From NCBI GenBank assembly GCA_017883205.1, contig JADGNZ010000046.1, forward strand, positions 1 to 47,170: a stretch of DNA of 47,170 nt, in the 5' to 3' direction. Shown piece after piece: positions 1 to 47,170 of this stretch (position 1 is its first letter; each line of letters starts with the position of its first letter). A program made the translations under genes and the position numbers. Source of the DNA: Thermoanaerobaculia bacterium (GTDB lineage Bacteria; Acidobacteriota; Thermoanaerobaculia; Gp7-AA8). The notes beneath the pieces were generated by a model. That model saw only the letters and a list, made by a program, of their open reading frames with translations. It ran no database searches and was not told the DNA's origin.

Positions 1-338
1 GCGTGCAGTGTGAGCCGGGCGGCGTGCAGTGTGAGCCGGGCGGCGTGCAGTGTGAGCCGGGCGGCGTGCAGTGTGAGCCGGGCGGCGTGCAGTGTGAGCT
101 GGGCGGCGTGCAGTGTAAGCCGGGCGGCGTGCAGTGTAAGCCGGGCGGCGTGCAGTGTAAGCCGGGCGGCGTGCAGTGTAGGCCGGGCGGCGTGCAGTGT
201 GAGCCGGGTGGCGTGCAGTGTAAGCCGGGCGGCGTGCAGTGTGAGCCGGGTGGCGTGCAGTGTAAGCCGGGCGGTTTGCAGCGTGAACCGGACGGTTTGC
301 AGTGTGAGCCGGGTGACTCACAGCGCAAGCCAGCGGAT
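1..338. repeat. 21-bp tandem minisatellite (about 16 units, left end outside window)
   Basis: The unit is about gtgcagtgtgagccgggcgg plus one base, repeated head to tail from base 3. Roughly thirteen units are near identical, differing mainly at gag/aag and ggc/ggt; the last three (about 276-338) decay progressively. Because 21 is a multiple of three, the array is open in several frames; one plus-strand frame reads as a VQCEPGG heptad. The substitutions change amino acids freely (E to K, P to L), and the plus frame runs on antisense into the VanZ-like gene, so I treat it as non-coding. It could still be the tail of a repeat protein that begins outside the window. Confidence 0.85.
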
Positions 339-445
339 TCACGCCCTGATCGCCGAGAGTCCTCAGCGCTATCGCTTGTCCACGCAAGACTTACGGCCAG
401 AACGGGCCGCGCTCGTCCATCTCCCGCCCCCCACCCCACCCCCCA

Positions 446-913
446 TCAAGCAAACTCGAAGCGGAGCCGCGCCCGGAGGTGGCCGAGGATGGCGCCGAGA
501 AGGGCGCCGGTGGTGTTCCAGATGATGTCGTTCACGTCGGCCACGCGCGAAGGGAGAAAGTACTGCCAGGCCTCGATCGCGCAGGTAAACGTGAGCCCGA
601 GGAGCACGGTCAGGACGTAGGTCTGCAGCGTCGGGCGGTCGACGGTGTAGAGGGCGATGAACAGCAGGAAGCCCCACGGTACGAACAGCAGGATGTTGGC
701 GATGATCGGCACGATGATCACGGCCAGAAGGTGCGTCGAGACCGGATGCCTGGCGATGCGGTGGGAGAGGTGACGGATGTCGTCGAACGGCTGCGGATCG
801 ATTTTCGAGTAGCTCTTTCCCGACATCCAGACCGTCGTCAGCACGATGAGTCCGGTCACGACCAGAAGCAGCAGGACGGTGACGTAACGGCGGACGGTGA
901 TGGTGGTTTGCAT
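446..913 (-). CDS. VanZ-like family membrane protein
   Basis: A 155-residue protein with an N-terminal membrane segment (about residues 8-30), a second hydrophobic pair around residues 62-90 and another at about 98-116. The pattern N-I-L-L-F-V-P-W-G-F at about 72-81, and later E-A-W-Q followed by L-P-S-R-V-A-D-V-N-D-I-I-W-N-T, is the VanZ signature. VanZ-family proteins are small polytopic membrane proteins; the founder gives low-level teicoplanin resistance, but most members have no known role. It lies on the same strand as rodA but is separated from it by a 168-bp inverted-repeat region, so co-transcription is doubtful. The ATG start at 913 gives the usual family length. Confidence 0.85.
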   Translation of the reverse strand: MQTTITVRRYVTVLLLLVVTGLIVLTTVWMSGKSYSKIDPQPFDDIRHLSHRIARHPVSTHLLAVIIVPIIANILLFVPWGFLLFIALYTVDRPTLQTYVLTVLLGLTFTCAIEAWQYFLPSRVADVNDIIWNTTGALLGAILGHLRARLRFEFA

Positions 914-916
914 GTG

Positions 917-1079
917 AGACAGAGATCGGAGACTAGAGATCAGAGATCAGATCATACGGGTTTCCTTATCTCTGATCTCTGATCCCTCGTCTCTGCCTCA
1001 CACAATCAGAGACAGCAGAGACAAGAGATCAGGAAGGAACGCGCTTCCTGATCGCTGATCTCTTGTCTCTGATCTCTGC
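917..1079. repeat. Intergenic inverted repeats, GAGATCAGAGA family (copy 1)
   Basis: Two consecutive imperfect hairpins are built from agagatcagagatcag and its complement: about 921-995 and 1006-1079. In the second, cagagacaagagatcagg pairs with its complement around aaggaacgcgctt. The same low-complexity motif recurs at 5587-5698. The strong stems between two same-strand genes could end transcription of rodA or simply be a mobile palindromic element. Confidence 0.8.
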
Positions 1080-1081
1080 TT

Positions 1082-2173
1082 TTACACATTCACGAACTTC
1101 CGGAACCCTACGTTCAAAATCAGCCCGATGGCCATGAAGAACATCATCGTGGCCGAGCCGCCGTAGGAGATGAGAGGCAACGGGATTCCGGTCACGGGCA
1201 GGAGCCCGATCTGCATCGAGACGTTGATCAGGATGTGAAAGATGAAGAAGCAGATCAGCGACAGCACGAGGAACGTACCTCCTCGATCCCTTGATGCCTT
1301 GGCTACGGCGAGCGACTCGAGGATGAGGAAAAGGTAGAGCGTCAGGACGACGCTGACGCCGACGAAGCCCCACTCTTCGCCGAGGACGGAGAAGATGAAG
1401 TCGGTGTGACGGGCGGGGAGATACTCGAGGTTGACCTGCGTGCCGTGCAGGAAACCTTTTCCGGTGATGCCGCCGGATCCGGTGGCGATCTTGGCCTGCA
1501 TGACCTGGTAGCCCGAGCCGAGCGGATCGCGGGCGGGATCGAGGAAGATCATGATCCGCTCTTTTTGAAATGGCTTGAGCGTGTGCCAGCCGACCGGGAG
1601 CGCAACGAGGAAGCAGACCGTGGCGATGAGCCAGAGCTTCGGCTTGATGCCGCCGAAGAACATCGCGACGCCGAACAGCGGGAAGAAGCTGGCGGCCGAG
1701 CCGAATGCCGGCTGCAGCGCGATGAGGACGACCGGCGCGCCGATCATGGCCATGACGATGGAGAAGCTGCGGACGTCGAGATAGGCACGGTCGTTCGAAT
1801 CGAAATACTTGGCTATGAGCAGCGCCGTGAAGATCTTCATGAACTCCGACGGCTGGAACTGAAACCCTCCGACGTGAATCCACGACTTCACATTGCGCGT
1901 GAGCCGGTCGGAGACCAGCAGGTACATCAGCAGGAGGATCCCGACGCCATACAGGACCGGCGCGATCTCCATCAGCACGTGATAGTCGATGGCGATGAAG
2001 ACGACCATCAGGACGATGCCGATGAGCGTCCACATGACCTGCTTGCGGAAGAGCGGCGCTTCAGGACCGAAGTACGTGGCGCTGTAAACGAGCACGCAGC
2101 CGATCGCGGCGATGAGCAGCGCGGTCGTCAGAAGGTTGAGGTCGAGCCGGGATAGCGTTCGTTGTGCAGACAT
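1082..2173 (-). CDS. rodA: RodA, SEDS-family peptidoglycan polymerase
   Basis: A 363-residue polytopic membrane protein that matches RodA along its length. Family knowledge: RodA polymerises lipid II glycan chains during side-wall elongation together with a class B penicillin-binding protein. Visible signatures are the loop F-L-D-P-x-x-D-P-x-G-S-G-Y-Q around residues 210-223, the A-R-H-T-D-F-I-F stretch, and the C-terminal P-L-I-S-Y-G-G-S motif. An oddity is the loop normally written K-Q-P-D-L-G-T-A. Here it reads L-Q-P-A-F-G-S-A, so the usually conserved aspartate is alanine. The start at 2173 gives the expected short N-terminus before the first helix. No mreBCD or mrdA neighbours lie within the window, although they are common partners. 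Confidence 0.93.
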   Translation of the reverse strand: MSAQRTLSRLDLNLLTTALLIAAIGCVLVYSATYFGPEAPLFRKQVMWTLIGIVLMVVFIAIDYHVLMEIAPVLYGVGILLLMYLLVSDRLTRNVKSWIHVGGFQFQPSEFMKIFTALLIAKYFDSNDRAYLDVRSFSIVMAMIGAPVVLIALQPAFGSAASFFPLFGVAMFFGGIKPKLWLIATVCFLVALPVGWHTLKPFQKERIMIFLDPARDPLGSGYQVMQAKIATGSGGITGKGFLHGTQVNLEYLPARHTDFIFSVLGEEWGFVGVSVVLTLYLFLILESLAVAKASRDRGGTFLVLSLICFFIFHILINVSMQIGLLPVTGIPLPLISYGGSATMMFFMAIGLILNVGFRKFVNV

Positions 2174-2261
2174 CGTTTGGCAGAATTCGAGAGTAACACC
2201 GAGTGGTCAGCGGGCAGCAAATGACCAGCGCTCAGGCGTAAGGCAAGAAAGCGGCCAGAAG

Positions 2262-2479
2262 GCAATTGACAATGGACAATTGACAATGGACAGCGGCGGT
2301 TCTCGGGTCAACGGTTAGAGGAGGGAGGATCGGCGCGAGCGCTGCTCGGTCGCTCTGCTCGGCTGCTCAGTTCCGTCAACGCGGAGCGCCCAGCATCAAC
2401 CCACAGCCGATCATCGACGGCCGCCAACGTTCGTGACCACCGCCAGTTGTCAATTGTCAATTATCCATTGTCAATTGCC
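2262..2479. repeat. CAATTGACAATGGA repeat pair in inverted orientation (copy 1)
   Basis: Bases 2262-2291 carry two tandem copies of caattgacaatgga. Bases 2445-2479 carry the complement (tccattgtcaattg type). Together they flank about 150 bp of GC-rich sequence with no gene. The same inverted arrangement recurs at 7303-7440. Paired inverted copies around a short spacer resemble REPIN-type or MITE-type elements. The whole 2174-2484 gap holds nothing else I can support. Confidence 0.8.
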
Positions 2480-2484
2480 GTTGA

Positions 2485-3471
2485 TCACCTCTTCGGCAGT
2501 TCCTGGTTGTAGTAGAACATCGCCGTCACGCGCTCGGTGTCGTTCGGGAAATCCTTCGGCAGCGGGTTGAGCGGCGACGAGAGCTCGATCCCTTTCTTGG
2601 CCGCGAAGTCGTACGGCGGCACGCCGGAGCTGGAGAGAATCGTGACGTCGGTGATGCTGCCGTCGCGGTGGATGGTGAAGCGGATCGTGACGACACCCTT
2701 GAGTCCGGTCTGGATGAGATGGGGCATGTTCGAGTACCAGTTCACTCGAATCCGATTGACCATCCCCTCGGCATACTCGCCCCAGTCGTACCACTGGCTC
2801 TCGAACGAGAGCGGGCCGTCCTGCGCGAATCCTTTGTCGCCGCCGTTGGCGCCGTTGAGATCGAAGCCCTGCTGTCCGCCGCCGAGGGAGGCGACTTTGC
2901 CGACTTCCTTGATGGCGTTGCGCCAGTTCACCGGCCCGGCGGGACTTGCCTGCGAAGGCTGCCGGTACTGCAGCGTCGACGGAGCCTGCGATGTGGTGGA
3001 TGGTGGCGGAGCGGCCGACGCCTGTTGTTCCTGCGCGGCGTTCGCGGCCTGCTGCGCGGGACTCGGGGCGCTCCGCTGCTGGCCCGGGGGCGGTTTCGGC
3101 GGCGTGTAGAGCTTGCTCCCGTCGCCGGGACGTTGCGTCGGCTGATCGCCCGTCGGATTTGGCGTCGAAGCCTTGCGGTTGGCGTTGGAGAATGCTGCGT
3201 CCGGCGACGGCGGATGCTCGATCTTCGGCCCGGGCGCCTGGGTGAACTCTTTGTCGTTCGGATTCTGGCGGATCAGCTCGACGTAGCGTGCGATGGGGGG
3301 CGCGGGAGCATCTTTCGTGACCGGACGATAGAACGCGATGAAGTAGATGAGGATCAGCGCGTGAAGGATGATCGAGACGACGACAGCGATACTGACCCCG
3401 CCGCTCCGCGATTCGGACGGCTCGCCGAGGAGGTCAATCGTTTCTTCGGGTATGAGGAGTTGATGGTCCAA
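2485..3471 (-). CDS. TonB-like energy-transducing protein
   Basis: From the chosen TTG start at 3471 the protein has 328 residues. It has a short cytoplasmic N-terminus, a single membrane helix near residues 27-47, a long proline/glutamine/alanine-rich periplasmic spacer, and a C-terminal TonB-like domain over the last ~90 residues (R-I-R-V-N-W-Y, then V-T-I-R-F-T-I, D-G-S-I-T-D-V). TonB-type proteins carry proton-motive force from an ExbB/ExbD complex across the periplasm to outer-membrane receptors; no exbBD is in the window. The open frame extends further upstream to 3591, but that part overlaps the divergent DUF4013 gene and would put basic low-complexity sequence before the family-like N-terminus. 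GGAAA lies just upstream of the TTG. Confidence 0.8.
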   Translation of the reverse strand: MDHQLLIPEETIDLLGEPSESRSGGVSIAVVVSIILHALILIYFIAFYRPVTKDAPAPPIARYVELIRQNPNDKEFTQAPGPKIEHPPSPDAAFSNANRKASTPNPTGDQPTQRPGDGSKLYTPPKPPPGQQRSAPSPAQQAANAAQEQQASAAPPPSTTSQAPSTLQYRQPSQASPAGPVNWRNAIKEVGKVASLGGGQQGFDLNGANGGDKGFAQDGPLSFESQWYDWGEYAEGMVNRIRVNWYSNMPHLIQTGLKGVVTIRFTIHRDGSITDVTILSSSGVPPYDFAAKKGIELSSPLNPLPKDFPNDTERVTAMFYYNQELPKR

Positions 3472-3542
3472 ATGGGTTTCCGTGTGTAGAAGTTGCGCTG
3501 TCTTCGATTTCTTCCCTGCTGGCGGTGCTAAACTGAACCGCA

Positions 3543-4268
3543 GTGTCCGCCGTCGTTCAAGCTGCTCCGCCGCCGCCCCCGCCGCCGCCACCTCTGCGTC
3601 CGACGGGTCCGACGTTTGATTTCGGCCGTCCGTTTACCTTTACGTTCGAGGACCCCCGTTGGGTACAGAAAATTCTCATGGGCGGCCTTTTCATGCTGGC
3701 CAGCGTCTTCATCATCGGGGCGTTCTTCGTCTACGGCTACCTGGCGAAGCTGGTCCGTAACGTAATCGCAGGCGAGCAGTACCCTCTGCCCGAGTGGGAT
3801 GACCTCGGCGAGTACTTCAGCGAGGGGCTGCGCATGTTTGGCGTGGCGCTGGTCTACACGCTGCCCTTCATCGTCCTGATGTTCGTCTTCCTCATTCCAT
3901 CGATCGTCGCCCAGTCGGCCGACAACGAAACACTTCAGAATATCGGCGGCGGGATGGCGGCGTGCGTCTGGTGCATCGCGTTCCCGCTCGGGCTGGCCAT
4001 GGCTCTCTGGTTGCCGGGCGCGCTCATGTTCGCCGCCGTCGAGCGCCGCTTCGGCGCGGCTTTCGAGTTCGGGCAAATCGCCGCGTTCATCAAGGCCAAT
4101 ATCGGCAACTATCTGCTGGCCTTCGTGGTCTGGCTCGTCGTCAGGATGATCGTTCCGTTCGGGATGATCCTTCTCTGCGTGGGGATCTTCTTTACCGGGT
4201 TCTGGTCGCTGGTCGTCGCTGCCTACTCGTTTGGGCAAGTCTGGCGGCTGGCTCCTACGCGCAGGTGA
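3543..4268 (+). CDS. DUF4013 family membrane protein
   Basis: A 241-residue protein starting with GTG. After a proline-rich start (a run of about ten prolines at residues 9-18) comes F-E-D-P-R-W-V-Q-K-I-L-M-G-G, the entry to a multi-pass domain of the DUF4013 type, with P-L-P-E-W-D-D at about 80-86 as the characteristic loop. Four or more hydrophobic helices follow. DUF4013 proteins occur widely in bacteria and archaea; their function is not established. The gene overlaps the following DUF2085 gene by four bases (GTGA), so the two are probably translated together, and it diverges from the TonB-like gene with only about 70 bp between starts. Confidence 0.85.
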   Translation: MSAVVQAAPPPPPPPPPLRPTGPTFDFGRPFTFTFEDPRWVQKILMGGLFMLASVFIIGAFFVYGYLAKLVRNVIAGEQYPLPEWDDLGEYFSEGLRMFGVALVYTLPFIVLMFVFLIPSIVAQSADNETLQNIGGGMAACVWCIAFPLGLAMALWLPGALMFAAVERRFGAAFEFGQIAAFIKANIGNYLLAFVVWLVVRMIVPFGMILLCVGIFFTGFWSLVVAAYSFGQVWRLAPTRR

Positions 4269-4717
4269 GGCGCGACACGAAAATCGTCGCGGCAACGCTG
4301 GTTGCCATCTCCGGGGCCATCCTGGTGGCTTCGATTGCCTGCACGGCCGCCATCGCCAACGGCGCGTCAATGCGGTGGCGCCTTCTCTTCCGCCTTTTCT
4401 GCCACGGCATCCCGGAGCGTTGCCTCTACCTCTGGAGAACGCCGATGCCGATCTGCGCCCGCTGCACGGCGATCTATGTCGGACTCTCTCTCTCTGCCGC
4501 TCTCTTTCGGTTCCTCCCTCGCATGAAGGAGCAAATCGCGCGGTACGTCCTCTACGGAGCCGTGCTGCCGATGGCGATCGACGGCCTGACCCAGCTCGCG
4601 CATTTGCGGCTCAGCAGTAACCCGCTGCGCATGGAGACCGGTCTGCTGGCGGGTCTTGCGTTTGGGGTGTGGGCACTGAGCGCAATAGAAAATCACGAGA
4701 TCGTTACGATTCCTTGA
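4265..4717 (+). CDS. DUF2085 family membrane protein
   Basis: The open frame extends upstream inside the DUF4013 gene, but a GTG at 4265 overlaps the DUF4013 stop as GTGA and gives a 150-residue protein, the normal family size. The DUF2085 signature is clear: C-H-G-I-P-E-R followed about 15 residues later by P-I-C-A-R-C-T-A-I-Y-V-G. The cysteine and histidine residues suggest metal or redox chemistry near the membrane, but the function is unknown. Three or four hydrophobic helices are visible. The four-base overlap argues for translational coupling to the DUF4013 gene. Confidence 0.87.
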   Translation: MRRDTKIVAATLVAISGAILVASIACTAAIANGASMRWRLLFRLFCHGIPERCLYLWRTPMPICARCTAIYVGLSLSAALFRFLPRMKEQIARYVLYGAVLPMAIDGLTQLAHLRLSSNPLRMETGLLAGLAFGVWALSAIENHEIVTIP

Positions 4718-4778
4718 CCTCATTCCAACCGTGGGTTACGCTTCAAAGCCGCGGCTCCACATAATCGAAATCACTAAA

Positions 4779-5585
4779 ATGGCCTTCCAGGGATCGCTGA
4801 AAGAGCTTCCGCTGCCCGACATCATCCAGTTGGTCAGCGTATCCGGCAAGACGGGGAAGTTCACGCTTTCGCGCGACCACGACCGCGGCTACATCTATCT
4901 GAAGAATGGTCAGATGGTGCACGCCACGGTGGGTGAGCTCGTGGGCGAGGAAGCGATCTATGCGCTGGCGATCTGGAATCAGGGCGACTTTCAGTTCAGC
5001 CCGAACGAAGAGCCGGACCGCCAGACGATCACGAAGTCGAATACGAACCTGCTGATGGAGGCGGCGCGCCGGCTCGACGAGTGGCGCGTCCTCTCGAAGA
5101 AGGTGCCGTCGATCGACTACATCCCCGAGCTTCAGGTGCGTGAGTCCCGGCACGAGCAGATCACGCTGAATCCGCAGGAATGGCTTCTCATCACGCGGAT
5201 CGATGGACAACGGTCGATCGCCGACATCGGCAAAGCGCTGAACATTTCATCGTTCGAGGTCGCCAAGATCCTCTACGGAATGATCACGGGCGAGCTGGTC
5301 GCGCTAAAAAAAAAACTTGAATTCGAGCACGATGAAGAGAGCGGCGAGCTAGTCGACCTGGCCGCCCGCATCCGATCGATCGCCGAGGAGTTCATCGGCA
5401 ACTCCGCGCACAAGACGATCGAGAAGCACTTTCTTCGCGCCCTCGACGGCATCATGAGCGGCGACGGAGAGCACGCAGTCGACGCGATGGTCTCGGAGTT
5501 CGAGAAGACCGCCTCGCTCCTTCGCGGGCTGGCGGTCACCGAGCAGCTTCGTTCCCGGATTACGGAGCTGCGGAGGGCTTCGTAA
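4779..5585 (+). CDS. DUF4388 (PATAN-type) domain protein
   Basis: The protein begins M-A-F-Q-G-S-L-K-E-L-P-L-P-D-I-I-Q-L, the canonical opening of DUF4388, so I start at the ATG at 4779 rather than the GTG at 4731; this gives 268 residues. Residues 1-100 form the DUF4388 domain (G-K-T-G, I-Y-L-K-N-G, G-E-E-A-I-Y). Residues ~125-185 look like a winged-helix segment (L-L-I-T-R-I-D-G, S-I-A-D-I-G). The C-terminus is helical. Such proteins occur with two-component and gliding or polarity systems in Myxococcota and Acidobacteriota. A run of ten A bases at 5306-5315 encodes three lysines as AAA in a gene that otherwise avoids such runs; this is a possible slippage site. Confidence 0.85.
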   Translation: MAFQGSLKELPLPDIIQLVSVSGKTGKFTLSRDHDRGYIYLKNGQMVHATVGELVGEEAIYALAIWNQGDFQFSPNEEPDRQTITKSNTNLLMEAARRLDEWRVLSKKVPSIDYIPELQVRESRHEQITLNPQEWLLITRIDGQRSIADIGKALNISSFEVAKILYGMITGELVALKKKLEFEHDEESGELVDLAARIRSIAEEFIGNSAHKTIEKHFLRALDGIMSGDGEHAVDAMVSEFEKTASLLRGLAVTEQLRSRITELRRAS

Positions 5586-5586
5586 A

Positions 5587-5698
5587 GCAGAGATCAGAGA
5601 CGGCAGAGATCAGAGATCAGGGGCGACCGAGTCGTCTCTCGTCTCCAGTCACTTATCTCTGATCTGACCGATCTGTCCGATCTCTGCTCTCTGCTCTA
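5587..5698. repeat. Intergenic inverted repeat, GAGATCAGAGA family (copy 2)
   Basis: agcagagatcagagacggcagagatcagagatcag on the left is matched by the complement (tctctgatctg, gatctctgctctctgctct) on the right. It fills the whole gap between the convergent DUF4388 and outer-membrane-protein genes and overlaps the latter's stop codon. It is the same motif family as 917-1079. It may serve as a bidirectional terminator. Confidence 0.8.
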
Positions 5699-7273
5699 GA
5701 ACGCCTGCCCGCTCGAGAACGCCACCAGCCAACCCTTCCGTCCGAGCGGATCGCGGTTCAGGGCGTACGCCAGGTCGACGCGCAAAAGGTTTTTCGGCGT
5801 GCGCGGAAGGCCGAGGCGCAGGCCGACGCCGATGTCGCTCTTGAGGTTCATCAGCCGCGTGACCCCTCCCGACGTGGCGTTGCCGGCGTCCATGAATGCC
5901 ACGATACCGGGCGAGGCGAGTTGGAGAATCTCGCGGCCGAGGTAGAGGCGCTCTTCGACGTTAATCACGAGCGAACGCGTTCCTGCGAAGGCGTGTGCGC
6001 GATATCCCCGCAGCCCCGTTAACCCATCCGCGAAGAACTGGTCCTCGGCGTCCATCCTCCAACCGCTGTTCAACACAACGCGGCTGAGGAAGGTCGTCGG
6101 GTAGGAAGCCCGCCCTCCGCGCCGCACGAACAGCAGGGAAGACGTTGTGATGGTGTTCTGCAGGCCACCGTCGAGGCGTGTCGAAAGCGCGACCGACGGC
6201 AGTACGAAGCCGTTCCCGAGCCATTTGCCATCGGCTCCGGCCACGCGAGCGAACGATGTGGTGCGGTCGGCTCCGAGGTTTCGCGGCGAGACGGCGGCTT
6301 CGATCGAGTACTGACGCCCGAGGTTGAAGTCCTCGTACCGGACATCCTTGTTCACGAAATTCAGTTTCACGAAATCGTTGACGGTGCTCTCGTAGCGCAT
6401 GAACAGATAGCGAAACTCGCGGCCTGACGGCAGCGTCAGCGGCCCGCTGTGCTTCATGATCGTGAAGGAGTCGTCGAAGGCATGGAAGCCCGCCACGATG
6501 CGATGCGCCTGATTGTCATTCGGATCGAGCGCCACGCCGTAGCTGGCCACGATCTCCCGATGCTTCTGCTGGAAGCGCTCGGTCTCAATGCCATTGCCGT
6601 AGAGGTGATCGAACTGCCGGAAGCCGGTGAACGACAACTCCGTCGCCCAGGGGGTCGCGAACGAATAGAAAGGACGGACGATGGCCAGGTTGTGGTCGTA
6701 GCCGTCGGAGTTCGTCGAATAGCTGAACGCGCCCTTCCAGTAGGGAGCGAAGAACGCCGGGTCGTTGTACGTCACCCCGACGCGTGTCCGGTCCACCCCC
6801 CGGTTCCACCCCAACTCGAGATCCTTCCCGAGCCCGAGCAGATTGGTCTCCGACAACGTTGCGCCGACGGTGCTCTTGCCGCCTTTGCTGCCGGCCTGTG
6901 TTTCCGGCGCGATGGACCAGGAGTCCTGCGTGGTGACGATCACGTCAACGACGCCATCGTGGGGAGCCGAGGCTTCGACGGATGCTGACTTCAGGAACTG
7001 GAGCGCGCGGAGATTGCGCTCGGTCTCGGCGAGCCGTTCCGCGCTGTAGACATCGCCTTCGTGAAAGAGGAGGAACTTCTCGATGACGGACTTGCGTGTC
7101 TCGATGTGGAGTTGGTCGGCAAGCCGGTAGAGGTGCCCGTGGGTCGCTTCATCCGGCGAGTAGACATCGAGCGGACGGACGGTGATCGTTCCGATGCGAA
7201 GAGGCTGCACCGTCTGCGCGCCCAGTGAGGAGACGATGACGAGTGCGAGGAAGAGGGGGAGGAGGCGAGTCAC
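5696..7273 (-). CDS. BamA/TamA-like outer-membrane barrel protein (Omp85 superfamily)
   Basis: From a GTG at 7273 the protein has 525 residues and a clear signal peptide (L-L-P-L-F-L-A-L-V-I-V-S-S-L-G-A-Q). A POTRA-like segment follows at residues ~25-110 (L-H-I-E-T-R-K-S-V-I-E, A-E-T-E-R-N-L-R-A-L). The rest is rich in alternating aromatic beta strands, with G-L-R-G-Y near residue 410 as in the surface-antigen (Bac_surface_Ag) barrel, and ends in aromatic F. Family role: insertion or secretion of proteins at the outer membrane. With a single POTRA it is not BamA itself. The frame runs upstream to 7333, but that part is translated from the CAATTGACAATGGA repeat, so the later start is preferred. 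Confidence 0.82.
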   Translation of the reverse strand: MTRLLPLFLALVIVSSLGAQTVQPLRIGTITVRPLDVYSPDEATHGHLYRLADQLHIETRKSVIEKFLLFHEGDVYSAERLAETERNLRALQFLKSASVEASAPHDGVVDVIVTTQDSWSIAPETQAGSKGGKSTVGATLSETNLLGLGKDLELGWNRGVDRTRVGVTYNDPAFFAPYWKGAFSYSTNSDGYDHNLAIVRPFYSFATPWATELSFTGFRQFDHLYGNGIETERFQQKHREIVASYGVALDPNDNQAHRIVAGFHAFDDSFTIMKHSGPLTLPSGREFRYLFMRYESTVNDFVKLNFVNKDVRYEDFNLGRQYSIEAAVSPRNLGADRTTSFARVAGADGKWLGNGFVLPSVALSTRLDGGLQNTITTSSLLFVRRGGRASYPTTFLSRVVLNSGWRMDAEDQFFADGLTGLRGYRAHAFAGTRSLVINVEERLYLGREILQLASPGIVAFMDAGNATSGGVTRLMNLKSDIGVGLRLGLPRTPKNLLRVDLAYALNRDPLGRKGWLVAFSSGQAF

Positions 7274-7302
7274 CGTAGGGGGTTGAGGATAGCAGACGAC
7301 GG

Positions 7303-7440
7303 CAGTTGACAATTGACAATGGACAATTGACAACGGGCGGGCAATGGAGACCGGACAGGTTGAGATCGTGGGCTCAGCCGCTCCGCCGGTCGAAGCGCGT
7401 TGCGGGCGTTGTCAATTGTCCATTGTCAATTGTCCATTGA
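7303..7440. repeat. CAATTGACAATGGA repeat pair in inverted orientation (copy 2)
   Basis: Bases 7303-7334 carry caattgacaatggacaattgacaa-type repeats and 7409-7440 the complementary tgtcaattgtccattg form. They flank ~75 bp. The layout is the same as at 2262-2479. The pair lies in the divergent gap between the barrel-protein gene and tdk. Confidence 0.8.
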
Positions 7441-7488
7441 ACACTCGCGCTGCTATCCTGCATCCCACACCATTCCCGGAGGTTTTCC

Positions 7489-8091
7489 TTGGACAATTAT
7501 CGTGGCGGCTGGATCGAGATCATCGCCGGAGGCATGTTCTCCGGAAAGTCGGAGGAGTTGATCAGGCGGCTGCGCCGCGCCGTGATCGCGCGGCAGCGCG
7601 TGCAGGTGTTCAAGCCTTTGATCGACGACCGGTTCAGCACGGAAGACATCGTCTCGCGCGACGACCGGCGGCTGAAGGCGATGGCGGTGGCTACGAGCGC
7701 CGAGCTGTTGGCGCGCGTCGAGATCGGCATGCAGGTCGTCGGCATCGACGAGATCCAGTTCTTCGACGCGGGCGTGGTCGATGTTTGCATGCAGCTCGCG
7801 GACGCCGGCATCCGCGTCATCGCCGCGGGACTCGATCAGGATTACATGCGCAGGCCGTTCGGCCCGATGCCGGCGCTGCTCTCGGTCGCTGAGGATGTCT
7901 CGAAGATGCACGCGGTGTGCGTGCGCTGCCGCGGCGCCGCGCATTATTCGCAGCGCGTGGCCGGTGGCAATGCGCAGGTAGAGGTCGGCGACTCGTCATA
8001 CGAAGCTCGCTGCCGCGCTTGCTACGAGGCTTACAAATCGGCGCCGGCCGAGGAGCCGGCGGTTCAGCTCACGATGCCGGCAACGGTGTAA
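7489..8091 (+). CDS. tdk: Thymidine kinase
   Basis: A 200-residue type II thymidine kinase that phosphorylates thymidine to dTMP in the salvage pathway. The P-loop G-G-M-F-S-G-K-S-E-E-L lies at residues 14-24. The Walker-B-like segment V-V-G-I-D-E-I-Q-F-F is at about 83-92. The nucleoside-binding lasso holds two pairs of zinc-binding cysteines (C-V-R-C and C-R-A-C). The start is TTG at 7489 with GGAGG about six bases upstream. TATCCT at 7455-7460 may be a -10 element. The C-terminal tail of about 15 residues beyond the core is unremarkable. Confidence 0.96.
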   Translation: MDNYRGGWIEIIAGGMFSGKSEELIRRLRRAVIARQRVQVFKPLIDDRFSTEDIVSRDDRRLKAMAVATSAELLARVEIGMQVVGIDEIQFFDAGVVDVCMQLADAGIRVIAAGLDQDYMRRPFGPMPALLSVAEDVSKMHAVCVRCRGAAHYSQRVAGGNAQVEVGDSSYEARCRACYEAYKSAPAEEPAVQLTMPATV

Positions 8092-8100
8092 CGTCAAAAA

Positions 8101-8168
8101 CGTTTCACGCGGAGACGCGGAGGACGCGGAGGTGTTCTCCCGCGACCTCCGTGTCTCCGCGTGAAACG
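8101..8168. repeat. Inverted repeat CGTTTCACGCGGAGAC (copy 1)
   Basis: Perfect 16-bp arms at 8101-8116 and 8153-8168 enclose a purine/pyrimidine-biased, partly self-complementary loop. It sits immediately after the tdk stop. A second copy of the family is at 35323-35383. The stem would act as a terminator-like hairpin on either strand. Confidence 0.88.
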
Positions 8169-8203
8169 GTTCTAGAGACTGGCCAGCTATACTCAAGCAA
8201 AGC

Positions 8204-9631
8204 ATGTCTCTCCTTCGGCGGCTCGCCGTTCTGCCGCTTCTCTTCTGCCTGGTCGCGACGGTTCATTGCCGCCGCGCCGCAGGAGGTGATAGCGATCCTG
8301 TGGAGCGCGAGGCGGAAGCGGCGCTCGTCGCCTATCTCCGCATCGACACCTCCAATCCTCCCGGTAACGAGACCTCGGGTGCCCGTTTCCTCCAGCAGTT
8401 GCTGGCGAAGGAAGGGATCGATGCGAAACTGATCGGCGCGGATCCAAACCGGCAATCGCTCTACGCGCGCCTTCCCTCGGGCACGAACGAGAAGGCCCTC
8501 GTCCTTCTGCACCACATTGATGTAGTCCCCGTTGTCGCCGCCGAATGGACCAAGCCGGCGTTTGCGGGGATCCGATCCGGCGGTTACATCTGGGGACGTG
8601 GAGCGCTCGATGTGAAGTCGCTCGGAATCGCCGAGCTGATGGCCTTCGTCGATCTGAAGCGACGCCATCTGCCGCTGCGCCGTGACGTCATTTTTCTCGC
8701 CGTCGCCGATGAAGAGATGGGCGGGCTGCACGGCTGCAAGGAGATTCTCGAACAGAATCCGGAGCTCTTCGCCAACACCGGCTTCGTGTTGAACGAGGGC
8801 GGATACAACGACACGATCGTCGATCACGTTTCCTTCTGGGGGATCGAGGTGCAGGCCAAAGTGCCACTCTGGCTTCGCATCACGATGAAGGGAGCGGCCG
8901 GACATTCGGCATCGCCTCCCGATGACGGCGGCGCGCTGGCGAAGCTGGTCCGTACGCTCGAAGCGCTGCAACGGATCCCGACGCCGTACCGGCTCACGCC
9001 GGCGGTGATGCGGTCCTTTCATGCCGCGGGCAAAGCGCGCCAGGATGAGCGCGGCGAAGTACTGCGCGGCATCGCCGAGCCGGTCGACACCGCGCGCGTC
9101 GACCGCGTGCTCTCGCCGGGATACCGCTCGTTGCTACGCGAGACGATCGCCATCACGCGCATCGCCGGCGGCAACACAATCAACGCCCTTCCCGCGAACG
9201 CCGTTGCGGACGTTGACATCCGCCTTCTCCCCGATGAGACGACAGCGCCCATGATCGAGAAGGTGAAGAAGGCGTTAGCGCCGGATGGCGGCGGGCTTCA
9301 GATCCTGCTTGCCGCAGAGCCTGTTCCGGATAGCCCGAGCGATACGCCGCTCTTTCGCACGCTGGCTGCGGCGATGACGAAGTTTGAGCCGGATTCGATC
9401 GTTGGTCCGATCGTGACCGCCGGAACGACTGACAGCCGCTATTTCCGCGCCCGAGGAATCGTTGCGTATGGCATCGCACCGTTCAAGGTGAACTACTACG
9501 ATGCGGACACCGTGCACGGAAACGATGAGCGCATCCGGGCGCGCTTCTTCTCCGAGGGCGTACGGCTGATGCGGACGATCGTCGACGACTTCTGCGCGGC
9601 ACCAGCGCAGGAAAAACGGCCGGCGCGATGA
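8204..9631 (+). CDS. M20 family metallopeptidase (exported)
   Basis: A 475-residue protein with a hydrophobic leader (residues 1-22) followed by the M20 fold. Conserved zinc-site elements are L-L-H-H-I-D-V-V-P-V (~100-109), G-R-G-A-L-D-V-K (~130-137), V-A-D-E-E-M-G-G (~167-174, including the catalytic glutamate) and a C-terminal V-H-G-N-D-E. The dimerisation domain sits in the middle (~225-350, G-A-A-G-H-S). M20 peptidases hydrolyse amide bonds of small peptides or N-acyl amino acids; the substrate here cannot be read. C23 follows the leader, but the lipobox (T-V-H-C) is atypical. A TATACT -10-like hexamer lies only 11 bases before the ATG. The stop overlaps the next gene's start (ATGA). Confidence 0.9.
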   Translation: MSLLRRLAVLPLLFCLVATVHCRRAAGGDSDPVEREAEAALVAYLRIDTSNPPGNETSGARFLQQLLAKEGIDAKLIGADPNRQSLYARLPSGTNEKALVLLHHIDVVPVVAAEWTKPAFAGIRSGGYIWGRGALDVKSLGIAELMAFVDLKRRHLPLRRDVIFLAVADEEMGGLHGCKEILEQNPELFANTGFVLNEGGYNDTIVDHVSFWGIEVQAKVPLWLRITMKGAAGHSASPPDDGGALAKLVRTLEALQRIPTPYRLTPAVMRSFHAAGKARQDERGEVLRGIAEPVDTARVDRVLSPGYRSLLRETIAITRIAGGNTINALPANAVADVDIRLLPDETTAPMIEKVKKALAPDGGGLQILLAAEPVPDSPSDTPLFRTLAAAMTKFEPDSIVGPIVTAGTTDSRYFRARGIVAYGIAPFKVNYYDADTVHGNDERIRARFFSEGVRLMRTIVDDFCAAPAQEKRPAR

Positions 9632-11466
9632 AACGGCGCTGGGCATTTGCGATCATCGCGGTCCTCGCGCTGGCAGTGTTCGCGCCTCCGCTGCTGCGCA
9701 ACGAAGTCTTCTCGATCCGGGATCACGGCGACTACTTCCAACCTCTTCGCTGGTTTACCGCGAACGAGCTACGCCAGGGACGCCTTCCGTTGTGGAACTC
9801 CTACAGCGCCTCGGGTGAGCCATGGCTCGCCAATCCGCAGACCGGCGTCTTTTATCCACCCACCTGGATCTTCGTCGTCCTACCGTTCACCGTGGCGTAC
9901 ACGCTCTATCTCTTCATTCATGTCGTGCTTCTCGGCTGTGGCGCGTATCTGCTTTTCGCGCGGCTGACGAGGCCGGGCGGAGCGGCGCTCGCGGCGGCGC
10001 TGACGCTGACGTTCTGCGGTCCGGTCATGTCGCTGCTCGACGTCTCGAACAATCTGACCACGTTCGCCTGGCTCCCGCTGATTCTCTGGTGCGCGCTTGC
10101 CGGCGTGTCGGCGCGAGTCAGCGCTGTGGCCATCGCCATGTCGTTTCTGGCAGGGGAGCCCTTCTTTGCCGCGGTCGGTGCGCTTCTGTTTGCAGTCGTG
10201 CGGCGGCGCGGCGCGCGCGATCTCATTGACGTCGCGCTGACGTCGTTCGCTCTCTCGTCGATTCAGCTCCTGCCGTTCCTTTCGATGGTTGCCGGCAGCG
10301 ACCGCGCAAACGGCGGCGTGCCGCGGGCGACGATGTTCAGCGACTCGATGCCGCTCGCCGACTGGCTCCGCATCGTCATTCCTCCAAACCTCGGCGCCAA
10401 CCCGCTCGACCCACGTCTCGGGCAGCACTTCATCCTTATTGTTTATGTTGGGATGCTGACCGTTGCCTTCGCGCTGATCGGCGTGATCGCCGGCCGCAAG
10501 CGAGCGATCGGCTGGATCTCCCTCATCGTTGTCTGTGTGCTGATCGGGATGGGCGATCGGTTGACGCCGGTCGCAGAATTGCTCGCCCGCCTGCCCGTCA
10601 CGTTGTTCCGTTATCCCGCTCGCGTCGTGCCGCTGGCGGTTCTGGCGATCTGCGCACTGGCCGCCATCGGTTGCGACCGGGTGATCCCCGGGCGTTGGCA
10701 GTTTGCGATCGCCGTCGTGATGTTCGCCGACGTCGTGCTGCAGATCCAGCCGCTGCTGATCACGTCGAAGTTCAACCCGCATCGCGTTCCGTACGCGGCG
10801 TCGATCGGCCGCGACGCCAAGATTCTGCGCATCGACCAGCCTGCCGTCTTCGATCGTGACGGATGGATCTCGGGTTACCTCAATCTTTACGACCGTAGAT
10901 TTGACGCATCGACGCCGGCGCCGCTCTTCTCGCAGGGCTACGCCGCGTACGTCCAGTCGATTCAATCGCGTCACGACCGTGCGGCGATCGATGCACTCTC
11001 TGCCGGTTACATCCTGGCGCCACGGGCTCTGGCCTTGTTTCAGCCGGTGGCGGCGCACGATGGAATCGTCGTCCACCGCAACTCCGCCGGCTTTCCGCTC
11101 GCGTTTTTCCGCGACGACCTCACGCATCGCATCGGATCAGTCAAGTCGCTGGCGTTCACGCCGGCTTCGGTTTTCATCGATGTCGACATGCCCGCGGACG
11201 GCGAGGTAATCCTTACCCAGCAAGCCGCGCCGGGATGGCACGTCACGGTGGACGGGAGAGAGGCAACCTCGCAAGAAATCTCACTCTTTCGGGGCGTGCA
11301 TGTGGCACGAGGATCGCACGCAATCAAATGGAGCTATCGTCCGCTCCCGCTTTTCATCGGCGTGATTCTTTCGTTCGCTGCGCTGGCGCGCCTGTTCCTT
11401 TCGAACTGGTTTGTCAAGCGTAGCGGGCGTATAAATTTTCTTCGCACATCGCGTAAAAATGCGTAG
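9628..11466 (+). CDS. YfhO-like polytopic membrane protein
   Basis: A 612-residue protein with about eleven or twelve hydrophobic helices, then a C-terminal soluble beta-rich part (~480-590) and a last helix. The early luminal motif R-D-H-G-D-Y-F-Q-P-L followed by L-P-L-W-N-S-Y-S and Q-T-G-V-F-Y-P-P is typical of the YfhO / GT-C-like family. In Gram-positives YfhO acts in glycosylation of lipoteichoic acid; in this organism the substrate is unknown. The gene overlaps the peptidase stop by four bases, so the two are translationally coupled. Confidence 0.85.
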   Translation: MKRRWAFAIIAVLALAVFAPPLLRNEVFSIRDHGDYFQPLRWFTANELRQGRLPLWNSYSASGEPWLANPQTGVFYPPTWIFVVLPFTVAYTLYLFIHVVLLGCGAYLLFARLTRPGGAALAAALTLTFCGPVMSLLDVSNNLTTFAWLPLILWCALAGVSARVSAVAIAMSFLAGEPFFAAVGALLFAVVRRRGARDLIDVALTSFALSSIQLLPFLSMVAGSDRANGGVPRATMFSDSMPLADWLRIVIPPNLGANPLDPRLGQHFILIVYVGMLTVAFALIGVIAGRKRAIGWISLIVVCVLIGMGDRLTPVAELLARLPVTLFRYPARVVPLAVLAICALAAIGCDRVIPGRWQFAIAVVMFADVVLQIQPLLITSKFNPHRVPYAASIGRDAKILRIDQPAVFDRDGWISGYLNLYDRRFDASTPAPLFSQGYAAYVQSIQSRHDRAAIDALSAGYILAPRALALFQPVAAHDGIVVHRNSAGFPLAFFRDDLTHRIGSVKSLAFTPASVFIDVDMPADGEVILTQQAAPGWHVTVDGREATSQEISLFRGVHVARGSHAIKWSYRPLPLFIGVILSFAALARLFLSNWFVKRSGRINFLRTSRKNA

Positions 11467-11529
11467 CAATTTTCATGAAGTAGGGGTGTAGAATCGCCCC
11501 CTTCCAAACGACCGTCAGGGGCAAGATCA

Positions 11530-11838
11530 ATGGTTAGTATCGATGATCGCTTGAATCAGATCATTCGCGAATTAATTGGCAGTGGAATCACTCTCGAGCA
11601 GGCCGTGGAGGCTTTCGAGGGAAAATACATCGTGGCTGCGATGTCGGAAACGCGCGGGAATGTGACCGCCGCGTCGAAGGCTCTCGGCGTCCACCGCAAC
11701 ACGCTTCACAACAAGCTCCGCTCGCAGACGATGCTCAACGGATTTGCCGACGCCATCCGCCCCGTGCGGCGCCGCATCTCCGCGAATCGCGTGACCGCGC
11801 CGAAGTCTTCGAACGGCAAAACGACGCGCTCGCGTTGA
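11530..11838 (+). CDS. Fis-type helix-turn-helix DNA-binding protein
   Basis: A 102-residue protein. Residues ~36-66 (A-M-S-E-T-R-G-N-V-T-A-A-S-K-A-L-G-V, H-R-N-T-L-H-N-K-L-R) form the Fis/NtrC-type HTH seen in Fis and at the C-terminus of sigma-54 activators. The N-terminus gives a helical dimerisation segment, and the C-terminal 30 residues are strongly basic. No AAA+ domain is present, so it is a stand-alone nucleoid or regulatory protein. TAGAAT at 11489-11494 could be its -10 element. The next gene (RNase R) begins 13 bases after its stop. Confidence 0.87.
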   Translation: MVSIDDRLNQIIRELIGSGITLEQAVEAFEGKYIVAAMSETRGNVTAASKALGVHRNTLHNKLRSQTMLNGFADAIRPVRRRISANRVTAPKSSNGKTTRSR

Positions 11839-11851
11839 CGCGAGGAGCCTC

Positions 11852-14107
11852 TTGCCTCAGTCGCTTCTGCTCCCCGGATCTACCGGACTCAAACAATCGA
11901 TCACCGATCTTCTTCGCCGGCGCGGCAGCCGTCTCCTTCCCGTCAAAGAAATTCACGAACGGCTGGAAGGCGTCGAAGCCACGCGTGAGGAGGTCGAGCG
12001 CGCGGTCGAAGAGCTCGAACAGGACGGCATCGTCGTCGCCGTCCGCGGCAAACGTTACTCGCTGCTCGAGTTCACGCCCTACCACGCCGGCCGCATCCGC
12101 GTTCACCCGGACGGCTACGGTACCGTCTTCGGCGGCGGCGAAGAACCGGACATCTTCATCGACCGCCGCTCGATGAAAGGGGCAATGAACGGCGACCTCG
12201 TCGTCGTGCGCGTCGACAAACACAGCCCGAAGTTCCACACCATCCGGCAGCGCAAGCTGATCATCGGCGAAGTCACGACCGTGTTGCGCCGCGCCCATCG
12301 CACTGTCGTCGGCCGGTTTCACGCCGATCCCGAACAGCCTTTCGTCACTCCGTTCGACTCGCGCCTCGATCACGACATCGTCATCGACCGCAACGGCACG
12401 ATGGGTGCGCGCGACGAAGAGATGGTGAATGTCGAGATCGACCGCTACCCCGACCGCACCAGCCACATCGCCCGCGGCCGCGTCGTCGAGGTTCTCGGCT
12501 TCATCGGCGAGCCCGGCGTCGACATCGAACTGGTCATCCGCAAGCTGCAGATCCCGCACAGCTTTCCTCCCGAGGTGCTCGCGGCCGCCGATGCCATTCC
12601 GGACGAAGTAACGCCGGCGGAGATCGCGAAGCGCATCGACCTTCGCGAGCACAACATCGTCACGATCGACGGCGAGACCGCGAAAGATTTCGACGATGCC
12701 GTCGAAGTGCAGCAACTCGCGAACGGAAACTATCTCCTCGGCGTCCACATCGCCGACGTTTCGCATTACGTCACCGAGGGAAGCGCGCTCGATGAAGAAG
12801 CCTTCGAGCGCGGCACCTCCGTCTACTTTCCCGGCCGCGCCGTTCCGATGCTGCCGGAGCGACTCTCGAACGGAATCTGTTCGCTGAATCCGCGCGTCGA
12901 GCGCCTCACGTTCTCCGTCGACATCGAGATCGACAGGAAGGGACGCTTCGTCGATCGCAAGGTCTATCGCTCCGTCATCCGCACGAAGGAGCGGACGACC
13001 TACACGAACGTGAACGCGTTCCTCGTCAACGAAGGCGTGGCCCAGCCTAGCGGGAAGCCGCCGCACGGCGTCATCGTTCCGCCGCCCGAGGAGTTGCGCG
13101 CGCGCTATGGCTATCTCCTCGACGACTTCACGCGCATGCATGCGCTCTACGACATTCTGCGCAAGCGCCGTGAGGCACGCGGCTCGATCGATTTCGATCT
13201 GCCTGAGGCCGAGGTCATTCTCGACTCCGAAGGCGTGATCGATGCCATCAAGCCGACCGGCCGCAACGTCGCGCACCGCATCATCGAAGAGTTCATGCTC
13301 GCGGCCAACGAAGTGGTCGCCTCCGAGCTCGTCTTCGCCAATCAGCCCGGCATCTTCCGCGTCCACCAGCAGCCCGACCCGCAGAAGCTCGAGGATCTGC
13401 GCGAGATTCTGAAGGAGTTCAAGCTGACGCTGCGCGGCGACCTGGAAGAGATGCGGCCGGGCGAGTTGCAGCGCGTGATGAAGTCCGTCGAAGGGACGCC
13501 CGAAGAGCGCTTCCTCTCGAACATCGTGCTGCGCTCGATGAAACGTGCGTACTACTCCGAAGAGAACGTCGGCCACTTCGCTCTGGCGATCGCCAACTAT
13601 GCGCACTTCACATCGCCCATCCGCCGCTATCCCGATCTCATCGTCCATCGCCGCCTCGGCGAAATGGTCGATAAGGGACCGCTGTACGGCGAGCGGCTCG
13701 CGGAAGTCGAGCGCGCCCACCCGCTGTACGCGGCGCAATCGAGCGACCGTGAACGGCGCGCGGACGAAGCATCGCGCGAAGTGCTGGAGTGGAAGAAGGT
13801 CATCTTCATGCGCGACAAGGTCGGCCTGAAGTTCACCGGCATCGTCACCGGCGTCGCTGCCTTCGGCCTCTTCATCGAGCTCGATGAGATCTTCGTGCAG
13901 GGGATGGTGCCGGTGGCGACGATCGGCGGCGACTTCTGGGTCTTTCGCGAGCGCGAGCACCGGTTGCGTGGCGACTCCACCGGCCGCGAGATGCGCCTCG
14001 GCGACAAAGTGACGATCGAAGTGAAGTCGATCGACGAAGACCGGCATCAGCTCGAGTTCCGCCTCCTCGAGATCGGTGGTTCGCCTATTGCACTGCGGGA
14101 ACGATAG
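11852..14107 (+). CDS. rnr: Ribonuclease R
   Basis: A 751-residue 3'-5' exoribonuclease of the RNase II/R family. Domain order: an N-terminal winged-helix (residues ~12-65), cold-shock domains (~70-220), the RNB catalytic domain (~235-570), and an S1 domain (~640-725, G-I-V-T-G-V-A-A-F-G-L-F). The catalytic acidic cluster is visible as T-A-K-D-F-D-D-A-V near residues 275-283. A Y-A-H-F-T-S-P-I-R-R-Y-P-D-L block marks the end of RNB. It degrades structured RNA and takes part in rRNA and tmRNA quality control. The start is TTG at 11852 with GAGGAG upstream. Confidence 0.96.
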   Translation: MPQSLLLPGSTGLKQSITDLLRRRGSRLLPVKEIHERLEGVEATREEVERAVEELEQDGIVVAVRGKRYSLLEFTPYHAGRIRVHPDGYGTVFGGGEEPDIFIDRRSMKGAMNGDLVVVRVDKHSPKFHTIRQRKLIIGEVTTVLRRAHRTVVGRFHADPEQPFVTPFDSRLDHDIVIDRNGTMGARDEEMVNVEIDRYPDRTSHIARGRVVEVLGFIGEPGVDIELVIRKLQIPHSFPPEVLAAADAIPDEVTPAEIAKRIDLREHNIVTIDGETAKDFDDAVEVQQLANGNYLLGVHIADVSHYVTEGSALDEEAFERGTSVYFPGRAVPMLPERLSNGICSLNPRVERLTFSVDIEIDRKGRFVDRKVYRSVIRTKERTTYTNVNAFLVNEGVAQPSGKPPHGVIVPPPEELRARYGYLLDDFTRMHALYDILRKRREARGSIDFDLPEAEVILDSEGVIDAIKPTGRNVAHRIIEEFMLAANEVVASELVFANQPGIFRVHQQPDPQKLEDLREILKEFKLTLRGDLEEMRPGELQRVMKSVEGTPEERFLSNIVLRSMKRAYYSEENVGHFALAIANYAHFTSPIRRYPDLIVHRRLGEMVDKGPLYGERLAEVERAHPLYAAQSSDRERRADEASREVLEWKKVIFMRDKVGLKFTGIVTGVAAFGLFIELDEIFVQGMVPVATIGGDFWVFREREHRLRGDSTGREMRLGDKVTIEVKSIDEDRHQLEFRLLEIGGSPIALRER

Positions 14108-14144
14108 TTACAGCCGATAATCCCAGCGGAAGGACCGCATACGA

Positions 14145-15233
14145 ATGGCCGATCGAAACGACCTTGCCGCGCAGATCAGGAATCTCGTCGATCAGCGCGT
14201 CGCCCTCGAAACGAAACTGCAGAACGAGCCGGGCGAGCTCTCCGAATCAAACGCCCGCAACTACGACGCCGCATACAACGACCTGCAGCGCAAGCTCGCC
14301 GCAATCTTCAAACAGACGGACGAGGTGCAGCCGCGTATCACGCTCATGCTCGAGCTGATGCGCATCCTCGAGAACCGGCTCGTCTACCTCCACAACTTCA
14401 TCGTCGACGCCACCTCCGACAACCGCATCTTCGCCCAGCTCGTCATGCAGTTCATTGCACAGTTGCTGTCGCAGCGGAGCAACGTTCTGACGAATCTCGA
14501 AGCGACGTATTACGGCGCGGTGGCGACGCTCTACGCTGGCGACCTGGCCGGTGCGCGCAAGGGCTTCGCCGCGGCCTGTGCCTCGGAAGAGTCCGACGAA
14601 GCCAACGACATCAAATACAAGTCCTACGTCATCCTCGGCCACCTGTCGCACGAAGAGCACGACTATGCCAAGGCGAAGGATCTGCACGACCAGTCGATGC
14701 GCTATACGCAGAACAATAACGTGACCGCGCAAGCGCTGGCGCTCAAAGCGCTGAATTCATACGCCCTCGGCGACCGTGCAGATGCGCTCCATTTGTTCCA
14801 GGAGTCGCTCGAGCTCTTCGACGCCAATCAGCCATTCTTCAACTCCTACTTTTTCCGCAACGCGCTCCTCTTCTGCGGCGCCATCCATTTCGACAATAAG
14901 GATTACGCGAGCGCCGAACCGTATTACCGGCGCGTTCTGGAGAACGCCGAACAGACCTCGTACGACTATTTCGACGCCCAAATCCACCTCGGCCGCATCG
15001 CCTACACGCAACAGCATTACGACAACGCCGTCGCCTCCTTCGAGAAAGCCATCCAGGCCCAGAAACTCAGCGAAAACGAATCGATCGTCGACACCTGGTT
15101 CTGGATCGCCCGCACCCACCTCAAACGCAACGACCCCGCCGCCGCCCGAATCTACCTGGAAAAGATCGCCGCCTCGGATGTGAAGTACGAGAAGAAGGCG
15201 CAGGCGGCGGAGCTGCTGCAGAAGATCGCGTAG
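14145..15233 (+). CDS. Tetratricopeptide-repeat protein with N-terminal coiled coil
   Basis: A 362-residue soluble protein. Residues 1-90 are charged and helical (likely coiled coil). From ~110 onward TPR-like helical pairs recur (Y-Y-G-A-V-A-T-L-Y-A-G-D, Y-V-I-L-G-H-L-S, A-L-K-A-L-N-S-Y-A-L-G-D, Y-F-D-A-Q-I-H-L-G-R-I-A). TPRs form protein-binding scaffolds; no enzyme domain is visible. It is downstream of rnr by 37 bp with GGAAGGA before the ATG, so it may share its transcript. Confidence 0.82.
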   Translation: MADRNDLAAQIRNLVDQRVALETKLQNEPGELSESNARNYDAAYNDLQRKLAAIFKQTDEVQPRITLMLELMRILENRLVYLHNFIVDATSDNRIFAQLVMQFIAQLLSQRSNVLTNLEATYYGAVATLYAGDLAGARKGFAAACASEESDEANDIKYKSYVILGHLSHEEHDYAKAKDLHDQSMRYTQNNNVTAQALALKALNSYALGDRADALHLFQESLELFDANQPFFNSYFFRNALLFCGAIHFDNKDYASAEPYYRRVLENAEQTSYDYFDAQIHLGRIAYTQQHYDNAVASFEKAIQAQKLSENESIVDTWFWIARTHLKRNDPAAARIYLEKIAASDVKYEKKAQAAELLQKIA

Positions 15234-15265
15234 GCGCGTTGAGCTCCGTGGTCAGGTATCGTAGC

Positions 15266-15306
15266 GCCGCCGGCCCGGCGGCTGGACCGCCAGCGGCCCG
15301 CTGGCG
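15266..15306. terminator. Two tandem GC hairpins with identical GGCCC loops
   Basis: Hairpin 1 has stem GCCGCC/GGCGGC (15266-15271 with 15277-15282). Hairpin 2 has stem CGCCAGC/GCTGGCG (15288-15294 with 15300-15306). Both have loop GGCCC. They follow the TPR gene stop at 15233 and lack a T run, so they may be a terminator or a REP-like element. The rest of the 15234-15457 gap shows nothing clear. Confidence 0.6.
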
Positions 15307-15457
15307 ACTCGATAACGTCATTACGTCCCCGTTGGCTCGCTCGTCGTTTTAGTATTCAATCATTGACGCGGCTCGACAACATTATCGAGAATGTACCAAG
15401 GCGGAAAGAGGCAGGAACTAAGGTGATGTAGTACTCTCCGCGACGCAATCCCTGTAC

Positions 15458-15988
15458 ATGACCGCTCGCTCCTTCGCACTACTTGGTCTTCTTTTGGCCA
15501 CCACTTCGTTTGGTGCGATGCGTGAGACTCGATCGATTGTGCTCAATGGCAACGAGATCGTTGCCGCGAGTACGGCTCAGGTGATCGTTGTTGTCGGGAA
15601 CTTCACCCTCGGTTCCGGGAACACGTTGCAGGTCACAGTCACGCCAACGACGTCGACTCCGTTCGTGACGGTTGGCGGGATCGTCACACTTGGCAGTCCG
15701 ACTCTGGTGGTGATCAACACGGCACCGATCACCGCGGGGACTGTGATCACGGTCATCAGCAACAATGGCCCGAGCCCGGTCGCTGGAACGTTCAGTGGAT
15801 TGCCCGAAGGTTCGGTCGTCACGACAGCAACCGGACAGCTCTTTCGGATCTCGTACGCTGGCGGCGATGGAAACGACGTCACGCTCACGGCGCTCGCGAC
15901 GGTCCCGCTACTCGGGCACACGGCGCTGGTGATGCTGATCGTGGCGCTGGCGCTTGTCGCGCTCAGGCCCTTCCGCGCAGCGTTCTAA
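15458..15988 (+). CDS. Secreted protein with IPTL-type C-terminal sorting tail
   Basis: A 176-residue protein with a signal peptide (residues 1-19) and a beta-rich body. Near residues 112-143 it has G-T-F-S-G-L-P-E-G-S-V-V and I-S-Y-A-G-G-D-G-N-D-V-T-L-T, a motif pair seen at the ends of autotransporter-like or repeat surface proteins. The C-terminus is V-P-L-L-G-H, a hydrophobic helix and R-P-F-R. This matches the layout of exosortase H (IPTL-CTERM) signals: short motif, one membrane helix, basic end. The canonical Trp-Gly is missing. XrtH is encoded about 8 kb downstream, which supports the assignment. Confidence 0.72.
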   Translation: MTARSFALLGLLLATTSFGAMRETRSIVLNGNEIVAASTAQVIVVVGNFTLGSGNTLQVTVTPTTSTPFVTVGGIVTLGSPTLVVINTAPITAGTVITVISNNGPSPVAGTFSGLPEGSVVTTATGQLFRISYAGGDGNDVTLTALATVPLLGHTALVMLIVALALVALRPFRAAF

Positions 15989-16038
15989 ACTGCGCACGAA
16001 ACTTCTGTGCCCGCAAGGTGGCGCGTTGATGTTTGTCC

Positions 16039-16299
16039 CTAGAACTTCACTTCCTGACTCGCCGCCCTCACGTTGCACGTCTCGCAGAGCCAGCCGTGAG
16101 AGGTCAGTTTGAACGGAGCTTCGTTTTCGTCGCGGAAGAGGGTTCGGGTTTCGTGGCACCAGTCGCAGCGGACGACGTGGGGGTTGCCGAAGTCGGGGTT
16201 GGCGCGGAGGACCGCGGCGGCGACTTCTTTTTCATCGGCGAGCAGGTCGTCGCTGCGATTTATTTTTCCGGCGGTGGTGCGAACGGCGTGTCGGGTCAA
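16039..16299 (-). CDS. Small zinc-ribbon-like protein
   Basis: An 86-residue protein with two C-x-x-C knuckles (C-D-W-C near residue 45 and C-E-T-C near residue 72) separated by about 24 residues, as in a zinc ribbon. No known family is recognised. The start is TTG at 16299, chosen because AAAGGAG lies five bases upstream. It ends in a charged tail. It sits between the sorting-tail protein gene and the hybrid kinase gene, oriented like the kinase but upstream of nothing obvious. It may bind nucleic acid or protein. Confidence 0.6.
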   Translation of the reverse strand: MTRHAVRTTAGKINRSDDLLADEKEVAAAVLRANPDFGNPHVVRCDWCHETRTLFRDENEAPFKLTSHGWLCETCNVRAASQEVKF

Positions 16300-16342
16300 G
16301 GAAGCTCCTTTGCGGATGACTGCAGTTGATTCTCGAGAATGA

Positions 16343-19300
16343 CTACGAACGGCTGTCGACGCGCAGGGACTTGGCGCTCTTGCTGTCTTGCCCGATGGGT
16401 GTCGCAGGCTCCGATGGAATGATGAGTGGCAGCGTGACGAAGAACGTTGATCCGTGGCCGATGCCGGCGCTCTCGACGCGAACTGTCCCGCCGTGAAGTT
16501 TCAGGATCTGCGCGACGATCGAGAGACCGATGCCGAGGCCGGGGAGGTGGCCGGGTGAGCCCTCGGCCTGGCGGTATAGCTCGAACACGTGCGGGGCGAA
16601 GTCGGCGCTGATGCCGGCGCCGGTATCCTTGACCGACAACCGCGCGGCGTTGCCGTACTGCTCCAACCTGACCTCGATCGAGCCGCCGGGCTCCGTGAAC
16701 TTGATGGCGTTGCTGATCAGGTTCCAGACGACCTGGAGGAGCCGCACGCGATCACCAGTCAACCGAGCTGGATCGAGGATCAGGTGCGAGGAAACGTGAA
16801 GCTCTTTCGCGGTGGCGCTGATGGCGGTCATCTCGATCGCCGAGCGGACGACTGCCGCAAAGTCGATCGTCTCCATCTCCACGCTCAGCTTCTGTTCGCG
16901 GATGCGCGTAACGTCCAGCAGGTCCTCGGTGAAGACGCGGAGCAGGTTCGCGCTCTCGTCGACGCGAAGAAGCGCTTCGTTGCTCATGTCGTGATTTCGG
17001 AGCCCGAGTTGCACCCAGCCGATGATCGAGGTGAGCGGGGTTCGCAGCTCGTGCGCGACGGCGCCGATGAATGCGTCCTTGTAGCGGTTGGCGCTTTCGG
17101 CTTCCCGAAACAGCATGGCCGTGTCGATGGCGATCGCGGCGCGTTGCGACAACTCCTCGGCGAGCTGCAGGTCGATAGGCTCGTACTGACGTCGCGACGA
17201 CGAAAACGTCGTCGTCCCGAGAACCTTGCCGCGAACGATGAGCGGCACGCTGATCAATGATCGCAAGCCGAGGGCGCCGATGAGCTGCGTGATCTTCGCC
17301 TCGGGACGGATGCCGCTCTCTTTCGAGTTGGCGATGTCCGTCAGCAGCACCGATTTGCGCAGGCGCAGCGCTTGCGGCGCACCGGGAGCGTTCTCCGGCT
17401 CGCTGAACGCTGCCTGCTGGAACTGCAGGGCCAGCTCGCGCAGGACGGGATTGGCGTGCGAGACGGTGAGATGGCGGATCGAGCCGTCTTCGTTGACCAG
17501 ATCGACGGCGCACCAATCGGCGAATGCCGCGGTGGACAGGCGCGCCAGCGATTCGAGCGTCGTCTCGTAGTCGAGCGATGACGCCAGCAGTGCGCTTGCC
17601 TGCGACAGCATGTTCGCGGCGCGCGTGGCCTCCTCGGCGACGAGAACGCTTCGCTTGAGAACGTTGATGTCGAGAACGGCAACGATGGCGCCGTCGATCT
17701 TTCCGTCCGAGGTGCGGTAGGCGCGGATGCGCAACATCCGCCAGTCGCCTTCGGAGTTTTGCACTTCCATATCTGCCGGTGTGGCGGTCTCGATGACTGC
17801 GCCGACGAGCTTCTCGAGGAGCGTCACATCGAGTGTCGATCGCGCCGTGCTGAGCGGCCGGCCGACGGCATCCTGACGAAGGTTGAACAGCAGGCCGGCA
17901 GTGACGTTGAAGCGTCGGATCGTCAGGTCGCGGCCGACGAAGAGGATCGGGATCTCCACAGCGCCGAGGAGATTCTCGATGTCGTCGTTAATCCGTACCA
18001 GGGCCGTGTTGCGTTGACGGAGCTCGTCGTTGAGCGTGCTCAATTCCTCGTTCGCCGACTGCAGCTCTTCCTTGGCAGTCTCCAGCTCCTCGTTCGTGCT
18101 GCGCAACTCTTCGTCGCTCGATTGCGCTTCCTCGGCGGCGGCCGCGGCCTCGTCGGCCAACTGCTCACGATCGTCGATGGCAGCGGCCAGGGCGTGGCGC
18201 AGACCGTCGATTTCTTTCCGCTTTACGGACGATTCCGCCTTGCGCGCCGGCTGCTCCGGAACTGTGTGGAACACGATCCAGCAGCGGTCGTGGCCCGGCA
18301 GCGAAGTGCCGTACGGAATCACCTTGAACGAAATGCAGCGGCGGCCTTCGTCATCCGTGACGAGGATGTCTTCCACGCTGACCGTTGTTTTTTCGCGGAA
18401 TGCCTTGCGCACGGCGGGCCGCAGCACGGCCAGGACTTCGTGGTGACGGATCAGGCCGAAGAGGTTGAGCGAGACCTCGCCCGGTTCCAGCGCAAGGAAC
18501 GGCGCGATCTCGCCGCGAATGCGCGTGATCTCCATCTGCTCATTGATCAGCACTCCGGCCGGCGCGAGATGCGTGGCCAGGAATGCATCGTCTTCTTCAT
18601 GAGCAACGCCTGCCGCCCGGCGTGCGGATGGCGCGGAGGAGGCCGTGGCAATGCTGGGATGGAGCGAGCGGGGCACGACATCGAAGGTGGCCAGCGCACC
18701 CGGTACCTGGCTCTTGCGGTAGATCAACGGCTTCGTCGACACGGCGCTGAGTTGATTTGTAGTGCGGAGATTCTCGGAGCTGCCGAGCATCAGGAATCCG
18801 CCCGGAGCGAGCGCGTACTGCAGGAGCGCGGCTGCTTTCTTCTGCAGCTCGGGATCGAAATAGATCAGAACATTGCAGCAGGTGACGAGATCGATCCGCG
18901 AGTACGGCGGGTCGCGGGTGACGTCGTGCGCGGCGAAGATGCAGAGCTCGCGCACGGCTTTCGTGATTTTGTAGCCGCCGGGTACCTGCGTGAAGAATTT
19001 CGCCAGACGCTCTTTCGACACTCCGTCGACGGCGCGCTCCGTGTACAACGCGGCCCGTGCCTTGCGAAGCGACTGCTCGTTGATGTCGGTGCCGTAGATC
19101 GAGATGCGCGGAGGATTGGGATGCCCGTCGATGAACTCGAGCAGCGTCATGGCCAGGGAGTAAACCTCTTCGCCGGTCGAGCATCCCGCCACCCAGATGC
19201 GCACGCTGTGCTCGGAGTGCCGGTTCTGGACGATGGCGGGAAACACGATCGTCTTCAGCGCCTCGAAACGCGCGGGCTCCCGGAAGAACGAGGTGACGCC

Positions 19301-20188
19301 GATCAGCAGGTCCTGGTAGAGCGTCTCCACTCCGGCGGGGTCTTTCTCGAGGGAGTCGGCGTAACTGTTCAGGTCTTCGTGGTTGCCGAGGAGGACGCGA
19401 CGGAGGATGCGGCGCTCGATGCTGGCACTCTTGAAGTGCGCGAAGTCGACGGGATGTGTGGCGCGCAGCAGTTGGAGGATTCGCTCGAATTCGGGAGCGT
19501 CCGGCTTCGCGTCCGGCTCGCTGTCGGCCGTGCCGTCACGGCGGGCGATGCTCACGAGCTGGGCCGCGATACCGGCGGGCGGGAGAATGAAGTCCGCCGC
19601 CGCGGCCGCGGCCCGAGGCATCACGTCGAACTTCGCGGTCTCGGGACTCTGGGCGAAGGTAATGCCGCCGGCATCGCGAATGGCCTGAAGACCCGCCGCG
19701 CCGTCCGAATCGGCGCCGGAAAGCACGACGCCGATCGCGCGAATCGTCCGGTCCTGAGCCAGCGAGGCGAAGAAGGTGTCCATTGGACGATGCGGAACTT
19801 TCGGCCTGCGAGGGGACAGCCGGAGGAGATCGGATTGAATCGTCAGCTCGGCATCGGGCGGGATGACGTAGATGTGATCAGGCTCGATCGGCATCCTGTC
19901 GGTAGCTTCCTGCACGGGAATCGTGGTCGCGCCAGCCAGGATATTGACGAGCATGCTGTCGTGGCGCGGATCGAGGTGCTGCACCAGAACGAAGGCCAGC
20001 CCGCTGTCGGGAGGAATGGCCGTGAGGAGATCGAGGAAGGCATCGAGTCCTCCCGCCGACGCGCCGATGCCGACCACGCGCATGACGCTCTCGGGTGCGA
20101 AACGCTCCGCGTCATCCTGCGTGGGAGGAGCCTGTTGCTGCTTCCCTCGGTGGACTGGGAGCTTGAGCCGTGATCGAGTAGCCGCCAA
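16343..20188 (-). CDS. CheB-CheR-PAS-GAF hybrid histidine kinase
   Basis: A 1281-residue fusion protein. CheB methylesterase domain: ~35-215, with the triad S44 (G-A-S-A-G-G), H71 (Q-H-L-D-P) and D162. CheR methyltransferase: ~225-495, with A-G-C-S-T-G-E-E-V-Y for SAM binding and C-N-V-L-I-Y-F. A PAS-like segment lies at ~525-640, then a long glutamate-rich coiled coil (~680-755), PAS (~755-860), GAF (~885-1020), HisKA with H near 1046 (A-H-E-L-R-T-P), and HATPase (~1130-1260, N-L-I-S-N-A-I-K-F, D-T-G-A-G-I, G-L-G-I-G-L-S). No receiver domain is present, so its phosphorylation partner is elsewhere. The start is TTG at 20188, preceded by AAAGGA. Such fusions are known in many environmental bacteria; a chemotaxis receptor is not in the window. 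Confidence 0.93.
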   Translation of the reverse strand: MAATRSRLKLPVHRGKQQQAPPTQDDAERFAPESVMRVVGIGASAGGLDAFLDLLTAIPPDSGLAFVLVQHLDPRHDSMLVNILAGATTIPVQEATDRMPIEPDHIYVIPPDAELTIQSDLLRLSPRRPKVPHRPMDTFFASLAQDRTIRAIGVVLSGADSDGAAGLQAIRDAGGITFAQSPETAKFDVMPRAAAAAADFILPPAGIAAQLVSIARRDGTADSEPDAKPDAPEFERILQLLRATHPVDFAHFKSASIERRILRRVLLGNHEDLNSYADSLEKDPAGVETLYQDLLIGVTSFFREPARFEALKTIVFPAIVQNRHSEHSVRIWVAGCSTGEEVYSLAMTLLEFIDGHPNPPRISIYGTDINEQSLRKARAALYTERAVDGVSKERLAKFFTQVPGGYKITKAVRELCIFAAHDVTRDPPYSRIDLVTCCNVLIYFDPELQKKAAALLQYALAPGGFLMLGSSENLRTTNQLSAVSTKPLIYRKSQVPGALATFDVVPRSLHPSIATASSAPSARRAAGVAHEEDDAFLATHLAPAGVLINEQMEITRIRGEIAPFLALEPGEVSLNLFGLIRHHEVLAVLRPAVRKAFREKTTVSVEDILVTDDEGRRCISFKVIPYGTSLPGHDRCWIVFHTVPEQPARKAESSVKRKEIDGLRHALAAAIDDREQLADEAAAAAEEAQSSDEELRSTNEELETAKEELQSANEELSTLNDELRQRNTALVRINDDIENLLGAVEIPILFVGRDLTIRRFNVTAGLLFNLRQDAVGRPLSTARSTLDVTLLEKLVGAVIETATPADMEVQNSEGDWRMLRIRAYRTSDGKIDGAIVAVLDINVLKRSVLVAEEATRAANMLSQASALLASSLDYETTLESLARLSTAAFADWCAVDLVNEDGSIRHLTVSHANPVLRELALQFQQAAFSEPENAPGAPQALRLRKSVLLTDIANSKESGIRPEAKITQLIGALGLRSLISVPLIVRGKVLGTTTFSSSRRQYEPIDLQLAEELSQRAAIAIDTAMLFREAESANRYKDAFIGAVAHELRTPLTSIIGWVQLGLRNHDMSNEALLRVDESANLLRVFTEDLLDVTRIREQKLSVEMETIDFAAVVRSAIEMTAISATAKELHVSSHLILDPARLTGDRVRLLQVVWNLISNAIKFTEPGGSIEVRLEQYGNAARLSVKDTGAGISADFAPHVFELYRQAEGSPGHLPGLGIGLSIVAQILKLHGGTVRVESAGIGHGSTFFVTLPLIIPSEPATPIGQDSKSAKSLRVDSRS

Positions 20189-20352
20189 TTCGCATCCTTT
20201 CAGGGATAACCGTCTGAGGATGGAGGCAGTGGCGGAACGCGCAGGTGAACTGACAGAGTGGCAGGGAACACGAGCGCGCCTGTCGCGACCGGCTGATCAG
20301 GCGTGTACCGATGTAACGGTTTCAGCATACGCCTGCATTTCCGATATGGCAA
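20168..20352 (-). promoter_or_regulatory. Promoter plus ~130-nt leader element upstream of the hybrid kinase (copy A)
   Basis: Reading the minus strand, this ~180-bp stretch has TTGCCA (20347-20352), a 17-bp spacer and TATGCT (20324-20329). A conserved segment ACGCCTGATCAGCCGG (about 20289-20304) follows, then a variable GC-rich part, then GCCTCCATCCTCAGACG (about 20212-20228), and finally GAAAGGATGCGA and the start of the kinase gene. A diverged second copy, with the same blocks in the same order, lies upstream of the ice-binding protein gene at 25343-25525. The conserved blocks with a variable middle suggest a structured leader or shared regulatory region. I could not match it to a known riboswitch. 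Confidence 0.6.
20324..20352 (-). promoter_or_regulatory. Sigma-70-like promoter for hybrid kinase gene
   Basis: On the minus strand the hexamers TTGCCA and TATGCT are separated by exactly 17 bp, close to the housekeeping consensus. The -10 hexamer is also present in copy B of the leader element (25497-25502), where the -35 is weaker. Predicted transcription would begin about 130 nt before the TTG start. Confidence 0.5.
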
Positions 20353-20406
20353 CGAAACGAGGTTGGGTTTCCCCAAGTACCGGGTGCAGTCAGACGTCCT
20401 GCGCAT

Positions 20407-21810
20407 CTATGTGCTCGACGTTCTTATGCTCGATTGGTCACCATAACTACGTGGCAGGAGCACTCGAAACGTCGATCCCCGGTTGGGCCCGGTCTCCAAT
20501 TCGAGGCCGGCGTCGAGCAGCTCGCAAAGCCGTTTGACGATCGATAGACCGACTCCCTCTCCCGGTTGCTGATTCGGCGGCAACGAGCTCGATTCGGAGG
20601 GGAGGGTAGCGGCCGGAGCCATGTCGCGCCGGCGATCGTTGCTCGCTTCTTTGGCTTCGTTGGATACTTCCGTGGCTTCATGAAGCTCTTGCGCCAGCGG
20701 CGCGGCATGGGCCTCGTCGATGCCCGGACCGGTATCCTGAACCGAGAATGTCCAGCGGTCGGTGTCGCGCGTCTTGTCGAGTCCCCACGTAACGGAAACG
20801 CCGCCGCGCTGCGTGTACTTCACGGCGTTGAGCAGCAGGTTCTGCAGGATGCGAATGACTTTTGGTTTGTCGCCTTCAACCGGCAGGGAGCCTGGCCCGT
20901 CCATCTTCAGAAAGAGGCCGCGGTCGGTGGCTGCGGCCTGGGATGCCGTGCAGAAATCCCGCAGCAGCGCGGCGGCATCAAACGTCGAGAGCTCGCGCTG
21001 TTCGTGACCTGCTTCGAGACGTGCCAGGCTGAGGAGATCGTTCAACATCTCGTGGAGTGAGACGACGCTCTTACTGAGCATGTCTGCGACTTCCACGCGA
21101 ATCGGCTCCGGCATTTCTGCTCCGGCAGCGTTGAGCAGGGTTGCGGCGCCTTTGACGACCGTCACGCTGCCGCGGAGGTCGTGCGCTGCGGTGCGCCACG
21201 CCTCGGCACGCGAACGCTCCATCGCGTGCAGCGCGGAAAGCGCGATCTCGAGATCGTTGACGTGTCCGGCCGATTCACTCTGTTGGAGGCGTCCGTACTG
21301 CGTCGCGCTTCCGGTGACGCCGTCCGCACACAATTTCGCCCAGGCCAGACGCACCGCAGGCATCACGGCCGGATCGAGATCGGGGTGCGCCGCGGCGTGG
21401 CGCTCCAACTCGGCCGCGACACTGATCTGCAGATATCCCCATTCACGAATCAGCTCGCTCAATTGATATCCCTGCTGCCAGCGCTGCATGCCGTGATCGA
21501 AGACCTTCTCGTTCTCGATCCTCTCGGCCGCGGCGTCTGGCTCATCCGGCCACGAACTGATCGTGTGGGCCAGGCAGTCGAGAACGGCCGGAATGTGATC
21601 GTTGAACTGCGCACGCGAGAGCGATGCCGCAACGTTGCGTCCCGGGAGAGTTTCGCCGTAGGCGCGCCACGCTTCGAGGATTGCGTCGCGCCGGCTGAGC
21701 AATTTCGCCGCGACGTCCTTCATCTGCTCTCGGGCCGGATTGGCGGAGAACAGCAAATGGATGCCGTTCGGGTTGTCAGTCATTGCGGTCGCGCGTTCTT
21801 GCTCTGGCAT
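20407..21810 (-). CDS. Sensor histidine kinase with RsbRD-like N-terminal domain
   Basis: A 467-residue cytoplasmic kinase. Residues ~30-145 resemble the RsbRD/RsbR N-terminal sensor domain (L-L-S-R-R-D-A-I-L-E-A-W near the start). HisKA has H near residue 210 (T-A-A-H-D-L-R-G-S-V). HATPase has N-L-L-L-N-A-V-K-Y, D-T-G-P-G-I-D and G-E-G-V-G-L-S-I-V. A charged insertion of about 45 residues (E-A-T-E-V-S-N-E-A-K and onward) separates the G1 and G2 boxes, longer than usual. The ATG at 21810 has AAGGAG six bases upstream. The hybrid kinase gene lies downstream on the same strand but has its own promoter-like leader. No response regulator is adjacent. Confidence 0.9.
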   Translation of the reverse strand: MPEQERATAMTDNPNGIHLLFSANPAREQMKDVAAKLLSRRDAILEAWRAYGETLPGRNVAASLSRAQFNDHIPAVLDCLAHTISSWPDEPDAAAERIENEKVFDHGMQRWQQGYQLSELIREWGYLQISVAAELERHAAAHPDLDPAVMPAVRLAWAKLCADGVTGSATQYGRLQQSESAGHVNDLEIALSALHAMERSRAEAWRTAAHDLRGSVTVVKGAATLLNAAGAEMPEPIRVEVADMLSKSVVSLHEMLNDLLSLARLEAGHEQRELSTFDAAALLRDFCTASQAAATDRGLFLKMDGPGSLPVEGDKPKVIRILQNLLLNAVKYTQRGGVSVTWGLDKTRDTDRWTFSVQDTGPGIDEAHAAPLAQELHEATEVSNEAKEASNDRRRDMAPAATLPSESSSLPPNQQPGEGVGLSIVKRLCELLDAGLELETGPNRGSTFRVLLPRSYGDQSSIRTSST

Positions 21811-22030
21811 GGCGGCTCCTTCTCGTCCGTGGCGGTTACGTCTGCTTCGCAGATCGAGCGAGGAGCTCTACGTTCAGGCCGATATCTCTTAATCAGTGCA
21901 AGAACGCGCCCACGCCAACCTCGAGTTCACTTTCTCTTCGTTGAGCGAAGAAAAAGCACGGATGAGCGGGAAGTGGCGCCGCTATTGCGATGAGCACCGG
22001 TGAAGCATCGCCAATAGGAGGCATTCACCC

Positions 22031-22669
22031 ATGTCTAATACAAAGATCTTGTCTCGCAATATGGTCCTGGCCGGAGCGATCACGTTCCTGCTGGGCTCGT
22101 CCGCTTTTGCGCAATATGGTAGCAATCCGGGGCCAGATCGTTCGGCCGACCGGGGATATGCAAACCGGGTCGTGGAAGGCACGGTCGCGTCCGTCGCAGT
22201 CGCCCGTAACGGACAGCGCATCCGCATGACGAACGGTATGGACCTGTTCGTTCCAAACTCGATCACTGCGCAGAATCAGGGCCGGCGCTACGGCGCGGCC
22301 ACTCTGTTGCCAGGCGACGTCGTCCGCATGACCGTCTATAGCCGCGAGGGCGATGGACGAGACGCCCGGGTTCTCGGATTCGAGCTTCTGCAGTCGAATT
22401 CGAACAATTCGTACTTCGGCAACGATCGCCGCATGAGCGGCACGATCGTTTCGTTTGACCGCCGCAATCGTTCGATGGTCGTGCAGACCGACCGAGGCCG
22501 TACCGTCTCTGTCGACCTCAGCGCATACAACGGCCGGATGGGCTGGGATACCTTCCGTCGCGGCAACCGCGTCAGCATCACCGGGCGCATGGACCGCGGA
22601 ACCGTCATGGTCGAGGACATCCGCGTCGACAATAACGACCGGAATGACCAATACGATCACCGCCGGTAA
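22031..22669 (+). CDS. Secreted DUF5666-like beta-barrel protein
   Basis: A 212-residue exported protein with a signal peptide ending A-F-A-Q at about residue 28. The body holds two similar OB-like or DUF5666-like halves: V-E-G-T-V-A-S-V-A-V then I-R-M-T-N-G-M, and M-S-G-T-I-V-S-F-D then M-V-V-Q-T-D-R-G, each followed by a G-D/G-N-x-V-x-M/I-T/S-G-R pattern. The C-terminus is Asp/Asn/Arg-rich. No catalytic residues are evident; a binding or structural role is likely. AGGAGG precedes the ATG. A strong hairpin follows the gene at 22694-22720. The family assignment is tentative. Confidence 0.7.
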   Translation: MSNTKILSRNMVLAGAITFLLGSSAFAQYGSNPGPDRSADRGYANRVVEGTVASVAVARNGQRIRMTNGMDLFVPNSITAQNQGRRYGAATLLPGDVVRMTVYSREGDGRDARVLGFELLQSNSNNSYFGNDRRMSGTIVSFDRRNRSMVVQTDRGRTVSVDLSAYNGRMGWDTFRRGNRVSITGRMDRGTVMVEDIRVDNNDRNDQYDHRR

Positions 22670-22693
22670 GTCTCAGTCATCTTGAGTCGTCAG

Positions 22694-22720
22694 CGTGCAC
22701 CCTCATCGCGAGGGTGCACG
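22694..22720. terminator. Bidirectional hairpin between convergent genes
   Basis: Perfect 11-bp stem CGTGCACCCTC/GAGGGTGCACG with loop ATCGC. It lies after the secreted-protein gene stop (22669) and overlaps the last codons and stop of the convergent exosortase-associated gene (22703). A short T-rich stretch (gttttac) follows about 14 bases later on the plus strand. Confidence 0.75.
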
Positions 22721-23305
22721 CGTGTTCTTGGCTGTTTTACGCCTGTCGCTCTTTCTCGAATCCAGCGGCACTTCAGTGGAGGGGCGGAACAGCCACCAGA
22801 GTGCGAAGCCCGCTCCGAATACGCCGATGAGGCTGTAGAAATGAGCGCCCGCTCCCCAGAAGTTCCGCGCGAACGCCCCGTAGTTCCGTTCGCTCCACGG
22901 CCCCAGCCGCAGTGCATAAATCGACTCGACGTTCACAATGATCGCCGCAATATGCACCGCTACGAGCGCGAGGCTCGCCAGCACGAAGCCCAGGATGTTT
23001 CGATCGCTGATGGGACGCCGGTTCACTGCAAAGAGCGTCGTGAGCAGGACGATGTTTGCCGTCAGGTCCATGAGCGTCAGGCCGGGACGCGGAGATGACC
23101 GCGGGAAGTCATCGCGGTCGATCGTCAACTCCGTTCCGCCGGCGATCAGGCGCGTGACCGCCGGCCGCTCGGCCATCCGGATCAACGGCTCGGTCAGCGT
23201 GGCCAGCAGGCGGGCGTAGGGCGCGGACAGACCCCACCACAACGCCAGCCCGAGCAGGAAGCCGGCCGCGCCTTTAGCGAGATTTGGCCAGAGGTCTTTC
23301 AGCAA
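22703..23305 (-). CDS. Exosortase H-associated membrane protein
   Basis: A 200-residue protein with a membrane helix at ~12-36, a short periplasmic part, then three more helices (~78-93, 104-125, 148-169) and a basic tail. Its position directly after xrtH, with overlapping reading frames (the xrtH stop is at 23274, this start at 23305, TTG), matches the membrane protein regularly encoded beside exosortase H. It is presumed to assist sorting of IPTL-tailed proteins; its exact role is unknown. The assignment rests mainly on context and topology. Confidence 0.72.
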   Translation of the reverse strand: MLKDLWPNLAKGAAGFLLGLALWWGLSAPYARLLATLTEPLIRMAERPAVTRLIAGGTELTIDRDDFPRSSPRPGLTLMDLTANIVLLTTLFAVNRRPISDRNILGFVLASLALVAVHIAAIIVNVESIYALRLGPWSERNYGAFARNFWGAGAHFYSLIGVFGAGFALWWLFRPSTEVPLDSRKSDRRKTAKNTRAPSR

Positions 23306-23789
23306 ACTTCCAGCTCCAGAGAACGAACATCGAGATGGCGGCGAGAATGATCAGCGACTGCCAGACGGCAACGTGGAAAAGGTCGAACACCTGCCGGTAG
23401 TGCTCGCCGAGCCAGAAGAGAGAGCTGAGACGGACGATGTTCAGCAGCTCGATGGCGACGCTGCAAATCACGAGACCGATCAGACGCGATCGTAGCGTGG
23501 CCGGGAATGCCAGGATCGCCGCGGCCAGCAGAAGCGTGGCTTCCACGCCATTGCAGCCGTTACGAACGTCGAGTGCGAATCGCGCGGATCGCATGATCGT
23601 TCCCTGCGTATCAACGCCTCCCTCGATCCCCCGCAGCAGTCCCGCCGACCCTCGCGCCACGACCTCGGTGAACGGAACGATGACGGCATCGTTCACCTGA
23701 TTGAGCGCGATCACCGCATACAGAATCAGAAGAGCTGCGCCGAACTTCGCGACAAAGATGATCCGGGGTTTGACGGGGCTCGCTGCCAT
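23274..23789 (-). CDS. xrtH: Exosortase H (XrtH)
   Basis: A 171-residue polytopic membrane protein of the exosortase/archaeosortase family. The predicted catalytic residues are all visible: C79 in R-N-G-C-N-G-V-E-A, R120 in N-I-V-R-L and H139 in F-D-L-F-H-V. Its short length (~170 residues, no C-terminal EpsI-like extension) and the sequence around the Cys match XrtH, the exosortase dedicated to IPTL-CTERM proteins. Exosortases are thought to cleave C-terminal tails of exported proteins at the inner membrane, leading to surface attachment or release. The next gene overlaps it. Two proteins with IPTL-like tails lie nearby (15458-15988 and 23871-25214). Confidence 0.88.
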   Translation of the reverse strand: MAASPVKPRIIFVAKFGAALLILYAVIALNQVNDAVIVPFTEVVARGSAGLLRGIEGGVDTQGTIMRSARFALDVRNGCNGVEATLLLAAAILAFPATLRSRLIGLVICSVAIELLNIVRLSSLFWLGEHYRQVFDLFHVAVWQSLIILAAISMFVLWSWKFAERPLAKSR

Positions 23790-23820
23790 TCTGGTGGTTG
23801 GAGGGTACCAGATCCGACTG

Positions 23821-23855
23821 ACGTGAAAGGCCCGTAGATGACGAGCCTTTCACGT
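23821..23855 (-). terminator. Hairpin after the ice-binding protein gene
   Basis: Perfect 11-bp arms ACGTGAAAGGC (23821-23831) and GCCTTTCACGT (23845-23855) with a 13-nt loop, between the ice-binding protein stop (23871) and the xrtH start (23789). No T run follows on the minus strand, so it may attenuate rather than fully block read-through into xrtH. Confidence 0.6.
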
Positions 23856-23870
23856 CCGGTTTTGGAGATG

Positions 23871-25214
23871 TCAGATCGAGAGCCGGTTCATGACGAACAA
23901 CCCGGCGGCGGCAAGAAGAACCATGAGAATCGTCAGGCCGGCGATGTTGAGCGTCGGGCCGCCGGCGGGTGTGAGAGCTGCGAGGATCGCAATCGTGTAG
24001 GCGCGGCTACCCTGACAGCCGGCAGCGTCCGTTGCCCGGATCGTAACGTTGAAGATGCCCGACACCTGCGGTGCGCCACTGATGAGTCCCGTGGCTGGGT
24101 TGAGTGAGAGGCCGGTCGGCAGTGCTCCAGCGGCGATGGTGAAGGTATACGGCGAGGTTCCGCCCGATGCGATGATCGTTTGTGCGTAGGGCTGCTGCAC
24201 AGCCCCTGGTGGCAACGTGGTGGGGCTCAGGATGATGGCCGGGCAGCCCGGACTGGTGATCGTGACCGTGTATTCCCGGCTACCCGAACAGCCGGTCGCG
24301 TCGGTCGCCGTGATCGTGAACTCGAACGTCCCGGCGGTGGTGGGCGTTCCGGTGATCGCGCCCGTGACGCTGTTCAGAATCAGATTCGTGGGCAGTGCGC
24401 CGCTCGATACCGAAAACGCATAGGGTGACGTCCCGCCCGAGGCAGATACGGTCTGATTGTACGGAATGCCGACGGTGCCGTTCGGCAGCGACGCCGGATT
24501 CACGGTGATGATCGGACAGATCGAGACGCCGCAGGTGTTGACGTTGTTGGTGTCGAGTGTCACGGCACCATTGCGCGCCAGCGCTCTGCCGTTGGTGTTG
24601 GACCCGGTCGTGAGCGTGATGCTCGATAGTGCCAGGATGTCGCCCACGAACGTCGAGCCTGTGCCGAGGGTCGCGGAGCTGCCGACCTGCCAGAAGACCT
24701 TGTTGCAACTGCTGCCGCCGTTGTTGATGACCGCGACGGACGAGGCGCTGGCCGTCGTGAGCGTGCTCCCGGTTTTGAACAGGAACAGCGCGTTCGCGTT
24801 GCCGAGGGCATCCAGGGTCAGGGCTCCGGTGAGTTGCGCGGATGTGGCGAAGCAGTAGACGCCGGGAGTCAGCGTCAGTCCTCCGAGATTCTGACCCGTC
24901 AGATCGACCGTACACGGTGTGGTCGCGATGTTGTTGTAGGCGGTGGTGAGGTCGTTCTGCGCCTGCTGGGCCACGGCATCGTTGCTGTGGATCGCTCCTC
25001 CGACGACGGTGCCGGGAGGAAAGCCGGTCACGGCGCTGCCGGGACTTACACCGACGTTGCCATTCACCGTCGTCGCGCCCGTGTTGGTGACGGTGGATCC
25101 GCCGAGAACGCCGAAATTCTGCGCGGTGCCGAGCGAAATCTGGGCGAATGCCGCGGATGCGCTGAAGAGAAGCGTCGCCAGCCCGATGCTCGTGAGAAGG
25201 GTGTTTCGTTTCAT
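23871..25214 (-). CDS. Ice-binding-like (DUF3494) adhesin with Ig-like domains and IPTL-type tail
   Basis: A 447-residue protein. Signal peptide: 1-24. DUF3494 ice-binding-like beta-solenoid: ~25-230 (L-G-T-A-Q-N-F-G-V-L-G-G, T-V-N-G-N-V-G-V-S-P-G, L-T-P-G-V-Y, L-F-L-F-K-T). Two putative-Ig repeats of ~90 residues each follow (~232-325 and ~328-412), each with Y-x-Q-T-x-x-A-S-G-G-T-S-P-Y and G-T-F/G-I-F. The C-terminus is P-T-L-N-I-A-G, a hydrophobic helix and N-R-L: an exosortase H-type sorting tail, again lacking Trp. DUF3494 proteins bind ice or act as surface adhesins. The xrtH gene lies next, on the same strand. ATG 25214 is preceded by GAAAGAGGC. Confidence 0.9.
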   Translation of the reverse strand: MKRNTLLTSIGLATLLFSASAAFAQISLGTAQNFGVLGGSTVTNTGATTVNGNVGVSPGSAVTGFPPGTVVGGAIHSNDAVAQQAQNDLTTAYNNIATTPCTVDLTGQNLGGLTLTPGVYCFATSAQLTGALTLDALGNANALFLFKTGSTLTTASASSVAVINNGGSSCNKVFWQVGSSATLGTGSTFVGDILALSSITLTTGSNTNGRALARNGAVTLDTNNVNTCGVSICPIITVNPASLPNGTVGIPYNQTVSASGGTSPYAFSVSSGALPTNLILNSVTGAITGTPTTAGTFEFTITATDATGCSGSREYTVTITSPGCPAIILSPTTLPPGAVQQPYAQTIIASGGTSPYTFTIAAGALPTGLSLNPATGLISGAPQVSGIFNVTIRATDAAGCQGSRAYTIAILAALTPAGGPTLNIAGLTILMVLLAAAGLFVMNRLSI

Positions 25215-25674
25215 GTCAGCCTCTTTCGATAGGAACGTGATTTTGCGCTAGCGGTCAGGACGCCGATGACCGGCAAGTATCTTGGTTTTGTGGCGGGGTA
25301 GGGAGATCCTTCTGCAGTCCGCGCGCCGGGCGGGGCAGTTGGCTGTAGATCGAGTCGCCATGGGCGTCGCATTCTTTCGGGTCGTCTGAGGATGGAGGCT
25401 GTGGTGGATGGTGCGCGATACCCGTGGCAACGTTGCGGAAGGTCTCGTGCGCGTCCCTCGCGGCCGGCTGATCAGGCGTTTACTGAACGAACGCGCAGCA
25501 TACCCCTTTTTCCGGATGTCAGCAGCGTGCCGCGGCCGCAGTGCTTTTCTGTGAGGCAGGCCCTGCTTGTTCCCGATCGGTGGCTCGCCGCCGCCTCGCC
25601 TCTGACTTTCCGATCAGGCAACAGTTCGGCTGTCGATTGCCACTCATGGCAGGGCGCGTGCAGGATCTTCACGC
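25215..25674. other. 460-bp gene-poor region holding leader element copy B
   Basis: The region between the divergent ice-binding and XRE genes. Its left part holds a diverged copy of the leader seen upstream of the hybrid kinase (25343-25525). On the minus strand a short frame beginning at an ATG near 25361 (M-A-T-R-S-T) ends at 25248 and resembles the first codons of the hybrid kinase (M-A-A-T-R-S), so it looks like a duplicated gene start rather than a gene. In the right part (25526-25674) I see nothing supportable. Confidence 0.5.
25343..25525 (-). promoter_or_regulatory. Leader-like element upstream of ice-binding protein gene (copy B)
   Basis: This diverged duplicate of the element at 20168-20352 has the same order of blocks on the minus strand: TATGCT (25497-25502), ACGCCTGATCAGCCGG (about 25463-25478), GCCTCCATCCTCAGACG (about 25383-25399), GAAAGAATGCGA, and a trace of the kinase gene's first codons. 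It lies about 130 bp upstream of the ice-binding protein ATG. The -35 region is weak compared with copy A. Confidence 0.55.
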
Positions 25675-26094
25675 ATGCCTGGTCGAATTCTCAGACAACT
25701 CCGTGAATCGAAGGGACGCAGCCAGGCAGATGTTGCCCGAAGCGCGGGAATCTCACCGGCGCAACTGGCGCGCCTCGAAGCAAATCAACGCGGACTCTAC
25801 GTCGAGGACTTCGTGAACATTGCCGCGGTCCTGGGCGAAAAGCCCGGCAATCTCCTTCCGAACGACATGGGCGATATCGCGCACCTGAAACCGCTCATCG
25901 ATCGGCTGGCAACCATCCGCCCCGAGGTCCTTCCTCGGGTCACGGCCATCATCGAAAAGATTGTCCTTCTCACCGAGGACATGACCGCAGCGGCGAAGCT
26001 GCCTTCGCAAAAGCAGGGCAGAGCTCCCCGATCGACGACGCCTGCCACAGGCAAACGGAAAGGCAGCGGAGAATCCCGCCGCAGCGGGCTTTGA
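25675..26094 (+). CDS. XRE-family DNA-binding protein
   Basis: A 139-residue protein. Residues 4-60 form a lambda-repressor-like HTH (L-R-E-S-K-G-R-S-Q-A-D-V-A-R-S-A-G-I-S, L-A-R-L-E-A-N-Q-R-G). A helical middle (~68-105) may dimerise. The last 35 residues are basic and low-complexity. The target is unknown. It diverges from the ice-binding protein gene across a 460-bp region that contains the leader element, so control of that gene is possible but unproven. Confidence 0.8.
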   Translation: MPGRILRQLRESKGRSQADVARSAGISPAQLARLEANQRGLYVEDFVNIAAVLGEKPGNLLPNDMGDIAHLKPLIDRLATIRPEVLPRVTAIIEKIVLLTEDMTAAAKLPSQKQGRAPRSTTPATGKRKGSGESRRSGL

Positions 26095-26164
26095 GAATCG
26101 AGAATCAACACGCGCAAGATCAATCACGATCGGACGCTATGTAAGCTGAGAAGGTAGGGACATT

Positions 26165-26428
26165 ATGGGACTACTCTGGTTCATCATCATCGGCGCAATT
26201 GCCGGCTGGCTCGCCGGCCGGTTCATGAAAGGCCACGGATTCGGCTTGCTCGGTGACATCGTCGTAGGCATCGTCGGCGCGTTTATCGGCGGCTACATCT
26301 TCGGCGCAGTCGGTGTTAACCTCGGCGGCGGGCTGATTGGCACTCTGATCGTCGCGTTCATTGGCGCGGTGCTCCTGCTCTTCATCGTGCGCCTCTTCAC
26401 CGGACGCTCGCGGAGATCGTGGACTTGA
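26165..26428 (+). CDS. GlsB/YeaQ/YmgE family stress-associated membrane protein
   Basis: An 87-residue protein with three glycine-rich membrane helices. It opens M-G-L-L-W-F-I-I-I-G-A-I-A-G-W-L-A-G and has G-D-I-V-V-G-I-V-G-A in the middle, the transglycosylase-associated (GlsB/YeaQ/YmgE) pattern. Members are induced in general and acid stress; no enzymatic activity is established. Its last ten bases overlap the start of the next gene. Confidence 0.9.
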   Translation: MGLLWFIIIGAIAGWLAGRFMKGHGFGLLGDIVVGIVGAFIGGYIFGAVGVNLGGGLIGTLIVAFIGAVLLLFIVRLFTGRSRRSWT

Positions 26429-26643
26429 GTGCGCTCAAGATTGTCGCGATCCTCTTGATTGTCGCCGGCATCGCTGGACTCATCTACGGGAAATTCACCT
26501 ATACGAAATCCACGCACGACGTAAACCTCGGCCCGATCGAGCTGGCGGTGAAGGAAAAGAAGACGGTCAACGTCCCGCTCTGGGCCGGCATCGCGACGAT
26601 TGTTGCGGGAGGCTTGTTGTTCTTCGTCCCCAGGAAGACGTAG
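26419..26643 (+). CDS. DUF3185-like small membrane protein
   Basis: A 74-residue protein with two membrane helices (~5-22 and ~53-70) joined by a polar loop (K-F-T-Y-T-K-S-T-H-D-V). The layout is helix, G-x-x-Y, loop, V-P-L-W-A-G-I, helix, as in DUF3185 proteins of unknown function. The GTG start at 26419 overlaps the GlsB-like gene by ten bases, and a TTG at 26425 is an alternative. It is probably co-expressed with the preceding stress gene. Confidence 0.75.
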   Translation: MDLSALKIVAILLIVAGIAGLIYGKFTYTKSTHDVNLGPIELAVKEKKTVNVPLWAGIATIVAGGLLFFVPRKT

Positions 26644-26770
26644 ACGCCGAGCTGGCGCGGGAGTTGTCAAGCGCGGCGGAACGCCGCCGTCTCGGCGGCT
26701 GGCCCGGCGGCGTCCTCGCTGCCGCGGTCGGCGTGGTGGCACTTCTGCGTGAATAAGAGCCGGCAACGCG

Positions 26771-26799
26771 TTGACAATCGCATGCGCGCCCTCTAGCAT
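26771..26799 (+). promoter_or_regulatory. Sigma-70-type promoter for the acyl-CoA ligase operon
   Basis: TTGACA (26771-26776), 17-bp spacer, TAGCAT (26794-26799), 53 bp before the ligase ATG. Two direct copies of GCATGCGC (about 26780-26787 and 26796-26803) sit in the spacer and across the -10. They could be an operator, for example for the TetR protein encoded at the operon's end, but this is inference. Confidence 0.65.
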
Positions 26800-26852
26800 G
26801 CGCACACTTCCCGACCGCTTGGCTGGTAAGTTTCTGTCCGCGCCCGACGACG

Positions 26853-28391
26853 ATGAATATCGGTTCGCTCCTTTCGCGTAACGCCCGCTTCCGGCGCGAG
26901 CACCTCGCGCTGGTCTTCGATGATGAGCGCCTCTCGTGGGGCGTGCTCGAAGCCCGCGTCAACCGGCTCGCAAACGTGCTGCTCACACTTGGGTTGACGA
27001 AGGGCGACAAGCTCGCGCTGATCCTTCCAAACTCGATCGAGCTGTTCGAAGCCTTCCTTGCCGCCGCGAGGCTCGGGATCGTCGTCGTTCCGCTCAGCCC
27101 ACTTCTGCGAGGGTCAGGCCTTTCGGTGCTGCTTCAGGACTCCGACTCCTGCGCCGTCATCACCTGCTTCGAGATGACGTCTGAGCTCGACGCCATCCGG
27201 CCGCAGCTCACGAAGATTCCAGCGCAACGCTTCCTCTGCATCGATGGGCCGGCGAAAGGCGGATACCGGCAGTACGCGGAATTGACCGCGGCCGCGAGCG
27301 CCGAGAGGCCGGCGGATGTCGCGATCGATGGCAGCGATCCGTACAACATCATCTACAGCAGCGGCACGACCGGATCGCCGAAAGGCATCGTCCATACGCA
27401 CGACATCCGGGCCATGTACGGCGCGCAGTTCGCGAGCTCGTTTCGCATGAGGCCCGAGAGCATCGTTCTGCACGGCGGCTCGCTCGTCTTCAACGGCGCC
27501 TGGGTCATGCTCATGCCGTGGCTGTACCTCGGCGCCACCTACGTGGCCATGCGCCGCTTCGACGCTGCTTCGTTCATCGACCTGATTCATCGGGAGCAGG
27601 CCTCGCACATGATGATGGTGCCCTCGCAGATCATCGCCATGATGGGCGCGCCGAACTTCTCGGCGGAGCGGCTGCAATCGCTCGAAGCTCTCTGCACGGT
27701 CGGTGCTCCGCTTCACGTCCGGCACAAAGAAAAACTCGCGGCAGCGATGCCCGGAGTCTTCTATGAGCTGTATGGCTTGACCGAGGGATTCGTGACGGTG
27801 CTGGATAAGTGCGACTATGCGTTGAAGCCGGGCTCGGTCGGATGTCCCACTCCGTTTTCCGAGATGAGGATCTGCGATGACCTTGGCAACGATCTTCCGC
27901 CCGGCGAAGTCGGCGAGATCGTCGGCCGCGGTCCGCTCATGATGCCCGGCTACTACAAACGTTCCGATCTGACCGCACAAGCGATCGTCGGCGGTTGGCT
28001 ACACACAGGCGACGTCGGCCGCGCGGACGAAGACGGCTTTCTCTACCTCGTCGACCGCAAGAAGGATCTGATCATCTCCGGCGGCGTGAACATCTACCCG
28101 AAGGACATCGAAGAGATCGTCGTGCAGCATCCTGCTGTGCGCGAGTCGGCGGTCTTCGGCGCGCCGGACGAGAAGTGGGGCGAGGTTCCGATCGCAGCGG
28201 TGATTCTCATCGACGGCGAAGCCTGCGACGCCGCGGAGATCCGCACCTGGGTCAATGCCCGCGTCGCGGCGAAGTATCAGCAGGTGAGGGAGGTCGTGAT
28301 CCTGCCCGACTTCCCGCGAAGCACGGCGGGCAAGACCTTGAAGCGCATCATGCGCGAGCCGTACTGGTCGGCGAGCGACACGGCAATCTGA
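26853..28391 (+). CDS. AMP-dependent acyl-CoA synthetase/ligase (ANL superfamily)
   Basis: A 512-residue enzyme that activates a carboxylic acid as acyl-AMP and normally transfers it to CoA. Motifs: the P-loop-like Y-S-S-G-T-T-G-S-P-K-G at ~168-178, Y-E-L-Y-G-L-T-E-G at ~304-312, H-T-G-D-V-G near 386, D-R-K-K-D-L-I-I-S-G-G-V-N-I-Y-P near 400, and the C-terminal adenylation lysine in T-A-G-K-T-L-K-R near residue 497. The substrate is not readable; medium/long-chain or aromatic acids are plausible. It is followed by a hydrolase gene after 10 bp and a TetR gene after that, a classic catabolic operon layout. Confidence 0.92.
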   Translation: MNIGSLLSRNARFRREHLALVFDDERLSWGVLEARVNRLANVLLTLGLTKGDKLALILPNSIELFEAFLAAARLGIVVVPLSPLLRGSGLSVLLQDSDSCAVITCFEMTSELDAIRPQLTKIPAQRFLCIDGPAKGGYRQYAELTAAASAERPADVAIDGSDPYNIIYSSGTTGSPKGIVHTHDIRAMYGAQFASSFRMRPESIVLHGGSLVFNGAWVMLMPWLYLGATYVAMRRFDAASFIDLIHREQASHMMMVPSQIIAMMGAPNFSAERLQSLEALCTVGAPLHVRHKEKLAAAMPGVFYELYGLTEGFVTVLDKCDYALKPGSVGCPTPFSEMRICDDLGNDLPPGEVGEIVGRGPLMMPGYYKRSDLTAQAIVGGWLHTGDVGRADEDGFLYLVDRKKDLIISGGVNIYPKDIEEIVVQHPAVRESAVFGAPDEKWGEVPIAAVILIDGEACDAAEIRTWVNARVAAKYQQVREVVILPDFPRSTAGKTLKRIMREPYWSASDTAI

Positions 28392-28401
28392 TGGAGAACG
28401 T

Positions 28402-29259
28402 ATGATCGACCACTACGAGCAAATCAACGGCGTGCGGATTCACTACCTCGACCGCGACGGAGGTCCACCGCCGATCGTGTTGCTGCCCGGACTCTCGGCG
28501 AATGCCCACGCCTTCGACGGCCTGATCGCGGCCGGACTCAGCCCGCGTTTTCGCACGATCGCACCCGACCTTCGCGGCCGCGGCGACAGCGGCAAGCCTG
28601 ACACCGGTTACACGCTCGAGGATCATGCCGCCGACGTTCTCGGCTTGCTCGATCACCTCGGCATCGAGCGCGCCACCATCCTCGGCCATTCGTTCGGCGG
28701 ACTGCTCACGATCTATCTCGCGGCACATTATCCGAAGCGCGTCTCGAAGATCGTCCTCATCGACGTCGCCCTCTGGATCATCGACGATACGGCGAAGCTG
28801 ATTCGCGTTTCCCTCGACCGCCTCACAATGGTCTTCCCCTCGGCGGACGCTTACATCGGCGCAATCAAGAGCGCGCCGTACCTCGATGGCTTCTGGGATC
28901 CGATGGTGGAGAGCTATTTCCGCGCCGAGATCAAAACGAACACCGACGGCACGGCGCAGGCGCGCACCAGCGCCGCCGCAATCGAACAGGTCATTCAGAA
29001 CATCAGCGCCGTGCCGTGGCGGGAGCTTGTGACCCAGATCGCTGCGCCGTCGATTCTCATCAACGCTCCCGGCCCGTACGGTCCACCCGGAGCACCTGCG
29101 ATCGTGCCGGCCGCGCTGGCGCGCGAGACCGCTGCGTCGATCGCCGGCTGCCGTTACGTCGAGGTGCCAGGCAACCACTTGTCGATGGTCTTCGGCGAGA
29201 ATGCCAAACACGTGGTGGCAGCGGTCACGGAGTTCGTTTCCGGCGCAGCCGCGGCGTAG
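28402..29259 (+). CDS. Alpha/beta-hydrolase fold protein
   Basis: A 285-residue hydrolase. The oxyanion region L-P-G-L-S-A-N is near residue 31, the nucleophile elbow G-H-S-F-G-G is near 94-99 (Ser about 96), and the catalytic histidine is in P-G-N-H-L-S-M near 258. R-G-R-G-D-S-G-K-P is typical of epoxide-hydrolase, haloalkane-dehalogenase and ester-hydrolase relatives. It could cleave the thioester or ester that the neighbouring ligase makes or uses. GGAG lies nine bases before the ATG at 28402. Confidence 0.88.
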   Translation: MIDHYEQINGVRIHYLDRDGGPPPIVLLPGLSANAHAFDGLIAAGLSPRFRTIAPDLRGRGDSGKPDTGYTLEDHAADVLGLLDHLGIERATILGHSFGGLLTIYLAAHYPKRVSKIVLIDVALWIIDDTAKLIRVSLDRLTMVFPSADAYIGAIKSAPYLDGFWDPMVESYFRAEIKTNTDGTAQARTSAAAIEQVIQNISAVPWRELVTQIAAPSILINAPGPYGPPGAPAIVPAALARETAASIAGCRYVEVPGNHLSMVFGENAKHVVAAVTEFVSGAAAA

Positions 29260-29279
29260 CGGCCTGGAAGAAATCATAG

Positions 29280-29963
29280 ATGTTGCAGGAAGAGCGAGCC
29301 GAACGAGCCAGGACGCAGATCCTCGATGCTGCGCTGAAGCTGTTCGCGCATCGAGGTTTCGGCGCCACCACCGTCCGTGAGATCGCGGATGCAGCGGGGC
29401 TCTCGCACGGTAACGTTTACTACCATTTCCCCGACAAGAAAGAGATCCTGCGCGCGCTCATCCAGAAGTACATGGATGCCATCGCGCGGCCCGACTTCCC
29501 GTTCAATCAGGTCTTTCTCCGCGGAACGTTCCCCGACAATCTGGAGGAGATCGGTGCTGCCGTGCGCGACATGGTGGTCGAGTACCGCGAGTACGTCGCC
29601 CTGATCTACGTCGATGTCGTCGAGTTCAACGGCCAGCACATTCGGAACTTCTACTCCGGCATGGCCGCGCGCTTCCAGATCTTCCTCAAAGCGCACGGCA
29701 TGGAAGAACCGCTGCGCGAACGGCTGCGCGATGACATCGAGCCGCATGCCGCAGTCATGCTCGCCGTCCGCGTCTTCCTCAACTACTTCGCCGTAGAGAT
29801 CGTCTTCGGAGTGAAGGACCACTTCGGCAAGAGCTCCGACGACGCCGTCGCCGAGATCGCCCACATCCTGAGACACGGGATGATGCAGAGCGGAAAACCG
29901 TTGAGGGCGGGGAAGAAGCCTCGTGCCGCTGCAGTCGGGAAGGTGAAGCCTCGAAAGCGGTGA
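29280..29963 (+). CDS. TetR-family transcriptional regulator
   Basis: A 227-residue repressor-type regulator. The TetR HTH occupies residues ~9-56 (I-L-D-A-A-L-K-L-F-A-H-R-G-F, T-T-V-R-E-I-A-D-A-A-G-L-S-H, Y-Y-H-F-P-D-K-K-E-I-L). The C-terminal ligand/dimer domain is helical, with a basic Lys/Arg tail. It is the last gene of the ligase/hydrolase operon and likely controls it in response to an acyl ligand. The promoter at 26771-26799 is the obvious candidate target. Confidence 0.9.
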   Translation: MLQEERAERARTQILDAALKLFAHRGFGATTVREIADAAGLSHGNVYYHFPDKKEILRALIQKYMDAIARPDFPFNQVFLRGTFPDNLEEIGAAVRDMVVEYREYVALIYVDVVEFNGQHIRNFYSGMAARFQIFLKAHGMEEPLRERLRDDIEPHAAVMLAVRVFLNYFAVEIVFGVKDHFGKSSDDAVAEIAHILRHGMMQSGKPLRAGKKPRAAAVGKVKPRKR

Positions 29964-29996
29964 GGTATCTACCGGCCTTCCGAGCCAAGGTCGTTC

Positions 29997-30666
29997 CTAT
30001 CCTGATGAAGCAACGTCTTCCAGCACAGTCAGCCAATCATTGAAGTGCGGACACTCCGCGCGAATGCGCTCGAGCCCGATGCGTCCGGCGGCGATCGTCC
30101 CGTGGGCCACTTTCTGATAGGACGGAAAGAGTTTGAGGATGCGCCTGGATGGTGTCCATTCCGGGTCGTCGTTGATCTCCTCGGGGGTGGATACGCTGTG
30201 ACGGATCACTTCGATGTCGGCTTGCCTCGCCGGATCATTCATCACGCCCGGCAGTGCGTCGGCTGAGGCGAAGAGCCACGCTTCGTACTCGTGAAGCGCG
30301 AGAAACGGAACGAAGTTGACTGGCGACCCGAAGTAGTCGCGAATGGCACGCTCGACATGTTCCACGCGCTGCCGCGGCGTACCGTTCGGGCGCGTGTTCA
30401 TGCCGGGAAAGTCGGTAGGCAGCCCGTAGTAATCGAGCATCGTTGTGACCAAGGCGCCTCCGGCACGCAGCAGTTTCCGCAAATCATTCTCGAATCGAGC
30501 GAACCTGGTCACGCCGCCCTTGAAGTTCGGGCCGTCTTTGACGCTTGGTCACCAGGATGGTCGGAGAGAGGTAAAGACCTCGGGCCCAGAATGCCGGAGC
30601 GAGAACATCCTTGACGAACCGCTCCTCCGTCTGACCTTCGACGAGAACCAGCGCGCGCTTACTCAT
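29997..30666 (-). pseudogene. DUF4276 family protein, frameshifted
   Basis: Two frames together make one DUF4276 protein. The N-terminal part begins at an ATG at 30666 and opens S-K-R-A-L-V-L-V-E-G-Q-T-E-E-R-F, a TOPRIM-like glutamate-containing opening, then P-T-I-L-V-T-K. Around 30530-30550 the frame is lost: the other frame reads V-K-D-G-P-N-F-K-G-G and continues as V-T-R-F-A-R-F-E-N-D with the rest of the family sequence to 29997. One extra base (or two missing) would explain it. It may be a true inactivation or a sequencing error. The start is five bases after the ATPase stop, so the two formed an operon. Confidence 0.82.
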
Positions 30667-30671
30667 GCGGG

Positions 30672-31757
30672 TTACGGACGGGCGCCGAGCACATTCTTTT
30701 CCCACAACTCGCCAAGGGCGTAGTCATCGAGCCAGCCACTCATGTCTGCACGGTTCAGATGACGAAACACGCTTTGACGATCCTCGCGGTCGACGGCCCA
30801 GACTTGCTCCGGCTCGAACTGATTGACCAGCGTCACCGACTGTGTGGCCACGATGACCTGCGTGCGGGTGGAGGCGGAGGCGAGCAGGCTGGCCAGTAGC
30901 GTCACCGCCGCAGGGTGCAGACCGAGCTCCGGCTCGTCGAGCAGAATCAACGGCGGAAGGTCAGGCTGGAGGAGAAGTGTGGCCAGGCAGATGAATCGGA
31001 GCGTGCCGTCAGAGAGCGACGACGCGTTGAAGTACATGTCGCTTCCTTTTTCTTTCCACTCGAGACGGATCTTCGATGGATTCAATCGCGATGGTGCGAG
31101 GACAAACTCATCGAAGAACGGAGCAATCTGGCGAGTGGCGTCCTGAATGTTCGCCATGTGCTCAGGGTGCATCTCCTGCAGCCAGTAGAGGAATGCTGCG
31201 AGGTTCTCAGCCTGCGACCGGAGAAAGCGGTTGTCGTCGATGTCACTAGTCCCTTTCATGGCTGCGGTGTCGCTCGTATCGTGGAAGTGGTAGATGCGAT
31301 AGCTCTCCATGTCGGCCAACACGCGAGGAGAGGACGTGTCTTCTTTCAGTTTCGATTCTTTGGTGAACGCTGAGACAGGCTGCGTCCACGGGCGAACATA
31401 CCGATTCTTCTCATGGTAGAAGACTCTCTCTCCTGCAATCACAAGCGCGTCGTCATCAGCGCCCAAGAGCTTGATCTCGTAGCGGTGAGATATTCCCATT
31501 TCTCCGAACTCGATCGAAAAGGACATATCCGGCGACTCCCGTCGACCAAAGTAAAGCAGCGCGTCCGCGCCGCCTTTGATCGCGGTGTACTCGGCTAGCT
31601 TCTTATCGACGATCGCGCGCAGGAAACGGAAGACCTCGATCAGGTTCGATTTGCCCGAGCCGTTTCCGCCGACGAAAACATTCAGCGGTCCCAGCTTCAG
31701 GGTCTGATCCCGGATCGATTTGAAGTTCCGGATCGTCAGTGTTTCGAGGGTGCGCAT
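30672..31757 (-). CDS. AAA family (AAA_15/21-type) ATPase
   Basis: A 361-residue ABC/SMC-like ATPase. It opens L-T-I-R-N-F-K-S-I-R-D then Walker A G-G-N-G-S-G-K-S-N-L near residues 31-40. The signature-like S-L-S-D-G-T-L-R-F is near 264-272, and Walker B I-L-L-D-E-P-E-L-G-L-H-P near 288-299. A short region near the end includes A-T-Q-S-V-T-L-V-N, the switch. This RecF/OLD-like architecture, paired with a TOPRIM-like DUF4276 gene, resembles defence or nuclease-ATPase modules. The open frame starts upstream at 31802, but ATG 31757 (M-R-T-L-E-T-L) matches family N-termini. Confidence 0.9.
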   Translation of the reverse strand: MRTLETLTIRNFKSIRDQTLKLGPLNVFVGGNGSGKSNLIEVFRFLRAIVDKKLAEYTAIKGGADALLYFGRRESPDMSFSIEFGEMGISHRYEIKLLGADDDALVIAGERVFYHEKNRYVRPWTQPVSAFTKESKLKEDTSSPRVLADMESYRIYHFHDTSDTAAMKGTSDIDDNRFLRSQAENLAAFLYWLQEMHPEHMANIQDATRQIAPFFDEFVLAPSRLNPSKIRLEWKEKGSDMYFNASSLSDGTLRFICLATLLLQPDLPPLILLDEPELGLHPAAVTLLASLLASASTRTQVIVATQSVTLVNQFEPEQVWAVDREDRQSVFRHLNRADMSGWLDDYALGELWEKNVLGARP

Positions 31758-31835
31758 GAGTGTTCTTGCTGAGTATAGGCGCTCAGAAGGCTGACCTATC
31801 ACTGCACTCGCGACTCAAATCCCAATGTGCCGGGA

Positions 31836-32900
31836 TCAGCGTTTCGCTTCACCCACCCCCACGATCCGCGCGATCAGCGCGTCGTCATCCGGCAGCAATC
31901 CCGCCTTCGTCAGTCGCGGGGTTAGCTCGCGCCAGCCCGGCTCCATCTGGAAGGCTTTGGCGAAGAGCGGCAGCGACTCGTCGACGCGCTTCATGTTTAC
32001 GAGGGCGACGGCGTGCCAGTAGATCATCTCGGCGTGGCGGCTGATGGGGATTCCGGCTGTCGTCGCGGCGATCTGTTCGGCGGCGGCGTACTCGCGCAAG
32101 GCGCCTTCGTTGTCATTGTGCTCGGTGGCGAGATCGCCGGCGTTCATGTGGTTGTACGCGCGCTGCAACGCGACGAGGCGGCGAAGCTCCTTCAGCGGCT
32201 CGGGATGATCGTCGACGCGGAGATTGAAGATCTGGTCTTCCCACGGTTTGCCTGTTGATTTCGCACTGACCACGATCAGCGCGGCCGACTGTTTGCCGCG
32301 GATGTCGCCGCCTGCGCCTTGCGCGGCATCGAGCGCCGCGAGCATGCGCTCGGCCAGATCGCCGGTCGATGCCGCATACGCCTTCGCCATCGACGGCCAG
32401 ATGTTGGCGTTCGACATGAGGTTGGCCTGGACGGCGAAATCGTGTCCCACATTCAACGTCCCGCCGCCGGTGCCGCAGCCGACCTGTGTCGCGGTTCCCG
32501 CCGACTGCCCGGCGATGCCGCCAGCAGCCTGAATGTCGCGGCTGCCGGTGAACGTGGCCACGTTCCCATTCGCGTCGATGATGCCGATCTGCCGCACCTG
32601 ACAGGAAGGATCGCTGCCGAGAAGTCCGCGAAGAACGTCGGGGGCAGGCTTGCCCGTGCGCAGAAGATCGAGCCCGAGCTTCCCATACGACGGATCGACG
32701 AAACTCTGCGTCGCCACCGCGCCCACGCCCGCCTCCGCCCACGGCACGATCTGCCCCACCGCAAACCAGTGCGACTGCACCGCCACGCCGATCTGCCCCG
32801 TCTGAGGATCGCGCGCCACGATCGAAAACGTGTTCACCGGCCGCAACTGCGCGAACGCAGACGGAGCAAGAAGAACAATCGCCCACAACATCTTCTTCAT
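31836..32900 (-). CDS. DUF1028 domain protein, secreted (Ntn-hydrolase-like)
   Basis: A 354-residue protein with a signal peptide ending S-A-F-A-Q. The mature start T-F-S-I-V-A-R-D-P and later G-V-A-V-Q-S-H-W-F-A-V-G are typical of DUF1028, a domain with an Ntn-hydrolase-type fold. It covers residues ~25-235 and includes F-T-G-S-R and A-L-D-A-A-Q-G-A-G-G-D-I-R-G. The C-terminal ~110 residues look TPR-like (A-L-Q-R-A-Y-N-H-M, A-L-V-N-M-K-R-V-D-E-S-L). The ATG at 32900 follows GAGGTG; the GTG two codons earlier is an alternative. Confidence 0.87.
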   Translation of the reverse strand: MKKMLWAIVLLAPSAFAQLRPVNTFSIVARDPQTGQIGVAVQSHWFAVGQIVPWAEAGVGAVATQSFVDPSYGKLGLDLLRTGKPAPDVLRGLLGSDPSCQVRQIGIIDANGNVATFTGSRDIQAAGGIAGQSAGTATQVGCGTGGGTLNVGHDFAVQANLMSNANIWPSMAKAYAASTGDLAERMLAALDAAQGAGGDIRGKQSAALIVVSAKSTGKPWEDQIFNLRVDDHPEPLKELRRLVALQRAYNHMNAGDLATEHNDNEGALREYAAAEQIAATTAGIPISRHAEMIYWHAVALVNMKRVDESLPLFAKAFQMEPGWRELTPRLTKAGLLPDDDALIARIVGVGEAKR

Positions 32901-33016
32901 CGACACACCTCGGCGATCACGATATCCGGGACGTGCAGCGTTGTCACCTGTCGGATCCGATCATTTTCATGCAGAGCTATGATCGAATTACGACTCATCG
33001 TTCGAAGGAGGCCAGC

Positions 33017-34621
33017 ATGTTCTTCCCGAGGAAATGGCGAGTGGTTGTTGCCGCCACGTTCTTGATCACCGCCGCGCCGTTGGTCGCGCAGGAGATGGAA
33101 CATCATCACGATGGAGCCGCCGACGAGCGCCTCGGCACCGTTGATTTCCCGATCTCGTGCGCGGGATCGCAGGTGGCATTCACGCGCGCCGTCGCGCTGC
33201 TGCACTCGTTCTGGTACGAAGAAGCGGAGAAGGCGTTCCGCGCGATTGCGGTGAATGATCCGCGATGCGGCATCGCCTGGTGGGGCGTGGCGATGAGCAA
33301 CTATCACCCGGTGTGGCCGTCGCCGTACTCACCCGAGGAGCTGGCGCGCGGCGTCGCGGCAGCGGAGAAGGCGAAGGCCGCGGGCGCGCAAACGCCGCGC
33401 GAGCAGGCCTACATCGACGCCATCGCCACGTTTTATCGCGATGCGGACAAAGTCGACACGGTCACGCGCGCGCGTGCCTACGAGGCGGAGATGGAGAAGC
33501 TGACCACGCGCTTTCCTGATGACGATGAGGCATCGATTTTCTACGGGCTTGCACTCGTCGCGCACGGCATGTCGGTTCCTACCGACAAGACCTACGCGTA
33601 TCAGAAGCGAGCCGCGGCGATCTTCAACCGGCTGCTCGATAAGCATCCCGATCATCCCGGCATCACGCACTATCTGATCCACAGCTTCGACTATCCGGCG
33701 CTGGCTCCGCTCGCGCTCAAGGCGGCGAATACGTACGCGAAGATCGCGCCGTCGTCGCCGCACGCGCTTCATATGCCTTCGCACATCTACGTTCGCCTCG
33801 GCATGTGGAGGGAGACGATCGACTCGAACCTCGCCTCGGCGAAGGCAGCGCGCGAGCATGCGGAGAAGACGCATCCTGGGACCGCGTCCTTCGACAGCCT
33901 GCACGCGTGGGACTATCTCGCATACGCCTGGTTGCAGCAGGGCGAAGATGAGAAGGTCCGCGAGCTCGTCGATGAAATCGTGACGATCAAGGCGCTCGAC
34001 GTCGAGAACTTCGCGGGCTACTACGCAGCGGCGGCCGTGCCTGCGCGCTATGCATTGGAGCGGAGGAATTGGGCCGAGGCCGCGGCGTTGACTGTGCGGC
34101 CGGCGGCGTTTGCGTGGGAGCGGTATGCGTACGCCGAGGCACTCACGCATTTCGCGCGGGCGGTGGGTGCCGCGCGCAGCGGGGACGTCGCGCATGCGCA
34201 CGAAGCGGTGGCGCGGCTGCAACAGCTCCGGCAGAAACTCATCGAACAGAAGAACGCGTATTGGGCCGATCAGATCGAAGTGCAGCGGCGCCTTGCCGAT
34301 GCATGGATCGCTCGCACGGAAAAACACGACGATGACGCGATCACCTTGATGCGCTCTGCCGCCGATCTCGAAGACTCGATGGATAAGAGTCCGGTCACGC
34401 CCGGCTCGATCATTCCGGCGCGCGAGATGCTCGGCGATCTCCTCCTCGAAACCGGCCAGCCGGAGAAGGCGCTCGAAGCCTACGAACGCTCCCTGGCCGA
34501 TTCTCCGAACCGGCTCAACGGCCTGACCGGCGCCGCGCGCGCCGCGCAACTCAAAGGCGATCGCGCGAAGGCGGCGGGGTACTACGTGCAGGTGGCGAAG
34601 CTGTTGGGGAGTGGGGGGTAG
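33017..34621 (+). CDS. Exported tetratricopeptide-repeat protein
   Basis: A 534-residue protein starting at ATG 33017, set by AAGGAGG eight bases upstream (the frame is open further upstream but lacks a site). Signal peptide: ~1-25, ending P-L-V-A-Q; then a His-rich E-M-E-H-H-H-D. The motif F-T-R-A-V-A-L-L-H-S-F-W-Y, then A-W-W-G-V-A-M-S, is typical of a family of exported TPR proteins found widely in Acidobacteriota and Proteobacteria. TPR units continue through ~500 (A-L-E-A-Y-E-R-S-L). No enzyme motif is apparent. Confidence 0.82.
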   Translation: MFFPRKWRVVVAATFLITAAPLVAQEMEHHHDGAADERLGTVDFPISCAGSQVAFTRAVALLHSFWYEEAEKAFRAIAVNDPRCGIAWWGVAMSNYHPVWPSPYSPEELARGVAAAEKAKAAGAQTPREQAYIDAIATFYRDADKVDTVTRARAYEAEMEKLTTRFPDDDEASIFYGLALVAHGMSVPTDKTYAYQKRAAAIFNRLLDKHPDHPGITHYLIHSFDYPALAPLALKAANTYAKIAPSSPHALHMPSHIYVRLGMWRETIDSNLASAKAAREHAEKTHPGTASFDSLHAWDYLAYAWLQQGEDEKVRELVDEIVTIKALDVENFAGYYAAAAVPARYALERRNWAEAAALTVRPAAFAWERYAYAEALTHFARAVGAARSGDVAHAHEAVARLQQLRQKLIEQKNAYWADQIEVQRRLADAWIARTEKHDDDAITLMRSAADLEDSMDKSPVTPGSIIPAREMLGDLLLETGQPEKALEAYERSLADSPNRLNGLTGAARAAQLKGDRAKAAGYYVQVAKLLGSGG

Positions 34622-34762
34622 GGAGTGGGGGGTGGGAGAGTTATAAAGAATGAAGAATGAAGGATGCGCGCGCACGACCGCGTTTCATCCTTCATCCTTC
34701 TGCCTTCATCCTTTGAGAGATCTCCCACTCCCCACCCCCCACCCCACCCCCCGGTTACCATC
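34622..34762. repeat. G-rich/C-rich imperfect inverted repeat between two genes
   Basis: Left arm: repeats of ggggagtggggggtggg from about 34613; right arm: cccactccccaccccccacc (34723-34742). An inner pair is formed by gaatgaagaatgaaggatg (34648-34666) and catccttcatccttctgcc (about 34686-34704). It fills the gap between the TPR gene and the zincin-like gene. A related C-rich stretch is at 425-445. It is likely a palindromic repeat element. Confidence 0.75.
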
Positions 34763-34766
34763 CCAC

Positions 34767-35306
34767 ATGCTCTACGCTGACGAATCGCGCTTTCGCGAGG
34801 CCTTCAACATCCTCGAGGAGTACATCGAGCGGCGCTACTCCGTCCAGGTCGTGATCAGCGACGTCACCGATCCATTCACGGGCGATCTCGATGGTGAATC
34901 GATCGCAGTCGACTACGACCAATCGAGCGAGGATGCCCTTTTCATCATGGCGCATCTCCTCGGCCACACCGTGCAATGGAACACCAGTTCCCGAGCGAGA
35001 GAACTTGGCACTGCGCCGGTCACCGCGGCGACCGAAGAGTTTCTCGACGAGCTGGCCGCGTACGAAAAGCAGGCCTGCCGATACAGCCTGCAGCTCTTCC
35101 ACGATGCCGGCATCCGCGGCCTCGATCAATGGGTTTCCGACTTCGCCGCGTGCGACTCCGCGTACCTGATGCACTTCTACCGGACAGGCAAGAAACTGCC
35201 ATTCCGCTCGTTCTGGCGCGAGGGGATGCCGTGCATCGAGCCGCTCGCCATTCCTCCGTTCCAGCCGTCGAAGTGGGTGTCTCGAAGCGGTGGTGTAGTT
35301 CTGTAG
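34767..35306 (+). CDS. ImmA/IrrE-like (zincin-like) protein without the catalytic Glu
   Basis: A 179-residue protein from ATG 34767; the upstream part of the frame is translated repeat. The central F-I-M-A-H-L-L-G-H-T-V-Q-W lies where ImmA/IrrE or M-type zincins have H-E-L-G-H; the two metal-ligand histidines are kept, but the glutamate is leucine. A possible third ligand lies in the E-E-F-L-D-E-L-A-A-Y-E helix ~25 residues on. The C-terminus has aromatic-rich F-R-S-F-W-R-E-G. It may be a non-hydrolytic metal-binding protein. No HTH is present and no partner is recognised. Family assignment is by motif only. Confidence 0.6.
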   Translation: MLYADESRFREAFNILEEYIERRYSVQVVISDVTDPFTGDLDGESIAVDYDQSSEDALFIMAHLLGHTVQWNTSSRARELGTAPVTAATEEFLDELAAYEKQACRYSLQLFHDAGIRGLDQWVSDFAACDSAYLMHFYRTGKKLPFRSFWREGMPCIEPLAIPPFQPSKWVSRSGGVVL

Positions 35307-35322
35307 GCCCGAACGAAAGGTT

Positions 35323-35383
35323 TTTCACGCGGAGACGCGGAGGGCGCGGAGGTTTCTCCGCTTCTCCGCGTCTCCGCGTGAAA
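35323..35383. repeat. Inverted repeat TTTCACGCGGAGACGCG (copy 2)
   Basis: 17-bp arms at 35323-35339 and 35367-35383, the same family as 8101-8168. It is placed between the convergent zincin-like and alpha-hydroxy-acid oxidase genes and can serve both as terminator. Confidence 0.88.
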
Positions 35384-35399
35384 CGGTTCTAAGGCACGA

Positions 35400-36452
35400 T
35401 CACCAAAGCACGCTCTTATCAAGTGCCGACAGCGACCGCCGCCCGAGCAACGCCATCGCCGTCTCGAGCTCTTGCCGAAGAATGGCCACCACCTCGGCCA
35501 CGCCATCCGCTCCGCCGAGCGCCAGCCCGAACACGTACGGCCTTCCGATCAGCACCGCGCTCGCGCCGAGTGCGATCGATTTCACGACGTCCGTTCCGCG
35601 CCGTATCCCACCGTCGAGAAGGATCGGAACACGCCCGCCGACGCTTGTCGCAACCTCGGGTAACGCATCGATCGTCGCGGGAACCGTATCGAGATTGCGC
35701 GCGCCGTGATTCGACACCACGATTCCCGCCACGCCGTGATCGATTGCGCGTGCGGCATCGTCGCCGGTCAGGATTCCTTTGAGCAGCACCGGCACGTGTG
35801 CAATCGATTGCACCATGGCCACATCGCGCCACGTAACCGGCTCGCGCTCGTTGCTCGTGACGGTGAGACGCTCGCGATTCGTGGCATCGAGATGCGGCGT
35901 GGCCAGCTCCGATGGCAGCTTGAATTCCGCGCGCTGCTGCCGGTTGCGCGTGCCGACGACCGGCGTGTCGACCGTGAAGCAGAGCGCCTGCACACCTACC
36001 GCCTCGGCGCGTGCGATCAGTTCGCGCGTCGCGCCACGATCCTTCTGCAGATAGAGCTGCAGCCAGAGCGGCGACGTCGCGGCAGTCGCAATCTCCTCGA
36101 TGGCCGTCGTCGTCGCCGTGCTGACGACATAGATCGCCTCCGCCGCTCCGGCTCCTCGCGCGGTCTCAACCTCGCCATCAGCATGAAAGAGCCGCTGGTA
36201 CGCAACCGGCGCCAGCAGAATCGGATGCGGCATCGTCCGCCCGAACAGCGTGACGCTCGTATCGATGTTCGCGACATCCTCGAGCACTCGTGGCCGCAGC
36301 CTGATGCGATCGAACGACTCGCAATTCCAACGGAGCGTGATCTCATCCGCCGCCCCGCCCACGAGGTACTCGGATGCCACATGCGGCAGCCGCTCGCGCG
36401 CGAGTTGTTCGAAGTCATCAAGAGAAACGGGTTCGGTCATCGAGTGGTTCAT
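35400..36452 (-). CDS. FMN-dependent alpha-hydroxy-acid oxidase/dehydrogenase
   Basis: A 350-residue TIM-barrel flavoenzyme of the lactate/glycolate oxidase family, oxidising 2-hydroxy acids to 2-oxo acids. Visible: L-L-A-P-V-A-Y early, W-L-Q-L-Y-L, F-T-V-D-T-P-V-V-G-T-R, L-K-G-I-L-T-G-D-D-A, S-N-H-G-A-R-N-L-D (the catalytic histidine region, usually S-N-H-G-G-R-Q) and L-L-D-G-G-I-R-R-G-T-D with I-G-R-P-Y for FMN phosphate. The open frame extends to 36755, but that part is translated inverted repeat. The ATG at 36452 gives the family length. Confidence 0.9.
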   Translation of the reverse strand: MNHSMTEPVSLDDFEQLARERLPHVASEYLVGGAADEITLRWNCESFDRIRLRPRVLEDVANIDTSVTLFGRTMPHPILLAPVAYQRLFHADGEVETARGAGAAEAIYVVSTATTTAIEEIATAATSPLWLQLYLQKDRGATRELIARAEAVGVQALCFTVDTPVVGTRNRQQRAEFKLPSELATPHLDATNRERLTVTSNEREPVTWRDVAMVQSIAHVPVLLKGILTGDDAARAIDHGVAGIVVSNHGARNLDTVPATIDALPEVATSVGGRVPILLDGGIRRGTDVVKSIALGASAVLIGRPYVFGLALGGADGVAEVVAILRQELETAMALLGRRSLSALDKSVLW

Positions 36453-36485
36453 ATCATTCTCTGAGACACTTTTCGTGCCGAGGGT

Positions 36486-36648
36486 GCACAGACAAGAGTG
36501 TCTGTGCCACATGGTGCATGTCTTGTGGCACCACTTGGAGCGGCCAAGGACAGGCAAAAGAGCTCTGTGGCATGCCACACAACCCAAGCGATGGTCACAA
36601 GTGTGCGACCTGCGGAGAGTGATGTGGCACAGACACTCTTGTCTGTGC
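36486..36648. repeat. 26-bp perfect inverted repeats GCACAGACAAGAGTGTCTGTG...
   Basis: Arms at 36486-36511 and 36623-36648 are exact complements over 26 bp. Each arm is also internally palindromic (CAGACA-AGAG-TGTCTG). The 111 bp between carry further short complementary runs (gtggcatgccaca). It fills the gap between the oxidase gene and the dprA-like gene, and its arms look like a transposable or REP-type element. Confidence 0.88.
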
Positions 36649-36672
36649 TCGGCTTCGAGGTTGCGGTCCGCT

Positions 36673-37671
36673 CTACGCATCGAAGAGTGTGCGTTGCCTG
36701 GCGGCAGGCGCGTCACGGACATCCGCGCTCTTGCGTGGCGTCGCGAGCAGCGCACGCATGTCCTCCCACGGTTGCGCCGGAAACGCGCGCGCCCCGAGGG
36801 CGATCAGCGCGCGGTTCCCGTCAGCGACGTCACCCTCCGCGCGGACGAAAACGGGAATGGCGTCTTCGCGCTTCAACTCCGCCTCTGCTCCGGCCCACGT
36901 TCCTCCGCTGTTCGCGTCTGCCCGTACGATCACCGCGGCCTCGGCGATGCCGTAGATGACTTTGTTGCGGCCCATCGCGTTTCCGACGGTGAATCCGGCG
37001 TCGGGATAGACGGAGGAGAGGAGCAGGAGGCGGCCGTCGACGACTGCTTCGCGATATCGCCCGACCACCGAGGGTTTGCCGAGTCCCTCGGGTAACACGC
37101 CGATGACGCGGCCACCTTCGTTCAACGCGGCCGCGGTCGCGATCTGATCGGTTCCGCGGGCGCCGCCGGAGATGACCGTGATTGCTTCGCGCGCGAATGC
37201 CGCCGCCACATCCTCCGCCCATTTCGCAGCGCCATCGTCGATATCGCGCGACCCGACGATGGCGACGCCGCTGAAAGCGGGAAGGCTTCGCTCGCCGACT
37301 CCCCACAGCAACGGCGGCGCGCTTCGGCCGAGGTGTTGGAGGAGGCGCGTGGGGTAATCGTCGTCGCTGCGCGAGATCACCCAAAGCCCGCCGTTCGCCC
37401 ATCGCTCAGTGGCCAGGCCGAGTCCCATCGCGCGGTCGAGGAGTTGGGCGATACGTGTCTCCTCGAGGCCACTTGCAGCCCAGTCGAGATCCGCGTCATC
37501 GAGCAGATCGCCCGGACGCAACGAACGCTGTTGCAGCGACTCCTCGACGCGGCTGTATTCGCGCGTGTCGAGCGGCTCGATCTGCTCGCGCGGCGCGAAA
37601 CGGCTGCAGAGAAGGAGAACGGCTTGCGTGTCTCGCGATACCTGCGGTTCCTGCGTCACGTCATCCATCAT
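36673..37671 (-). CDS. DprA/Smf-family protein (partner of RecQ-PRTase)
   Basis: A 332-residue protein from ATG 37671. N-terminal ~110 residues are helical and not conserved with DprA; then comes the DprA Rossmann core with L-L-W-G-V-G, V-G-S-R-D-I-D-D-G, I-S-G-G-A-R-G-T-D-Q-I-A, V-I-G-V-L-P-E-G and G-R-N-K-V-I-Y. Classical DprA loads RecA on incoming single-stranded DNA. The SGGARG variant of SGLARG is typical of DprA relatives outside competence. It overlaps the RecQ-PRTase stop by four bases (ATGA), so the pair is translationally coupled. A DprA plus phosphoribosyltransferase pair recalls the ShosTA system. Confidence 0.87.
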   Translation of the reverse strand: MMDDVTQEPQVSRDTQAVLLLCSRFAPREQIEPLDTREYSRVEESLQQRSLRPGDLLDDADLDWAASGLEETRIAQLLDRAMGLGLATERWANGGLWVISRSDDDYPTRLLQHLGRSAPPLLWGVGERSLPAFSGVAIVGSRDIDDGAAKWAEDVAAAFAREAITVISGGARGTDQIATAAALNEGGRVIGVLPEGLGKPSVVGRYREAVVDGRLLLLSSVYPDAGFTVGNAMGRNKVIYGIAEAAVIVRADANSGGTWAGAEAELKREDAIPVFVRAEGDVADGNRALIALGARAFPAQPWEDMRALLATPRKSADVRDAPAARQRTLFDA

Positions 37672-39743
37672 GAACGGGATGCATCCGCGAGGACCAGCGG
37701 AAAGACAGCCGGGCAGCGTGCTCTTCGCAGCAGCGCGCCGGTCACGGTGAGCGTCCAGCCGGAATCGGTCATGTCGTCGATCAGCAGGACCGGGCCGGGC
37801 ATCATCGCTCCTCGGTCCACCGTGAACACGCCGTCGAGGTTGCGGGCCTGTTGCACGGAATTCTCCCGCTGCTTCTGCGGCAGATTGTCCGCGGTCTTTA
37901 CGATAGCGGCGCGATAGGGGAGGCCGAGGCGCGCGGCAAGGCGTTGCGCGAAATCGGGAACGAGCTGGGGATGCCGCTTCGATGGCACGCAGGTCACCCA
38001 CTGCGGCCGCGGATCCGGTTTCCAGCCGGCGACGAGCGCCGCGCAGGCGTCGACCAGCGAATCGTCGAAGCGGTCGTCTTCATACTTTCCGCGCCGCACC
38101 AGCTCTGCCCATCCGCCATCTTCCCAAAGTGAGAGCGCGCGTCCGGGCTCGTTCTGAAACGGTGCGATCCTTCCTTTGAAGCCATCCTTTCGCAGCGCGT
38201 CCACCGGCCACAGTTTGCGCGGCTCGATTGTCACGCGCGTGCGCTGTAGGAACTCGTTCGCCGCGATCACTCCTTCGATGAGCACCTCGGCCGGCACGAC
38301 GCGGCCCGCGCAATTTGCGCATTTGCCGCACGGCGCGGCGAACGGATCATCGAGCTCCGAGGCAAGGAACTGCATCAGGCAATCGGTCGAGCGCATGTAC
38401 TCCTGCATCCGCTGCTGCTCGCGGCGCCGGATCGTGGTGAGCTGCTGCACCTTCCCAGCATTGAAGACGTAAGGCACCGGCGATCGATACCACTTCGATC
38501 CTTCCTTGCGAATCGGCGCCGGCGTTTCGGTGGCCAGCAGCTTGAGCGTGCGCTCGATGCGTCCGAACGGCAGATTGACGAACGACTCGATCTGCGTCAC
38601 GGAGAGGCCGTCGTCCGCGCAGTTGAGCGCCTCGAGGACATCGAGGACATCGCCCTCCGGCGGAAAGGCCTGCCGTATGAAGAAGTCGATGATCTCGTCA
38701 TCCTCGGCGCCGCCGAGGAGAATGCCGAACGCCTCCTCGACCGCGCGTCCGGCGCGTCCGACCTGCTGGTAGTAATGGACGACCGATCCCGGACGCTGGA
38801 AGTGGACGACGAAGCCGAGGTCGGGCTTGTCGAAACCCATGCCGAGGGCGACGGTGGCCACGAGGACCTTGAGGTCGTTGCGCAGGAGTCTCGATTCGAG
38901 CATCTCGCGGTCGGCGGAATCGGCGTGATAGGCAACGGCATCGATGCCGCGCAGCCGCAGCCACTCGGCGACACGCTCGGCATCGCGCACGGTTAGCGTG
39001 TAGACGATGCCGCTGCCGGGAAGGGTCGGAAGGTGCTGCGCCAGCCACGCCAGCCGCGAGGCCTGATCGGGGAGAAGGATGTTCTGCAACCGCAGCGATT
39101 TCCTCACCAGCGGCCCGCGCGAGATCGAGACATTGCCAAGCTGCGCCATTACGTCATCGACGACGCGATTGTTCGCCGTCGCCGTCGTCGCCAGAACCGG
39201 CAGCGACGGCGGAAGAAGCTTGAACAGTTGCGAGATGCGCCGGTAGTCGGGCCGGAAGTCGTGGCCCCAATCGGAGATGCAGTGCGCTTCATCGATGACG
39301 AACAGCCCGATGTTGCCGCCGATCGGCACGAGCACGTTTTGCCGGAATGCGTCATTGGCCAGCCGCTCGGGCGAGATCAACAGGACATCGATCTCATTCC
39401 GCCGCATCGCCCGAATCACGGCGTCCCAATCCTCGGTGTTCGCCGAATTGATCGTCGCCGACCGCAACCCGATCCGCGCCGCCGCCGCCAACTGGTTCCG
39501 CATCAACGACAGCAGCGGCGAAACGATCAACGTCGCCCCCGCCCCGCGATCCCGCAGCAACCGCGTGGCAATGAAGTAAACGATGCTCTTCCCCCACCCG
39601 GTCCGCTGCACGACGAGCAACCGCTCCCCCCGCACCGCCGCCTCAATACACTCGAGCTGCTCGTCCCGAAAGCGCGCGTCGTCGCGCCCCACAGCCCTGC
39701 GCAGGTAGTCAATCGGAGTAGCCGTAACGTCTTTGATGAGCAT
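37668..39743 (-). CDS. RecQ-family helicase fused to a phosphoribosyltransferase domain
   Basis: A 691-residue fusion. Helicase: R-T-G-W-G-K-S Walker A at 47-53, D-E-A-H at 151-154 followed by C-I-S-D-W-G-H-D-F-R, and Q-V-G-R-A-G-R-A in motif VI. A zinc-type cysteine set follows (D-C-L-M-Q-F then C-G-K-C-A-N-C). The C-terminal ~125 residues are a PRTase domain, with V-L-L-I-D-D-M-T-D-S-G-W-T-L (652-665) as the PRPP loop. The start is ATG 39743 (GAGG upstream); the frame is open to 39911, but that part looks non-conserved. Such helicase-PRTase fusions are known in actinobacteria. The next gene is the DprA relative. The start codon choice is the only real uncertainty. Confidence 0.9.
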   Translation of the reverse strand: MLIKDVTATPIDYLRRAVGRDDARFRDEQLECIEAAVRGERLLVVQRTGWGKSIVYFIATRLLRDRGAGATLIVSPLLSLMRNQLAAAARIGLRSATINSANTEDWDAVIRAMRRNEIDVLLISPERLANDAFRQNVLVPIGGNIGLFVIDEAHCISDWGHDFRPDYRRISQLFKLLPPSLPVLATTATANNRVVDDVMAQLGNVSISRGPLVRKSLRLQNILLPDQASRLAWLAQHLPTLPGSGIVYTLTVRDAERVAEWLRLRGIDAVAYHADSADREMLESRLLRNDLKVLVATVALGMGFDKPDLGFVVHFQRPGSVVHYYQQVGRAGRAVEEAFGILLGGAEDDEIIDFFIRQAFPPEGDVLDVLEALNCADDGLSVTQIESFVNLPFGRIERTLKLLATETPAPIRKEGSKWYRSPVPYVFNAGKVQQLTTIRRREQQRMQEYMRSTDCLMQFLASELDDPFAAPCGKCANCAGRVVPAEVLIEGVIAANEFLQRTRVTIEPRKLWPVDALRKDGFKGRIAPFQNEPGRALSLWEDGGWAELVRRGKYEDDRFDDSLVDACAALVAGWKPDPRPQWVTCVPSKRHPQLVPDFAQRLAARLGLPYRAAIVKTADNLPQKQRENSVQQARNLDGVFTVDRGAMMPGPVLLIDDMTDSGWTLTVTGALLRRARCPAVFPLVLADASRS

Positions 39744-40075
39744 CGCAACCTCGCTTCGACTTGATGCTACCTCGGTGTCGGCGAAGAGCGATGTTTGGCT
39801 ACTGTGGGTAGAGTTTTGAGGGGAGGGTGGACAAAGGATGCCTTTAACAAATCGCAACCGCCGACTCGCGGCTCTCGAAGCTCTGCGGCGACTGGGGGTC
39901 GAACGGGGCATTTATGCAACGAACATGCGGCTTGAACTGAGCGATCTGCTACCGCATCAGCATCCAAATGTGTATCGCTTCCATTTTCCGCCGTATCAAA
40001 TTCTAGGCAAACGTGCATACTGCTGGTATTCAGCAGCGACATCTTTCGCAATGGATGGTCGTCGAGGTAGGTCCC
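39744..40075. other. 332-bp intergenic region, no supported gene
   Basis: Between the divergent RecQ-PRTase gene and the protease gene. A plus-strand frame of up to 131 codons starts at 39838 (M-P-L-T-N-R-N-R-R) after GGACAAAGG, but it runs 150 bp into the protease gene and shows no family resemblance. No clear promoter pair or hairpin was identified. Confidence 0.5.
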
Positions 40076-43000
40076 ATGCACAAGCCAGAAACCGGAGCCG
40101 CGCATTGCCGCGTTCGCCGGTTCTATATTGCGGCATTACCTGTTCTGATCTTCGGTCTGTTCGCGCCGGCCGCATTGCCGCAGGTTTTCCCGGGGGAGCA
40201 GTCAGCCAGCGATATATCGACCGCTACGATTGATCAGATTCTGTCCATCCTCACAGAGAAGGGCAAGCGCTCGCCAGCGCAGCAGAAGATGGACTCGCAG
40301 CTACTCCAGGCGCTTGCCGAATCGCGGAATGAGCAGTTCGCGCCGGGCGTCAATCTCGAGCCGTCCGGCATCAAGATCATGGCGGGCGACGTCGAGATCG
40401 ATATCGACGTCCGCGGGAGTCAGGACATCGACAGCATCGTTGCGAGAGTTGTGGCGATGGGTGGAACGATCATCTACCCGTCGCAGGAGTACGCAACGAT
40501 CCGCGCGCGGGTCAGGCTAGCGGACACGGAGACGATCGCCGGGTTACCCGAGGTGAAGTTTGTAAGGCCGGCAGTCCAAGCGGTGACGAGCGCGAACGCT
40601 GGGAGAACGGCGCTGATCAAGACGGTTTCGAGCACGCGGCGCCCTCCCTTTGCCGTACGCGCGGCGATGCTGCGCAGTCAGCTCCAGCGCCAATTGGCGG
40701 CCATGTCACAAAGGACGGTGCCCCTTTCGGGCAGTGTGAACTCGCAGGGTGATCATGCGCATCGCGCCGACGACGCCCGGACCACGTATGGGTTCGACGG
40801 CAGCGGGATTCGTATCGGCGTCCTCTCGGACAGCTACGACGCGACCGGCGGGGCGGCCGCTGACGTCACGTCAGGAAATCTGCCGGGTACGGGAAATCCG
40901 TCCGGACATACGACGCCGGTAACCGTGCTCGCTGACTATTCGTTTGGGGAAGACGAGGGGCGAGCGATGCTGCAGATCGTTCACGATCTCGCGCCCGGCG
41001 CCCGGCTTTATTTCGCCACGGCGGACTTGGGCGAGGCGTCGTTTGCATCCAACATCACGGCCCTGCGCAACGCCCCGAATAATTGCGACATTATCATCGA
41101 CGACGTCTTTTACCCCGACGAGCCGCCGTTTCAGGACGGCATCATCGCTCAGGCCGTGAATACGGTTACGGCAGGTGGCGCTCTCTATTTCTCCTCGGCC
41201 GGTAACGAGGGTTCGGTCGCGAAGGGCACTGCCGGTTACTACGAAAAGGATTTCAACAGCACCGGATCGCCGGCGTTTACCTTTCCCGGTGGTGCGAAGG
41301 CAGGAACGATCCACAACTTTGGGACGGTCGCGTCACCGGTCAATGGCAACATCATCACCCAAGTTGGCCTCGGGTACAACCTGAACTGGTCGGATCCGCA
41401 AGGTGCGTCGGCCAACGACTACGATCTTTTTCTGGTCAGCTCATCGGGAACAGTCAAGGCGCAAAGCACCACGACGCAAAACGGCTCGCAGCCGCCTTAC
41501 GAGTCGATTACACCGCCAGCGCTCGTGACCGGCGACCGGCTGGTCGTCTTCAAGAACAACGCTGCCGCTGTGAGAGCATTTGCGCTCAATACCCTTCGCG
41601 GAAGGTTGACCGTCACGACAACAGGGCAGACACACGGTCATTCCGCCGCCGTCGATGCGTTCAGCGTAGGAGCGGCCTCGGCAGCAGCGGTCGCGCCCGG
41701 TGTGTTCTCGGCATCAAGCGCTGTCGAAAGCTTCTCCTCTGATGGCCCGCGGCGCGTGTTTTATCTTGCCAACGGCACAGCGATCACTCCCGGAAACGTC
41801 CTGTTTGGGACGAACGGAGGAGCCGTCCGCAACAAACCGGACATTACCGCGGCAGATGGGGTTGCGACGACTGTGAGTGGCCTCAATCCCTTTTACGGAA
41901 CGTCGGCGGCGGCTCCACACGCCGGCGCCATCGCTGCGCTGCTTCGATCGGCGAATGCGTCGCTCACCGCGGCACAGATCAGAACCATCCTCACGACGAC
42001 GACGCTGGATGTCGAGGCGGCCGGGTACGACAGCATCAGCGGCAACGGGATCATTCAGGCCTTTCAGGCGATGCAGGCCGCCGCACCGGCGGGCGGCAAC
42101 TGCGGCGTCCAAGGCGCCTCGACGATCACGCTGCCTCAGCCAGCGGCGAGCGGTCTTCCGAGCAACGGAACATGGCTACACAAGCAGCGGCCGAACGGCG
42201 AAAGCTGGATCTATACCTTCGAAATTGCGCCACATACCACGTTGGCAAGCCCTAACGATCTGGCCGGAGCGACGGGCGGCGGGAGGCCCACGGATCCCGC
42301 TCCGACCGTTCAGAATACGGGCGGCGTTGCGACGGGCATCCTCGGTGAAGGCAGCGTGTTAGCGATGGATCCGGGCGAACCGCTCCAGAGTCGATTCGTC
42401 GATGAGTCCGATTATGCCCGCTTGCAATTGAACACTCTTGAAGCGATTGCCGGCGAAGAAGCTGGGCAGAGAACGAGCGCAGCTCTCGCGGGCACCGCTG
42501 CTCATGTCCGCCGTCTTATCGGGGCGGTCGGGTTGGATGACCAGTTGACGGCATTTGAGGCCGGAGTCCCTCCCATCGACTTCAACCTGGAAATTCCTAC
42601 GGTGAGAGTGTTCCTCAAACTGACCCATCCGAATCTCGACCAAGTCGAGGTTTCGCTCGCGAACGACTCGCGCCGCCTGGTACTCTGGAACGGTCGCGAT
42701 GGTGGTGAGCAAAGCGGATCGACGCTGATCATCGATCGCGTGCTGTCCGATGAGCTTGGACAGGCCCCGTCGAGTTCCTGGCGCCTCTACATCGAGAATC
42801 CTTCCCGGACGATCGGCGGTGAGCTCCAGGAAGCGTGGATCGCGACGTCGACTATTCCTCGCACGGCGGCAGACACCAGCATTCAGGCCACCCTGGACAT
42901 TGCGGCCTCGCGCTCCTATTTCAAGACTGCGGGCGGCAACGGTGGAACGGAAGTGCCGACACCGACGATCGGACAGACGGTATTCCTTTACGGCGACTAT

Positions 43001-45142
43001 CAGGTGACCGGCAGCGGAAGTGCGGTGAGTGTGACGCAGCGCGCGCTGCTGGACGGTACGCTCTATTGCAGCGGGAGCGCGAGCGGATCGCCTGGCTTCA
43101 GCTATTGGGTCGCATGCAATACCGGATGGACCGCCACATCCGGAACGCATACGCTGCGCTGGGATTTCGACTACCTGAATGCCGTTTCGGAGACGAACGA
43201 GTCCAACAATTCCATCACGAATACCTTCACGCCGATCGGACTCGATATTGCCGCGTTGCGTTCGTACTTCAAGACAGCACCAGGAAACGGCGGAACGGAA
43301 ATCGATCCTCCGGCCGTCGGGCAAACGGTTTATCTCTATGGTGACTATCAACTGACGGGAACCGGCAGTGCCGTCACGGTCACCGACCGCGCGTTGCTGG
43401 ACGGAACGCTTTACTGCTTCGGGAGCGCCAGCGGATCGCCCGGCCTCAGCTATTGGGTCGCGTGCAATACTGGCTGGGTAGCGACCGCCGGCTCGCACAC
43501 GCTGCGCTGGGATTTAGACTACACAAACACCGTCGCCGAAACGAACGAAAACAACAACTCCGTCACGAAGGCCTTCACGTCGGCAGGGCTGGATATCGCA
43601 GCCGTGCGAGCCTACCTGAAAACAGCATCGAATAATGGGGGAGTGGAGGTGGATCCGCCAGCAGTGGGCCAGACAGTCTACTTCTATGGCGACTATCAGC
43701 TTACGGGCTCGGGCAGTGCCGTGACCGTTACGCAACGCGCGTTATTCGATGGTGCAACTTACTGCGCTGGTAGCTTGAGTGGATCGCCCGGTTCCAGCTA
43801 TTGGGTAGGGTGTAGCACTGGCTGGGCTGCAGTTGCGGGCTCCCACACGCTGCGCTGGGATTTCGACTACAACAACACCGTTCCAGAGTCGAACGAGAAC
43901 AACAATTCGGTATCGAAGACAGTTACGCCGGCCGGGAACTCACTGGATATCGTGGCGCAACGCGCTTACTTCCGCACGGCCTCTTCCGGCAGTGGAACCG
44001 AGGTGAGCACGCCGACTGTCGGCCAGTCACTGTACGTGTATGCGGATTATCAATTGACCGGATCCGGAAGCGCCGTAAGCGTGACTGAACGAGCGCTCAT
44101 GGACGGTACCGTGTTCTGCTCCTGCGCGAACAGCGCGACACCGGGTCAGTCTTACTCTACCTGGTGCAGCCAGGTCTGGACGGCAACATCAGGGGCGCAC
44201 ACGCTCCGATGGGATTTCGATTACAACAATACCGTCCCCGAGACAAATGAGAACAACAACTCGGCTTCGGTGGCATTCACTTCTGCGAGTGACACGATCG
44301 CGCCCTCGACATCGATCACGACTCCCGCCAGCGGCGCAATTGTGTCGGGCACGGTGGTTGTGTCTGCTACGGCATCGGACAACATCGGTGTCACGTCTCT
44401 CGAGATCGACATCGATGGAGTGCAGAAGGCGTCGAACACCAACGCAACATCACTGTCGTATTCGTGGAACACAACGCAAGTGTCCAATGGTCAGCACACG
44501 ATCGTCTCGAAAGCCAGTGATGCCGCGGGTCACATCGCGACATCCAGCACCGTCACCGTAACGGTCGCCAATGGATTGGCGGCGCCGGCGAACCTGATTG
44601 CCGTCGCCTCGTCTACTTCGCAGGTAACGATTACGTGGAACGCGGTTGCGAGCGCCGCGAGTTACCAGATTCTTCGCAGCTCGGGGAACAGCTCCTTTGC
44701 GATCGCCGGGACCTCTGTGACGCCAAACTTCACGAACAGCGGACTGTCGCCGAATACGACGTACCTTTATCAGGTGCGCGCCGTCGACTCGTCGAATGTC
44801 GCATGGGGACCGAGCAATGTGGATCTCGCGACCACGATCGTCTTCACTGATGATCCGCTCGTTGCGATGTCAACACGCATCAAGGCCGCTCATATCACGC
44901 AACTGCGAACTGCGGTGAATGCGGTTCGCGCCGCGGCCGGCCTTACTGCGGCATCGTTCACCGACACGATTTCCACCGGCACCGTCGTACGCGCGGCTCA
45001 CATACAGGAGTTGCGATTGAGGCTGGATGAGGCACGCGCGGCCCGCGGACTACCGGCGATGACGTACGTGAATACGCTTACGGCGACGATCTCACGAGTC
45101 AAGGCCGTCGACCTTACGGAGATCCGCAATGGCGTGAAATGA
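40076..45142 (+). CDS. Large secreted subtilase-like protease with CARDB, Ig and FnIII domains
   Basis: A 1688-residue protein from ATG 40076 (GAGGTAGG upstream), with a signal peptide ending at about residue 40. Subtilase-like core ~245-640: D252 in L-S-D-S-Y-D, oxyanion N in S-A-G-N-E-G near 376, S610 in G-T-S-A-A-A-P-H. The usual H-G-T-H motif is absent; D-E-G-R-A-M (E294) takes its place. A P-domain-like region is at ~840-940. Four CARDB-like repeats of 116-118 residues (940-1405) follow, then an Ig-like domain (~1406-1500), FnIII (~1501-1590) and three C-terminal repeats with K-A-x-H/D-x-x-E-L/I-R. The function is likely extracellular proteolysis or adhesion. Confidence 0.87.
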   Translation: MHKPETGAAHCRVRRFYIAALPVLIFGLFAPAALPQVFPGEQSASDISTATIDQILSILTEKGKRSPAQQKMDSQLLQALAESRNEQFAPGVNLEPSGIKIMAGDVEIDIDVRGSQDIDSIVARVVAMGGTIIYPSQEYATIRARVRLADTETIAGLPEVKFVRPAVQAVTSANAGRTALIKTVSSTRRPPFAVRAAMLRSQLQRQLAAMSQRTVPLSGSVNSQGDHAHRADDARTTYGFDGSGIRIGVLSDSYDATGGAAADVTSGNLPGTGNPSGHTTPVTVLADYSFGEDEGRAMLQIVHDLAPGARLYFATADLGEASFASNITALRNAPNNCDIIIDDVFYPDEPPFQDGIIAQAVNTVTAGGALYFSSAGNEGSVAKGTAGYYEKDFNSTGSPAFTFPGGAKAGTIHNFGTVASPVNGNIITQVGLGYNLNWSDPQGASANDYDLFLVSSSGTVKAQSTTTQNGSQPPYESITPPALVTGDRLVVFKNNAAAVRAFALNTLRGRLTVTTTGQTHGHSAAVDAFSVGAASAAAVAPGVFSASSAVESFSSDGPRRVFYLANGTAITPGNVLFGTNGGAVRNKPDITAADGVATTVSGLNPFYGTSAAAPHAGAIAALLRSANASLTAAQIRTILTTTTLDVEAAGYDSISGNGIIQAFQAMQAAAPAGGNCGVQGASTITLPQPAASGLPSNGTWLHKQRPNGESWIYTFEIAPHTTLASPNDLAGATGGGRPTDPAPTVQNTGGVATGILGEGSVLAMDPGEPLQSRFVDESDYARLQLNTLEAIAGEEAGQRTSAALAGTAAHVRRLIGAVGLDDQLTAFEAGVPPIDFNLEIPTVRVFLKLTHPNLDQVEVSLANDSRRLVLWNGRDGGEQSGSTLIIDRVLSDELGQAPSSSWRLYIENPSRTIGGELQEAWIATSTIPRTAADTSIQATLDIAASRSYFKTAGGNGGTEVPTPTIGQTVFLYGDYQVTGSGSAVSVTQRALLDGTLYCSGSASGSPGFSYWVACNTGWTATSGTHTLRWDFDYLNAVSETNESNNSITNTFTPIGLDIAALRSYFKTAPGNGGTEIDPPAVGQTVYLYGDYQLTGTGSAVTVTDRALLDGTLYCFGSASGSPGLSYWVACNTGWVATAGSHTLRWDLDYTNTVAETNENNNSVTKAFTSAGLDIAAVRAYLKTASNNGGVEVDPPAVGQTVYFYGDYQLTGSGSAVTVTQRALFDGATYCAGSLSGSPGSSYWVGCSTGWAAVAGSHTLRWDFDYNNTVPESNENNNSVSKTVTPAGNSLDIVAQRAYFRTASSGSGTEVSTPTVGQSLYVYADYQLTGSGSAVSVTERALMDGTVFCSCANSATPGQSYSTWCSQVWTATSGAHTLRWDFDYNNTVPETNENNNSASVAFTSASDTIAPSTSITTPASGAIVSGTVVVSATASDNIGVTSLEIDIDGVQKASNTNATSLSYSWNTTQVSNGQHTIVSKASDAAGHIATSSTVTVTVANGLAAPANLIAVASSTSQVTITWNAVASAASYQILRSSGNSSFAIAGTSVTPNFTNSGLSPNTTYLYQVRAVDSSNVAWGPSNVDLATTIVFTDDPLVAMSTRIKAAHITQLRTAVNAVRAAAGLTAASFTDTISTGTVVRAAHIQELRLRLDEARAARGLPAMTYVNTLTATISRVKAVDLTEIRNGVK
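42893..44290 (+). repeat. Four tandem ~348-bp coding repeats (CARDB-like domains)
   Basis: Units start at 42893, 43241, 43589 and 43943; each encodes L-D-I-x-A-x-R-x-Y, G-x-G-x-E-V/I, G-Q-T/S-V/L-x-x-Y-x-D-Y-Q, L-R-W-D-F/L-D-Y and E-T/S-N-E-x-N-N-S. Unit lengths are 348, 348, 354 and 348 bp. Nucleotide identity is partial, so they diverged by substitution after duplication. Confidence 0.9.
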
Positions 45143-45268
45143 CTGTTCGTCGCCGTTCGAGGTCGCGCTCGATGGAAAGACACGATGTTTCTGCCCTTGC
45201 CCGAAGATTCAAGTTGAGCAATCGGTTAGGAGATCGAGACGAGCGAGTGAAAAAGATGTTGTCGAGGG

Positions 45269-46408
45269 TCAGGCCTTTGGTTCGCCTCGTTCCTCCGCCC
45301 AAACCAGTTTCTTCTTCAGATCGTTCATATGCGTGAAGGGGAGCATGCGATCGTGCTGCAATCGTCCGATCAGGATGCCGGGGCTGATGCCGAGTCGGGT
45401 TGCGAAGGTGACGATGGATCGTTTCGAGAGTGGTGGGCGGGGGAGTTTCTTCAGCTCGGAGTCGGGGATCAGGAAGTTTGAAGCCCAGTCGTTCGCTTCG
45501 TTTTCAGTTCTCTCATCGTGAATCTCGGTTGCGCCGTCGACGATTACGTCGTCACCGGTGTCGGACATCGGATCGTTCTTGTCGATGAAGACGCCTTGTC
45601 GTTTTCCGTGAAGGAGGATGTGCGCGGCTTCGTGGAAAAATGTGAACCAGAACTGGTCGTCTGTCTTGTAGCGGAGGGTGATTTGAATGATCGCCTTCTG
45701 CGGTGTCAGCCATCGCGCGGCGCCCGAGACGTGCGTATTTGGCAGCTCTTGCGTGAAGGCAACGGCCACGCCGGCGCCGGCACAAAGCTGCACGAGGTGA
45801 GCGTCGAAGCCTTTGGGCAGCGTCACGCTGAGGCCGCGCACCTTCTGCAGGATCTGTCGGAACGCGGCCTCGTTGTACGGGGCGCAATCGATCCGCTCGG
45901 CGTCGACCCGGCCGCGGCGCAACCACGCCAGAATTGCAAAGCGGTTCGCCGGGTAGGCATTCGATCGCCGGAATTGTGCCGCGGACACGAGCTTGTCGAG
46001 GGCAGGCACTGATGCGGCGCCGAAAAACGACAGGACGTTGTCGAGTCGCGCAACGGGGTCCTTCTCCCGAGGAAGCCAACCGGCTTTGACCATGGCGGCG
46101 TAGGGGATTTCGGCGAGGCGGCCCACGTGTGTTGCCAGCTCTGCCTTGCGCGCACGACGCGCAAGCGCCTCGCGGTACTGCGCTTCGCGATTGTTCCAGA
46201 AGGACGCCGGTGCGCCGAGCACGCGCTCGAGCTGCAGTGCGGTTTCTGCCGTGATCGCTGCCTTCCCCTGGACAATTTCATTGATGGTCTTCAACGGGCG
46301 TCCCGCTCGTTGCGCCAACTCAGACTGCGTCATTCCGATCGCATCCAATGTTTCCGACAGCGTCTCGCCGGGTGGCGACACTTCCTCGGGCGTGTATTCG
46401 TTTCTCAT
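45269..46408 (-). CDS. HigA-type antitoxin with ImmA/IrrE peptidase domain
   Basis: A 379-residue fusion. Residues ~12-70 are an XRE HTH of the HigA type (L-S-E-T-L-D-A-I-G-M-T-Q-S-E-L-A-Q-R-A-G-R, T-I-N-E-I-V-Q-G-K-A-A-I). The C-terminal part has F-F-H-E-A-A-H-I-L-L-H-G, an HExxH zinc-protease motif, then E-x-x-A-N-D-W-A-S for the third ligand. In stress-type HigA relatives the peptidase may cut the antitoxin-like partner or a repressor. The start ATG 46408 has GGAG upstream; the longer frame overlaps the toxin gene. It lies 13 bp after the toxin stop (toxin first). Confidence 0.9.
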   Translation of the reverse strand: MRNEYTPEEVSPPGETLSETLDAIGMTQSELAQRAGRPLKTINEIVQGKAAITAETALQLERVLGAPASFWNNREAQYREALARRARKAELATHVGRLAEIPYAAMVKAGWLPREKDPVARLDNVLSFFGAASVPALDKLVSAAQFRRSNAYPANRFAILAWLRRGRVDAERIDCAPYNEAAFRQILQKVRGLSVTLPKGFDAHLVQLCAGAGVAVAFTQELPNTHVSGAARWLTPQKAIIQITLRYKTDDQFWFTFFHEAAHILLHGKRQGVFIDKNDPMSDTGDDVIVDGATEIHDERTENEANDWASNFLIPDSELKKLPRPPLSKRSIVTFATRLGISPGILIGRLQHDRMLPFTHMNDLKKKLVWAEERGEPKA

Positions 46409-46421
46409 GCTCTGGGCTCCG

Positions 46422-46754
46422 TTAGTGATAGTCGACAACTTCGATGACAACGATGGCCGTAACCCCGGCCCAATCGAGCCCGCCATCCTCGCGATGAGGC
46501 GGCGGCGACGCGGGCTCAAAGATGAGACGACGCGGGTGATCAAGATCGACTGCGAGCTGACCGTTTCGGCCGCCCGTTAGCTCATGGCATCGTGCCGCGG
46601 GCAGGGTTCGCATGTCAGCGAGAACGTTGGCGGCGCGAAGCTCGTCCAGACGGCGCCGCAGAACCTCGGCCGTGCGCTCGCCGAAGAGCTTCCGGCATGC
46701 CCGGATGTCGTTGCATGCGTCCTTGAGTTTGACGGATCGAAAGGTAATGTCCAA
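46422..46754 (-). CDS. HigB/RelE-ParE-type toxin
   Basis: A 110-residue protein of the RelE/ParE superfamily, HigB-like: L-D-E-L-R-A-A-N-V-L-A-D-M near residue 36, L-T-G-G-R-N-G-Q-L-A-V-D-L near 59-71 and R-R-L-I-F-E-P in the last beta strand. HigB toxins cut mRNA on the ribosome. The start is TTG at 46754. The toxin precedes the antitoxin (13 bp apart), the order typical of higBA. Catalytic residues cannot be assigned with confidence. Confidence 0.82.
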   Translation of the reverse strand: MDITFRSVKLKDACNDIRACRKLFGERTAEVLRRRLDELRAANVLADMRTLPAARCHELTGGRNGQLAVDLDHPRRLIFEPASPPPHREDGGLDWAGVTAIVVIEVVDYH

Positions 46755-46772
46755 CGCTGGTCGGCGATTAGA

Positions 46773-46789
46773 TTAACACAAAAGGTTAA
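46773..46789. promoter_or_regulatory. Candidate HigA operator upstream of the toxin gene
   Basis: TTAAC (46773-46777) and GTTAA (46785-46789) form an inverted repeat with a 7-bp spacer, 18 bp before the toxin's TTG start, in an otherwise AT-rich patch. Position and symmetry fit autorepression by HigA. A -10-like TAATCT overlaps on the minus strand (TTAATCT). Confidence 0.5.
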
Positions 46790-47170
46790 GTTTGAAAACG
46801 CGATTGATGAGTTTCGAATTCACCGAAAGGGTGCAGTAGGTGAGGGGGTCCTGCGGTTTGCGTGGGAAGGCGCTCAATGGGAACACGTTGTTTCTGCCCG
46901 GCACCTGCGAGTGGGTTCAGTCCGTCGCGCATGTCAAGACGTGAGCGTGCTTGCGGTGGTGCGTCGCCCGGCCGCCAATTCGAGCTCTTCCCTCGTCCTT
47001 AACCGCCTCTCTCGCACCTTTCAGCGACTCCCTTGCATCGAGCGCCTTCTCCCCCCGTGCTTTTCGGGGGGTGAACCGACCGGGACATCGAGGACACTAA
47101 CCGGAGACATCGAGGACAGTTTCGGAACAGTATCAGGGTGTTGAAGTTGGGTTTTGTTCTTCCTTTGCCT
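46790..47170. other. Gene-poor right edge with hairpin and short direct repeats
   Basis: No supportable gene. There is a 7-bp-stem hairpin CCCCCCG/CGGGGGG at 47051-47071. Two direct copies of GACATCGAGGACA occur at 47084-47096 and 47106-47118 (22-bp period). Spaced short repeats at an edge are typical of IS21-like ends, so an insertion sequence may begin here and continue outside the window. Confidence 0.4.

What the first reader, a model, noticed from the sequence alone, without database searches (positions are those of the whole stretch)
20168..25525. A ~180-bp leader-like element duplicated upstream of the hybrid kinase and the ice-binding adhesin
Copies at 20168-20352 and 25343-25525 keep the same block order on the minus strand: TATGCT-like -10, ACGCCTGATCAGCCGG, variable GC-rich middle, GCCTCCATCCTCAGACG and an AAAGGATGCGA or AAAGAATGCGA before the start codon. 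The middle diverges while the blocks persist, as expected of a structured RNA or a shared regulator-binding region. Copy B even keeps a trace of the kinase's first codons, so it was likely copied from a kinase-type gene start. I could not match it to a known riboswitch.
Basis: partly seen in the sequence, partly recalled or inferred. Interest (0 to 1): 0.75.

Follow-up and report, generated by a model that had tools for sequence, protein, structure and literature searches.

The report
Kinase leader RNA with decayed second copy
In a group of uncultivated Acidobacteria, a short conserved stretch in front of sensor-kinase genes looks like a folded RNA that hides the ribosome-binding site, and the second copy noticed here is most likely a decayed leftover.

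Summary
The duplication is real: copies A (20168-20352) and B (25343-25525) align at 70% over about 150 nt (E 3e-11). It is not private to this genome. Relatives of A sit directly before the start codon of the orthologous CheB-CheR-PAS-GAF-histidine kinase in 5 other genomes of the family, and before a different PAS hybrid kinase in another family of the order. That kinase's two closest orthologues lack it, so the leader behaves as a module. In the seven full copies, a scan of all helices gives four best helices that fit one pseudoknotted fold: P1 and P2 (long hairpin), P3 pairing the Shine-Dalgarno region (CAUCC/GGAUG), and P0 tying the P3 loop to CGCCUGA (0 of 300 column shuffles). Covariation is thin (3 pairs) and folding energies are ordinary. 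No Rfam family matched. The promoter above carries twin palindromes 30 bp apart, shared with an XRE regulator gene. Copy B keeps the blocks but has lost helix pairs, its Shine-Dalgarno and its operator: probably a relic, not a working leader of the ice-binding gene. Most likely: a new, narrowly distributed translational-control leader of sensor kinases. Ligand or trans-factor unknown.

The parts
20182..20322 (-). copy A: presumed transcribed leader of the CheB-CheR kinase, from just below the -10 to the start codon
   Evidence: covariance model match 20188-20308, 118.2 bits (A is one of the model's seven sequences); relatives in 6 other genomes
20337..20353 (.). palindromic operator of copy A, ATTTCCGATATGGCAAC, overlapping the -35
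   Evidence: 1 mismatch to ATTKCCN5GGMAAT; same place in 5 other kinase promoters with 0-1 mismatches
20324..20352 (-). sigma-70-like promoter of copy A: TTGCCA, 17 nt, TATGCT
   Evidence: consensus scan, 1 found where shuffles give 1.4; similar hexamers in relatives. Transcript start not shown
20297..20303 (-). copy A P0 5' strand CGCCUGA, pairs with UCAGACG (one C.A mismatch)
   Evidence: helix scan; pair counts
20284..20294 (-). copy A P1 5' strand
20272..20280 (-). copy A P2 5' strand
20236..20244 (-). copy A P2 3' strand
20224..20234 (-). copy A P1 3' strand
20218..20222 (-). copy A P3 5' strand CAUCC (anti-Shine-Dalgarno)
20211..20217 (-). copy A P0 3' strand UCAGACG, in the P3 loop
20193..20200 (-). 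Shine-Dalgarno AAAGGA and P3 3' strand GGAUG of copy A
   Evidence: 6 nt before the TTG start at 20188
16343..20188 (-). CheB-CheR-PAS-GAF-histidine kinase, 1281 aa
   Evidence: Pfam; full-length orthologues at 71-77% in 5 genomes of the order
25343..25525 (-). copy B: decayed relative of the leader with a trace of a kinase start
   Evidence: model match 25365-25483, 56.9 bits; 21 of 31 helix pairs against 23-30 in the others; no operator at its promoter
25248..25361 (-). 37-codon stub frame after copy B, beginning MATRS (kinase: MAATRS)
   Evidence: translation
25675..26094 (+). XRE-type regulator gene, 139 aa, divergent from copy B
   Evidence: Pfam HTH_3 E 3.2e-10; 7 homologous genes in 6 other genomes of the order
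25606..25652 (.). twin palindromes of the XRE gene, starts 30 bp apart, 69 nt before its start codon
   Evidence: weak here (2 and 4 mismatches of 12 set positions), but same place and spacing as in 7 other XRE genes
23871..25214 (-). ice-binding-like surface protein with He_PIG domains
   Evidence: Pfam, translation
23274..23789 (-). exosortase H
   Evidence: NCBIfam TIGR04177, 116.1 bits over cut-off 86
20407..21810 (-). second histidine kinase with an RsbRD_N match, between the copies
   Evidence: Pfam; 73% relative beside the kinase in G003

Best explanation
Copy A is the 5' untranslated leader of a sensor-kinase gene and acts as a cis-regulatory RNA. Transcription starts just below TATGCT (inferred). 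The leader folds into a long imperfect hairpin (P1 and P2) held inside a pseudoknot: CGCCUGA near the 5' end pairs with UCAGACG (P0), which lies in the loop of a short hairpin (P3) whose 3' strand GGAUG covers part of the Shine-Dalgarno AAAGGA. With P0 and P3 formed, ribosomes are kept off the start codon; an unknown ligand, protein or condition shifts the balance (inferred). A rival hairpin, CGCCUG with the CAGGCG that overlaps P2, is complete in four copies and one pair short in a fifth, and could be the alternative state (inferred). Above the leader, twin palindromes 30 bp apart, the lower one on the -35, let an XRE-type regulator, which has like sites before its own gene, control kinase and regulator together (inferred from site placement). 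The leader is a module of its own: in another family of the order it precedes another kinase, without the operators and without the regulator gene. Copy B is the relic of a second leader plus kinase start beside the regulator gene and probably no longer works as a leader.
For: Leader before the start codon of 6 of 6 full-length kinase orthologues found among the 19 genomes of the order and before a PAS hybrid kinase in G018. The G018 kinase's orthologues in G003 (69%) and G002 (56%) have other upstream DNA. Helix scan on 7 sequences: the four best disjoint helices (2.34, 1.97, 1.91, 1.80; next 1.54) are P2, P3, P1, P0 and fit one fold; the fourth score and the sum of four were reached by 0 of 300 column shuffles in each of two kinds of shuffle, the best single score by 1 and 2. 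RNAalifold alone gives P1, P2 and P3. Standard pairs in 88% of cells against 28-49% when partners are slid (with the tool's warning that this favours a structure derived from the same sequences). Gap columns: 27 of 30 outside the helices, though 20 of these are one run in the P2 loop; 5 of 7 gap runs lie fully outside. Two-sided changes that keep pairs at columns 24-82, 34-75 and 39-70, and G012 turns the P0 C.A mismatch into C-G. In G010, where P3 loses two pairs, the predicted fold covers GGA of the Shine-Dalgarno with another hairpin, CGGG-U-CUCC with GGAG-CCCG. Operators: lower site at 0-1 mismatch in 6 of 6 kinase promoters, second site 30 bp above with at most 3 mismatches in 5 of 6; twin sites at -68 to -70 of 8 of 8 XRE genes. 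B: 21 of 31 pairs, AAAGAA for AAAGGA, no operator.
Against: Covariation does not stand out: 3 pairs with two-sided change, reached by 37 of 500 shuffles; covariation score reached by 272 of 500; RNAalifold's covariation term is +0.96, slightly unfavourable. P0 and P3 hardly vary, so they carry almost no covariation. Single-sequence folding is ordinary: z from -2.55 to +0.68 in eight copies. Pairing of the Shine-Dalgarno in computed ensembles (0.50-0.68) is not above shuffled leaders (14 to 73 of 100 at least as high, eight copies; pseudoknots not modelled). G010, a copy with an intact kinase, keeps only 23 of 31 pairs, close to B's 21. Only seven full copies exist in what could be searched. 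The promoter is poor in G003 and not recognisable in G018 (by eye); the consensus scan finds no more promoters than shuffles. No expression data.
Confidence: 0.6

Rival explanations
1. The blocks are DNA sites: the conserved leader is a downstream operator region for one or more transcription factors, and the apparent helices are by-products of conserved GC-rich sites.
For: The blocks are more invariant than helices require; covariation is weak; folding energies are ordinary.
Against: The better operator candidates, the twin palindromes, lie above the -10 and are a different sequence. Four mutually compatible helices score higher than in 300 of 300 column-shuffled alignments of each kind. The element ends at the Shine-Dalgarno in all seven full copies, and G018 keeps the leader without operators or regulator gene.
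Confidence: 0.2
2. The leader encodes a short conserved peptide (attenuator or small protein); in A and G017 an ATG overlapping the -10 opens a frame of 42 and 40 codons through the blocks.
For: Both frames share Y-T-P-D-Q-P-V-A-T-G-A and R-V-P-P.
Against: One- and two-base gaps between the blocks in G009, G003, G018 and G012 break the frame; the frame is stopped early in B (by eye); in the 3' block departures from the majority letter fall on codon positions 1, 2, 3 as 8, 10, 4 (the same count on the gapped 5' part, not set to a frame, was 16, 10, 10 and says nothing); the ATG would lie in the presumed -10.
Confidence: 0.05
3. Copy B is a working leader or promoter that brings the ice-binding gene under the same control as the kinase.
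For: It keeps P0 (6 of 7 pairs, as all copies do), the named blocks and a TATGCT-like -10.
Against: 21 of 31 pairs, GAAUG for GGAUG, AAAGAA for AAAGGA, no palindrome at its -35, and the ice-binding start is about 150 nt further down behind a stub frame. No second leader was found near the ice-binding genes of G009, G003 and G010 (model search of L034, L035, L038; sequence read).
Confidence: 0.15
4. The element is a mobile or repeated sequence that happens to lie before genes.
For: It occurs twice in this genome and before a second gene type in G018.
Against: At most two credible copies per genome in 148 class genomes, each on the sense strand of a kinase start or its trace, and it goes with the kinase orthologue in 6 of 6.
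Confidence: 0.03

Closest known systems
Translational riboswitches and leader RNAs with a pseudoknot that covers the Shine-Dalgarno (for example SAM-II and preQ1-II; recalled)
   Same: Would work alike: a 5' leader in which a pseudoknot and an anti-Shine-Dalgarno strand gate ribosome access.
   Different: No Rfam family reaches its threshold; no ligand known; found before sensor kinases.
Acido-1 and Acido-Lenti-1 RNA motifs (RF01686, RF01687; PMC2864571, one table passage seen)
   Same: Candidate structured RNAs named for Acidobacteria.
   Different: Listed there as not cis-regulatory; no match at gathering score in the window nor at E up to 5 in six relatives.
Cro/C1-type (XRE) autoregulated regulators with tandem operators (general type recalled)
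   Same: HTH_3 protein, palindromic sites before its own gene and a divergent or nearby target.
   Different: Binding is not shown; I know of no described system with this pair of 17-bp palindromes at 30 bp, and did not search the literature for one.

Membership tests
Any family of Rfam release 15 | score above the curated gathering threshold | tested here: not met
   0 matches in the window; in six relatives 7 matches at E up to 5, all far below threshold; one, flg-Rhizobiales (20.9 bits, threshold 55, E 1.6), overlaps the first part of the G017 leader
Structured cis-regulatory leader RNA | fixed place directly before start codons, in more than one gene context | tested here: met
   6 CheB-CheR kinases and one PAS hybrid kinase
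Structured cis-regulatory leader RNA | conserved secondary structure beyond chance | tested here: met
   four compatible helices, 0 of 300 column shuffles of each kind; single-sequence energies do not show it
Structured cis-regulatory leader RNA | covariation supporting the helices | tested here: inconclusive
   3 two-sided pairs, 37 of 500 shuffles reach it
Riboswitch | direct binding of a small ligand that changes expression | not testable with these tools
   no ligand candidate from the gene context
Cro/C1 (XRE) regulator with autoregulated operators | HTH domain of the family | tested here: met
   PF01381 E 3.2e-10, 40.3 bits over cut-off 23
Cro/C1 (XRE) regulator with autoregulated operators | operator-like sites before own gene and target | tested here: met
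   twin palindromes before 8 of 8 XRE genes; before kinases, lower site in 6 of 6 and second site in 5 of 6
Cro/C1 (XRE) regulator with autoregulated operators | binding of the protein to the sites | not testable with these tools
   needs a gel shift or similar

The most novel reading that the evidence does not exclude
A previously undescribed class of pseudoknotted RNA switch, found so far in one order of uncultivated Acidobacteria, that senses a signal and gates translation of large sensor kinases, so that the sensor itself is made only when an RNA sensor above it allows, under an XRE regulator whose gene lies by a surface ice-binding and exosortase H locus.
Probability: 0.35. Interest if true: 0.7.

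Novelty: new member of a known kind. Interest (0 to 1): 0.5.

Why it matters
Leader RNAs are mostly known before metabolic, transport or ribosomal genes (recalled); one that gates a sensor kinase would be less usual. If the fold is right, this is a defined 120-nt RNA with clear mutations to test, and copy B is a natural decayed version that shows which positions may be lost. It also links an XRE regulator, a CheB-CheR sensor kinase and an exosortase H/ice-binding surface protein in one neighbourhood.

Tried and rejected
Peptide-coding leader: rejected on frame-breaking gaps and codon positions. Known RNA family: none above threshold. tRNA or tmRNA: none in the window. More relatives by covariance model: 148 class genomes and 396 phylum genomes, the latter drawn from a larger group and without G017 and G003. 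In one search, 35 of 148 genomes had some match at E up to 1. Besides the known copies the best was G009:C41 at E 3.7e-6; I read it and set it aside, since it shares ACACGCCTGAT but otherwise is a GCGGGCAGCG-type inverted repeat without the CATCCTCAGACG block. Five more stretches (E 0.002 to 0.05: G007, two of G008, G025, G129) were read and none holds that block; the others were not read. The four further hits (E 0.001-0.007 per genome, about what 396 genomes give by chance) were not read. Block patterns in phylum, class and viral collections gave only known copies or nothing. Shine-Dalgarno occlusion in ensembles: not above shuffles, told as evidence against. Genome-wide operator count: 26 sites against 16 for the reversed control, so single sites are mostly chance. 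Tree of the eight copies: too little signal (supports 0.31-0.82). Papers: seven searches listed 2, 0, 6, 1, 0, 0 and 0 papers, none of which by its listing treats this element; only listings and one passage of PMC2864571 were seen.

Full report
Observation. Copies A and B exist as described. A against B: 70% over 150 columns, E 3e-11. The block GCCTCCATCCTCAGAC with up to two mismatches occurs twice in the 6.37 Mb genome, at these two places.

Surroundings. The window is one whole contig (C84) of the genome. The gene below A is a 1281-residue protein with CheB, CheR, PAS, GAF, HisKA and HATPase domains. Between the copies lie a second histidine kinase, two proteins without a Pfam or NCBIfam match at E up to 0.001, an exosortase H and an ice-binding-like protein. 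Divergent from B is an XRE-type regulator at 25675-26094. The five nearest kinases in named records come from MAGs labelled Acidobacteria or Thermoanaerobaculia.

Relatives. blastn with A over 100 genomes (own included) gave six credible matches outside the window, best E 3.5e-35 to 1.7e-6: G017, G009, G003, G018, G012, G010 (with the cut-off at 10 every genome had some match, the rest at 0.004 or worse, and the list was cut). Among the 19 genomes of the order, six hold a full-length kinase orthologue (own plus five at 71-77%); one search listed 14 matches in 12 genomes, the other eight being seven paralogues at 34-43% and one C-terminal fragment at 70% in G006. All six orthologues carry the leader at the start codon. 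G018 has the leader before a 790-residue kinase with three PAS stretches and a receiver domain. Orthologues of that kinase in G003 (69%) and G002 (56%) have other upstream DNA; with filters off the model's best matches in those two loci were E 0.044 and 0.26, and 0.011 over all eleven loci searched. The model over 148 class and 396 phylum genomes gave no further credible copy, so the element looks restricted to the order, within the genomes held.

Structure. On seven full copies (A4), RNAalifold finds P1, P2 and P3. A scan of all possible helices ranks P2, P3, P1 and then CGCCUGA with UCAGACG (P0) as the four best, and these share one pseudoknotted fold, apart from column 96, which P0 and a sixth P3 pair could both use. 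Shuffling alignment columns singly or in pairs, 300 times each, never reached the fourth score or the sum of four; the best single score was reached 1 and 2 times. Of 30 gap columns 27 lie outside the helices, 20 of them in one run. Two-sided changes exist at three pairs but do not stand out from shuffles (37 of 500). In the predicted folds the outer part of the P2 loop also pairs differently in different copies (GAG with CUC in G017, GAGAG with CUCUC in G018, GUG with CAC in A; read, not counted). Results against: ordinary folding energies, an unfavourable covariation term and no excess of Shine-Dalgarno pairing in ensembles without pseudoknots.

Promoter. Six of six kinase promoters have a 17-bp palindrome ATTKCCN5GGMAAT (0-1 mismatch of 12 set positions) on the -35, and five of six a second one exactly 30 bp above (1-3 mismatches; A's has 6). 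All eight XRE genes in seven genomes have twin sites 30 bp apart at -68 to -70, with 2 to 6 mismatches in the two together, the window's pair being the weakest. In the nine loci scanned, 18 site pairs (each site up to 4 mismatches) stand 30 bp apart, 12 of them at these promoters and 6 elsewhere; other spacings of 18-60 have 2 to 11 pairs, and 14 and 15 are high (26 and 23), presumably because the palindrome overlaps itself. In G003 regulator and kinase are divergent and share one set of sites. G018 and B have no such site at the promoter.

Copy B. B keeps 21 of 31 pairs where the others keep 23 (G010) to 30, has AAAGAA in place of AAAGGA, lacks an operator and is followed by a 37-codon stub that starts like the kinase. 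It scores 56.9 bits against 75.7-124.6 for the seven from which the model was built. It is nearer to G010 and G017 (76%) than to A (71%), so it may come from an older second leader and not from A; tree support is 0.70-0.81. The G003 order (second kinase below the kinase, regulator divergent from it) suggests a former leader-kinase unit beside the regulator whose body was lost here; this is inference.

Reading. The leader most likely controls translation of a sensor kinase, under transcriptional control by the XRE regulator. Shown: conservation, place, module behaviour, compatible helices. Inferred: transcript start, ribosome gating, signal, XRE binding.

Noticed in passing
window 25606-25652; L034 11346/11376; L035 9495/9525; L037 3730/3760; L038 8530/8560 and 9704/9734; L200 2505/2535; L198 7548/7578: Twin 17-bp palindromes, starts 30 bp apart, before all eight XRE genes of this group at -68 to -70 from the start codon; a likely autoregulatory operator.
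   Followed up: yes
window 22703-25214: Exosortase H beside an ice-binding-like protein whose tail (GPTLNIAGLTILMVLLAAAGLFVMNR) looks like an exosortase H sorting signal (motif recalled); ice-binding relatives lie near the kinase in G009, G003 and G010.
   Followed up: partly
L038 8598-8969 and 9772-10155: G010 carries two tandem copies of the XRE gene, each with its own twin sites.
   Followed up: partly
L036 10388-10530: Directly above the G018 leader lies a run of short repeats (CCTGTCTCCTGTCTCCTG), a possible trace of how the leader came to a different kinase.
   Followed up: no
L198 7187-7525: G007 has the XRE gene with twin sites but no full-length kinase orthologue and no leader; other targets of the regulator could be sought there.
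   Followed up: no
window 22025-22660 and 22703-23305: Two proteins of the exosortase neighbourhood without a Pfam or NCBIfam match; relatives of the second lie beside exosortase H in G017, G003 and G010.
   Followed up: no
L149 5491-5608: A stretch in G009 that begins ACACGCCTGAT like the leader and then forms a long GCGGGCAGCG inverted repeat (model E 3.7e-6); taken as chance, not explained.
   Followed up: partly
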